In this document: positions 1 to 45,373 of the stretch, piece by piece
Position numbering within the stretch: position 1 is the stretch's first letter
How the letters are laid out: the number at the start of each line of letters is the position of its first letter
Assembly: GCA_937951625.1 (NCBI GenBank)
Contig: CALFBP010000056.1
Coordinates: forward strand, 1 to 45,373
DNA length: 45,373 bases
Direction: 5' to 3'
Origin: an uncultured Thermoguttaceae bacterium
GTDB lineage: Bacteria; Planctomycetota; Planctomycetia; Pirellulales; Thermoguttaceae
Position numbers and translations under genes: made by a program
The notes under the pieces: generated by a model
Told to the model about the DNA's origin: nothing
Seen by the model: the letters and a program-made list of their open reading frames with translations, nothing else
Databases searched by the model: none

Positions 1-60
1 GTGCATGGCCAAAGGTTCGCCCTGACGCACAATGTTTTCAAACCCGGCAAATGGTCCCAT
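1..60 (-). CDS. murB: UDP-N-acetylmuramate dehydrogenase MurB, N-terminal 20 codons only (partial)
   Basis: Read on the minus strand, an ATG at 58-60 opens a frame that leaves the window after 20 codons. Its start (MGPFAGFENIVRQGEPLA) resembles the N-terminus of planctomycete MurB proteins as I remember them, where a short helix ending in a PLA(P/M) motif precedes the FAD-binding domain. A GAGGAG ribosome binding site lies about 10 bases upstream of the ATG. MurB reduces the enolpyruvyl group of UDP-GlcNAc-enolpyruvate to make UDP-MurNAc for peptidoglycan. The gene is transcribed divergently from larC. With only 20 residues visible, the start and reading frame are better supported than the product name. 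Confidence 0.5.
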   Translation of the reverse strand, partial: MGPFAGFENIVRQGEPLAMH

Positions 61-128
61 GCTTCGCGGCTCTCCTCACCCGGATGATACGCGGCCACCC
101 CAAAAACTGTCAACGGAAGTTCACCGGG

Positions 129-156
129 GGTGCATATCAGCGGGTGCATATCAGCT
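129..156. repeat. Perfect tandem duplication of a 14-base unit
   Basis: The unit gggtgcatatcagc occurs at 129-142 and again, without mismatch, at 143-156. It lies between the divergent murB-like and larC genes. It may be a recent slippage duplication or a doubled regulator site; nothing in the sequence decides between these. Confidence 0.8.
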
Positions 157-272
157 TTTGCGCGATTTGGCAGGGAGGCAAAAATGTCAATAGGAGAATC
201 TCGGATTCTTTGGTAAGCTACGCCAACTAACTTGGGCTAGAGAACGGATTTTCTAGGGTAGGAGGCAAAATC

Positions 273-395
273 ATGGACGCCCACAAAGTTGGCTCGTCGC
301 GGAGTTTTTCGCAAAAGGAGCAAGAGTCCCAGAAGAGGATGGCCCAGCTCCAAGACCGTTTGAAGCATTGTTGCGGGGCCGCGCGGTGGCCTTGA
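273..395 (+). CDS. Small hypothetical ORF with a strong ribosome binding site, possibly a gene remnant
   Basis: An ATG at 273 follows an AGGAGG box with a 7-base spacer, one of the better Shine-Dalgarno sites in the window, and opens a frame of 40 codons ending at TGA 393-395. The peptide starts MDAHKVGSSRSFSQKEQ and is polar and basic. A shift to another frame near its end continues with a protein-like run (ALMDREWLRAS), so this may be the 5' end of a gene since broken by a frameshift. I do not recognise a family. A real short peptide, a leader and a decayed gene are all possible. Confidence 0.25.
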   Translation: MDAHKVGSSRSFSQKEQESQKRMAQLQDRLKHCCGAARWP

Positions 396-608
396 TGGAT
401 CGCGAGTGGCTGAGAGCAAGTACCTGAAGAACCGCCCTGGTAGGGGTTACATTCGTCGTCTCCAATCACCCAAGCCACCCAATTTTTCGCCAAAACATGT
501 AAGAGGTGACATGCACTGACTAGCGCGATTGGTTCGGTCAACACCGCCCAACTTGGGTGAACCGCCCAATCCCATTTGTCATCCGATCTTTGCGGAGAGT
601 CCAGAACG

Positions 609-1793
609 ATGAAGATCGCTTACTTGGATTGCGCCTCTGGGGTGAGCGGCGACATGATGTTGGGCGCCTTGGTTGATGCCGGGGTCGAGCTAGGCCAGTT
701 GAATCGGGCGATCAGCTCGCTCGGCCTGCGGGGGTGCCAGTTGCGTGCGGAAGTGGTCAAGAAGCGGGGATTTCGGGCCACTCAAGTCCGCGTCGAATAC
801 GAGCCGGAAAATGTGCATCGGCACTTGCACCACATCGCGGCCATGATCCAGGGTTCCTCGCTCACGGCGCGGCAGAAGGAATCGGTGCTGCGGGTTTTCA
901 CGCGCTTGGCCGAGGCCGAAGCTAGAGTCCATGGCACGACGGTGGATAAAGTCCACTTTCACGAGGTGGGGGCGGCGGACTCGATCGCCGACATCGTTGG
1001 TTCTGTCGTTGGCTGGGATGTGCTCGGAGTGGAGCAGATCATTTCGTCACCCATTCCAACGGGGGGAGGAAAGATCAGAATCGCCCACGGGGAGTGCAGC
1101 GTTCCCGCCCCGGCGACCGCTGAACTGTTGTTGGGCGTGCCGCTGGTTGAGTCCCCGGTGCAGGCAGAACTGACGACCCCGACCGGTGCGGCCATTGTGA
1201 CCACCCTGGCAGCCCGATTCGGTCCCCTGCCTTCCATGCGGCTGGAGCGAATTGGTTACGGGGCGGGGCAGCGTGATTTGGAACACCAGCCCAACCTGCT
1301 CCGCCTCTTGATCGGGGTCGCGGCGGAGCCAATGCGGGACGGTCGCGTCTGGGTCGTGGAAACGAATCTCGACAACACGACTGGCGAGTTGATCGGCCAC
1401 ACGATCGACCGACTCTGGGCGACGGGCGCGTTGGATGTTTACACCACGGCAATCCAAATGAAGAAGAATCGGCCGGGCGTGAAACTGTCGGTCCTCTGCG
1501 AGGCCGACGTGGTCAGCGCGGTCGAGGCCGTTTTATTCATAGAGACGAGCACGCTAGGCATCCGCCGCTGGCCCGTCGATCGGCACGTACTCCAACGCCA
1601 GCTCCATGCGGTGGAGACCCCTTGGGGGAGGATCGAGGGCAAGGTGGGGTGGTTCGCGGATGGTCCGCCCCGGTTCGCGCCGGAGTTCGAGGCCTGCCGC
1701 AAGGCGGCCCTGGAGCACCAAGTGCCACTCCGCGAGGTTTACGAGGCAGCCCAAAAGGCATTTCGGCCAGCGGAAGTGGCCCGCGATCCTTAA
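609..1793 (+). CDS. larC: Nickel-pincer cofactor biosynthesis protein LarC
   Basis: LarC is the CTP-dependent nickel insertase that finishes the nickel-pincer nucleotide cofactor of LarA-type lactate racemases and related enzymes. The protein has 394 residues and begins MKIAYLDCASGVSGDMMLGA, the standard opening of the family (formerly TIGR00299/DUF111). It also carries the family motif HFHEVGAADSIADIVG near residue 118. I chose the ATG at 609 over an upstream in-frame start at 576 because the family motif begins exactly there and a GGAGAG box precedes it. In lactobacilli larC is made from two frames by ribosomal frameshifting; here it is a single uninterrupted frame. No larA, larB or larE is in the window. 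It converges with the ndk-like gene, with 39 bases between them. Confidence 0.93.
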   Translation: MKIAYLDCASGVSGDMMLGALVDAGVELGQLNRAISSLGLRGCQLRAEVVKKRGFRATQVRVEYEPENVHRHLHHIAAMIQGSSLTARQKESVLRVFTRLAEAEARVHGTTVDKVHFHEVGAADSIADIVGSVVGWDVLGVEQIISSPIPTGGGKIRIAHGECSVPAPATAELLLGVPLVESPVQAELTTPTGAAIVTTLAARFGPLPSMRLERIGYGAGQRDLEHQPNLLRLLIGVAAEPMRDGRVWVVETNLDNTTGELIGHTIDRLWATGALDVYTTAIQMKKNRPGVKLSVLCEADVVSAVEAVLFIETSTLGIRRWPVDRHVLQRQLHAVETPWGRIEGKVGWFADGPPRFAPEFEACRKAALEHQVPLREVYEAAQKAFRPAEVARDP

Positions 1794-1832
1794 CCGAACC
1801 CAGCTTGCTCCAGTCCGCGCGACGGCAAACGC

Positions 1833-2564
1833 CTAGGGACTCGCGTTGATGAGGTATTTGGCCACGACGGCATCCAACGAGCACGCGGCCATCAGACCTC
1901 GCTCGATTTGGCGGAGGGCCTCGAGATCGGATTTCCAAACCGTGTCGCCCGGGGCGCATAAACACTTCGCGCCAGGTTCGTAGGCGGTGAGGAGTTTTCC
2001 GTCGTGGTAATAGTAATGCGCGTCGCTGATTTCGGTGGGGTAGATGCGCATATAGGGCATGATGTCGGTGGGTCGAAACCAGAGTTTGATCTCGCGTTCG
2101 GCCTCTGCTGGGGTGGCCGAGGCATGGACCAGATTGTCCATCCGCTCGCCGACCACGGCGCCAGAGGCGTTCTTGACGGGCACCACGGTTCCCAGCGTGC
2201 GGATGGTGCCGGGACTGGTTTCCCGGGCCACGTGGGGATTGGTCGGACCGGCGATCTCGCGGATTTTGCGCACGGCGTCTGGGCCTGAATAGACCAGAGC
2301 GACCACCCGACGTCGTTGGGGCCCCGCCGGATAGTGCGACATGCCCATAATGTACTCGATGATCGGCTCGAAAAAGTGCTTGCCGCGATGCTCAGCGTAA
2401 TGCTCCTCGGCCAGCATTCGGGTCACATGGACGATCTTGGCCCCGGCGAAGCGGAGACCAGTATGAAACTCGGAAAACTGCGAAAGGATGTAGCCAGTCA
2501 ACGATAATTTCAAGGCATCCGGTTTGATTAAAACGAGCGTTTGTTCAAAAGCGGCGTTTTCCAT
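1833..2564 (-). CDS. ndk: Nucleoside diphosphate kinase, C-terminally extended form
   Basis: The 243-residue protein opens with the NDK signature LVLIKPDAL (residues 10-18). It has the PGTIR element near residue 118 and ends the catalytic core with NLVHAS, whose His147 matches the phospho-accepting histidine. NDK transfers the gamma phosphate between nucleoside triphosphates and diphosphates through that histidine. Typical bacterial NDKs have about 140 residues. This one has about 13 extra residues between PGTIR and the active histidine and an extra tail of roughly 80 residues rich in Tyr and His (DAHYYYHDGK). The start is supported by AAGGAAGG just upstream. It is the last gene of a minus-strand run moaD-like, pyrF, ndk with gaps near 80 bases, which would group nucleotide metabolism genes. 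Whether the extension alters substrate choice is unknown. Confidence 0.85.
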   Translation of the reverse strand: MENAAFEQTLVLIKPDALKLSLTGYILSQFSEFHTGLRFAGAKIVHVTRMLAEEHYAEHRGKHFFEPIIEYIMGMSHYPAGPQRRRVVALVYSGPDAVRKIREIAGPTNPHVARETSPGTIRTLGTVVPVKNASGAVVGERMDNLVHASATPAEAEREIKLWFRPTDIMPYMRIYPTEISDAHYYYHDGKLLTAYEPGAKCLCAPGDTVWKSDLEALRQIERGLMAACSLDAVVAKYLINASP

Positions 2565-2646
2565 GCATCCTTCCTTAAGAGGCTGGAAGGGGGTGAAACG
2601 GCCCCCGAATCAGCGTTCCTATCTCCAAAGCTGAAACCAGCAGGGC

Positions 2647-3579
2647 TTACAGTCGTCCTAGTTTACCCGCGGGCGTCTCCGCCGCCAACTCGTCGATCAT
2701 GCGTCGGGTGGCGGCCTCGACGGCGCGTTGCCAGTGGGTTTCTCCGAAGCGGTTGGCGTATTCTCCCTCGCGGAACGCAAAGAGGATGCCGCGGGAATTG
2801 TTGATCAACGCCCCGCCTCCTTGAGCGTCGAAGGCCCCCGCAACATGTCGGGCCGTCGCACCTTGGCTGCCATAGCCCGGCACAAGCAGCCAAGCATGGG
2901 GCATTTGCTGGCGTAATTGGGCCAATTGTTCAGGAAAGGTGGCCCCGACCACGGCCCCTACTGCGCCGTAGAAACAGTTCCCCAAAGTTTGGCAGGCGAG
3001 TCCCTCGACGAGGGCCGCTACATGCTCATACAGGGGCCGTCGCTCGCACGGCAAATCCTGAAACGTCCGGCTGCCGGGATTCGAGGTCTTCACTAGGACG
3101 AACACCCCGGCCGACCGCTGCACCGCCAAGCTGGTGAAAGGCTCGAGGCTGTCGTCGCCCAGGTAAGGGTTGACGGTCAAGGCATCGGCCCCCCAAGGGC
3201 TTAGGTTGCCGGGGCCCAAGTATCCCGCCGCATAGGCCATGGCCGTGGAACCGATGTCGTTGCGTTTGCCGTCGACGACCACCAGGAGACCGCGGTCTTG
3301 GGCATACTGAATCACTTCCCTTAAAGCGACCATCCCGGGCGGCCCCAATTCCTCGAAAAAGGCCGCCTGCGGCTTGACGATGGGCACCAGGGGGGCCACC
3401 ACGTCGATCACCCCACAACAAAACTCCTTGTAGGCGGCGGCGCGATCTGCCCAAGCTGCCTGGGCCCCTCGGGGCCTCAACGAAATCGGCAAAAGGTCGT
3501 AGCGCGGGTCCATGCCCACCATCACCGGCGTGCCACGTTCCCGAACCGCACGATACAACCGGTCGGAGAATGCTTCCAT
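2647..3579 (-). CDS. pyrF: Orotidine 5'-phosphate decarboxylase, type 2 (PyrF)
   Basis: This enzyme decarboxylates OMP to UMP, the last step of de novo pyrimidine synthesis. The 310-residue product shows the type 2 (TIGR02127-like) pattern: the opening FSDRLYRAV, the VGMDPR element near residue 22, VKPQAAFFEELG near 69, and the catalytic run VVVDGKRNDIGSTA near 100, which contains the Lys and Asp of the active-site Asp-x-Lys-x-x-Asp motif. AAGGA lies 6 bases before the ATG. It sits between the small MoaD/ThiS-like gene upstream and the NDK gene downstream, all on the same strand with gaps of 76 and 82 bases, so co-transcription is likely. Confidence 0.95.
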   Translation of the reverse strand: MEAFSDRLYRAVRERGTPVMVGMDPRYDLLPISLRPRGAQAAWADRAAAYKEFCCGVIDVVAPLVPIVKPQAAFFEELGPPGMVALREVIQYAQDRGLLVVVDGKRNDIGSTAMAYAAGYLGPGNLSPWGADALTVNPYLGDDSLEPFTSLAVQRSAGVFVLVKTSNPGSRTFQDLPCERRPLYEHVAALVEGLACQTLGNCFYGAVGAVVGATFPEQLAQLRQQMPHAWLLVPGYGSQGATARHVAGAFDAQGGGALINNSRGILFAFREGEYANRFGETHWQRAVEAATRRMIDELAAETPAGKLGRL

Positions 3580-3655
3580 GTTGGGTCCTTTCGCGTGCGT
3601 GCCCTCGCTCGGCTGCTTGCCGGGGCAGCCAGAGGTTGAACTTTACGAAGTTCGG

Positions 3656-3889
3656 CTATCCGCCGCCAATGGCTGGGAAAACACCAACCTGCTCGCCGCC
3701 CTGGAGTTGGTCGGCAAGTGAGGCCGCTCGGTTGTTGACGAACACGATGCGGGTCTGGTCGCGGGGAATCCCGCAACGATCCAAGACCTCGCCCACGGTC
3801 TCGCCCGGTTCAATCCCTACCTCTCTCGACGCCACGCCGCCTAAATACGAACGGAGGGTTGCGTAGGCTTTGACGCGAACACTGGCCAT
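3656..3889 (-). CDS. MoaD/ThiS-family ubiquitin-like sulfur carrier protein
   Basis: The 77-residue protein has the features of a beta-grasp sulfur carrier: a short N-terminal strand (VRVKAYATLR), a GETVGEVLDRCGI helix segment, a VFVNN turn and a C-terminus ending VFPAIGGG. In this family the terminal Gly-Gly is adenylated and converted to a thiocarboxylate that donates sulfur for molybdopterin, thiamine or other products. The frame stops with TAG directly after the last Gly, as function requires. No MoaE, ThiG or activating enzyme lies next to it, so the pathway cannot be told. It is the first gene of the run leading to pyrF and ndk. No strong ribosome binding site precedes the ATG. Confidence 0.8.
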   Translation of the reverse strand: MASVRVKAYATLRSYLGGVASREVGIEPGETVGEVLDRCGIPRDQTRIVFVNNRAASLADQLQGGEQVGVFPAIGGG

Positions 3890-3980
3890 GAGGCAGACGT
3901 CCGTTCAAAACTGGGCTTTGTTTCCGACCACGAAAAACAACCTCTGTCGGCGAAAAAAGTTGGGCAATTGTGCAAGCCGC

Positions 3981-4035
3981 GAGGGCCTGAAAAACGAACG
4001 AGTATCCACTCCCGAAACGGTCGTTTCAGGGCCTC
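3981..4035. terminator. Long imperfect hairpin between the NagB-like and MoaD-like genes
   Basis: Arms gagggcctgaaaaacga (3981-3997) and tcgtttcagggcctc (4021-4035) pair over about 14 positions with small bulges around a 23-base loop. The site lies 86 bases past the stop of the minus-strand NagB-like gene and before the MoaD-like gene, where a terminator would be expected. No clear U-tract follows on the minus strand. Confidence 0.4.
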
Positions 4036-4121
4036 GCCGGGGCTTGCCCCACAGCTCGTTTTTGAGTGCGATCGACCTTAGGCCTCGCGCTGAGCCAAGC
4101 CGTTCGGATGCGTGGCCGAAA

Positions 4122-5054
4122 TCAGTGCATCTCCGCGGCGACCTCGCCGATCCCATGGCGATAAAAGTTGAACTGTACGTTGGGGTGGTCGGCCAAAAGC
4201 GACATGGGCACCGAGGCATCCGCGATGCGCTTGGAAATCATCAGCGTGGTCAAGCGCATGCCGAAGGGGTTGTCGTGCGTGCCCGCCTGCCAGATGGAGA
4301 CCTTTTCGGCCTTCCACGTCTCGGCCGGGCCCACGGTGGCCGCCTTGGTCGGCACCAGCGAGACCTGACCACCGCCCGAGGTTCGGGCATTCTGAATAAT
4401 CGTCATCGGGTGCAGGTCCGTGACCCGAGTCGTCAAGGCACGGTATTCCTCGGGCGAGGGGGGGGCGTCCTTATACTTGCCTTTGCGCCGCGGGGGATCG
4501 TTGAACGCCCAATGCTTCACTTCGCCTTGACCTCCCTGCATCACCGCGCAGCGGACCTGGTCGTAGGTCTTCGAATACGCCTTGAGATCGCCGGTGGGAA
4601 AGTGCAGGTGGCTGTCCGGCATACGGAGCTTCGGCCGGATGCGGTTGAAACACAACTCGAGGTCGGCCTTGGCAAAGCTGAGGGGGTGGGTGATGGGAAC
4701 GGGATTTCCTTGCTCGTCCACCCATTCGTCCATGCCCCAAAAATGGGCGCTCCGCACGTCGAGTTCCAAGTCGTTGACGATCCGTGCTACCAGCGGCAGT
4801 TGCTCCGTGGGACCGATGGGGCCGCAGATGCCCACCGGGTTGTCGTCCGTGGATTGACGCCACGCGCTGATGTACTCCAGCGCCTCGGCCAGATAGAACT
4901 CCTCCAGGGTGTCGTAAAACACCACCTTGAAACCCGGCCGGGACAGCTTCAGCATGTCCTTCGGTGTGAGTTTGGCAGCATCGTCGAGGATTTCAGGGTC
5001 AAGCGTGGTGTAGTCCCACCAGTCGGGAGCGACTTTGCTGATTGGGCGCGGCAT
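4122..5054 (-). CDS. NagB-like glucosamine-6-phosphate deaminase/isomerase family protein, divergent active site
   Basis: The 310-residue product resembles the NagB/6-phosphogluconolactonase fold. It has a phosphate-loop-like GPIGPT segment near residue 79, the FWGMDEWVD motif near 104 (the Asp corresponds to the catalytic Asp72 of E. coli NagB), and KHWAFNDPP near 184, which aligns with the E. coli DGHIAFNEP active-site loop. In that loop the histidine is kept, but Asp141 is replaced by Val and Glu148 by Asp. Canonical deaminase chemistry is therefore uncertain. The ATG has an excellent AAGGAGG box. It lies directly downstream of an LmbE-type deacetylase on the same strand (142-base gap). 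The pair could deacetylate an N-acetylated amino sugar and then process it; this is inference. Confidence 0.78.
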
Positions 5055-5196
5055 GAAAAGGCCTCCTTGATTCTTGATTTGGGGAAAAGTTGGTCGAAAA
5101 AAGTCGATCCGTTAGTCTTCAACTGCTCCACTCGGCGTCTTGAATGCGCCATGGTCAGCCGCTTCTGGAAGGCCAAAAAATCCGAGGCATACGGCC

Positions 5197-5949
5197 TCAC
5201 TTGCCAAACAACGCCTGGAGAAGGTCGTCCTTGGGATAGGCATGGCCACGATGCTGCACAAAGGCCTCGGCGGCCGCGACCCCGGCCTGTTGGCCTCGCA
5301 AGGCGGCATGACGTTGCATCGACTCCAGGTATTCGTCCACCCCGTGATGCGCCAGCAACCAATCGCGCTGGCTGGCATGACAGGCCAGCATCTGGCGTTT
5401 CTTTTCTAATTGGGCCGAGATGTCGATCCACGTGGTGGGCTCCACCTGGCGGCCCTGCGGGTCGATCGCCTCGACGGGATCGCAGTAATACAAATACGGA
5501 ACGCAGGAGCCTTCGATCACCGGCAGGTCGGACACATTGGGCCCAGCGTAGAGGAAACTCGCCGCCCGAGCCAACAGCGATGCCTGTTCGTGGTCCATCA
5601 TGTAGTCCCGAGGGGCGTGGGCGAAGACCAGCGTGGGAGCCACGCGGCGGAACAGGTCGTAGGTCTTCCGCAGCGCGGTCTTATCGTACACCACGAACCC
5701 GTCCCGCTCGTCCAAGCAATGGTACTTGGCCCCGATCAGGGCCGCCGCCTTGGCCGCCTCTTTGGTCCGGATACTGGAGATGTCCCAACGATTTTCGGTA
5801 GCCGTGCCACAATCGCCTGGGGCACACGTGGCAATGTGAACCTCCCAGCCCGACTCGCTCAACCGAATGAGCGTTCCCGCACAAAGGAATTCCGCATCAT
5901 CAGGATGGGCCATGAAGGCTAAGGCTACACGTCGACTGGGGGGGCTCAT
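5197..5949 (-). CDS. LmbE/PIG-L family zinc-dependent N-acetyl-sugar deacetylase
   Basis: The protein has 250 residues from the ATG at 5949, which follows a GGAG box with a 6-base spacer; an upstream in-frame TTG is a poorer start. Near the N-terminus is the hallmark AHPDDAEFLCAGTL, whose His and Asp pair binds zinc and whose second Asp acts as base. Near residue 122 is DYMMDHEQAS, which supplies the third zinc histidine. Family members remove acetyl groups from N-acetylglucosamine-containing substrates such as GlcNAc-PI, GlcNAc-malate or GlcNAc-inositol. No signal peptide is seen, so it should act in the cytoplasm. The NagB-like gene follows on the same strand, which suggests a shared amino-sugar pathway. 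Confidence 0.9.
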   Translation of the reverse strand: MSPPSRRVALAFMAHPDDAEFLCAGTLIRLSESGWEVHIATCAPGDCGTATENRWDISSIRTKEAAKAAALIGAKYHCLDERDGFVVYDKTALRKTYDLFRRVAPTLVFAHAPRDYMMDHEQASLLARAASFLYAGPNVSDLPVIEGSCVPYLYYCDPVEAIDPQGRQVEPTTWIDISAQLEKKRQMLACHASQRDWLLAHHGVDEYLESMQRHAALRGQQAGVAAAEAFVQHRGHAYPKDDLLQALFGK

Positions 5950-6246
5950 CAAATACTCCAATCCAGGTCTTTGGGGAAAACTTCTCTTTTCGCGGAACTA
6001 ATTTAAGCGATCCAGCTTGGCTTTCCAAGCGTGGGCCAATCGCCGCGTCGAATGCGATACCCACGCCGAATACTTGGTTTCACTCGGGCGGTTGCTTTGG
6101 TTGCTTTTGCTGATCCACAATCAGGTTGACTCATCATAAGTTTCTCTCTTCTCCGATCTTTACCATAGTCTTGCGCCCCTGAACTGCGACTGTGCAAAAT
6201 AATGTTTGTTTAGGGAAACCTGGCAAGACGGGGCGAGCGAAGCACA
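5950..6246. other. Divergent intergenic region LmbE gene / Ser-Thr kinase gene
   Basis: No gene is supported. A perfect 6-bp hairpin (gcttgg at 6015-6020, ccaagc at 6025-6030, 4-base loop) lies about 65 bases upstream of the LmbE start, in its leader on the minus strand. AT-rich sequence before 6246 may hold the kinase promoter, but no convincing -35/-10 pair was found. Confidence 0.5.
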
Positions 6247-7161
6247 ATGAGTCAGCTCAGCACGGACGTCATCCGGGAAGGTCGAGCCACCCGCCGTACT
6301 GGGGGCATCGGCTCATTCCTAAGGTTAGGTCAGTGGGAATTGGTAGAAAAAAAGGCCGAGGGCAAGCTCGCCGATATCTACCTGGCCCGACCCGTGGGGG
6401 GGAATGGCCAGGCCACCTCCGCTTACGCGATCAAGCTGTTGCGCTCGGAATGGGAGGCTGATCCCCGGGCCGTGCAAACGATTCGCCGCGAAGCACAAGC
6501 CGCGCGGCTGGTGTCGCACCCACACCTGATTTCCATTCTTTCGGCGTCAGTCCAGTGGCCACCTTATTACGTGGTAATGCCGTGGCTCACGGGCGAGACC
6601 TTGGCAACTCGGCTCTCTGGAGGTCAACAGATCGAGGTTCCTGACGCCCTCTGGATCGCCCGACAGGTGGCCGACGCGCTGGAGGCCCTGCACGCCGCCG
6701 GCTGGATGCATGGCGACGTCAAACCGAGCAATATCTTCGTCTCGCCCGAGGGCCATGCCACCCTGCTTGACCTTGGTTTTGCTCGGCGGAGCAATCCAGA
6801 GGAGCCGGAGCCGGAGCGATGTTTGACGGGAACGGGCCACTACATGGCGCCGGAGGCCTTCCTCGCCTCATGGAAGACGGATATCCGCAGCGACCTGTAC
6901 AGCCTCGGCGTCACGCTGTACGAGATGCTCTGCGGGGAGCCGCCGTTTGGTGGATCGAGCGCGGCGGAGCTCGCCCGGCAACACCGCGAGGCCCGGCCAC
7001 CTCGGCTGGAAGAGGCTGCTCAACGGCTCCCTGCCGATGCCGCCCTGTTGCTGCGTCAAATGCTGGCCAAGGACCCGCTCCGACGGCCCACGACGCCCCG
7101 CGAGGTGGTCGATCGGCTAGTACGCGCCGAAATCGCGACCTTGGCCGAGCGGTCGTGGTGA
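6247..7161 (+). CDS. Soluble serine/threonine protein kinase (non-RD type)
   Basis: This is a 304-residue Hanks-type kinase with one catalytic domain and no membrane segment or sensor domain. Key positions are visible: Lys63 in YAIKLL (VAIK lysine), Glu82 for the salt bridge, HGDVKPSN at 155-162 with catalytic Asp157 and Asn162, DLG at 175-177 in place of DFG, and a MAPEA activation-segment end near 201. The glycine-rich loop is degenerate (EKKAEGKLADIY). HRD is HGD, so it is a non-RD kinase. Substrates are unknown. It is a lone plus-strand gene; the stop codon is directly followed by a truncated DNA methyltransferase remnant. Confidence 0.9.
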   Translation: MSQLSTDVIREGRATRRTGGIGSFLRLGQWELVEKKAEGKLADIYLARPVGGNGQATSAYAIKLLRSEWEADPRAVQTIRREAQAARLVSHPHLISILSASVQWPPYYVVMPWLTGETLATRLSGGQQIEVPDALWIARQVADALEALHAAGWMHGDVKPSNIFVSPEGHATLLDLGFARRSNPEEPEPERCLTGTGHYMAPEAFLASWKTDIRSDLYSLGVTLYEMLCGEPPFGGSSAAELARQHREARPPRLEEAAQRLPADAALLLRQMLAKDPLRRPTTPREVVDRLVRAEIATLAERSW

Positions 7162-8007
7162 GCTGAACGTTCTGTCTTCCTGCCGCTGTACGAGGCGAAG
7201 ATGCTTCAGGCGTACGACCACCGCGCCGCGAACGTGATTACCGACCGATCCAACTGGATGCGGCAAGGCCAAACTGAGAAGCGGACCCTGGTTGGCTATC
7301 AGAATCCCGAACAGTTGGCCATGCCGAGATTCTGGGTGGAGGCCAACAAAGTCGAAATGCCCGATTGGGGATGCGTGGGCTTCAAGGACATCACCAGTCC
7401 CACGAACCAAAGGACCATGATTGCGGCTTGCGCGCCAAGGGCCGGATTCACGAATCATTTCGTTCTCGTTCGAAGTGAAGCAAAACCTGTTCGGCAACTG
7501 TGTTTGTTGGCCAATTTCAACGCTTTTGCCTATGACTATTGCACTCGTCAGAAAATCGGTGGCGTGACTCTGAACTTCTTCATCGTCGAGCAAATCCCGA
7601 CGCTGCCGCCCGACGCCTACGACAAACGTTGCCCGTGGGACCGCCGCACGACGTTGGAGACGTGGATCAGCCAGCGCGTGCTCAAATTGACTTGCACGGC
7701 CGAAGACATGCTCCCGCTGGCCGAGGCCTGCGACTTCACCGACGGCAGCTTTCGGGCGGAATACGGCGGGCGGCTCCACAAATGGGACGAAGCCGAACGA
7801 GCCGAGCTGATGGCCGAACTCGACGCCGCCTTCTTTCTCCTCTACGGCATCGAACGCGACGACGTGGAGTACATCCTCTCCACCTTCCAAGGCGTCCACG
7901 ACGAAGGCATCGGCTTCCCCGGCGAGCCTAGCGTCGCCCAACGCATCCTGGAGAAGTACGCCGTGTTGTCCCAAACGGCTGGGGGAGTCGACGCGGTTCG
8001 TCTCTAG
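7162..8007 (+). pseudogene. C-terminal fragment of an Eco57I/PglX-like (type IIG or BREX-type) DNA methyltransferase
   Basis: The frame opens right after the kinase stop and has no proper start. It begins mid-domain with SVFLPLYEAKMLQAYDHR, continues with WGCVGFKDITSPTNQRTM, LNFFIVEQIPTLPP and ends with a helical tail (AELDAAFFLLYGIERDDVEY). These are hallmarks of the region that follows the NPPY-containing methylase domain in Eco57I-type restriction-methylases and in PglX-like proteins of phage defence systems. The S-adenosylmethionine and NPPY motifs are missing, so about two thirds of the gene is gone. An ATG at 7201 could start a 268-residue product, but without catalytic motifs. It reads as the surviving 3' end of a defence gene, cut off exactly beside the kinase gene. 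Confidence 0.75.
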
Positions 8008-8181
8008 GGCCTCGCCCGCAACGCCATCGCAACCCACGTTTCCACGCTGCTGGGAAAGCTTGGTATTTCGCGCAACCGTGGGATGCTGGCATTCCTCTTC
8101 AATCGCCGTTTCGGGTTGATCTCCGGTCGACGGGGCCGCTCCTTTGCCTCGATGACGACGCGTTTTGGTCGGCCTTCTTGA
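8008..8181 (+). pseudogene. Scrap of a LuxR/NarL-type helix-turn-helix
   Basis: Directly after the TAG that ends the methyltransferase fragment, the same frame stays open to TGA at 8179-8181. It starts LARNAIATHVSTLLGKLGIS, which follows the LuxR/NarL recognition-helix pattern (S-x-x-T-V-x-x-H-x-x-x-I-x-x-K-L). The HTH-like part covers about 8008-8097; the rest is Arg-rich and not recognisable. There is no start codon or upstream half of the domain, so I regard it as debris of a second lost gene. Chance resemblance is possible. Confidence 0.4.
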
Positions 8182-8196
8182 AGCCGACAGCAAGGT

Positions 8197-9600
8197 CTAA
8201 TCCCACCACCATTGACCAGGGGCGAGTTTCAAGGCGGTGTCCTGATGGAGTTTGGCTACGCTCCCGTTTTCGTCGGCGAGGATGTTTTCCGGTTTGATGG
8301 CCATCAGGGCCTCGATGCGGACACCGCCCGCGATGGGCGTCATCAACCGGCTGCCGCGCCACACGGTGGCCACGGTCGATTCGACTTGTTTGGGAGCGTT
8401 GTAGACTTCGGTGGGCATGGCCTGCTCGCTGCCGAAGATTTCCATTTTCCAACCGGCCTTACCGTAGAAGTCCTGCTTCTGGATGAAGGCGGCGGCCACA
8501 GTAAGATCGATCAGATTGCGGAGTTCGGCGTAGACCGGGGAGCGTTCGGCCAGGGTGGGGTACTTTTGCGTGAAGCTGGTAACGAACGCCTGGCTGGCCA
8601 TGTTCGAGCGTCCCGAAACTACCCGCTTTCCTCCTTCGGCCACCATCTCGTCCTCGCCGACGAGCTTCACGCCGTCGCCGACCAACTCCATCGCCAGCCC
8701 GTCCTCGCTGGTGCGGACGCAATGGTAATCGGGCACAAAGTACCAACGAAACAAGGCGTTTCGGGCGACCTGGCTGGGGTTGACGCGGTCGATGAAGCTG
8801 GTCATGCGGACCGGCGGTTGTTCCAGCCCGATTCCAATCAACTTCATGCGATAATCCGCTTCGACCAGCACTTGAGCGAAGTGGGTCTTGGGCGAGACGC
8901 CGTTGACCGTCACGTTTTGCATACCCAAGCTGCTTTTCAAGCCTTCGACCAGTCGGGGAGCGACCGCCATTTCCTGGCCGCGCTGAAACGTGGTGGGATT
9001 GCTCCGCAGGAACTGTTGCAGGGCTTCGAGGCCCTCGGGCGTCGGGTCAATGGAACAGCCGATGACCTTCGCGCCCTCGCCGCCGGGCGGGAAGGCCCGC
9101 AATGCCACGACAAGGTCCTGAAGCTGGATCACCGGCCTCCCAGTCTGAATACCGACGATGCGGCCCGATCCGTCGTCGATCCATCCCTCGGCCGGACCGG
9201 CGATCACGATGTCTTTAGTTTCTGGGAAGAAAAAGACGAATCGCAGCCGCTGCAACCCGGCTAGATAGCGCATTTCTTCGGAGAGTACTCCATTGGTTTT
9301 CGCTATGGCTTTCTCCAAGCGGGTGAGGGAGACCTTGCGGAGTTTGCTGGGGGCGAAGGCGTCGCGACCGCTGGCGGCCCGTTGCGCGGCAAGCCGCTCA
9401 CGCGCGGTCAAACCGGCCGTGTCGACCACGGTCTTGGTGCGGACCACCCCTTGGGCGTCGACTTCGATCCCGGAAACGCCAGCGACGTTCTGCTGGTTTT
9501 GATTCTGCTGCTGGGCCTGCGCCGACGAGGACCACGACACGACGGTCAGGGCGACGACCACCACGAGAAGCGTCTGAAGACGGAAGACGCGCGAACGCAT
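8197..9600 (-). CDS. Secreted DUF1598-type protein of unknown function
   Basis: The 467-residue product from the ATG at 9600 (GGAG box 9 bases upstream) has a Sec signal peptide (RLQTLLVVVVALTVVS, cut after AQA near residue 29) and then a Gln/Asn-rich linker. The mature part has a segment DIVIAGPAEGWIDDGSGRIVG near residue 125 and a conserved-looking WYFVPDYHC near 270. The layout fits the planctomycete family I know as DUF1598, whose function is unknown. An upstream TTG or ATG would add up to nine residues, but the signal peptide favours 9600. The stop is TAG. It is downstream of dnaE on the same strand after a 292-base gap and probably has its own promoter. Confidence 0.75.
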   Translation of the reverse strand: MRSRVFRLQTLLVVVVALTVVSWSSSAQAQQQNQNQQNVAGVSGIEVDAQGVVRTKTVVDTAGLTARERLAAQRAASGRDAFAPSKLRKVSLTRLEKAIAKTNGVLSEEMRYLAGLQRLRFVFFFPETKDIVIAGPAEGWIDDGSGRIVGIQTGRPVIQLQDLVVALRAFPPGGEGAKVIGCSIDPTPEGLEALQQFLRSNPTTFQRGQEMAVAPRLVEGLKSSLGMQNVTVNGVSPKTHFAQVLVEADYRMKLIGIGLEQPPVRMTSFIDRVNPSQVARNALFRWYFVPDYHCVRTSEDGLAMELVGDGVKLVGEDEMVAEGGKRVVSGRSNMASQAFVTSFTQKYPTLAERSPVYAELRNLIDLTVAAAFIQKQDFYGKAGWKMEIFGSEQAMPTEVYNAPKQVESTVATVWRGSRLMTPIAGGVRIEALMAIKPENILADENGSVAKLHQDTALKLAPGQWWWD

Positions 9601-9852
9601 GAGCAAGTACTCCATCTGCGCGAACACGATCGGTCCACGCCCCCACGTTCTCGGTCCGGCGGCCGCGATGAGGGCGCGAGGTACTCATTTGAAATGGGCC
9701 ACTCCCTTGATCTTAATTGGCGAAGCTGGGCAAAACAAGCAATTCACTTGGATTTTAGGGGCAGCCGTCAAGAACGCTCCAGGGCATCGAGCTATGACCA
9801 CCTCTGCAATCATTAACGATGCCCCGACCCCTACCGCTTGCCGATAATGGAT

Positions 9853-9881
9853 CGTAAGTTGCTATAAAATAAAAACTTGCG
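9853..9881 (-). terminator. Possible hairpin downstream of dnaE
   Basis: Arms cgtaagtt (9853-9860) and aacttgcg (9874-9881) pair with one G-U/mismatch position around a 13-base AT-rich loop, 12 bases past the dnaE stop. There is no T-run after it in the direction of dnaE, so it is only a weak terminator candidate. Confidence 0.3.
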
Positions 9882-9892
9882 TTTGGAATTGC

Positions 9893-12800
9893 TTATTTGG
9901 GATGCGATTGCCCGGCGAACCGCTCCCTCGAACGGGCCTCGGACCGCCCATTCGACCGGCCGTTGGCCTGGGCTTGACGCGGGGCTGAGCCGTTACCGGG
10001 CGGGGATGAAATAAAGCGGACGTTCTCGGCCCCGAGCAGTTCTTCGACGCGGGCACGCAGTTCCGGGGTCACCTCGACGCGGGGCCGCTGGCACTGGCAC
10101 TTGACTTGCGTGCCATCGGCCAGGCTGACCACGAGTTGCACCTCGCAGGCACCGGGATAGCCGCGGAGGATTTCGTAGAGCCGTTCCAAATGCTCGATGC
10201 CGTGAATCTTTTCGTGAATCCGCAGCACGACAGACTTCGTGCGTCGGGAAGCCAATTCTTCCAAGGGAATCAATTCGTTGACAATCAGGTTGGCCTCGTC
10301 CCCGCCACGTTTGTCGATGACGCCGACGACCGCCAGGACAGCGTCGGCCTGGACCAGTTCGCCGAACCGCTGGAACGGTTCGGGCCAAAGGATGCAGCGG
10401 ATCGTACCCTCGGCGTCCTCCAAGTCGAACATCGCGTACCGGGTGGGGCTTCCCGGCCGGGGGTTTTTGGTGTGGGCGAACTTGATCGCGGAGATCATCC
10501 CGCCGAGCACCACCTCGGCGCGATGGGGCAGCTTGGCCGCCTGGAGCGTGCTGTGCGAGCAGAAGGCGGCCAGCGTCGCCTGGTGTTCGGCCAGCGGATG
10601 GCTGGAGCGATAGAAGCCCAGCACTTCTTTCTCCTTGGCGAGCTTTTCTCGTGGTTCCCAATCGGGGATGTCAGGCAGGCCGGCAACGGCGGACGATGCG
10701 GAAGGCTCTTCCTCTTCGTCGAACAAGGCCAATTGGCCGCAGCGGCGGTCGGCTGCTGCGGCGGCCCCGGCCTGCAACGCGCGGTCGATCCCCTGGAACA
10801 GTCGGGCACGATTGGTGGCGATGCTGTCGAAGGCCCCGGCCTTGACCAGCGATTCGATCGCGGTGCGGTTCACGTCGCCGCTGTCCAGACGTTCGCAGAA
10901 GTCGAAGAGGCTGCGGAACGGGCCGTGGGCCTGGCGGTTGGCCACGATCGCCTCGGCCGCTCCGATGCCGCAGCCCTTGATCGCCCCCAGCCCGAAAAAG
11001 ATCTTGCCCTCCGAGACGGTGAAATCGGCGCCCGAGCGATTCACGTCCGGAGGAACGACTTCGATCCCCATGCGCTGGCAGTCTTCGAGGTGTTCGACCA
11101 GGGAGTCCTTGCGGGTAAAGTTGCGGCCCGGCATGTCGCTGGACAATAGCGCCGCCATGAACTCGACCGGCCAATGGGCCTTGAGATATGCCGTCATATA
11201 AGCGATCAGGGCATAGGCGGTCGAGTGGCTCTTGTTGAAGCCGTAGCCGGCGAATTTTTCGATCAAGCCAAACAGTTCCTCGGCGGTCTTTTTGGGCAGT
11301 CCTTGGGCCTGGGCCCCTTCGATGAATTCTTCGCGGAACTTGGCGATGATCGGCAATTTCTTTTTGCTGATGGCCTTAATGCAGGTGTAGGCGTTGGCCA
11401 GCTTGATCCCGCCCAGCCGATTGAGGATTCGCATCACCTGTTCCTGGTAGACCATCACGCCATGGGTCTCTTCCAGGATTTCCTTCATCACCGGGTGGGG
11501 GTACTCCGCCTTTTTCCGCCCGTGCTTCACTTGGATGTAGTCGTCGACCATGCCGCCCTCCAAGGGGCCTGGGCGGTAGAGGGCGTTGGTGGCGATGATG
11601 TCGCGGAAATGGTCGGGCTTCATTCGCTGCAACAGGTCGCGGATGCCGCCGCTTTCGAGCTGGAAGACCCCTTTGGTCTCGCCGTGGCAGAGCAGGGCGA
11701 AGGTTTTGGGGTCGTCCAGCGGGAAATTGTATGGATCGATCCGCTGGCCGGTCGTCTGCTCGATGAGATCGACGGTCTTGGAGAGGATGGTCAGGTTGCG
11801 GAGTCCGAGGAAGTCCATCTTCAGCAGGCCTGCCCGCTCGACGTCGGCCATGGCCCATTGGGTGATGATTTCCTCCTTGCCGGTTACCCGCTGCAAAGGC
11901 AGATATTCCACCAGCGGCCGGTCGGCGATGACCACGGCGGCGGCGTGCGTGCCCACGTTCCGCGCCAGGCCCTCGACTTGCCGGGCGAGGTCCAGCAGTT
12001 CGCGGACCTCGGGATCGGAGTCGTAGGCCTTCTTCAGGTCTTCGCTGATTTGCAAGGCTTTTTCCAGGGTGATCCCCACTGGCTCGGGCACGAGCGACAC
12101 CACGGCGTTGACGCGCGGCAAGGGCAGGCCCAACGCGCGGCCCACATCACGGATGGCCGCGCGAGCCGCCAACGTGCCGAACGTGCCAATCTGCGCCACG
12201 TTCTCCGTGCCGTATTTCTCCTTGACATACTGGATCACCTCGGCGCGGCGCTGCTGGCAGAAGTCGATGTCGATGTCGGGGGCCTCGCGGCGGTTCTCGT
12301 CCAAAAACCGCTCGAAGAGCAGATCGTACTTCAGCGGGCAGACGTGGCTCAGATACAAGGCATAGGCCACCAAGGACCCCACGCCCGAGCCCCGGGCCGT
12401 GGCCGGAATCCCGTGTTCCCGGGCGAAACGGACAAAGTCCCAAACGATCAAAAAGTAATTGGCAAAGCCCAGCTTGTTGATCACATCCAACTCGCGCTCG
12501 AGGCGATCCATCACCTCTGCCGACAGTTCCCCATCGCGGCAGCGTTGGGGATCATTCCGGTACCGCTCGCGCAGGCCCTGCAAGCACAATTCCCGCAAGA
12601 ACTGCTCGGAAGAAACGCCGTCGGGCGGGGTGAAGACAGGGAAATGCCGCACGCCGATCTCCAATTCCAACTCCACGCGGTCGGCGATTTCCTGGCTGCG
12701 GCGCACGGCGTCTTCGTGGCCGGTGAACACCTGGTACATCTGTTCTGGGCTGCGGAGGTAATACTCTTTCGAGCCCATCCGCATCCGCTTCGTATCGGAG

Positions 12801-13501
12801 CGGAATTTGCCGGTGTTCACGCAGATGAGAATATCTTGGGCGTCGGCGTCGGCGGCGTCGACATAATGCACGTCGCTGGTGGCGACCAGGGGGATGCCGG
12901 TGCGACGAGCGACTTCGACCGCCCCGCGCATCGCCGTGCGCTGCATTTCCGTGCCGTTGTCTTGAATCTCGATGTAGTAGCGGTCGCCGAAAACGTCTCG
13001 ATACCACTCCACGATGCGCAGGGCCTTCGTGAAGTCAGGATCGGAACCCTCCAGGAGCGTTCGATTCAATTCGCTGGAAGCGCATCCACTCAGGCAGATC
13101 AGCCCCTCGCTATGCTCGGCCAAAAGCTGCTTGTCGATTCGGGGGCGGAAGTAGAAGCCTTCGAGAAATGCCGCCGTGGCCAGTTTCAGGAGATTGCGGT
13201 ATCCGATCTTGTTGTACGCCAGCAGCGTCAGATGGGAGCTGGCCTCCTTCATGCTGGCGGCTTCCTTGTGGAAGCGGCTGCCCGGCGCCACGTAGGCCTC
13301 GTAGCCGATGATCGGCTTGATGCCTGCCGCCTAGGCCTTCTGGTAGAACTCCAGCGCGCCGTAGAGATTGCCGTGATCCGTCAGCGCCAGGGCATTCATG
13401 CCCAGCGTCTTGACCCGATCGACCAACCGGTCAATCGAGCTGGCGCCGTCCAACAAACTGTAATGACTGTGGCAATGCAGATGAACAAAAGGAAGACTCA
13501 T
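9893..13501 (-). CDS. dnaE: DNA polymerase III alpha subunit DnaE, interrupted by an in-frame TAG at codon 57
   Basis: This gene encodes the replicative polymerase subunit. From the ATG at 13501 (GAAGGAG, 8-base spacer) the frame has 1202 codons before the final stop. It starts with the PHP domain motif [13 protein letters not shown]. The polymerase core includes [12 protein letters not shown] and PDIDIDF, whose Asp411 and Asp413 match the catalytic aspartates of E. coli DnaE. The end has an OB fold ([12 protein letters not shown]) and a basic tail. Codon 57 is TAG (13331-13333) in the run YQKA[17 protein letters not shown], where related proteins have Lys (AAG). As written, only a 56-residue peptide is made; reinitiation at a GTG at 13291 would lose the start of the PHP domain. 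All other parts look intact. Sequencing error, recent mutation or a second dnaE elsewhere are the main explanations. Confidence 0.93.
13331..13333 (-). other. Premature amber codon inside dnaE
   Basis: On the minus strand these bases read TAG, in frame between Ala56 and Ala58 of DnaE. One base change (AAG to TAG) explains it; no frameshift is needed because the correct frame resumes at the next codon. TAG is a normal stop in this genome, since the MoaD/ThiS-like gene (stop 3656-3658) and the DUF1598 gene end with it. Confidence 0.9.
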
Positions 13502-13961
13502 CCTCCTGACTCCTTCAAACCGCGCCACCTGGTCCCTCCAAGACCGGTGACTTCGCCGAGGCGAATCGCTCCGGCATTTCCGCCGAAAGAAATCGCGCCG
13601 CGGTTCCTGGCGAGAGGCATGGACCGATTCTAACGCGCCGCTTGGAAAATTATAGGCGTCCCCCAAAGAAGAGTTGGTCGGCCCATGTTCTTAAAGCGAA
13701 ACGCCGCAAGCTATTGGATCGGGGCGCAAGTCTTTGATCGCAGGAGCGGGAGGCCGTTTATTGCCGCATCTGTTGTGAAAATACCCCATCCGCCGCGCGA
13801 AACGGAAACTGTCCAGAACTATCCAGTTCCAATCGCGAGCGTGCGAAAAGTTTCTTGCCCGCCAAGAGCAACTCGGGCGAAGGCATGGTAGCTCCCCTCC
13901 AGTTGCGGCAGTCGGGCAACAAAGTCGGGAGACTGACGGATCTCGCTTCCAGACAGGGCTT
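13502..13961. other. Intergenic region between FHA gene and dnaE, no supported gene
   Basis: This is the leader of dnaE (minus strand) and the space after the FHA gene. No gene with a credible start was found. On the minus strand 13819-13960 there is an open, protein-like stretch (for example SPDFVARLPQLEGSYHAF) with no ATG or GTG after the FHA stop; it may be a remnant or chance. Confidence 0.5.
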
Positions 13962-14636
13962 TTAAACCTCGGGTTCCCCGATGGCTTTGATGTAGGCGGC
14001 GAGTCGGGCCTGAAGATCGACGAGGTTTTGCCACTGGCGTTGTTCCAGCGTTACCCGATCTGTTCGCGGCGAACACCGCACGGTCTGGATCAATCCGCGA
14101 AGGCGGAGATGAAAAAACAAGAGTAATTCGGAGAGCTGGGCGGCTTGGCCGGGTTGGAGGTTGGCGGGCAACTCCGGCGGCAACAGGGTGTGCAGGATTT
14201 CCCGGGCGTCGTCCGGATCCCCCCAATGCAATTCGTCTTCCAGGGCGATGCTCGGGCCGTTGTCTCCATCTTCGTCGGCGTCCAGAGGCACTCCCGCCGA
14301 GAGGTCCGCACCGCGGAGCAAGGCCAGCCGTTGGGCGATTTCCTCCGGCGAGCCGAACAACAGCATGGTTCGGCCCAGAGAGATCACGTCGCCGTATCGC
14401 AGCACCCACATCTGCACGCTCTCGCCGTTGACGCGCGTGCCGTTGGTGCTTTGCAAATCGGTGAGCACCAGCTTTTCCTGATCCTCCTGAATTTTCAAAT
14501 GGAATCGGCTCACCCTCTCATCGTTGAGCTGGATCGAGTTGCCTTCCTCGCGTCCGATGGTGACGGGAGTGGGAACCTTCTCAAAGACCTTGCCCCGGTC
14601 AGCTCCGTCCAAAACCCGAAAGGTGACAAGTGCCAT
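13962..14636 (-). CDS. FHA (forkhead-associated) domain protein
   Basis: The 224-residue cytoplasmic protein has an N-terminal FHA domain at about residues 5-95: GREEGN (28-33), SRFHLKI (43-49) and STNGTRVNG (63-71). These supply the conserved Arg, Ser, His and Asn that bind phosphothreonine. The rest (about 100-224) is acidic then Leu/Gln-rich helical and matches nothing I know. FHA domains read signals written by Ser/Thr kinases, and this window encodes one at 6247. A promoter-like element lies 180-210 bases upstream. The dnaE gene follows on the same strand after 460 bases. Confidence 0.9.
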   Translation of the reverse strand: MALVTFRVLDGADRGKVFEKVPTPVTIGREEGNSIQLNDERVSRFHLKIQEDQEKLVLTDLQSTNGTRVNGESVQMWVLRYGDVISLGRTMLLFGSPEEIAQRLALLRGADLSAGVPLDADEDGDNGPSIALEDELHWGDPDDAREILHTLLPPELPANLQPGQAAQLSELLLFFHLRLRGLIQTVRCSPRTDRVTLEQRQWQNLVDLQARLAAYIKAIGEPEV

Positions 14637-14817
14637 GGAAGAACCACTGGAATCGGGACGGGAAGCGTCGAATGCCTTCGAGATCGCGCACTAGCCGTCA
14701 CCTTCAGCCCCGGTCCGAGGGAAGCAAAGCCCGTTCCAGACGTACCCCCGAACGGCAGTCTCATCCCTCGGCCGTACCCGCCAGTACAGCCTTGTCGCGA
14801 TTGGCAAGTTCCCCCCT

Positions 14818-14847
14818 TGTATATCATGCCAGCGAAAGGGCGGTCAA
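14818..14847 (-). promoter_or_regulatory. Sigma-70-type promoter candidate for the FHA gene
   Basis: On the minus strand TTGACC (14842-14847) is followed after 18 bases by TATACA (14818-14823), preceded by TG one base away (extended -10 pattern). It is 182 bases upstream of the FHA start. This was judged by eye; planctomycete promoters are poorly defined. Confidence 0.4.
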
Positions 14848-14911
14848 GACGCCGGGCGACAATTCCGTTTTGGAAGCGACCATCCCGCTGGCGATAGCGC
14901 CCCATGACAAG

Positions 14912-14944
14912 TTCAAGGGTAACGTGTCGGTTTCAAGGGTAACG
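14912..14944. repeat. Two direct copies of a 13-base motif
   Basis: ttcaagggtaacg is present at 14912-14924 and 14932-14944, 20 bases apart, about two helical turns. The copies lie in the gap between the GH38-like and FHA genes. A doubled protein-binding site is possible. Confidence 0.6.
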
Positions 14945-14970
14945 CGTAGGTCTTAGGGCCTAACCCAAAA

Positions 14971-14998
14971 TCCCCTCGCCCACGAGCGGGAGAGGGGA
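14971..14998. repeat. REP-like palindrome downstream of the GH38-like gene
   Basis: The 28-base element pairs TCCCCTC (14971-14977) with GAGGGGA (14992-14998) and CCC (14979-14981) with GGG (14988-14990), with one G-A mismatch and a 6-base loop ACGAGC. It lies 59 bases past the stop of the GH38-like gene. Very similar CCCTCTCCC-type hairpins occur as dispersed repeats in many bacterial genomes; only one copy is in this window. It could also act as a transcription terminator. Confidence 0.55.
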
Positions 14999-15056
14999 TG
15001 TTGTGGGATAAGCTCTTGGTTCGCTCGCATGTTTCCTTGCCACACCACGACCCCAA

Positions 15057-17792
15057 TCATTTGATCAACAGCAGGCTGGTCGGGGCGAATCGCGTCAGCA
15101 TGACTTCCAGCCAGCCGTCCTGCACGGGCACTTCGCCCTCGATCGGCCGACCGCGGAGGTCGCACAGCCGTGCCTTGTGTCCACGGAAGCTCTCGGGCAG
15201 TTTGACCTTGCAGAGGCCGTCTTGCCCGACTTGCTCCCACAACCGCAGCAGCGTCCCTTCGCCATCCGGGTTCGGCCCGAAGGCGGTCACCAGCACGCCT
15301 TTGCGCGAGATTTCGATACCGGCTTGCGTCAGCGGCAGCTTGCCGGCGGGGCCTTCGAAGATAGCCGATAAGCAGGGTGTCCGGGCTTCCCAGGCGGGCG
15401 TGATCAGGTCCGCTTCCGCCCCTTTGCCCGCCACGGACCAGATCCGCACGCGCGAGGTCCACGAACCTCCGATCCACTGCTGGAAATTCGTGCCCCAAAT
15501 CGTATTGAACAGATTGACGAACACCGTAGGCCGTCGAGGCGACCAGTGGCGGGTATAGCGGAAGCCACCCGGTTGACCCAGGCTCACTAAAGGCGAATCC
15601 AGCGGACAAACCCCCACGCCACAGCCGTCCTTACCCACCACCGTCAGGCCGGTATCCACGCCGAAGATTTCAAAATTGGAACCAGGAGCTGTGTCCTGGG
15701 CCGGGTCGATCATCGAGCCTACCCGACCCAAGCGGAACCGTGGCTCCTCGATGGCGAAGGGGAGACAAAGCCAGCCGGCCTCGGGCCAGGGATCGGGTTC
15801 TTTGTCTTGGATCGACCACTCCAGGTCGAGATACGGTTCGTCGGGCGGCAGATGCACGCGCAGTAGGACTTGCTGAACAGCGGCCGTGCGCGGAGGCGAA
15901 ATCGGGACCGAACCCGCCATCACCGGAACGCTCATCAGGCTTGTCTCGCCCTTAAGACCCAGCCGGAGCAAGCTTGCGAAGTGCGATGCAACGGCCGTCG
16001 GCGAGGCCGCGGCGTAAGGAAACGCATCGGCTGGGAACTCTGTGCGGCCGAACTGCCCGACCCACCCCGCCAGCGGCTTCTTGCAATAGGCATCGACGAA
16101 CTGCGCATGCTGGTCCTTATCGAAACGCTCGTACAAATATTGACCGAAACCGTACGGAGCATCGCGGTCGATCAATTCCCGGTCCGATCGTTTATCCACC
16201 AGCGATCGCAGTACGCCGCGGCCAAGGTCGATCTCCACGCGAAACGCCGTGTTTTCCAACGTGGTCACGCTGGAGGGCGTCGAAACCGGCAGCCGGGAAG
16301 CGGCCGCCGCGGGCTTCAACGTTCGGTAACCGAAGGCCGGGATCGCCTCGACCGTCAACCACATTTTGCGTGACCGCGGATCGACGATCGCCGGAACCCT
16401 CGCCCCGGTTACGGCGTCCTGCCAATCCCAATTTTCCCCCCCGCGATCGCAAGGCAGCTCGACAACGGCCTGACGAGGCCAAGGCAAGGAATTGAAGACC
16501 ACGATCCGTCGCCCCTCGACGGCGACCGCGGCCGCTAACGCTTGCATGTGCTCGGCCAAGGCCGGTTCGGCCGCCGCCTGGGCCTTCCGGATGTAGTCGC
16601 CATGTTCGCGGAACGATTCGTCGGCGTACTGGTACTTGCCCGCCGCACGGGCCTCCTTCCACTGCTGACCGTAGATTCGCGGCGAATAATAACGGGAACT
16701 GGCGCCCCAGGTGTGCTCGCTGTAGAGAAAACTTCCTTCATAGGCGGTGCTCAGCGGGCTCGCGGCGTCGGGCGCCTCCACGCCCCAGCAGCCGAGCAAC
16801 GTGTTGAGGATTTCCAGGGCCTGCATCTTTGGGCGTGTTTGCCGCGCCAGGCTTGCCTCCTGAGGCATGGACATGATGCCGTGGATCCACGTGTCGGGCA
16901 TGTCCTTCCGCACGACGGGAAGGGTGGGATTCTGTTTCTCTTCTGCCAGAATGGCGTCGCCAAAGTCCGAAAGCCGCCCCAGGCGGACCTCCACGCCAGG
17001 AAGTTCGCGCTTGGCGCGGGCGAACAGGGCGTCGGTCTCTTTCGGGGTCGGGGGACCGTGGTTGTCGCCCGTGTGGATCAACGCCAACCACGTTTTGTGC
17101 CTCCAGCCCTTCGGTGGCACAAGGTCCGTGCCGTAGCCCTCGGCCGTGTACATCGTCAACAACCGCGAGCCGTCAGGCCCTTCCCACCAGAAGAGCGCGG
17201 GAATGTCGGGCGAGGCGCTGGCCGAATTGCAGCCGAGGTGCAGGAAATCCACGCCCGCCCGTTTCAACACCGTCGGCAGAATCCACGTGTGGCAGGGTAC
17301 GTCGGTCATCTTCGCATCGCGTGGCAGTGGCTGGCCAAACTGCCGGGCCAGACGCGACGAAAACCCTAAGGACCGCACCAGGTCTTCCACGCCCATGGAT
17401 TCGGTATGCGTCGTGCCCGCCAGCGCGTGCCACACCAAGCGACCTTCGCGGATGGCCTTTTCCAATCGGGCCCGGCGGGCGTCATCCTGGCCCGGCCAAA
17501 GAATCTGCGCCATCGGCCAGCCCGGCAGCGTCCACACGAAGCGCTGCTCAGGAGGCAACTTGTCCGTGTGGTCGCAAACCTCCAGGGCCTTGTCGATCAT
17601 CGAGGTGCGATAGCGATCCACGACTTCCCGGGCAAGCTGCGTGTAACCGATGTCGAAATGGGTCTTGAACACGACAATCACCCGCTCGACACCCTGCGGC
17701 TTCGACGCCGTGGCTTCGCCAGCACCACACAGCGGCGCTAGAAGCACCACCAGCAACAGGCCCAACATTTCGCTGACGATTGCCGGCTTCAT
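15057..17792 (-). CDS. Secreted GH38-like (DUF5054-type) glycoside hydrolase
   Basis: The 911-residue protein starts with a signal peptide (MLGLLLVVLLAPLCGAGEA) after a good GGAGG box. The catalytic domain opens with VVFKTHFDIGYT; the His45-x-Asp47 pair matches the zinc-binding HxD at the start of family 38 alpha-mannosidase domains. Later come VPCHTWILP, FWWEGPDGSRLLTMY and a C-terminal beta-sandwich region. The overall pattern is closest to what I know as DUF5054/GH38-like proteins of Bacteroidetes and planctomycetes, likely acting on alpha-mannosides or similar glycans outside the cytoplasm. It is the last gene of an operon with the Gfo/Idh/MocA protein (93-base gap) and the DUF6807 protein. 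The exact substrate cannot be told. Confidence 0.8.
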   Translation of the reverse strand: MKPAIVSEMLGLLLVVLLAPLCGAGEATASKPQGVERVIVVFKTHFDIGYTQLAREVVDRYRTSMIDKALEVCDHTDKLPPEQRFVWTLPGWPMAQILWPGQDDARRARLEKAIREGRLVWHALAGTTHTESMGVEDLVRSLGFSSRLARQFGQPLPRDAKMTDVPCHTWILPTVLKRAGVDFLHLGCNSASASPDIPALFWWEGPDGSRLLTMYTAEGYGTDLVPPKGWRHKTWLALIHTGDNHGPPTPKETDALFARAKRELPGVEVRLGRLSDFGDAILAEEKQNPTLPVVRKDMPDTWIHGIMSMPQEASLARQTRPKMQALEILNTLLGCWGVEAPDAASPLSTAYEGSFLYSEHTWGASSRYYSPRIYGQQWKEARAAGKYQYADESFREHGDYIRKAQAAAEPALAEHMQALAAAVAVEGRRIVVFNSLPWPRQAVVELPCDRGGENWDWQDAVTGARVPAIVDPRSRKMWLTVEAIPAFGYRTLKPAAAASRLPVSTPSSVTTLENTAFRVEIDLGRGVLRSLVDKRSDRELIDRDAPYGFGQYLYERFDKDQHAQFVDAYCKKPLAGWVGQFGRTEFPADAFPYAAASPTAVASHFASLLRLGLKGETSLMSVPVMAGSVPISPPRTAAVQQVLLRVHLPPDEPYLDLEWSIQDKEPDPWPEAGWLCLPFAIEEPRFRLGRVGSMIDPAQDTAPGSNFEIFGVDTGLTVVGKDGCGVGVCPLDSPLVSLGQPGGFRYTRHWSPRRPTVFVNLFNTIWGTNFQQWIGGSWTSRVRIWSVAGKGAEADLITPAWEARTPCLSAIFEGPAGKLPLTQAGIEISRKGVLVTAFGPNPDGEGTLLRLWEQVGQDGLCKVKLPESFRGHKARLCDLRGRPIEGEVPVQDGWLEVMLTRFAPTSLLLIK

Positions 17793-17885
17793 GGGTACAC
17801 CTCCAACGATCGATCGAAGGCACTGCCGGGGAAATCCCCTGGAACTCGTTGTCGAATCGGTGTCGCTGACGCCGGCTTCCGCGAT

Positions 17886-19241
17886 TCACGCGTTTAGATA
17901 CTGCTCGGGAAACTTCCACGGCGCGCGGTACTCGGGCTTGGCTAAACGAGCGGCCTCTTCGTCGCCGACAATCTTTTCGGCAACCGGGTCGAAGTGGATC
18001 GTGCGGCCCAGCTTGAGCGATAGGTTGCCCAACACCAGCGGCACATCGACCCGCACATGATAATCCACGCAGCAACTCGGCTCCTTCCGGGACTTGATCG
18101 AATCGAGCCATTCGCGCTCGTGGCCGGGGGAGGGCGGGATCGACTTCTCGGGCGGCCTCTTGTCTTTCATGCGATTGCCTTCCGGCACGATCTTGTGCGT
18201 GCCGTAATCGCAGTACATCGTGGCATCGACGCCGTGGAAGTAAATCCCCAGCCGCCGCTTGGGCACTGGCTCGCCGTGCAGGTCGAAGCCATAGCTGTTC
18301 ACCAGCGACGACATCCACGTCATCGTGCAGGTAGGATACTGCCAGAGCACTTCCTGAACGTCCGGCGCGTCGCCGTCGTCCTTGATGACGAAACGCCCGC
18401 CCAGCGAGGTAATGGCCGTGGGGAAGCCAAGGTCCAGAGCCCAGACCGGCAGGTCGACGATGTGCGGAGCCATGCCGCAAAGCCAACCGCCTGAATAATC
18501 CATCCAAGAGCAATGATTGTACGAATTGGCGGCGAGAATCGCGTTGTAGGGCCGCGCGGGGGCGGGGCCGAGCCAGAGTTCCCAATCCAGGTCCGGCGGC
18601 GGCGTGGTGTTCGGATCATGACCCACGCCCTGCGGGCCTTGATTCATTACATTGAACGTGCGGACCACGCTGATCTTGCCCAAGTAATCGGCCCGAACCA
18701 TCTCCACAATCCGGCGGTAATTCTCGCTTGCGTGGATTTGCGTGCCGATCTGGCTGATCCGTTTGTGCTTGCGGACCGCGTTTCTCAAAGCGAGACTCTC
18801 GGCCAGGTGCAAGGTCATCGGTTTCTGCACGTAAATGTCCTTGCCGGCTTCGCAAGCCTCGATGGAAATCAAAGCGTGCCAGTGAGGAGGCGTGGCCACG
18901 ATCACCGCGTCGACGTCCTTGCGGGCCAGAACTTCGCGATAGTCGTGGTGGGCCTTGCACGAGGCCTTGTACTTGGCGGCCACGGCTTCACGCCGCGGCT
19001 TCCAGGGGTCGCAGGCGGCCGTGACTACCACGTCTTTGTGAACGGCGCACTCGGCCAGGTTGTGCTGCCCCATGCCGCCGCAGCCGATCAAGCCCACGTG
19101 AATCCGCTCGTTCGGTCCCGGTTCATTTTCCAACCCCAGCGTCGTGGATGAGACAACCAGCGGAACAGCTAAACCAGCGGCACCGGCGGCTTGTGCTGTC
19201 TTTCCCAGAAAATTGCGGCGAGAAATGTGCTTGTCGGCCAT
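17886..19241 (-). CDS. Tat-exported Gfo/Idh/MocA family oxidoreductase
   Basis: The 451-residue protein starts at the ATG at 19241 (AAGGAG, 8-base spacer). It has a twin-arginine signal (ISRRNFLGK, then a hydrophobic run ending near residue 35). The Rossmann domain follows with GLIGCGGMG (residues 50-58) for NAD(P) binding. The usual catalytic EKP motif reads QKP (Gln139, Lys140, Pro141); the lysine is kept. The C-terminal part has the family's beta-sheet domain. Such exported members are abundant in planctomycetes and are thought to oxidise or rearrange sugars, with the cofactor bound before export. Its neighbours are a GH38-like hydrolase and a DUF6807 protein, which fits processing of released sugars. 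Confidence 0.9.
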   Translation of the reverse strand: MADKHISRRNFLGKTAQAAGAAGLAVPLVVSSTTLGLENEPGPNERIHVGLIGCGGMGQHNLAECAVHKDVVVTAACDPWKPRREAVAAKYKASCKAHHDYREVLARKDVDAVIVATPPHWHALISIEACEAGKDIYVQKPMTLHLAESLALRNAVRKHKRISQIGTQIHASENYRRIVEMVRADYLGKISVVRTFNVMNQGPQGVGHDPNTTPPPDLDWELWLGPAPARPYNAILAANSYNHCSWMDYSGGWLCGMAPHIVDLPVWALDLGFPTAITSLGGRFVIKDDGDAPDVQEVLWQYPTCTMTWMSSLVNSYGFDLHGEPVPKRRLGIYFHGVDATMYCDYGTHKIVPEGNRMKDKRPPEKSIPPSPGHEREWLDSIKSRKEPSCCVDYHVRVDVPLVLGNLSLKLGRTIHFDPVAEKIVGDEEAARLAKPEYRAPWKFPEQYLNA

Positions 19242-19428
19242 CGTAAATCTCCTTAGCAAAACTCTGCCACGGTTACCCACCTGCTAAAACTCCGCGGCGG
19301 ATACCCACAAGGACGATGTTGCGAAACCCATGGCTTTGGCCTTCTTATGAAGATTAATCTCCTTTCACGACCGGGTCACCAGCTTAAAACCGCAGCAGTC
19401 TCCCGCGACCCTACCAGGCGGTTGGACG

Positions 19429-20454
19429 CTATTTGTTGGAAGCGTTTTGAGGCGAATCAGCATAGGCCCTCCAGACCTCGGCCAAGGATTTTTCGTCGGC
19501 CCGACCAGGATGGACCCACAGACGATGTTTCAAGGTCAGCGTCTGGCCCTTTGGAATCGGCACTTCACGTTCGCCAGGAAACGCGGGCATGACGCAGTTC
19601 AAGTGGGGATAGGCTTGCAACTCGCTGGGATAGCCGGGATTGGTCGGGTGCTCGAAGATTGCCACGCCGACCACCTCCGTAGCGCCTGGGAAGACGCCGG
19701 AGTAGTCCAACCAGGAGCGTCGCGGCGTGGCCTCCGGCGGATCGACGTGCCGCACGATTTGCTGCTCTTTGGTCGGCGCGGCGCGAAGGGCAAACCCGCC
19801 GTAACCGCCGTGCGGACTCCCGCCGATCGCTACGCCATCGACCAAAGCGGTCAAACGGACTTCGATGTCGATGAAGCGTCCCGTTGGTTCCGCCTTGAAG
19901 GCACAAATCAGCACTTCTTCCTTGACGATGGCTTCTTTATCGTCCCATTTCCAGACGTTTTCGGCCTCCAGCACGGCACGCGAATCGCCCCCTTCCATCC
20001 GCCGGATCGCCACGGGTCGCGACCACACGCCAACCACCGCCCAAAGGTCGCGGACCTCATTGTTCCACCGCGTCACGGGCCACGACCACCACACGCCGCG
20101 ATGGTGCAGGTGGTCTTTCGGATAATCTTCGGTGAGTACGACGCCACCAGGACCATAGAGCGGGCTGATGTAATCGCCCCGGGCATACTTCGCTGGCACC
20201 CCCTCCGGTACAGGCACGGTGCCGAAGTTGTAGCGGAGCACTGGCTGACCGTTCTCGGTGATGAGGTAAGACATCTGGTCTGGGGCCGCTTGGATCGCCA
20301 TCCGCGGCGGCGCCGCGAAGCCCACCCCGACCGAAACAGTCAGGCCCAACAGAACGCCCCAGCCTAAGACGGCATTCGCAATCCGTCTCCCGGAAACGAG
20401 ATGACGGCCCGAAGACTTTCTTACCCAAGGAATGTGCTCTACGTTGTCGCGCAT
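19429..20454 (-). CDS. Exported DUF6807 (PmoA-like) protein
   Basis: The 341-residue product starts at 20454 (GGAGG, 7-base spacer), well inside a longer open frame. A signal sequence with hydrophobic core AVLGWGVLLGLTVSVGVGF precedes AAPP near residue 48. The mature part has the family pattern GDYISPLYGPGG, the histidine cluster DHLHHRGVWWSW near residue 120, and HGGYGGFALR near 225. Pfam names the family PmoA, but it is unrelated in function to methane monooxygenase; members sit in sugar-degradation loci and may bind or cleave carbohydrates. It is the first gene of the operon with the Gfo/Idh/MocA and GH38-like genes. Function is unproven. Confidence 0.82.
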   Translation of the reverse strand: MRDNVEHIPWVRKSSGRHLVSGRRIANAVLGWGVLLGLTVSVGVGFAAPPRMAIQAAPDQMSYLITENGQPVLRYNFGTVPVPEGVPAKYARGDYISPLYGPGGVVLTEDYPKDHLHHRGVWWSWPVTRWNNEVRDLWAVVGVWSRPVAIRRMEGGDSRAVLEAENVWKWDDKEAIVKEEVLICAFKAEPTGRFIDIEVRLTALVDGVAIGGSPHGGYGGFALRAAPTKEQQIVRHVDPPEATPRRSWLDYSGVFPGATEVVGVAIFEHPTNPGYPSELQAYPHLNCVMPAFPGEREVPIPKGQTLTLKHRLWVHPGRADEKSLAEVWRAYADSPQNASNK

Positions 20455-20835
20455 CAGTAAACCTCCCCGCTGGATGGCTGTGCGATTAGCCTTTATTATT
20501 CCGACTCGCTCTGCCCGCGTAAAGCATCGCGCCAAGGACGGGAACCGGTTGCGTTGTGCGGAAGTTGTTGAGAATTGTTTTTCTGTGGGGCCAGAAGAAC
20601 GCTTTTCCTGCACCGACCGCATAATCTACGGCGTTTTGCACATCTAGTCCCCGGTTGTCGGTGTAAGCCATCAGCGTTACCCAGCGGTTGACATTGCTGG
20701 ACGAGCCAGCAGGGGTACTAGCGCGTAGAGTGGTGTTCTGACACGCGGGGAGATTTTGCCGTCATCTCAGGCGCCGATCCTCTTGAATGTGACACTCAGT
20801 TGGGGAGAAGAGCCGGCCTTGGCGGGAGGGTGGGC
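20455..20835. other. Intergenic region between tilS and the carbohydrate operon
   Basis: This should hold the promoter of the DUF6807 operon (minus strand). No gene is supported. A 61-codon minus-strand frame (20486-20671) starting MAYTDNRGLDVQNAVDY looks somewhat protein-like but has no ribosome binding site and no recognisable family. No RNA element was recognised. Confidence 0.45.
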
Positions 20836-21867
20836 TTAGGTAGGCGTCTTGGTGTTGCGCCGCAGTTGTACGATACCGTCCGAGATTTCCGCCGTGATGC
20901 CACCGGGAAAGGTCTGGGCACGACGCCTTGGGGAAGGCTCGGCTAAGGTTGCGAGGGCATCCCAGTGTTCGTAGCTCATTTCGCGCAGCGACCATCCTTG
21001 ACGCCGCCACACCGCCATCAACACTTCGCGCAGCACGTACGGCGATTCACGTGTGCAGCGGCTGAAATCTAAACAAATTTCATCTGCGGTGGACTTCACC
21101 AGACATTGCTCGATGCCATGGTCCACAAGCGGCGCGATTACTGATTGAACCTCCGCAGCAAGGTTCCCCAATCGCAGGAGGGCTTCGACCACGTTGGGAT
21201 TGAACCGATGCGCCAGCTCGGGCAGGAGGTGGTGGCGGATGCGATTTCGTGTCCGCCGCTCGTCGAGGTTAGTTGCATCGAGCCGATAGTTTTGACCCAA
21301 GTCATGGAGGTAGGCGTGGACCTCGGCGCGACGGAAGGGAAGCAAGGGTCGGATAAGGGTGGCGGCGTCTGAGAGGGGACGGACGCGTCGCATTCCGGCA
21401 AGGCCCCCGATTCCCGTGCCGCGAAGAATCCGGTGCAGGATGGTTTCGGCCTGGTCGTCGGCAGTATGGGCCACGGCAACGAGTCGCGCCCCGAGCTTAC
21501 TAGCCGTCTCAGTCAGAAAGCGGTAACGCGCCCGCCTCGCCCCGCCTTCCAGGCCGTGTTTGCCGAAACGTCGTGCCGCACCCTCAGGCAGGAACCCCAC
21601 TTCCAGGGGGAGATTGAGTTCCCTCGCCACCTGGACCACAAACGCTTGGTCCGCGTCGGCTGCTTCGCCACGGAGGCGGTGATTGAAGTGGGCCACGACG
21701 AGTCGTCCCTGGCCGCACGACTTCAAAGCGTTGGTCGCTCGCAAGAGGGCCATGCTGTCGGGCCCCCCCGAGACGGCAAGAAGCACATTGAGATCTCTCC
21801 ACGCGGCGGGGGGCCAAGTCTCGGCCAATTTTCTTTCGAAGGGATGCAGTTTCGAAGGACTGGTCAT
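20836..21867 (-). CDS. tilS: tRNA(Ile)-lysidine synthase TilS
   Basis: TilS converts the wobble C34 of tRNA-Ile(CAU) to lysidine using ATP and lysine, changing its decoding from AUG to AUA. The 343-residue product (start ATG at 21867) has the PP-loop SGGPDS at 33-38, then VVAHFNHRLRGEAADAD near 60, VAHTADDQAETILHRILRGTGIGGL near 125-150 and RPLLPFRRAEVHAYL, all typical TilS motifs. The C-terminal region beyond about 300 is short, as in many non-enteric TilS proteins. An upstream in-frame ATG at 21966 would add 33 residues unlike the family and is less likely. No Shine-Dalgarno box is visible. It is transcribed divergently from rny. Confidence 0.93.
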   Translation of the reverse strand: MTSPSKLHPFERKLAETWPPAAWRDLNVLLAVSGGPDSMALLRATNALKSCGQGRLVVAHFNHRLRGEAADADQAFVVQVARELNLPLEVGFLPEGAARRFGKHGLEGGARRARYRFLTETASKLGARLVAVAHTADDQAETILHRILRGTGIGGLAGMRRVRPLSDAATLIRPLLPFRRAEVHAYLHDLGQNYRLDATNLDERRTRNRIRHHLLPELAHRFNPNVVEALLRLGNLAAEVQSVIAPLVDHGIEQCLVKSTADEICLDFSRCTRESPYVLREVLMAVWRRQGWSLREMSYEHWDALATLAEPSPRRRAQTFPGGITAEISDGIVQLRRNTKTPT

Positions 21868-22708
21868 CAGCGGCGAGAGGTTTGGCAGAGTGGTGAACCC
21901 CAACGTGGTTCGATTGCTACGGTTGCTTGCAGGCGGTAACCCGCGGTCTGGCGGTTTGGACCGCAAGGCAGCGCAAGCGACAAACTCGACAAACGTTAAC
22001 GCGATCCAGGGCCCCGGCGATGGGGTGTCGCACCGGGTTGCCTTTGAGGCGATTAGGTGTCATAATCTTAAGTGTTTCATTGGCAAACTTTCGGCACTTT
22101 GCTGGAAATCGATTGTAACAAATTGGTCGCGAGTGTCTCAGGCAGCCCGAAGAGGGCGCCCCGCGCAAGGCGATTGCCTGCCCGCTCAAAATCGAGCACG
22201 GTTTGGCAGTTTGAAACTTAGTAGCTAGACCCATTCGGAGTGTTGGAGTCGAGGGCCGATGGACTGGATCGCAGCTTGGTTGCGGTTCTTTGTGCGATGG
22301 TTGGCTGGCGAGCCGGCGTCGGCTGGGGTTGCGACTTTGCCCCACCGACCGAGCTGGGGGGACCAGTCCTCCATCGCGCGTCAATCAGGCAGAAACTTCG
22401 AATGGATGACGTTTCTCCCCGCAATGGACGGATTTGGTGGTCCACCGAACCGCCCCGGTTTCTCTCCTCATTGGGATCCGGGAACGTTTCTTGCCACGGT
22501 TCGGGTTGAGCGAGTCCCACAGGGTTCGTCCCACGTGAGCCCAGCTTCGTCGCGGCCACACCCCGCGCTTTGGCGGACGGAGCAAGCCTAACGCGTTTGG
22601 CGATCTCTTCGGAACGGCCGTTCTTTCGGCAAGAGGGTGTTTGCCGGAGGAAGGGTTGGCGGTATCCTCTCGAGGCCCTCGCTTGACCGAGGCGAGAAGG
22701 GAACCGGT
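21868..22708. other. Long divergent intergenic region tilS/rny
   Basis: No gene is confidently supported in about 840 bases. The stretch around 22050-22130 is AT-richer than its surroundings and may hold promoters. A plus-strand frame at 22259-22591 begins MDWIAAWLRFFVRWLAG, with a weak GAGG box, but its remainder looks non-coding. A perfect 12-base palindrome gaacggccgttc lies at 22612-22623, just before rny. No tRNA or riboswitch pattern was seen. Confidence 0.5.
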
Positions 22709-24265
22709 GTGAGTTATCTTTTCTTGACCCATTTGCTTTGCGTGGTCACGGCGGCAATCGCGACGTTCGTGGTCATCAAGTTGCTCGATCGCCTCCGCCG
22801 CCGCGATGCCGAGTCCGAGGCCCGGCAAATCCAGGAGCGGGCGTTGCAGGAGGCCGCAAACCGGCGGCGCGAGGTGGAACTCGAGCTGAAGGAGCTCATC
22901 CTCCAACAGAAGGCCGAGGGAGAACGCGAGCTCCGCGCCGCGCGCGAGGAACTCCATCAACGCGAACGGGCCTTGGACAAGCGCCAGGACGCTCTCGAAC
23001 AACAGGCGGAGCAGTTGCGCAAACAGGAAAAAATCGTCGAGCAGACTCAACGCAAACTCACCGAGCGAATCCAAGACGTCAGTCGCCGGAAGGAGGAGTT
23101 GTCGAAGCTTCTTGACCTTCAGCGTCAGACGTTGCACGAGCTGAGCGGCTTGAGTCGGGAGGAGGCCACCAAACGGTTGCTCGACTTGCTCGAAGCCCAG
23201 CTCCAACAGGAAGCGGGCGCGGTCATCTTGAAGCACGAAAAGCGGATCGCCGAGATCTGCGAGCAGCGCGCGCGAGAGGTGCTGCTGACCTCGTTGCAGC
23301 GCTACGCCGCCAGCCACACCGCGGAAACGACCACCAGCACGGTCGATATTCCCAACGACGAAATGAAGGGCCGAATCATCGGCCGCGAGGGCCGCAACAT
23401 TCGCGCCTTCGAGAAGGCCACCGGCGTGGACGTGATCATTGACGATACGCCGGGCGTAGTCATCGTCAGCGCCTTCGATATGATCCGCCGCGAGGTCGCC
23501 AGGATTTCGCTCAATAAGCTCATCGCCGACGGCCGAATCCATCCGGCTCGTATCGAAGAAATCGTGGCGGAGACCCAAGCCGAAATGGACCGGAACATCC
23601 AGAAGTTCGGCGAGGCCGCCTGCCAGGAGGCCGAGGTCCATGGCCTGCACGAACGCATCGTCAACCTCCTCGGCCGGCTCCATTATCGAACTAGTTACAG
23701 CCAGAATGTGCTCCGCCATTCGATCGAAGTCGCCTTTCTGGCCGGGATGATGGCCGATGAGATCGGACTGAACGGGGCCTTGGCGCGGCGCTGCGGACTG
23801 CTGCACGACATCGGCAAGGCCGCGGACCATGAGGTCGAGGGCGGGCATCCCAAAATCGGCGGCGATTTGCTGAAACGCTATGGCGAAGGCCGGGAGGTGA
23901 TCCACGCCGCTATCGGCCATCACGACGACCTCCGTGTGGAAAATCCGTACACGGTCCTCGTCGCTGCCGCCGACGCGTGCAGCGCCTCGCGGCCGGGCGC
24001 CCGACGCGAAACCTTGGAACGCTACATCAAGCGCATGGAGGAACTGGAGTCGATCGCCTCGGAGTTCCCCGGCGTCGAACAGGCGTATGCCATTCAGGCC
24101 GGGCGCGAGCTTCGCGTCCTGGTCTCGGCCAAGGACACCAGCGATGAGACGGCCGCCAAAGTCTGCCGCGACATCGTCAAGGCGTTCGAGGAAAGGCTGA
24201 CGTATCCCGGCGAAATCAAGGTCACGGTGCTCCGCGAAACTCGATTTACCGAGATCGCCCGCTAA
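22709..24265 (+). CDS. rny: Ribonuclease Y
   Basis: RNase Y is a membrane-anchored endoribonuclease that starts mRNA decay. The 518-residue protein begins at a GTG (22709) so that the first residues form the single membrane helix ([20 protein letters not shown]). A long Glu/Arg/Gln-rich coiled coil follows (about 30-190), then a KH RNA-binding domain with [10 protein letters not shown] (221-230), and the HD metal-dependent hydrolase domain with His366-Asp367 in LLHDIGKA and HHDD further on. Length and order match the family. An upstream in-frame start at 22637 would place 24 hydrophilic residues before the membrane helix and is less likely. A very long open frame on the opposite strand is a shadow of this gene. 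Confidence 0.95.
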
Positions 24266-24648
24266 GCAAGCTCTTGTCCTCCATCGCGCCGAGGGCGGTG
24301 CTCGAGAGCCGCACGCCTTGGCCGTCCAGCAGGGCGCCGTGGACCCCTCTGGCCACGGCGCGGATGGGAACGCGGTTTCCCTAATACTCGCTTGTGGCGC
24401 CGTCCCGTCGCGTGCGATAAATCGCCGGCCCATCCCGGCGAGATGCCCGCCTGGTAACGGCTGCCGGACTCAACCTTCAAGCCGATGTGCTGAGACGCGA
24501 TGCCTTCAATGGTTTGAAGCTTTGGAAGCTACCCACTAAATCCGGCTACCCCGCTTTTCCTGTCGCGGCAAGAAACGCACTATTCTCGTCTGAGGGCGGT
24601 CGTACCAAGCCAATTTGGGGTAGCGAGGATTCCCAAAAGGAAATATTG
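24266..24648. other. Intergenic region after rny
   Basis: No supported gene and no clear terminator. Open frames exist on both strands in 24266-24480, but none has a start signal or recognisable domain. The promoter of the following cassette is expected here; TTGAAG (24513-24518) and TAAATC (24536-24541) with a 17-base spacer is a weak candidate. Confidence 0.4.
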
Positions 24649-24825
24649 ATGGCCTCTTCAAATGCGGACTGTCAGCGTCAAACTCGGCGGATTCGGCAAT
24701 ACCGCGATAAAGCTCAAGATCGGCGCCAACGGAACCGATACAAGAGTCGCCCCAAATGCGGTCGCGTCACGCCATTTCAGGACACTTGCCGCGATCGAAT
24801 CACCCTCGCGAGGGATCTGCTATGA
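24649..24825 (+). CDS. Small basic ORF translationally coupled to the next gene (hypothetical)
   Basis: An ATG at 24649 follows AAGGA with a 7-base spacer and opens a 58-codon frame whose TGA (24823-24825) overlaps the ATG (24822) of the membrane-anchored protein in the classic ATGA arrangement. The peptide is very rich in Arg and Gln (for example RRIRQYRDKAQDRRQRNR) and matches no family I know. The signals at both ends argue for translation, perhaps as a coupling leader. Another frame across the same bases also looks protein-like, so coding status is uncertain. Confidence 0.35.
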   Translation: MASSNADCQRQTRRIRQYRDKAQDRRQRNRYKSRPKCGRVTPFQDTCRDRITLARDLL

Positions 24826-26231
24826 AAGACCACGACTTAATGGATGAATTGGAAACCTCGACAAGTTCCCAGCACGATCGAGTGCAAGGACGAAGGAAAC
24901 ATCGCCCCGACAGGCACTCGGAAGAAAGGACCGCAGGCCCTCAGGTGATTGCGAGGATTCCCCGGTTGGAGAGAAATCGCGACGCCGTGATCGCAGAAAG
25001 ATCGAGCCGGGCCCAAAAGCATCGGTTGCTGGGCACTAAGGTTTCGGCGTGGACGATAGTGGGAGGGGTGGGTTTTCTGATTGTGGCGGCGGTCCTGTCA
25101 TCCCTGGTATCGCGGACGTTTCAATCGAAAGACGATCCAGGGCGGGCGGCATCGCATCGGCCCGAGGTCCCAGCCCCGGACGCCCCTCCAGCACCTCGCT
25201 GGGCCGCCACAGTCCCCTCATCGGAGTTAACTGCCGCGAACAGTTCCAGCTCGAAGGCGGTAGATTCACCGAGTTCCGCGACGCCCTCCGCTGGTCTTTC
25301 AGTCGCTAGGTGGGGTGAGAACCTGGGCAATTCCACCGCGATGGCCCCCGTGGTCCCACCGTCTGCAAATGTGCCTTGGCCGCCCGTGCCCGGCGCGCGA
25401 AGCCCTGAAGTTTTACCTGGCGGCGCCTTAGGGAGCCTGCCGACCAATCCGCCGGCGATGCCCCAAAACGGCACCTGGCGGACAAACTACGAGGAGGAAA
25501 GATTCCCTGTCCGTGGCGGTCTGGTCAACGCCCGGCCTTCGGCATCCCGAGATAATCAAATGGTCGATCCACGGCCCGGCTATCGATACGTTCCCCCCCC
25601 CGACTATCGCCAAGATTATCGCAACACGGCCGCGAGTGAGTCTCGCCCGGATTATCGGGCGGGTTTGACGGGCGAGCCACGCTCGGATTATCCTCCCGCG
25701 CCTTACGATTCCCGACCCGATTACCGCGTCGCCGATCGGCCCCGTTACAACGAGCCACCTGCGCGAAGCGATGATCGGCGATTCGATTCCCCGGACTACC
25801 GGAGGTCTCAAGACTATGCCACAGCCTCTCCGCGGGGCCGGGATGCGGGCGGCTACCTTGGCCGGGAACAACCCGTTGGGTATGAAACCAGTGGGGGTGC
25901 GTCGTCGCGGACAGGGATCGCAGGCTCGCCCGCTCGCACCTCCACCGCGGGTCCGGAATGGGTTTCTCCCCCGAACTGGGTTACCCCTCCGGCCTGGGAT
26001 TCCCCAATAGCTCCCGCCGCCGGGCAATCTGCCCAAACGCCCACCTCGGCCGTGCCGCCGTATCCGGTGACGGGTTTTCCTGGACCGGAGAGTTGGGCGA
26101 TTGGCAATGGGCCAGTTGGCGGGCAGGTACCCCCCCCCACCGCCGATTATGCTCCGGCGCGTTTCGAGGGAGGCATCGAACGGCCATCCAATAGGATTTC
26201 TTATGAGCGCACTGGATCAAGCATTCGTTAA
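24822..26231 (+). CDS. Membrane-anchored Pro/Ser/Tyr/Arg-rich protein, unknown function
   Basis: The 469-residue protein starts at an ATG with GAGGGA upstream. Residues 1-72 are charged and basic and should be cytoplasmic. One membrane helix lies at about 75-97 (WTIVGGVGFLIVAAVLSSLV). The remainder is a low-complexity domain rich in Pro, Ser, Gly and Ala that contains a cluster of PDYR/DYR motifs at about 253-332. The single helix and disordered outer part recall chain-length or anchor proteins of polysaccharide export systems, but there is no Wzz domain. It overlaps the next gene, a P-loop protein of the BY-kinase type, by 29 bases, and an ExeA-type ATPase follows, so the three products probably act together. 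I do not recognise a family. Confidence 0.7.
   Translation: MKDHDLMDELETSTSSQHDRVQGRRKHRPDRHSEERTAGPQVIARIPRLERNRDAVIAERSSRAQKHRLLGTKVSAWTIVGGVGFLIVAAVLSSLVSRTFQSKDDPGRAASHRPEVPAPDAPPAPRWAATVPSSELTAANSSSSKAVDSPSSATPSAGLSVARWGENLGNSTAMAPVVPPSANVPWPPVPGARSPEVLPGGALGSLPTNPPAMPQNGTWRTNYEEERFPVRGGLVNARPSASRDNQMVDPRPGYRYVPPPDYRQDYRNTAASESRPDYRAGLTGEPRSDYPPAPYDSRPDYRVADRPRYNEPPARSDDRRFDSPDYRRSQDYATASPRGRDAGGYLGREQPVGYETSGGASSRTGIAGSPARTSTAGPEWVSPPNWVTPPAWDSPIAPAAGQSAQTPTSAVPPYPVTGFPGPESWAIGNGPVGGQVPPPTADYAPARFEGGIERPSNRISYERTGSSIR
25578..25817 (+). repeat. Degenerate PDYR-coding repeats inside the membrane-anchored protein
   Basis: At least five copies of a short Asp-Tyr-Arg unit (PPDYRQDYR, RPDYRAG, RPDYRVA, SPDYRRS), plus looser Tyr-containing copies (RSDYPP, RPRYNE), fall in residues about 253-332. 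Spacing varies from 3 to about 22 residues, so this is not a strict tandem array. At the DNA level the shared core is gattatcg or gactaccg. Confidence 0.6.
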
Positions 26232-27222
26232 GGCGTTCGAGCCGACGGTTTCTTCGGCAGCGGCCGCGGTCGCTTCATTGGCACCCGAACCAGCCGCGCT
26301 GGCCGCGGACCCGGTCTTGCCCGTCGAGGCCATGGCGACCTCGTCAGGCCCAGCCGATGGGAAGTCCGAAAGCCCGACCAGAACGCGATCGTCGCCCGAG
26401 CGGCGATCACGGCCAGCGCGCCAATCCGCTGTCGGGACGCGCGGCAGAGCTCGCTCCTCGGCGAGGGCTGACGGGAAGACGTCGCGCGAAAGGCCGATAC
26501 CGTCTCGCAGCACACGGTCGGATCGCAACGCTGCCGACGACACGGACCTGTCGACGAGCGCCAAGTTTCGCCCCATGCTGGAGGTGGATGGTTATTTGTG
26601 GCCACGAAACGTGGGCAAGCTGGCATCGCCTTCGCATCGGGCGATGAGCCAAATGACCGATGAGGTGCGGAAACGGATCCAACGCGGTCAGAAGGTGATC
26701 GGCTTGCGAGGTTGCCGTTTGGGCGACGGTTGTTCCACCTTACTGTTGGCCGTGGCCCGGCGTTTGGCCGCTGACGGACTCCGCGTGGCGATGGTCGATG
26801 CCGACTTCCATCGGCCCACGCTGGCGCGGCGTCTAGGGCTTTCGCCCACGGTGGGTTGGGAGGAAGTGGCCCCCGGCCGCCTCACCTTGGCCGACGTGAC
26901 GGTGGAGTCGCTTCGCGACCGCCTCTGCTTGGTGCCGTGGTGCGCATCCGCAGCCACCGAGCCGCCATCTATCCAGCCTTCCCAGAAAGCCAAGTGCATC
27001 GACGAACTGCGTCGCCATTACCACGTGGTGCTCGTGGACTTGGGCAGCCCCGCCCCAGAAGCCGACCAAGCCGAATTGAGCCAGGCGGTGCTTGCCCGAC
27101 TCGACGCGATTCTGGTCGTGTGTCATGCGGGCGAGGTCTCTGCTTCGGAATTGGAGGGTGTCTGTCAGCGACTGGCGGACTCGAGCAAGGCCGAACTGGC
27201 CGTGGTGGAAAACTTCGTCTGA
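26203..27222 (+). CDS. BY-kinase/MinD-like P-loop protein with a degenerate Walker A motif
   Basis: The 339-residue protein (ATG at 26203, AGGA 7 bases upstream) has a disordered Ser/Arg/Ala-rich N-terminus (1-115) and a C-terminal domain of the CpsD/CapB/MinD type. Visible are a P-loop-like GCRLGDGCST (160-169), VAMVDADFHRP (Walker A-prime, 185-195) and VVLVDLGSP (Walker B region). In BY-kinases the P-loop reads GEGKST; here the lysine is replaced by Cys167, and there is no other lysine in the loop. The C-terminus (AVVENFV) lacks the tyrosine cluster of autokinases. It is therefore probably a pseudo-enzyme or altered nucleotide binder. It overlaps the preceding gene by 29 bases and is followed after 5 bases by the ExeA-type gene. 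Confidence 0.78.
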   Translation: MSALDQAFVKAFEPTVSSAAAAVASLAPEPAALAADPVLPVEAMATSSGPADGKSESPTRTRSSPERRSRPARQSAVGTRGRARSSARADGKTSRERPIPSRSTRSDRNAADDTDLSTSAKFRPMLEVDGYLWPRNVGKLASPSHRAMSQMTDEVRKRIQRGQKVIGLRGCRLGDGCSTLLLAVARRLAADGLRVAMVDADFHRPTLARRLGLSPTVGWEEVAPGRLTLADVTVESLRDRLCLVPWCASAATEPPSIQPSQKAKCIDELRRHYHVVLVDLGSPAPEADQAELSQAVLARLDAILVVCHAGEVSASELEGVCQRLADSSKAELAVVENFV

Positions 27223-27227
27223 CCGTC

Positions 27228-28049
27228 ATGTACGAATCTCACTGGCGTTTGAAGCACAAACCGTTTGAAAACTGCTCCGACCCGCGTTTCTATTTTCCCG
27301 GCGAGTCGCATCAAGCCGCTCTCTTGAAATTGCGATACGCGGTGGAGAACCGCCGCGGGGGCGCGGTCTTAGCCGGGCCTTCCGGGACGGGCAAGACGTT
27401 GCTGGTGCACATGCTCCGGACGGCCCTTGCTCCGTGTTTCGCGCCAGTGGTCCACGTCGTCTTCCCACAGATGCCCACGGATCAACTGCTTGCCTACGCG
27501 GCGGGCGAGTTGACCGGCGACGCGGCGGCGCACCACCCCGTGGATTTGCACCAGACCATCCGGCGCATCGAACAGTTTCTAGCGGCCAACACGCAGCGGG
27601 GCCAACACGCGGTCTTGGTGGTCGACGAGGCCCATCTGCTCGACGAGGGGGAGACTTGGGAGGCCCTCCGACTGTTGATGAACTTTGAAAATGGCGGGCA
27701 GCCGGGGCTCACGCTGGTCATTGCAGGCCAACCGGCGGTCCTTCCCCTCCTTGATCGTTTCCCTCAACTCGACGAGCGGCTGGGCGTCAAGTGTCTGTTG
27801 CGGCCGTTCACCGAAGCCGAGACCGCCGCCTACGTGGTCCACCGCCTGCAAATCGCTGGCGGCGATCCAGCGATCTTCCAGCCAGCCGCCTTAGCCGCTC
27901 TCCAGCGCCTTGCCCAAGGCATCCCGAGGCGCATCAATCGTCTCTGCGACCTCGCCTTGCTGATCGGCTATGCCGAGCAGCGGACCACGCTCGCGGCCGA
28001 CCATTTGGAGTCGATCCACGACGAGTTGGTGGCCGTCGTGCCCGAGTGA
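27228..28049 (+). CDS. ExeA/GspA-type AAA ATPase
   Basis: The 273-residue protein opens with the ExeA-family start MYESHWRLKHKPFENCSDP. It has an intact Walker A GPSGTGKT (50-57), Walker B VLVVDEAHLL with Asp133-Glu134, and a C-terminal winged-helix-like part with GIPRRINRLCDLALL (sensor 2 arginines). Proteins of this type act with general secretion (ExeA) or with polysaccharide export loci, such as the exosortase-associated ATPase found beside an autokinase. It begins 5 bases after the P-loop protein and is the last gene of the cassette; unlike its neighbour it should hydrolyse ATP. An in-frame upstream extension overlapping the previous gene is not supported, since the family start is at 27228. 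Confidence 0.9.
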   Translation: MYESHWRLKHKPFENCSDPRFYFPGESHQAALLKLRYAVENRRGGAVLAGPSGTGKTLLVHMLRTALAPCFAPVVHVVFPQMPTDQLLAYAAGELTGDAAAHHPVDLHQTIRRIEQFLAANTQRGQHAVLVVDEAHLLDEGETWEALRLLMNFENGGQPGLTLVIAGQPAVLPLLDRFPQLDERLGVKCLLRPFTEAETAAYVVHRLQIAGGDPAIFQPAALAALQRLAQGIPRRINRLCDLALLIGYAEQRTTLAADHLESIHDELVAVVPE

Positions 28050-28239
28050 CGTAGGCCCGCCAACTTCCTCGACGAGCCACGCCGCGACTCGCTTTCATCG
28101 CCCTTTGGGCGCGAAGCGATTGGTCGGGAAACCGTTTGTAAATTCGCTCACCCTCTGCGACGCGGCGGAACCGCGAAGACTCTTCCTAACCTCTTCGCCG
28201 CCTTGAAGTTTCATCCGCCACAGCGAAGGCCAACAACAA

Positions 28240-28254
28240 TGGCACGGCGTTTGC
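28240..28254 (+). promoter_or_regulatory. Sigma-54 (RpoN) promoter upstream of csrA
   Basis: TGGCACG (28240-28246), four bases, then TTGC (28251-28254), followed by T, matches the -24/-12 consensus TGGCACG-N4-TTGCW exactly, with the invariant GG and GC at correct spacing. It lies 58 bases before the csrA ATG in a non-coding gap, so transcription would begin near 28266. An enhancer-binding activator would be required. Confidence 0.7.
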
Positions 28255-28311
28255 TTGAATGATGTTCTCGGCGTGCAAGGGGGCAAGCCAAAGAGAAACA
28301 AGGAGTGTGCC

Positions 28312-28605
28312 ATGCTCGTCGTCACTCGGAAAACAGATCAACGCATTCAGATCGGTCCCGATGTCACGGTGACCATCGTCCGCATTCAGGGCCAACGCGT
28401 GAAGATCGGCATCGAGGCCCCCTCGGGCATCCGAGTGTGTCGCGAGGAAATCCTCCACCGTGCCCACGATGCCGAAGGTCCCTGCTCGCCGCGTCCCGCG
28501 CTCTGTTCCACGACTTCGCGCGTTTCTCGCAACGCGCGGGACCGGCGAGCCTCATCTCTTCGCAGGCGGCCATCCAAGGAGTTCTCGCCGACGCTCACCC
28601 AATGA
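28312..28605 (+). CDS. csrA: Carbon storage regulator CsrA, with a long basic tail
   Basis: CsrA binds GGA-containing hairpins in mRNA leaders and blocks or stabilises translation. Residues 1-50 are typical: MLVVTRKTDQRIQIG, VTIVRIQGQRVKIGIEAP and the RNA-contacting VCREEI. The start is supported by AAGGAG with a 7-base spacer. CsrA proteins usually have 60-75 residues; this one has 97 because of a Ser/Arg/Cys-rich tail after residue 52. The tail may be disordered, or a 3' frameshift may have extended the frame. No flagellar gene or fliW is nearby. A strong sigma-54 promoter lies upstream. It converges with ctaB. Confidence 0.92.
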   Translation: MLVVTRKTDQRIQIGPDVTVTIVRIQGQRVKIGIEAPSGIRVCREEILHRAHDAEGPCSPRPALCSTTSRVSRNARDRRASSLRRRPSKEFSPTLTQ

Positions 28606-28649
28606 CGACACGGCCCTGGCGATGCTGTTCCCAAACGTCGAGGGTTGAA

Positions 28650-28702
28650 CGCTGTCGACGGCAGGACGCTGGTGGAGGCAGGCACCCGTCGTCCGGACAG
28701 CG
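28650..28702. terminator. Hairpin between convergent csrA and ctaB
   Basis: CGCTGTC (28650-28656) pairs with GACAGCG (28696-28702), and inside it GACGG (28657-28661) pairs with CCGTC (28686-28690), leaving a 5-base bulge and a 24-base loop. The position between two converging genes fits a bidirectional terminator, but no T-run is present. Confidence 0.4.
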
Positions 28703-28709
28703 GGGGATT

Positions 28710-29702
28710 TCATAACCAAGTTGTCGCCAGCAAGGCCGCGCAGATGCCGGGCAGATACACCAGCGAGGCCCACAGCAGGCGTTTGGCCCAGGCCTCGGAC
28801 GTGAGACGGAAAAAGGCTGCGGCCGCCCCCACATAGCCCAGACCTAGGACCGCAGCCGTCACGGTGTAGCCCCAGCCGGCGTGGCCACTGAAATAGGGAA
28901 GCAAGCTGCTCGGCAGGAGGGCCACCGCGCCGCCGAGCGCCACCCCGGCGGCCAACCGACCCGACGGATCGACCACCGAGGCCACCTTCAGCCTAGCCGC
29001 GGCGAAGTCCGCCCGATGCAGCCAGGCAATGGCCATGGCATGGGGAAACTGCCAGAAATAGACGATGCCGAACAGGGCCAAGGGCATCGCTTCGAATAGA
29101 GATGAGCCGGCCGCGGCGGCGCCGATCCACGTAGGCATGGCCCCGGCGATGGCCCCCAGGGGCGTTTGCCATGCCGAAAGCGTTTTCATCGGGGTGTAAA
29201 TCCACACGTACACCAACCAACTCGCCAAGGTGAGCATGGCTACTTTCGGTGAAGTGAACGCAAGCAGATATGCCATCCCGGCCCCACTGGCGCTGGTGGC
29301 GAACAGTGCCACCTGCCGCGCAGTCAATCGGCCAGCGGGCAAGGGGCGGGAGGCGGTTCGGGCCATGCGGGCATCGGACGCTTGCTCCAACCTTTGATTG
29401 AACGCCACGGCCCCAGCGATTACCAAGGCCGCGCCTACGATCGAGTGGATCCACTCCCAACTGGCTGGTCCCTCCGGTTGGCTCACCGCCGCGGCCACGG
29501 CCATGGTCACCAGCACCATGGCCACGATCCCGGGCCGCGTCAGCCGCAAATATTCCCAAACCAAAGCACACCGTCCGCTTCCCACGAGGGCAAGCAGCCA
29601 AGCTCGTTGGTCGTTCGCCCTGGGCCGAGGTGATGCAGTGGCCAGATCGTCGGGAAATGTCCAGGCGGCCTTTCCAGGCCGGTTGCCGGGAAAGTTACTC
29701 AT
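28710..29702 (-). CDS. ctaB: Protoheme IX farnesyltransferase (haem O synthase) CtaB
   Basis: CtaB adds a farnesyl group to haem B to make haem O. The 330-residue membrane protein has the UbiA-type first Asp-rich region NQRLEQASDARMARTASRP near residues 102-120, where family members read N-x-x-x-D/E-x-x-D-x-x-M-x-R-T, a second loop with VYFWQFPHAMAIAW near 217, and about eight or nine membrane helices. Its ATG overlaps the end of ctaA by 8 bases, so the two are translationally linked. The first about 45 residues are hydrophilic and variable. It closes the respiratory operon; its product feeds CtaA and, further on, a haem-copper oxidase expected beyond this operon. Confidence 0.93.
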   Translation of the reverse strand: MSNFPGNRPGKAAWTFPDDLATASPRPRANDQRAWLLALVGSGRCALVWEYLRLTRPGIVAMVLVTMAVAAAVSQPEGPASWEWIHSIVGAALVIAGAVAFNQRLEQASDARMARTASRPLPAGRLTARQVALFATSASGAGMAYLLAFTSPKVAMLTLASWLVYVWIYTPMKTLSAWQTPLGAIAGAMPTWIGAAAAGSSLFEAMPLALFGIVYFWQFPHAMAIAWLHRADFAAARLKVASVVDPSGRLAAGVALGGAVALLPSSLLPYFSGHAGWGYTVTAAVLGLGYVGAAAAFFRLTSEAWAKRLLWASLVYLPGICAALLATTWL

Positions 29703-30711
29703 CGCCGCAAGCCTCGGTTTCGACGTAAGTCAGACGCACCTGCCACAGTACGAGCGAAACGGCGATTACCAGCAGCAACGAGGCCACGGCCACGTGCGCC
29801 GTGGTCACGATGGCTTGCCACGCCCCCCCGGCAACCACGGTGTACTCCACTTCCCAAACGTTCTCGGTAAACCACACTGGCAAACCGTAATTCGTCACCC
29901 AAGTGGCGGCACCGAGGATCACTTGCAACGGCATCAGTCCGACCAGGAGCCGACCGCGCCGCGCGACCCGCGCCGCGTGGCCCCGGCCCACCCGCAGCCG
30001 CACCCCTAGGGCGATGATCCCTAAAAGCAGGAGAATTCCCACAATCACGTGAATCCAGACCCAAACGGCGAACCAGAAGGCGTGCTCGTGCGGCGTGAGA
30101 TGGCGCAACTGGGAACCCGCGACGATCTGGAGGTAGATGGCCGCCGCGATAAGCACACTGATCAGGCGATCGCACCGAGCCGCGTTGCCGCCTTGAGCGG
30201 CTGAGGAGGGTAAACCTGAGTCTCTCCGTGTTCGCCATGCCGCGGAAGTAAACGTGACCAACGAGGCGAGACACGCGAATACCAGCGGCGCCGTGCAGCC
30301 GTGGACCTTGGCCAGCACCCGTTCATCGGCAATCACACGCAGCCCGCCAAGCACCCCTTGGAAACTGACGCCAAGTACCGCCACCACGCCCAGCCAGCAG
30401 ACCCAGCGGCGCCGATCGCCCAACCACAGGGCGGCGGAGAGGGCGATGGTGAGAAATCCTACCGAGGCGGCGATCAGCCGGTGGCTATGCTCCAAAAACA
30501 CATCGAACACTGAGAGCCAGCTCTCCAACGGATACAAAAAAAGGTTGTAGCCGAACGTCGAGGGCCAGTCGGGCACCGCCATTCCAGCTCGATACGTGGT
30601 CACGAACCCGCCCATCCAAATCAACGGGAACGTCGCGCCCGCCGTGACCCAAGCCAGCAGGTGGGCAATGGGAAAGCGACGGTCGAGAGGAGACGAAGGA
30701 TCGCGGTTCAC
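29695..30711 (-). CDS. ctaA: Haem A synthase CtaA (COX15-like)
   Basis: CtaA oxidises the C8 methyl of haem O to give haem A. About 338 residues follow the GTG at 30711, which I chose because the first membrane helix (AHLLAWVTAGATFPLIW) begins shortly after it; the frame is open back to a TTG at 30828, but the extra 39 residues look non-conserved. Histidines expected to bind haem are in FLEHSHRLIAA, AKVHGCTAP, WIHVIVG and TTAHVAVA, and RAGMAVPDWP is the usual first loop. Eight membrane segments can be read. Start confidence is modest, since no ribosome binding site is seen. It sits between the dihaem cytochrome lipoprotein and ctaB in the operon. Confidence 0.9.
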   Translation of the reverse strand: MNRDPSSPLDRRFPIAHLLAWVTAGATFPLIWMGGFVTTYRAGMAVPDWPSTFGYNLFLYPLESWLSVFDVFLEHSHRLIAASVGFLTIALSAALWLGDRRRWVCWLGVVAVLGVSFQGVLGGLRVIADERVLAKVHGCTAPLVFACLASLVTFTSAAWRTRRDSGLPSSAAQGGNAARCDRLISVLIAAAIYLQIVAGSQLRHLTPHEHAFWFAVWVWIHVIVGILLLLGIIALGVRLRVGRGHAARVARRGRLLVGLMPLQVILGAATWVTNYGLPVWFTENVWEVEYTVVAGGAWQAIVTTAHVAVASLLLVIAVSLVLWQVRLTYVETEACGDE

Positions 30712-30865
30712 AAGTCTTATGCTGGGATTCGAGGTTTTACTAAACTTGAAGGCGGCTGGCCACCGCTTGGGGAACGTCGATTTCGGGGCAACAGGATTTT
30801 CTTCAAACCAAGGGTGCCTCCAAGGCAACGCTGGCTTCGATCCGCCGCGGCCGATCGCGCCAAGG

Positions 30866-32041
30866 CTATTGCGGCGTTGGTGCTCCCGCGGCGAGCGAAC
30901 GCACGTAGTCCACGACGTGCCAAATTTCGTCGGGCTTCAAGGGACCGGGAACGCCCGGCGCAGGACCGGCGGCGGGCATGGGCGTGCCCTTGATGCCCAC
31001 GCAGATCCTCAAGTACAAGTCGGCGGGGCCGGAACCGCCCTGAAAAACCCCTTTGCGAAAATCGCGCGGCCGCAAGCGCTGCAAGGGGAGTTTGAACAAC
31101 CGAGCCAGGGCTGCGGTCTGCTCGGGCGTCACTCCCTTCTTGGGCTTGTTCCAGTCGTCGTATAACTCCTTTTCTTCGCCGTTGCCGTCACCCTCCGGAC
31201 CGTGGCACTTCACGCACTGCGAGTCCTTGGCCAGGTACAATTCCCGCCCCTTGGCGATCGAGGCGGCGAGGACCTCCGGTCGGTCGACTTCCGGACGCGG
31301 CGGCGGCGTTACCACCCATTCCTGTTGATTCCGCTCCGGCAAAAGCCAAGACTCGACCACGGGCAAGACGCCTTCTTCCATCACCCGATCCATGTCCGGC
31401 GGAAGATACGACTGCTCATCGACCACCAGTTGCAGAAGGTAAAGCTCCGTTTCCCCACGGATGGCCAGGTAGATCACGTAATCGATCAGGGCCTCGGCTT
31501 GCTCGGAGGGGAGGTGGGCGAACGAGGGCATGGCCGTGCCCGGCACGCCGCGGTACAACGTCCGCTGGAGGTCCTTGCGGATCGGTTTAGCGCCGGAGCG
31601 TGTGGAGGTGTATTTGAAGATGCCGCGGCGGTAGTCGCGGGGATAGGGGTCGAGCACGGCGGCGGCGGGTCCCGCCCCATCGCCAGCGATCCCGTGGCAC
31701 GTGACGCAGTGCCGCCGGTACAGCCCGCGCTGCCGCCCTTGGGCGTCGCCCCCCACAGCCCCCGCCGCCATGGCAAGCCGCTTGAGGTCCAAGGGCACGC
31801 CGTCCGGCACGCGGGGCTCGTTGGGCGTGCCGAAAAGCTCGGTCAATGCCTGCCGGATCGCTGCCGCCTGCTTGGGGCTGACGCTCGCAGGTTCCCGGCC
31901 CTCGAGATTCAAAGGGAACTCGATCGGCGGCGTCCGCCCGCAGCCCGACGCCGCGACCAAACCCATCGCCAAGAGCACCACAGCCAGCGCGACGCGCAAG
32001 GCAGACCTGAAGGGACTTCCGAGAGCCACGGCCGCGCTCAC
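30866..32041 (-). CDS. Dihaem c-type cytochrome lipoprotein
   Basis: The 391-residue protein has a lipoprotein signal with lipobox AASGC (Cys34), so it is anchored on the outer face of a membrane. Two c-type haem sites are present: CVTCH (112-116) and CVKCH (276-280), each in its own cytochrome c domain, with possible distal methionines in GTAMPSF (about 171) and GTPMPAAG. The GTG start at 32041 overlaps the TGA of the upstream cupredoxin-like gene (GTGA), a strong sign of translational coupling. An upstream ATG at 32128 lies inside that gene and is unlikely. It probably carries electrons from the octahaem subunit to an oxidase; this is inference from the operon. Confidence 0.88.
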   Translation of the reverse strand: MSAAVALGSPFRSALRVALAVVLLAMGLVAASGCGRTPPIEFPLNLEGREPASVSPKQAAAIRQALTELFGTPNEPRVPDGVPLDLKRLAMAAGAVGGDAQGRQRGLYRRHCVTCHGIAGDGAGPAAAVLDPYPRDYRRGIFKYTSTRSGAKPIRKDLQRTLYRGVPGTAMPSFAHLPSEQAEALIDYVIYLAIRGETELYLLQLVVDEQSYLPPDMDRVMEEGVLPVVESWLLPERNQQEWVVTPPPRPEVDRPEVLAASIAKGRELYLAKDSQCVKCHGPEGDGNGEEKELYDDWNKPKKGVTPEQTAALARLFKLPLQRLRPRDFRKGVFQGGSGPADLYLRICVGIKGTPMPAAGPAPGVPGPLKPDEIWHVVDYVRSLAAGAPTPQ

Positions 32042-32838
32042 CTCTCGAATCGGTCGGGAGCCAGCTTGATGGTTCCCAGGTCGTTGACGCCGGCACGGAT
32101 GTCCATTTCGAACCGCCCTCGCAACCATTGCGGCGTCTCGAGATAGCCCGAGCGCTCGTGCCAGGCTTGAAACTCAATCTTGCCCACCGGCAGTTTCGAG
32201 ATGCGGAATGTGCCGTCCGCGGCCGAGATCGCTACGTAGGGATTGTCCCGCGGGAGGATAAACGCACTTTCCCAAGGATGGTAATTGCAGGCGATGGGCA
32301 CGGGCACCAGTTGCGACTTGTTGAACTTCCACGTGGCGTCCACGTTTTTTCCCGGGGCGGGCGAAAGAATGATGTTCGCCGGCAAGTCCCCCAGCGGACG
32401 AAAATCGATATTTTGCGCGATCGGGTCGGAGTTCACCGTGTAGAACTCCTGCTTGGGATACCAGATGCTCAGGCAATGCGGCACGAAGATGCAATCGCGA
32501 TTGTCGAGCTTGACTTGCTTGGGCAGCGAGGCCTCGAGCTCGGGACAGATCGACACCTTGCGGCTCCGCACATAAAGGAAGACATTGGCCAGACCGCCAT
32601 CCGGGCCCACCATCAGCGATTCGTCGCGGATGTCGAACTTGCCGCAGCAATCCACGTCTTTATCGACTTTTAGTTTCTTGCGTTCCGGAGCTTTGCCGTC
32701 GTAAACAAAACGTCCCACCAGGTCGCCCCAGGCCGCCGAGGCCCGCAGCACGGCGGGCACTCCCCAAGCCGCCGCCATGGCGCCCAGACTTGCTACCGAT
32801 CTTTCTAAAAACCGTCGCCGACCTATCCGACTAGGCAT
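32038..32838 (-). CDS. Tat-exported cupredoxin-like protein
   Basis: The 266-residue product starts at the ATG at 32838 (GGGGAG, 8-base spacer) and has a twin-arginine signal (IGRRRFLERS and a hydrophobic stretch to about residue 35). The fold appears cupredoxin-like: NSDPIAQNIDF near residue 150 and VPIACNYHPWES near 195, the latter resembling the Cys-x-x-His copper-binding turn, followed by a small beta-sandwich with DGTFRISKLPVGKIEF. In relatives I recall, the first segment reads DPVGHN; here the expected His is Gln, so the copper site may be changed or lost. Its position between the octahaem and dihaem cytochromes implies a role in periplasmic electron transfer or assembly. Confidence 0.75.
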   Translation of the reverse strand: MPSRIGRRRFLERSVASLGAMAAAWGVPAVLRASAAWGDLVGRFVYDGKAPERKKLKVDKDVDCCGKFDIRDESLMVGPDGGLANVFLYVRSRKVSICPELEASLPKQVKLDNRDCIFVPHCLSIWYPKQEFYTVNSDPIAQNIDFRPLGDLPANIILSPAPGKNVDATWKFNKSQLVPVPIACNYHPWESAFILPRDNPYVAISAADGTFRISKLPVGKIEFQAWHERSGYLETPQWLRGRFEMDIRAGVNDLGTIKLAPDRFER

Positions 32839-32935
32839 AGAAACGACTCCCCACAATCCTATTTCCGAATCGTCCTGCGATTCCAGCCGCCCGAGATCCG
32901 CCATGCTCGGCCCGCGGACGGCCCAAGCCGGGCGA

Positions 32936-35900
32936 TCAGGGTTTCTTTTCCGCCGCCTCGATCATCTGCCGGATCGAGAAGCGACTTCGCACGTATTCAT
33001 CGTAGTTTAACAGCAATTCCATCACGGCGTCGAGTTGCTCAACGCTGGAGCCAGGGTAGATGTCCTGTCCGAGCTGTTGATCCGCCGGAAAGTTCACCGG
33101 CATCGCCGTATAAGGCAGCACCGACTTGGGGCTGGCCAGCCAACGGCGGAGATAATCGGGCCGGATTCGCGCGGCCACGTCTTGCAGGTTCGGCGCCAGC
33201 GTCGTCCACACTTCTCCGCCAGGACTGAAGTCGCCGATCAAATGGCACTTCGCACAGTACGTCGTCCGATCCAAGATCAGGCGCCACGCGCGATCCAGGC
33301 GTTCGGCCCGTGGCACGTCGCCGGATGCCTGATACGTCTTGCCGACCCGACTCGATCCGCTGTACGGAAACTCCACACCGGCCGCCGCAGCGAAGGCATC
33401 GACGAGTTTTCGGGCCTCGTCGGGGGCGAGAGTAAACTTGGGCATGCGGAGCATCGAGGCCGGGCGGATGACCTTGGGATCGAGCAAGTAGCCGTAGAGC
33501 CAAGCCGGCTGCACGATGCGGCCTTCATGCACAAGCGGAGGCGGGACCCAGCCCCAGGCCTCGCTGCCCACGGCGGTCGCGCCGGCGGCTTTCGCCTCGG
33601 CCAAGGCCACAGGGTACAGCAGCCGGGCGAAGTCGCCTCCCCGGGGCGGCCGCTGGGCAACGATCTGCTTCGGCGAGACAGGCACCCCCGCCCCACCCAC
33701 TGGCCAAACTTTTCCGGCGATGACCGCAGGCTCCCAAAGGCTGAAAACGTACTGCGGGTTGCCGTCGTCGTCTTCGGTTTCCTCCAGCTCCCCCTGCGCG
33801 TCGACTTGGGGCATCCCCACCAACTCCGCACGCGCTAGGCCCCGACGATCCACGCGCAGCGATGCCGTCCGCTGCCGCTCGTCGATCTGCGGCAGCACGA
33901 AATCATGTTCGGCCATCGGCGGCGGAGCTGGGAACTGGTTCGGGTCGTATTCGATGGTCCACCGCTGTAGCTCCAAGGTGTGGCACTGGGCGCAACCGTA
34001 TTGATCCAGAACCTTGCGGCCCTGAACGATTGCTCGGGTCGGGCCAGTGGGTTGGAAAACATAGGGGGGATCGGGCGACTCGGCCACCAAACCCAGCACG
34101 AATGTGAGGATCGCCTCGCGCTGGGCATCGGTCAGCGAAAATCGCCCCATCAGGAGGTGTTCGTTGTACGGTTTCTCGGACGCCTTGCGGAAATCGAAGC
34201 TTCGCGGGGCGCGGAGCTTCTGCCAGAGGAAACCCTCGCGCCGCCCCCCTCGGATCGCCTCTCGGTAAAACCCGTCGTCCTCTTCTTTCTCCGCAATCCT
34301 GCTCTGTTGCTGATCGAGGAACACGTCGACCTGTTCGAAGGCCAATTGCGAGGGTTGTTTACGTCCCCAGTCGGACAAGGCTGGTCCGATGGCCACCGCG
34401 TCTTCCATGCCCGGGATGTCGTGACACCCAAAGCAGCCGCGCTTGCGGATGCTCCGCCGACCAACGTAACGGAGCTTTTTCGTAAGTCGCTCCTCAGGCG
34501 ACATGGGGCCGAGCAACTCCGCCGTGTCGGCCGGGAGGTCCGCCGCCATCGCCGCCGGAATGCCCTGCTGGAGATATTCCGCCGCTGCTTCCGACGAAAA
34601 TGTCTTCGTCAAAAACATCATGGCCAGCTCGTCCAAGTCGGACTCGACCAGCGGCGGCAGGACCGAAGGCCCGTCGTCCTTCGACGCCAACAGGTAGGCC
34701 GCGATGTCGGCCGCCGGATCCGCAGCCTGTACCGGCAACGCCCCGTTTGGCGACTTTGGCCCCACCGGCCGAGCGCCCACAAAACTCGACATCTCCAGAA
34801 GAGGGCTGGGCATCAACGTCCGCGGCGCGTGCCGCGAGGGATCGCGAATCCAACTGGTCAGCCACGCCATGGCCTTCGGTCCCCGGAGCATCGACCCCAG
34901 CCGCGACAAGTCTGGGCCGAGTATTGCTTGCGCCTCAGGAAAGTCGGAGTGTCGGTGACACGCCAGGCAGCCTTGTGTCTGAAACCACCGCTTGCCGCGC
35001 TCCACCGACACTTCTGTATCGGGCCTCTCCGCCACCGCGATCGGCCTGCTGGCCGCCAGCAGATATTCGGCCATCGCCAAGGTCTCGACCGACTCGAAAC
35101 GCCGCACGGTTTCCAGGGCCGACCCCTCCACGTGCTCGTGCATCCCGAACAATCGCGGCATGCGCGTCGTGGGACGAAGACTCTCGGGATTGCTGATCCA
35201 GGCGACCATCGTGGGCTTGTCGAGCCGCTCGGCCACGTCACGGAGACTTGGCCCCACCTTGCGCAGCGTGCCAGGCTGAGAATGCTCCGCCGCTAGAATC
35301 CCGATTAAGGCCCGCGACGAAACGCTTATCCGCGGAGATCCACGGAGGATTCCCACAAGTTGCCGTCGGGCGGCGTGGTCATCAGGCCGGGCAGCCACGT
35401 GCTCCGCAAGACGCCGCGTAGTTGGGTCGAGCTGCGGATCGGCCAATACCCCCAAGGCAGCCTCGTGATAATTGGGTTCCAAACGGAGGTCCGGGCCGAT
35501 GCGTCGAGCGGAATCGTCCCAACCGTTCACCTCATGGCACCCAAAGCACCCCAGTTGCCGTACCAAATGGTAGCCTGCCAAAAGCTTCGGCGCTGGTGGT
35601 TCGGGAAATCGGGCATTTGGCTCCAGATCGCTTACCTCGTGGTGGCACTTCAGGCAATTGCTCTGTAAAAATCGCCTCGGCCGCATGGGAAAATCCCAGT
35701 CGTGGTTCCAGAACCACCCGTGCAGCCGACGCCATGCGGCCCGTTGTCGAGGGTCGTTGGGCGTGTGCGAGGCGAATCGAAATTCGGTCGCACTGCCTTG
35801 CCCATCGTGGCAAATCGTGCAACCGAACTCGTTCGATGGATGAGGGCTCCGCGGCCCGCAGAATAAATCCAGCCGCGGGTGTGGCCGGTAGGGCTGCGGC

Positions 35901-36361
35901 AGAGGCCGAGCGACTTCCTCCGGCCAAGCCTTGACGATTCCCTGATGGCAAGTGACGCAGCGGTCGAAACGCGGTGCCCGGCAAAAATTGTAGTCGATGG
36001 GGAGATTGGGCAGATAAATCTGTTCGATCGCCAAGGGCCTGCCCAAGGCGTCGATAAACGGCAGGCCGAGGATCCAGCGGGTGAACGCTGAAGGCGACGT
36101 GGAGCTCGCGTGTTCCGCAGCGGGCGGGAGTTCCGCGCCAATGTTGCCCTCCGCCCCATCGCTTGGCCTCTCCAACGCCCTGACCGCCTTGTTCGCCTCG
36201 GGTTCGATCTGCTCGCGGAAAATCCGCTGGTAGCGCTTCCACTCTCGGCGGTGATCCACGGCTAGCATCCAGAGCGTGGCCGCCAGCATGGCCAGCGACG
36301 CGACTGCGAAGATCACGTGCAACCGTCGGATGTTATAAAAAGGCTCGGTCGAGGTCCGCAT
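32936..36361 (-). CDS. Membrane-anchored octahaem cytochrome c, putative cytochrome f/c1 replacement
   Basis: This 1141-residue protein has an N-terminal membrane anchor (about 13-35) and eight CxxCH haem sites: Cys135-His139, 181-185, 236-240, 272-276, 465-469, 643-647, 790-794 and 1036-1040. The first four lie close together; the others are spread over separate cytochrome-like domains, several with MP-type distal methionine segments (for example TRMPRLFG, LRMPKFTL). It follows the subunit IV-like gene after 40 bases, in an operon that otherwise lacks cytochrome f or c1. It is therefore the likely electron acceptor from the Rieske protein. Fusion by repeated duplication of cytochrome c modules is plausible. 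No ribosome binding site is evident. I know of multihaem subunits in bc complexes of anammox planctomycetes, but not of this exact form. Confidence 0.88.
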   Translation of the reverse strand: MRTSTEPFYNIRRLHVIFAVASLAMLAATLWMLAVDHRREWKRYQRIFREQIEPEANKAVRALERPSDGAEGNIGAELPPAAEHASSTSPSAFTRWILGLPFIDALGRPLAIEQIYLPNLPIDYNFCRAPRFDRCVTCHQGIVKAWPEEVARPLPQPYRPHPRLDLFCGPRSPHPSNEFGCTICHDGQGSATEFRFASHTPNDPRQRAAWRRLHGWFWNHDWDFPMRPRRFLQSNCLKCHHEVSDLEPNARFPEPPAPKLLAGYHLVRQLGCFGCHEVNGWDDSARRIGPDLRLEPNYHEAALGVLADPQLDPTTRRLAEHVAARPDDHAARRQLVGILRGSPRISVSSRALIGILAAEHSQPGTLRKVGPSLRDVAERLDKPTMVAWISNPESLRPTTRMPRLFGMHEHVEGSALETVRRFESVETLAMAEYLLAASRPIAVAERPDTEVSVERGKRWFQTQGCLACHRHSDFPEAQAILGPDLSRLGSMLRGPKAMAWLTSWIRDPSRHAPRTLMPSPLLEMSSFVGARPVGPKSPNGALPVQAADPAADIAAYLLASKDDGPSVLPPLVESDLDELAMMFLTKTFSSEAAAEYLQQGIPAAMAADLPADTAELLGPMSPEERLTKKLRYVGRRSIRKRGCFGCHDIPGMEDAVAIGPALSDWGRKQPSQLAFEQVDVFLDQQQSRIAEKEEDDGFYREAIRGGRREGFLWQKLRAPRSFDFRKASEKPYNEHLLMGRFSLTDAQREAILTFVLGLVAESPDPPYVFQPTGPTRAIVQGRKVLDQYGCAQCHTLELQRWTIEYDPNQFPAPPPMAEHDFVLPQIDERQRTASLRVDRRGLARAELVGMPQVDAQGELEETEDDDGNPQYVFSLWEPAVIAGKVWPVGGAGVPVSPKQIVAQRPPRGGDFARLLYPVALAEAKAAGATAVGSEAWGWVPPPLVHEGRIVQPAWLYGYLLDPKVIRPASMLRMPKFTLAPDEARKLVDAFAAAAGVEFPYSGSSRVGKTYQASGDVPRAERLDRAWRLILDRTTYCAKCHLIGDFSPGGEVWTTLAPNLQDVAARIRPDYLRRWLASPKSVLPYTAMPVNFPADQQLGQDIYPGSSVEQLDAVMELLLNYDEYVRSRFSIRQMIEAAEKKP

Positions 36362-36401
36362 GAGGTCTTTCGTTTCGCGGCGGGGCGCCGGCGACCCATC
36401 G

Positions 36402-37721
36402 CTAGAAATAAATGGAGTACTCCGGCATGTTTACCACGTAGCTCAAGTGGCACGTCCAACGGAGGATCATCTTGATGGGCAAGGCGAGCATCATCATCAA
36501 TAGCAGCACCATGGCCGTGAAACGCGCCTTGCCCATGTTCGCCAAATAGCGGCGCATGAGCGTCCGGCCGAGCACCAGGGGAATGCCGAGAAAATAGACC
36601 AAAAGGACCGCGATCCCGGCGATTTCCCGCCAGAGGATCGCGGTGAACCGGGCCAGCCCCCCGTCGGCCATCGGTCGCGGCACAGCGCGGCCCAAAAGGC
36701 TGGTCCAAAACAACTCCGCCAGGTTCACATTTTGAAAGAGTGGCATTCTATGGGGATCGCGAGGCTCGTACAGGCCGAAGAAACTCCAATTCGGCCCACG
36801 AAAAAACGTCCCCACCAGGATCAACAAAATCCACAACTGAAGGAAGCCGAACATGAACACCAAGTACCCGAAGCGTCGACCGGCGATCGAGTAGTAACCC
36901 GAGCCTTCGGTCTTGAAGTCCAAAAAGGGGATCAAGGCCAGGCCGAGGATGATCAGCGTGGGCAAGACCACCCCGGCCATCGCCGGATCAAAAAAAACCA
37001 GCATCTCTTGCAAGCCCACGAAATACCATGGGGCCTTCGACGGATTCGGGGTCAGGGAAGGGTTGGCGGGCTGTTCCAGCGGGGCCCGGACGACCAAGGC
37101 CCAAACGATCAACACGGCCGAAAGCGCCACCATGCAGATCAGTTCGATGTAGACCAAATCCGGCCACACCAGGGTCTTTTCCGCAAAGTCCTTTTCCCGA
37201 GGACCTTGGCCTTGGCGAAGCCGCCGGTCGTTTTCCACGGCCTGGGCCGTGCCTAACCAAAGGAAGTAGCCCAGTAGGAAGATCATGGCCACGATGGGCA
37301 CGTTGTCGGGCTTGAGCACGGTCTGGGCGAAATGGGGATCGGCCAACGAGAGGTTGAAGAACAGCATGGCGGCGTTGCCCAGGCACCAGCCCACCCAAGG
37401 ACGCACAAAAAATTCCCGGCCCAGATAGAGGACCGTCAAGGCGGCCAGCGAGCCGAAAAACAGCGTTACCGGCCCCAGCGCGGCGTCGATCGCCGTTTTG
37501 ATCGTGTCGGGCAAGCCGGGCGGTGTGTGCTGGCCTGCCCAGATCGCAAAAAGCGTGAACAAGGCCGCGAAGGCCAGCCAGGCCCCGGCCCGAAGACGCG
37601 CACCACCCCCCGCCCGCAGCCCGCGCCAAGCTGCGATCCCGTTCATCGCCGCCGCCACGAGGTGCAGACCCACGAGCGTGGCCGCGATTTCTTCCAAAAA
37701 CTCCGACGAATCCACAAGCAT
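36402..37721 (-). CDS. Cytochrome b C-terminal domain / enlarged b6f subunit IV-like protein
   Basis: The 439-residue membrane protein has a central part like b6f subunit IV: VWPDLVYIELICMVAL, then PNPSKAPWYFVGLQEMLVFF and two further helices with IPFLDFKTEGSG. The quinol-site motif PEWY of bc complexes reads APWY here, so the Glu is absent. Subunit IV has about 160 residues; this protein carries some four extra membrane helices before and three to four after the core. I chose the ATG at 37721 because upstream codons overlap the cytochrome b gene and look non-conserved. It lies 83 bases after the b6-like gene and 40 before the octahaem cytochrome. Together with the b6-like protein it should form the split cytochrome b of the complex. 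Confidence 0.88.
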   Translation of the reverse strand: MLVDSSEFLEEIAATLVGLHLVAAAMNGIAAWRGLRAGGGARLRAGAWLAFAALFTLFAIWAGQHTPPGLPDTIKTAIDAALGPVTLFFGSLAALTVLYLGREFFVRPWVGWCLGNAAMLFFNLSLADPHFAQTVLKPDNVPIVAMIFLLGYFLWLGTAQAVENDRRLRQGQGPREKDFAEKTLVWPDLVYIELICMVALSAVLIVWALVVRAPLEQPANPSLTPNPSKAPWYFVGLQEMLVFFDPAMAGVVLPTLIILGLALIPFLDFKTEGSGYYSIAGRRFGYLVFMFGFLQLWILLILVGTFFRGPNWSFFGLYEPRDPHRMPLFQNVNLAELFWTSLLGRAVPRPMADGGLARFTAILWREIAGIAVLLVYFLGIPLVLGRTLMRRYLANMGKARFTAMVLLLMMMLALPIKMILRWTCHLSYVVNMPEYSIYF

Positions 37722-37804
37722 GGTTGAGAAAGGCAGAGGACTTGGGAGAGGGTGATTTCTACGTTTCGGTTCGATTCTGGCGTGGGTTGTCCGACCCGAC
37801 TCGC

Positions 37805-38578
37805 TCACAGCGGCCCGCTGATTCCGCCATCTTTCCGCACCCGCCAAAAATGCACGGCCATCAAAAACGTCGCCAGCAAAGGCAAGGCGATGCAATGCAG
37901 CACATAGAAGCGGTTCAATGCCTCCTCGCCGACGCTCCGTGCGCCCAACAGGGCGTAGCGGACGTCGGAACCGCTGGTGATGAGGTCTACGCCGTCGATG
38001 GTCAGCAATTGCTGACCCGGTCCTTCATGGCCCAGCATCGGCGCGGCCTTGGCCATGTTCGATCCCACGGTCACCGCCCAGATCGACAACTGATCCCAAG
38101 GCAGCAGATACCCCGTGAAGGAAAGCAGGAGGGTCAAAACCAACAGGACCACCCCGATGACCCAGTTGAATTCCCGCGGTGGTTTGTAGCTGCCGGTCAA
38201 AAACACACGCAGCATGTGCAACCAGACCGTGATCACCATGGCGTGGGCGCCCCAACGGTGGATTTCGCGGAGCACGCCCAACGAAACCACGTCGCGCAGG
38301 GCCAGCATGTCGTTGTAGGCCCATTGCACGGTCGGCCGGTAGTAGAACATCAGCAGCACGCCGGTGATCGTCTCGACCAGAAACAAAAAGGCCGAAATCC
38401 CGCCCATGCACCAGGTATAGTGCAGCCGCACGGCGTGTTTCTGGATCGCCACCGGGTGGAGATGGAGAATCAGGTTCGAGAGGATCACCAGCACGCGGTT
38501 CCGCCGGTCGACCGGGGCGGGATGCCGGAAGATGCTCTTCCACAATTGCGACTGGCGGACCTTATCACCGAATGACAT
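37805..38578 (-). CDS. petB: Cytochrome b6-like subunit of a Rieske/cytochrome b complex
   Basis: The 257-residue protein follows cytochrome b6 closely. The paired haem ligands are His107 and His121 (HRWGAHAMV...WLHMLRVF) and His218 and His233 ([11 protein letters not shown]...MAVHFW), with the 14- and 15-residue steps seen in b6-type rather than the equal steps of mitochondrial-type proteins. [14 protein letters not shown] matches the b6 loop, and the protein ends in GISGPL as in chloroplast b6. Four membrane helices are expected. It is the second gene of the operon, 174 bases after the Rieske gene. It takes electrons from quinol and passes them across the membrane. Confidence 0.95.
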
Positions 38579-38622
38579 GCGTTGTCACAAAACGAACGGC
38601 TGTTTGAGGGGTGAAAGCTGAA

Positions 38623-38637
38623 CTTCCCAGCGGGAAG
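38623..38637. other. Perfect short hairpin between Rieske and cytochrome b genes
   Basis: cttccc (38623-38628) and gggaag (38632-38637) pair perfectly around a 3-base loop, in the 174-base gap inside the operon. It could be an RNA-processing or attenuation site, allowing unequal amounts of the Rieske and cytochrome b mRNAs; there is no T-run. Confidence 0.35.
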
Positions 38638-38752
38638 CAATTGTGGCGCCGCTGCCACGGCGGGGCGGCTACCACGGATCTTACGCCCTCCGTGGCCGCG
38701 CGGAGTGGACCGCTGGCGGCATTCCGCCTTTTTTCCAAGCGTGGCTTGCCGG

Positions 38753-39325
38753 TCAGCCGGGCACGTAGCAGGCGGGGTCGGTCCATTGGCCTAGTTCCTC
38801 GCGAAAGGTCTTGCTGGTATCGACTTCCAATTGGCCATCGTCGGCGATGCGGATCGCGCAGCGTTCCAAGGGGCGAGGAGCTGGCCCCTCGAGGTTGATC
38901 CCCTCGGCCGAAAAACCGCTTCCGTGACACGGGCACTTGAATCGCCGCTCGCTGGCTTGCCAAAGCGTGATGCAGCCGAGATGGGTACACACGGTCCGCA
39001 GGGCAAAAATCTGGCTCTGGCCACGATACGATCCATGCACCACCCAAATGCCGTACCGCTCCTTGAACGTCGTTCGCACGGTGTTCGCCGGGTACTCCGC
39101 AGGGTGGCCGACCTTGAACCGGCTGGGTGGCTCGGCGGTGGCGTTGGGCATCATGAATCGGGCGGTGGCGGCAGCCCAAAGGCCACTGGCCACACCCAAG
39201 GCACTGAAACCCAATCCCATCGCCGAGTCGAACATGGCGCGCAACAGCCCCCGCCGCTTACGATCGACCGGCGGCGAGGTGCGTTCCGCCTGGGCCGTTT
39301 TGTCTGTCCGCTGTGAGGGCGTCAT
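38753..39325 (-). CDS. Rieske [2Fe-2S] iron-sulfur protein
   Basis: The 190-residue protein has an N-terminal membrane anchor (about 34-56) and the Rieske cluster motifs CTHLGC (Cys113, His115, Cys118) and CPCHGSGF (Cys131, Cys133, His134). Cys113, His115, Cys131 and His134 bind the cluster; Cys118 and Cys133 form the stabilising disulfide. A Pro-rich PAPRPLER loop follows. A double arginine (DRKRRGLLRA) before the anchor suggests Tat export. It is the first gene of the eight-gene respiratory operon and transfers electrons from quinol to the c-type subunit, here presumably the octahaem cytochrome. The ATG at 39325 has a weak GGGAAG box upstream. Confidence 0.95.
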   Translation of the reverse strand: MTPSQRTDKTAQAERTSPPVDRKRRGLLRAMFDSAMGLGFSALGVASGLWAAATARFMMPNATAEPPSRFKVGHPAEYPANTVRTTFKERYGIWVVHGSYRGQSQIFALRTVCTHLGCITLWQASERRFKCPCHGSGFSAEGINLEGPAPRPLERCAIRIADDGQLEVDTSKTFREELGQWTDPACYVPG

Positions 39326-39851
39326 CCCACGCTTCCCGTCGACCCGGCAACCAAGTCGCTCGCAACCCTAAGCTCAAGCGCCGCTGCCGAGTCCACTACC
39401 TTCGTTATGTTGGCTGGTGTTGGAGGTGTCAACCTGAGAGCGCGCAGACGCTCGATTTCTGTCGCCTCGCGTTGCAAAAAATCTTTTTTTTCACGGGTGC
39501 CATCCCTATGAAGGGGCACTCGATGTCAAGAGGCCTGCTGGTGGATTTCTTTGCGTACCCCGACCGCGGAAACGTCGGCCTGGCGTTTTCCCTATTGTTC
39601 TTAGAGGTTTTTTTAGCGAAGTCGGGTGCGATTTCGGGTGGTCATGGTCTTGTCTTTCGAGATTGTCGAGCCGTTCTTTCTTCCTCATAGCATTAGGAGA
39701 GCCGCCCTTTCATAGAATGAACAGGCTTGCCCAGCAGTCACACCCACGCTAGCAGTGGCACCCACCCGATTGAAGTCCGGTGTGACCGTAAAGTATGATA
39801 GCTGAATGTCCGCCAAGCGAGGGGGCTGAGCGAAAACGGGAGGACACGCCA
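39326..39851. other. Divergent regulatory region of the respiratory operon and the GYF gene
   Basis: No gene is supported. The region carries T- and A-rich tracts at 39473-39496 and 39609-39615 that stand out from the GC-rich background and may be promoter or UP-like sequence for the respiratory operon (minus strand), although no convincing -35/-10 pair was found on that strand. A plus-strand promoter candidate is listed separately. Confidence 0.45.
39770..39799 (+). promoter_or_regulatory. Sigma-70-type promoter candidate for the GYF/DUF4282 gene
   Basis: TTGAAG (39770-39775) and TATGAT (39794-39799) are separated by 18 bases and end 52 bases before the ATG of the GYF-domain gene. The -10 box matches five of six consensus positions. 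Confidence 0.4.
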
Positions 39852-40394
39852 ATGAGTCACGGGGGAATGGGCCAAGCGTCTGACTGGCGCGTTGCAGTGA
39901 AGGGGGAGCAGCGAGGTCCTTATACGCTCGAGCAGGTTCGAGCGATGATCGCGAAGGGGCAGTTACCAGCCGACGCCCTGGTGTGGCGGCCGGGCATGGC
40001 GAATTGGGCGCCCTGGGAAAGCGTGCCCGAATTGGTCACCCCGGCCGGACGCGGGCCGATGCCCGACATGGCGCCTCGGGCGTCGGCCGCGCCGATGCCC
40101 CCAATCGCCGCATCGCTCGTTCAAAGCTCACCGCTGGCCGACTTCCTCGCCTTTCGCACCATGCTCACGCCGGTGTTGATCAAGGTCCTGTTTTGGGTCG
40201 GCGTGGTCGCCTGCTTTCTCCTGGGCTTGGGAAACTTGATCTTGGCACTTCGATTGAACAGCATCACGGAACTGGTTTCCGCCGTGCTGATCATTCTCCT
40301 GGGACCGATTTTCGTCCGCGTCTGGTGCGAAATGCTGATCCTTTTCTTCCGCATCCACGAGACTCTCGTGGAAATCAAGGACCAACGCAAATAG
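39852..40394 (+). CDS. GYF-domain (DUF4339) and DUF4282 membrane protein
   Basis: The 180-residue protein starts at 39852 (GGGAGG upstream). Residues 12-60 form a GYF_2/DUF4339 domain: GPYTLEQVRAMIAKGQL then VWRPGMANWAPW, typical of planctomycete and other bacterial proteins where the domain probably binds Pro-rich peptides. A Pro/Ala-rich linker follows (62-95). The C-terminal part has two membrane helices (VLFWVGVVACFLLGLGNLIL and a second at about 133-160) with the pattern of DUF4282. The GYF domain should be cytoplasmic. No direct functional partner is adjacent; the gene converges with a Gfo/Idh/MocA gene across a 69-base gap. Confidence 0.85.
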   Translation: MSHGGMGQASDWRVAVKGEQRGPYTLEQVRAMIAKGQLPADALVWRPGMANWAPWESVPELVTPAGRGPMPDMAPRASAAPMPPIAASLVQSSPLADFLAFRTMLTPVLIKVLFWVGVVACFLLGLGNLILALRLNSITELVSAVLIILLGPIFVRVWCEMLILFFRIHETLVEIKDQRK

Positions 40395-40408
40395 GCAAGC
40401 CCGGCCTA

Positions 40409-40429
40409 CTCGGCCCCAAGTTGGCCGAG
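40409..40429. terminator. Hairpin between convergent GYF and Gfo/Idh genes
   Basis: CTCGGCC (40409-40415) and GGCCGAG (40423-40429) pair perfectly around a 7-base loop, 15 bases past the GYF gene stop and 35 bases past the Gfo/Idh stop. The location fits a shared terminator; no T-run follows in either direction. Confidence 0.45.
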
Positions 40430-40463
40430 CGGCGCTATCCAAGCTGGTTGAGGTCCACCTGCG

Positions 40464-41876
40464 TCAGATTCGCCAAGGCGGGCGCATGGGCCGGCGGAGC
40501 ATCCGGTTGGCCTCGTCATCGCCAACAATTTGCTCCTTCTCTGGATCGAAGCGAATCTTGCGTTTCAAGAGCATGGCGATGTTGCCCAAGTGGCAAAGCG
40601 TGGCCGTGCGGTGGCCGATTTCGACCGGCTCGATGGGATCTTTTCGGGCCTTCACGGCGTCCAAGAAGTTCCTCACGTGGTCGGGGATGTAGAACTTCAT
40701 CGAGTCTTGCTGCCGGGCCGGATTGCTGACGGGGAGGCGAATTTCATTGGGACCAATGACCGAGTTTTTCAGCGACTCGGGCTGGGTGTGCAACCCCTTG
40801 AAGTCGAATTGCACCCAACCCTCAGTCCCCTCGAAGCGGCAGCCGAAAAACGGCGGGGCCGTCTGGCAGATCAACTCCAGCCCATCGGCATACCGGGCAC
40901 GAAAGGCCACCTTGGTGGCGGTGTTGTAAAGCCCGCCTGGCGCAGGCCACACGGAGCCCATGTCCTCATACTCGATCGGCACGGTATGGCTGTTGCCCGT
41001 GCCCCACTGAGCGATGTCGTTGCTGTGGCAGCCGAAGTTCGTGGTCTGGCCGCCGGAATAATCCAGAATGAAACGGAAACGATACAGACACCTGCCCGAG
41101 TGATACGGCGCCTCCGGGGCCGGCCCAAGCCAGAGATCGTAATCGAAGCCTTCAGGAACGGGCTCGGGTTTCCAGCCGGGGCCGGGATCGACGGCGTTCT
41201 GCTCGGCGATGAAGGTCAGGATGCGCTGGAGCTTCCCGATCCGGCCGTTAAGCACCAACTCGCAGCCGTGGCGGTTGGCCGGGCTGGAGCGGAATTGGCT
41301 TCCCGTCTGAAAGATCCGCTGGTGTTTGCGCACGGCGTTCACCATGGCCCGGCCCTGCTCGACGGTCAGCGACAGCGGCTTCTCGCAGTAGATGTCCTTG
41401 CCGGCCTCGGCCGCAAGCACAGTCATGGGGGCGTGCCAATGGTCCGGGACCACCAGCACGACCACGTCGATGTCCCGCCGCGCGAGCACCTCGCGGAAAT
41501 CGTTGTAGGCGTCGCAGCCCTTGTATTCGCCCGTCCCGGCGCGCTTGGCGTAGTAGGCGTTTACCTGCGCTTGCACCGGTTTGCGCCCCAGGAACTGATC
41601 CGGCGTCTTGTACCCGTGGCTGGCCGTATTGACGTCGCAGACCGCGAGCACTTGGACATCGGGCTGCTCCAGGAAGGCGGGCAGGTCGATCGTGCTTTGA
41701 TTGCCGTTGCCGATCACGGCCACGTGAATCCGGTTGCTCGGCGCGGCGTTTCCCAATACCGAGCAAGGCACGACCCACGGCGAGGAAAACCCCAAGCCCC
41801 AGGCGGAAGAGAGTTTGAGGAACTGGCGACGATTGGCGGACGGGCCGCCGGCTCGGCGGGCGGGCGAACGGGACAT
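40464..41876 (-). CDS. Tat-exported Gfo/Idh/MocA family oxidoreductase
   Basis: The 470-residue protein starts at the ATG at 41876, preceded by GGGAGG with a 5-base spacer; two upstream ATGs are less well placed. The twin-arginine signal is NRRQFLKLSS (15-24), followed by a hydrophobic run to about residue 42. The Rossmann motif reads VAVIGNGNQ (52-60), with Asn in place of a Gly. The catalytic EKP is canonical (Glu155, Lys156, Pro157). Other family features are DHWHAP near 135, LDYSGGQTTNFGCH in the second domain and WVQFDFKGL. It is unlinked to an obvious pathway: the GYF gene converges with it and the TPR gene diverges. Substrate is unknown; planctomycetes carry many such paralogues for sugar chemistry. 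Confidence 0.9.
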   Translation of the reverse strand: MSRSPARRAGGPSANRRQFLKLSSAWGLGFSSPWVVPCSVLGNAAPSNRIHVAVIGNGNQSTIDLPAFLEQPDVQVLAVCDVNTASHGYKTPDQFLGRKPVQAQVNAYYAKRAGTGEYKGCDAYNDFREVLARRDIDVVVLVVPDHWHAPMTVLAAEAGKDIYCEKPLSLTVEQGRAMVNAVRKHQRIFQTGSQFRSSPANRHGCELVLNGRIGKLQRILTFIAEQNAVDPGPGWKPEPVPEGFDYDLWLGPAPEAPYHSGRCLYRFRFILDYSGGQTTNFGCHSNDIAQWGTGNSHTVPIEYEDMGSVWPAPGGLYNTATKVAFRARYADGLELICQTAPPFFGCRFEGTEGWVQFDFKGLHTQPESLKNSVIGPNEIRLPVSNPARQQDSMKFYIPDHVRNFLDAVKARKDPIEPVEIGHRTATLCHLGNIAMLLKRKIRFDPEKEQIVGDDEANRMLRRPMRPPWRI

Positions 41877-42234
41877 GGCATCCTCCCTCGACTTCATGAA
41901 CACGGCCTCGGCAACGCGAGTGATCGTGTTTTTTTTATCCTGCTGGGCCCGGGATTTCAACCGCGGGCCGCGTGTCGTGGTTGAAGTGTTGTTGTGAACT
42001 CTCAACCATGCACAAAAACGACCGGCAAGGGACCACCAGTTTTTTCCACTGGCGCGAAAAAGTGGGGATCCGCCGTGGGCTGGACAATGGACAGAATCGC
42101 CGCCAAGTGAATAGAATGGCTAACAGTTGAGGCCTTCAACCCGAGCAATCGGTCACATTTTCCAGGCGTCATGAAATCCGCCTCAAAAGCCTGAAATCTC
42201 CTCCAGAAGCCAATTTTTGCTCGCAGTTTCCAAA
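41877..42234. other. Divergent intergenic region Gfo/Idh gene / TPR gene
   Basis: No gene is supported. At 42036-42065 two mutually exclusive hairpins can form: ccagt/actgg (42036-42040 with 42048-42052) or ccact/agtgg (42046-42050 with 42061-42065). They lie about 170-200 bases before the TPR gene. An attenuator-like switch is possible but speculative. Confidence 0.35.
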
Positions 42235-43836
42235 ATGGACGTGCCGTCTCATCGGGGCGATGCTCAACCGAAGCAAACAGCTCGCGCGGGGAAAAAGCTA
42301 AGTTGGCTCGCGGTGGCCGGGCTGTTGTCGTTGGTCGCGCTGGTCGTCCTCGTGATAGCCGCGGGATGGCAATGGTGGCGGTTGGCGCTTTTGGAAACGC
42401 CGCCTCAGGCCGACAGACAAACACCGCTCGATCGCGGCGAGACGCCGGTTCCGCCGTCGGCTAGCGACTTGCCGGCTCTTCCGGACTTGCCAAAAGAAAT
42501 CGCCGCAGGGGAAGCTTCCCAGCCAGCCGGAGTTTCTCAGGAAAAAACTCCGCCAGCAGACTCCGGGCCGAAAACCTCGTCGCGCGAGAAGGCAGAGGCG
42601 GCAACGACCGGTTCGCTGGCCGAGGTTCAGGCGGAGCCGCCGGCCACGCCCCAGGCCGCCGCCGAAGAAATGCAACAGGTGGTTTCCCGCCTGCTGGAAG
42701 ACTTTCCAAACCACTCGGAGGCCTTGGACCTCATGGCCCGGGTCCATCTCCTTTTCGGCCGATCGTCCGAAGCCGCCAAGTGTTGGGAACAGGCGATTCA
42801 AGCGAATCCGAACGATACGCGAGCTTATCGAGGCTTGGCTTCCGTGGCTCAGATCAAGAATGAGCCGCAGGAACAACTCAGGCTTTTGCGCAAGGCCCTG
42901 GCGATCGACGTCCGCTCGTTCGACGTGCAATTCGACTTGGCCAAGGCCTTGGTCGATCAGGGGCAGATCAAGGAGGCGATCAAACTCCTGGAAGCCCACG
43001 TCGTGTTGTATCCCAACTCCCCGCGTAGTTTTTCCTTGCTTGGCGCGGCGTATCTTCAAGACAATGCCTTCCAAGAGGCCAAACAGGCCTATCTAGCGGC
43101 GGTCAAGCTCGAGCCGGGGGACGATTTTCCTTACTTGGGTCTTGCCAAGGCATGCGCGCGGCTCGGGCAGCACGAGGAATCGCAAGGTTTTCAAAAGAAG
43201 TTCGAGGAACTCCGCAGCAAGCATCGACAAAAGATTCGCAGCCACCGAGGCCGATACGAGGACCTGGCCGCCCAGTGCGATACGCTCTCCAACATCTGTA
43301 CCCACGTGGGACGAATCTATCACGGTCAGGGGCGACTGTTGGAGGCCGAACGGCATTGGCGGCGCGCGGCCTTCGTCACACCGACGCATGTCGACAGCCG
43401 CAAAGCCCTGGCGGACCTTTATTCCCGCCACGCAAAGAAGAAAGAGTTGATCTCCGTTCTTGAGCAGCTAGTACGAATCGTTCCCGCCGACGCCAGCTAT
43501 GGTTTGCAGCTTGCCCGTCTTTACCTCGAGGAGAACCAATGGGACAAGGCCCAGGCGGTGCTAGAAGAGGCCTGCCGTCGCGACGCCCAATCTGCGGAGA
43601 GCCGTGCGCTGCTGGCGGAGCTTCATCTGAAGGCAGATCGCAAGATCGACCAGGCCGTGGCCTTAGCCCGCCAGGCAACTGAACTGAGCCCCACCGCCGA
43701 GCATTACTGGTTGCTGGCTAGAGCCTGCCAGCGGCACGGCGATGTGCAAGCCGCCGTCAAGGCCCTGGAAAAGGCTGTGGAACTCGATCCTGGAAATTTG
43801 CAGTACCATGAGATCTTGCACGAGTTCAAAAAGTGA
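42235..43836 (+). CDS. Membrane-anchored tetratricopeptide repeat (TPR) protein
   Basis: The 533-residue protein has a short basic N-terminus, one membrane helix (about 22-46) and a Pro/Glu/Ala-rich linker to about residue 145. The rest is TPR helices, with the pattern A-x-x-x-W/Y/L-G-x-x and P at repeat ends clear in, for example, AAKCWEQAIQANPNDTRAYR, EAIKLLEAHVVLYPNS, EAKQAYLAAVKLEPGD and AVKALEKAVELDPGN. It is expected to face the periplasm and hold partner proteins. I chose the ATG at 42235; an in-frame TTG at 42217 is possible and neither has a good ribosome binding site. Its 3' end overlaps the CRTAC/UnbV gene by 29 bases. TPR plus CRTAC pairs recur in planctomycetes, suggesting joint function. 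Confidence 0.88.
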   Translation: MDVPSHRGDAQPKQTARAGKKLSWLAVAGLLSLVALVVLVIAAGWQWWRLALLETPPQADRQTPLDRGETPVPPSASDLPALPDLPKEIAAGEASQPAGVSQEKTPPADSGPKTSSREKAEAATTGSLAEVQAEPPATPQAAAEEMQQVVSRLLEDFPNHSEALDLMARVHLLFGRSSEAAKCWEQAIQANPNDTRAYRGLASVAQIKNEPQEQLRLLRKALAIDVRSFDVQFDLAKALVDQGQIKEAIKLLEAHVVLYPNSPRSFSLLGAAYLQDNAFQEAKQAYLAAVKLEPGDDFPYLGLAKACARLGQHEESQGFQKKFEELRSKHRQKIRSHRGRYEDLAAQCDTLSNICTHVGRIYHGQGRLLEAERHWRRAAFVTPTHVDSRKALADLYSRHAKKKELISVLEQLVRIVPADASYGLQLARLYLEENQWDKAQAVLEEACRRDAQSAESRALLAELHLKADRKIDQAVALARQATELSPTAEHYWLLARACQRHGDVQAAVKALEKAVELDPGNLQYHEILHEFKK

Positions 43837-45373
43837 AAGGTTCGAGGGTGGAATCCACCGCGGGCGTTTTGGGACCTTCTCCGGGGGCCGCACCCCGGGG
43901 AAATCGGGGGTCGGGGAGTCGCGGCGACGTTGGTTCCCCAACAATCTCCCTCCCTTGACGCTGCTTGTGCTGGCTTGGCTGGTGAGCGGTCTCGCTGTGT
44001 GGGCGGAGACTCCGATCCAGCTTCGCGATGTGACGAAGGCCACGGGCGTGGCCTTTCAGCACACGCACGGGGGCAGTGGGCGCTACTACATCATGGAAGC
44101 GATGACGGCAGGCTTGGCCACCTTGGATTACGACGGCGATGGTCTGATCGACATTTATTTCGTCAACGGCGCCCCGCTCCCCGGAATGCAACCGACGAAT
44201 CCGCCGCCGAGGGACGCCCTGTATCGAAACTTGGGCGGCTTCCGCTTCGTGGATGTGACGGAACAGGCGGGCGTTGGAGACCCGAGCTATGGCTTGGGAG
44301 TTGCGGTCGGCGATTACGACAACGACGGCAACCCAGACCTTTACGTAAGCAACTTCGGCCCCAACGTGCTTTTCCGCAACCGCGGCGACGGGACCTTCGA
44401 GGACGTGACCGATCGGGTGGGGGTAGGCCGCGGGCACAAGGTAGGTGGGGGCGTCTCCTTTCTCGACATGGATGGAGACGGGCATCTCGACCTGTTCGCC
44501 TCGAATTACGTCCGCTTTTCGTTCGACATGCACCAACTCCGCTACGTTCGCGGCGTGCCCGTTGCTCCCGGCCCCCTCGATTATTCCGGCGAGCCCGCCG
44601 ATCTGTTCCGTAATCGCGGCGACGGAACGATGGAGAATGTGAGCCAGCTTTCAGGCATCGCCGCCCATGCCGGCACCGGCATGGGAATGATTTGCCTCGA
44701 TTACGACAACGATGGCCGAACCGACGTCTTCGTAGCTAATGATGAAATGCAGAACTTTCTCTTCCACAATGAGGGCGGAGGGAAGTTTTCCGAAGTGGCC
44801 TTGACGGCTGGCGTGGCGTTCGATCCGGTGGGGCTGGCCCACGGCAGCATGGGCGCCGACGCCGCCGACTACGACCATGACGGCTGGCTCGATCTGGTCG
44901 TCACCAGTTACCAGCGCGAACCCACAGCCGTTTACCGCAATCAAGGGGGCGGGTTCTTCACGGATGTCTCGGCGGCGACGGGCATTGGCGCCGCCAACGC
45001 CAATCAAGTCCGCTGGGGCGTGGGCTTCGCGGATTTTGATAACGACGGGCACCGCGACCTGTTCATCGCCTGCGGGCACATCGACGAAACGGCCCCGCTC
45101 CTGGATGATTCGACGACGTATGAGGCCCGAAACGTCCTCTTACGCAACCTAGGCAACGGCCAATTCGCCGATGTTTCGAACCTCTGCGGGGACGGCTTGT
45201 CGGTGCGAAAAGTCAGCCGTGGCATCGCGTTGGACGACTTGGACAACGATGGCCGCATCGATGTCGTGGTGCTCAACTCGCGGAGCACGCCCACCATCCT
45301 CCGCAACGAGTCGCCCGGCGGAAACCACTGGATTCAAATCCAGCTCCGCGGGGTGAAGACCAATCGCGATGGG
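43808..45373 (+). CDS. CRTAC1-like FG-GAP/VCBS repeat protein with ASPIC/UnbV domain (runs off the window)
   Basis: The frame from the ATG at 43808 is open for 522 codons to the window end. A hydrophobic segment (LPPLTLLVLAWLVSGLAVWA, about residues 47-66) acts as a signal peptide; the preceding 46 residues are polar, so a start at TTG 43955 is an alternative. The mature protein has seven repeats with the calcium-binding pattern D-x-D-x-D-G-x-x-D, for example DYDGDGLIDIYFVNG, DYDNDGNPDLYVSNF and DMDGDGHLDLFASNY. These are the FG-GAP/VCBS blades of a seven-bladed propeller. The visible end (GNHWIQIQLRGVKTNRDG) is the start of an ASPIC/UnbV domain. It should be extracellular or periplasmic, probably binding glycans or proteins. 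It overlaps the TPR gene by 29 bases, so the two are likely coupled. Confidence 0.9.
   Translation, partial: MRSCTSSKSERFEGGIHRGRFGTFSGGRTPGKSGVGESRRRWFPNNLPPLTLLVLAWLVSGLAVWAETPIQLRDVTKATGVAFQHTHGGSGRYYIMEAMTAGLATLDYDGDGLIDIYFVNGAPLPGMQPTNPPPRDALYRNLGGFRFVDVTEQAGVGDPSYGLGVAVGDYDNDGNPDLYVSNFGPNVLFRNRGDGTFEDVTDRVGVGRGHKVGGGVSFLDMDGDGHLDLFASNYVRFSFDMHQLRYVRGVPVAPGPLDYSGEPADLFRNRGDGTMENVSQLSGIAAHAGTGMGMICLDYDNDGRTDVFVANDEMQNFLFHNEGGGKFSEVALTAGVAFDPVGLAHGSMGADAADYDHDGWLDLVVTSYQREPTAVYRNQGGGFFTDVSAATGIGAANANQVRWGVGFADFDNDGHRDLFIACGHIDETAPLLDDSTTYEARNVLLRNLGNGQFADVSNLCGDGLSVRKVSRGIALDDLDNDGRIDVVVLNSRSTPTILRNESPGGNHWIQIQLRGVKTNRDG

Follow-up and report, generated by a model that had tools for sequence, protein, structure and literature searches.

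Does a bacterium live with a stop codon inside the first domain of its replicase gene, or is the stop a fault of the draft sequence in which it is read? This question is raised by dnaE in the window, the whole stretch of 45,373 nt that we analysed (G000:C56:1-45373, G000 being the draft genome of an uncultured Thermoguttaceae bacterium and C56 the contig). The gene and its parts are as follows:

9893..13501, minus strand: dnaE, DNA polymerase III alpha subunit, 1203 codons if the terminal TAA is counted, with one interruption (translation, NCBIfam, Pfam)
13501, minus strand: position at which the ATG start of dnaE begins (translation)
13334..13501, minus strand: first 56 codons of dnaE, which encode the N-terminal portion of PHP, including the HLH motif, Asp18 and His43 (PF02811, 5lew alignment)
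13331..13333, minus strand: in-frame TAG, codon 57 of dnaE (translation, genome search, alignment of loci)
9896..13330, minus strand: 1145 open codons past the TAG, with the rest of PHP, polymerase, finger, HHH and OB fold (Pfam)
9893-9895, minus strand: terminal TAA of dnaE (translation)

Translation from 13501 to 9893 on the minus strand gave the TAG at codon 57 as the sole stop among the 1202 codons that precede the TAA, in agreement with the earlier note, which had described dnaE as intact apart from this codon at 13331-13333. A good Shine-Dalgarno sequence (AAGGAG, judged by eye) lies 8 nt ahead of the ATG. The first 56 residues matched positions 1-50 of the PHP family PF02811 (E 1.3e-19), and past the TAG the PHP match resumed at position 53 (53-163), followed by polymerase alpha, finger, HHH and OB matches in Pfam, indicating that one domain is split by the stop, with no frameshift. 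The part past the TAG scored by itself 1210.8 bits against the NCBIfam model NF004226 (cut-off 1002), which makes it a member of the DnaE-type polymerase III alpha subunits; the further claim that conserved sequence goes on in the same frame beyond the stop was thus borne out. The order PHP, polymerase, finger, HHH and OB fold is that of the DnaE type (NF004226/PRK05673; structures 5lew and 2hpi), but unlike that type, which has a single uninterrupted reading frame, the gene here has one TAG inside the PHP domain. The domains and the NF004226 score together indicate a full DnaE carrying one nonsense codon.

All nine PHP metal ligands appear to be present, as in the DnaE type. Five of them, His7 and His9 of the HLH motif, His43, Cys140 and His212, are residues that we take to be ligands by the PHP motif. 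The other four, Asp18, Glu68, His90 and Asp210, were mapped through alignments to solved chains from mycobacterial DnaE1, for which PMC5636811 names Asp23, Glu73, His107 and Asp226. Asp18, His43 and Glu68 were identical in 29 of 29 relatives, and the HLH motif was found in every aligned row. The mean identity to these relatives was 84.1% for residues 4-56, while the relatives had 81.6% among themselves (range 76.2-87.2); for residues 58-150 it was 74.8%, with 71.1% among the relatives (range 65.0-74.3). Both sides of the stop are therefore conserved as in the relatives, with no sign of decay.

The stop was found in this genome only. The family search covered 119 genomes including the source genome, of which 113 matched and 6 did not; 112 of the 118 relatives were thus matched, and four of these (G013, G016, G055 and G082) were left out, as their match lay outside codon 57 or was to distant paralogues only. 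None of the 108 same-family relatives covering codon 57 had a stop there (counted from the rows of the family search), and a wider search of 147 genomes (142 matched, the source included) gave no other stop among the matches listed. When the four copies of the source genome's own place were excluded, codon 57 was a sense codon in all 109 other dnaE loci, which were drawn from two collections, so that a species may occur twice. The residue was Lys in 63 loci, Arg in 15 and Gln in 7, and the remaining 24 carried Thr (5), Leu (5), Val (4), Ala (2), Met (2), Asn (2), and Cys, Phe, Ile or Ser (1 each). The statement that the family has Lys (AAG) here therefore holds for the commonest state and is too strong for so variable a site. 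Forty of the loci have a codon one base from TAG (32 AAG, 6 CAG, 1 TTG and 1 TCG). G046, among the three nearest relatives by identity, has CAG, suggesting that the TAG may have come from a C-to-T transition and not from an A-to-T change. In a tree of residues 1-300 (34 rows), the source sequence fell in a group of 12 rows with weak support (57/92), inside which its own neighbours were not resolved, so that Lys-to-stop and Gln-to-stop are not told apart.

We then considered the draft genome itself, which has 4,589,180 bases (4.59 Mb) in 105 contigs and is 97.89% complete and 2.24% contaminated; the contig number and completeness figures suggest a metagenome assembly. Its nearest relatives belong to other genera of the same family, with at most 83% identity over the first 150 residues among the matches listed. 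Among the best 80 of 583 matches in named genomes, the closest were Planctomycetota, with Pirellulales on top and other phyla lower, and no near copy of the source genome was found, the relatives having at most 68% identity in this search, which may omit records lying very close to the window. Two other frames of the window were observed in passing. A 268-residue ORF at 7201-8007 (plus strand) matched no Pfam family at E up to 0.01; by eye it resembles the C-terminal end of a large protein of restriction-modification type, and it may be a gene remnant. A 1141-residue protein at 32936-36361 (minus strand) had whole-protein matches to several cytochrome c families and is, judged by these matches, likely a multi-haem protein.

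How often conserved genes of this genome are interrupted was read from a sample of 845,373 bases, or 18% of the genome, made up of the window and 800,000 further bases, by comparison with genes taken from an 800 kb portion of the relative G024. With a threshold of 45% identity, all matching stretches counted and paralogues included, 44 reference genes gave 19,725 alignment columns and three stops. The first is the dnaE TAG, the second falls in the penultimate column of a match on contig C2, and the third, on C53, lies 31 columns short of the end of a match in which only 6 columns agree downstream of the stop. The dnaE TAG alone of the three falls within a well-conserved stretch. With the best match of each of 70 genes at 35% identity or more (28,340 columns), two further stops appeared, both in one 39% match to a G024 protein (G000:C18:35991-36605), which may be a pseudogene or a chance alignment of paralogues. 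The reverse comparison covered 40 genes and found two stops in G024, which both fall in the early part of a single alignment. The dnaE TAG is thus the one clear mid-gene stop among the conserved genes of the sample, and the assembly is not visibly error-rich.

TAG is an ordinary stop in this genome. In the same sample, 544 non-overlapping ORFs of at least 150 residues, counted mechanically so that some are not genes, ended in TGA (297), TAG (133) or TAA (114); TAG is therefore neither absent nor rare as a terminator, as it would be in a recoded genome. Among the 70 reference genes (best match of at least 35% identity over at least half the length), 12 matched genes had TAG as the next stop; 8 of them ended no more than 15 codons away from the reference end, the other 4 farther off. 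The earlier note had pointed to a sulfur carrier as a gene normally ended by TAG, and the ThiS-like (ThiS-family) gene at 3656-3889 on the minus strand indeed ends in Gly-Gly-Gly followed by TAG. Release factor 1, the loss of which would mark a recoded genome, is present (G000:C19:16176-17213, 466.2 bits, cut-off 423.25).

A search with RF00005 found 42 tRNAs in the draft genome. None of the 42 has the CUA anticodon that a recoded genome would need, in a set that is incomplete: tRNA-Asn is absent from it, so the draft is short of one or more indispensable tRNA genes. A looser threshold added only two weak matches under the family cut-off, and ARAGORN on the 845 kb found 12 tRNAs, the same as the covariance model in that stretch. 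The best match to PylS (pyrrolysine) in the draft genome had 24.2 bits, under the cut-off of 178.15; PylS matches also occurred in 13 of 14 control genomes, one of them above the cut-off. Two tRNA-Leu (GAG) genes of equal score lie at the starts of two contigs (G000:C38:7-90 and G000:C54:52-135), which suggests that the two contigs overlap in the assembly or that a contig end is duplicated.

The replicase gene and its activity are essential. A gene of the polymerase III alpha kind is present in all of about 2000 bacterial genomes, according to PMC3919608. The first 150 residues of the present gene matched a single place in the whole draft genome, marked as carrying one TAG. The 1145-residue protein past the TAG, searched at E up to 0.001 for a second dnaE, DnaE2 or PolC in the whole draft genome, returned this gene only, and PF07733 at E up to 10 likewise gave one place for a polymerase III alpha subunit, the same gene; in control genomes this model found matches in 12 of 14, B. 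subtilis included. The 1145-residue protein also scores more than 150 bits against PolC models, and the N-terminal query reached apparent second, distant DnaE genes in several relatives, among the matches listed, indicating that a second copy should show if it lay within the assembled 97.89%. The proposal that another dnaE copy lets the cell tolerate the mutation is weakened by these searches, which found no second dnaE or polC.

Taken together, these results are best explained by a single wrong or mixed-strain base in the draft consensus, so that the base call rather than the organism is probably at fault; in living cells, position 57 of dnaE would then be a sense codon and the DnaE made would be an ordinary one. 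This explanation is suggested by a stop that occurs in one draft genome alone, within an undecayed replicase gene found once, with no suppressor or spare copy found, and by the one base that separates TAG, a normal stop here, from codons of relatives at the site. Against it, codon 57 lies well inside contig C56, 13.3 kb from its start and 32 kb or more from its end, hence not at a contig edge, and C-to-T changes are among the commonest natural mutations. The few mid-gene stops in the sample also count mildly against a consensus error.

That the nonsense mutation is real and very recent, and present in some or all cells of the sampled population, is possible, though on balance unlikely; the cells bearing it would survive for a time by low-level misreading of amber or would be outnumbered by intact ones. 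The rest of dnaE is undecayed, as expected if the mutation is young, and the site tolerates so many residues that the one inserted by a misreading tRNA would probably fit. That replicase activity is essential, as is generally known, and that no second copy was found in a draft of this completeness both speak against a mutation of this kind. Belinky et al. 2021 (PMC7918605) have argued that functional bacterial genes with in-frame stops are widespread, and their cases include one Paenibacillus family in which TAG and CAG alternate. The present case is like theirs in having a lone in-frame TAG, a gene without other decay and CAG among the alternatives at the site. That study counted only stops common to at least two genomes, to exclude sequencing errors, whereas the stop here is private to one draft genome and lies in a replicase gene found once. 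The same stop in a second genome, by which conserved readthrough is recognised there, was seen in none of the 108 relatives and none of the 109 other loci. Among the titles listed by a literature search, none concerned a stop of this kind in dnaE, and we make no claim that such a case is unpublished. Sequence alone does not separate a consensus error from a recent mutation. The earlier note had listed error, fresh mutation, suppression and reinitiation; the list was right, and after our tests an error or a very recent mutation remains.

Insertion of an amino acid at the TAG by a suppressor tRNA or another readthrough system appears very unlikely. As tRNA-Asn is missing from the 42 tRNAs, a suppressor gene could be missing from the assembly too, yet no CUA anticodon occurs in this incomplete set, and the looser threshold, ARAGORN and the PylS search add no support, which weakens suppression as an option.

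Translation might also start again past the stop, at one of two codons:

13289..13291, minus strand: GTG (Val71), the first possible restart past the TAG, 14 codons on, with no clear Shine-Dalgarno sequence by eye; the ORF runs from 13291
13250..13252, minus strand: ATG (Met84), the first ATG past the TAG, 27 codons on, with a weak AAGGA about 10 nt upstream by eye

A restart at Val71 or Met84 would give a DnaE without a working PHP domain, a natural proofreading mutant, and we regard it as slightly less probable still. The two codons and the weak AAGGA make it conceivable, and because all nine ligands appear to be present in the gene, their loss would have a clear effect: the product would be without the first five, four of which precede the TAG while Glu68 precedes Val71. 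The E. coli PHP domain has no exonuclease activity and is reported to stabilise the polymerase (PMC5636811), and by analogy loss of the PHP core would likely break folding here. Moreover, a long-used restart should let residues 1-56 drift, but residues 4-56 show no drift, which weakens long-standing reinitiation past the start of PHP, and many relatives that lack the stop have Met84 too, arguing against a special adaptation.

Genome-wide reassignment of TAG, for which the stop itself is the only argument, is so improbable that we rejected it, in line with the earlier view: although 4 of the 12 TAG-ended reference-matched genes do not stop near the reference end, the other 8 do, TAG closes 133 of 544 ORFs, RF1 is present and no CUA tRNA was found among the 42.

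The TAG thus most probably reflects a wrong base call or a private mutation of very recent origin, and not a new mechanism. As it stands, the case is a warning that one base of a draft genome can make an essential gene seem broken. It is doubtful that the sole replicase gene found is truly interrupted by amber and that the organism lives on inefficient readthrough, suppression or a PHP-less restart, with the level or fidelity of its replicase lowered in the wild. If the stop were real and fixed, an essential replicase found in single copy could function by readthrough of a stop codon or with its PHP core missing, which would bear on the amount of replicase that a cell requires and on the origin of natural mutators.
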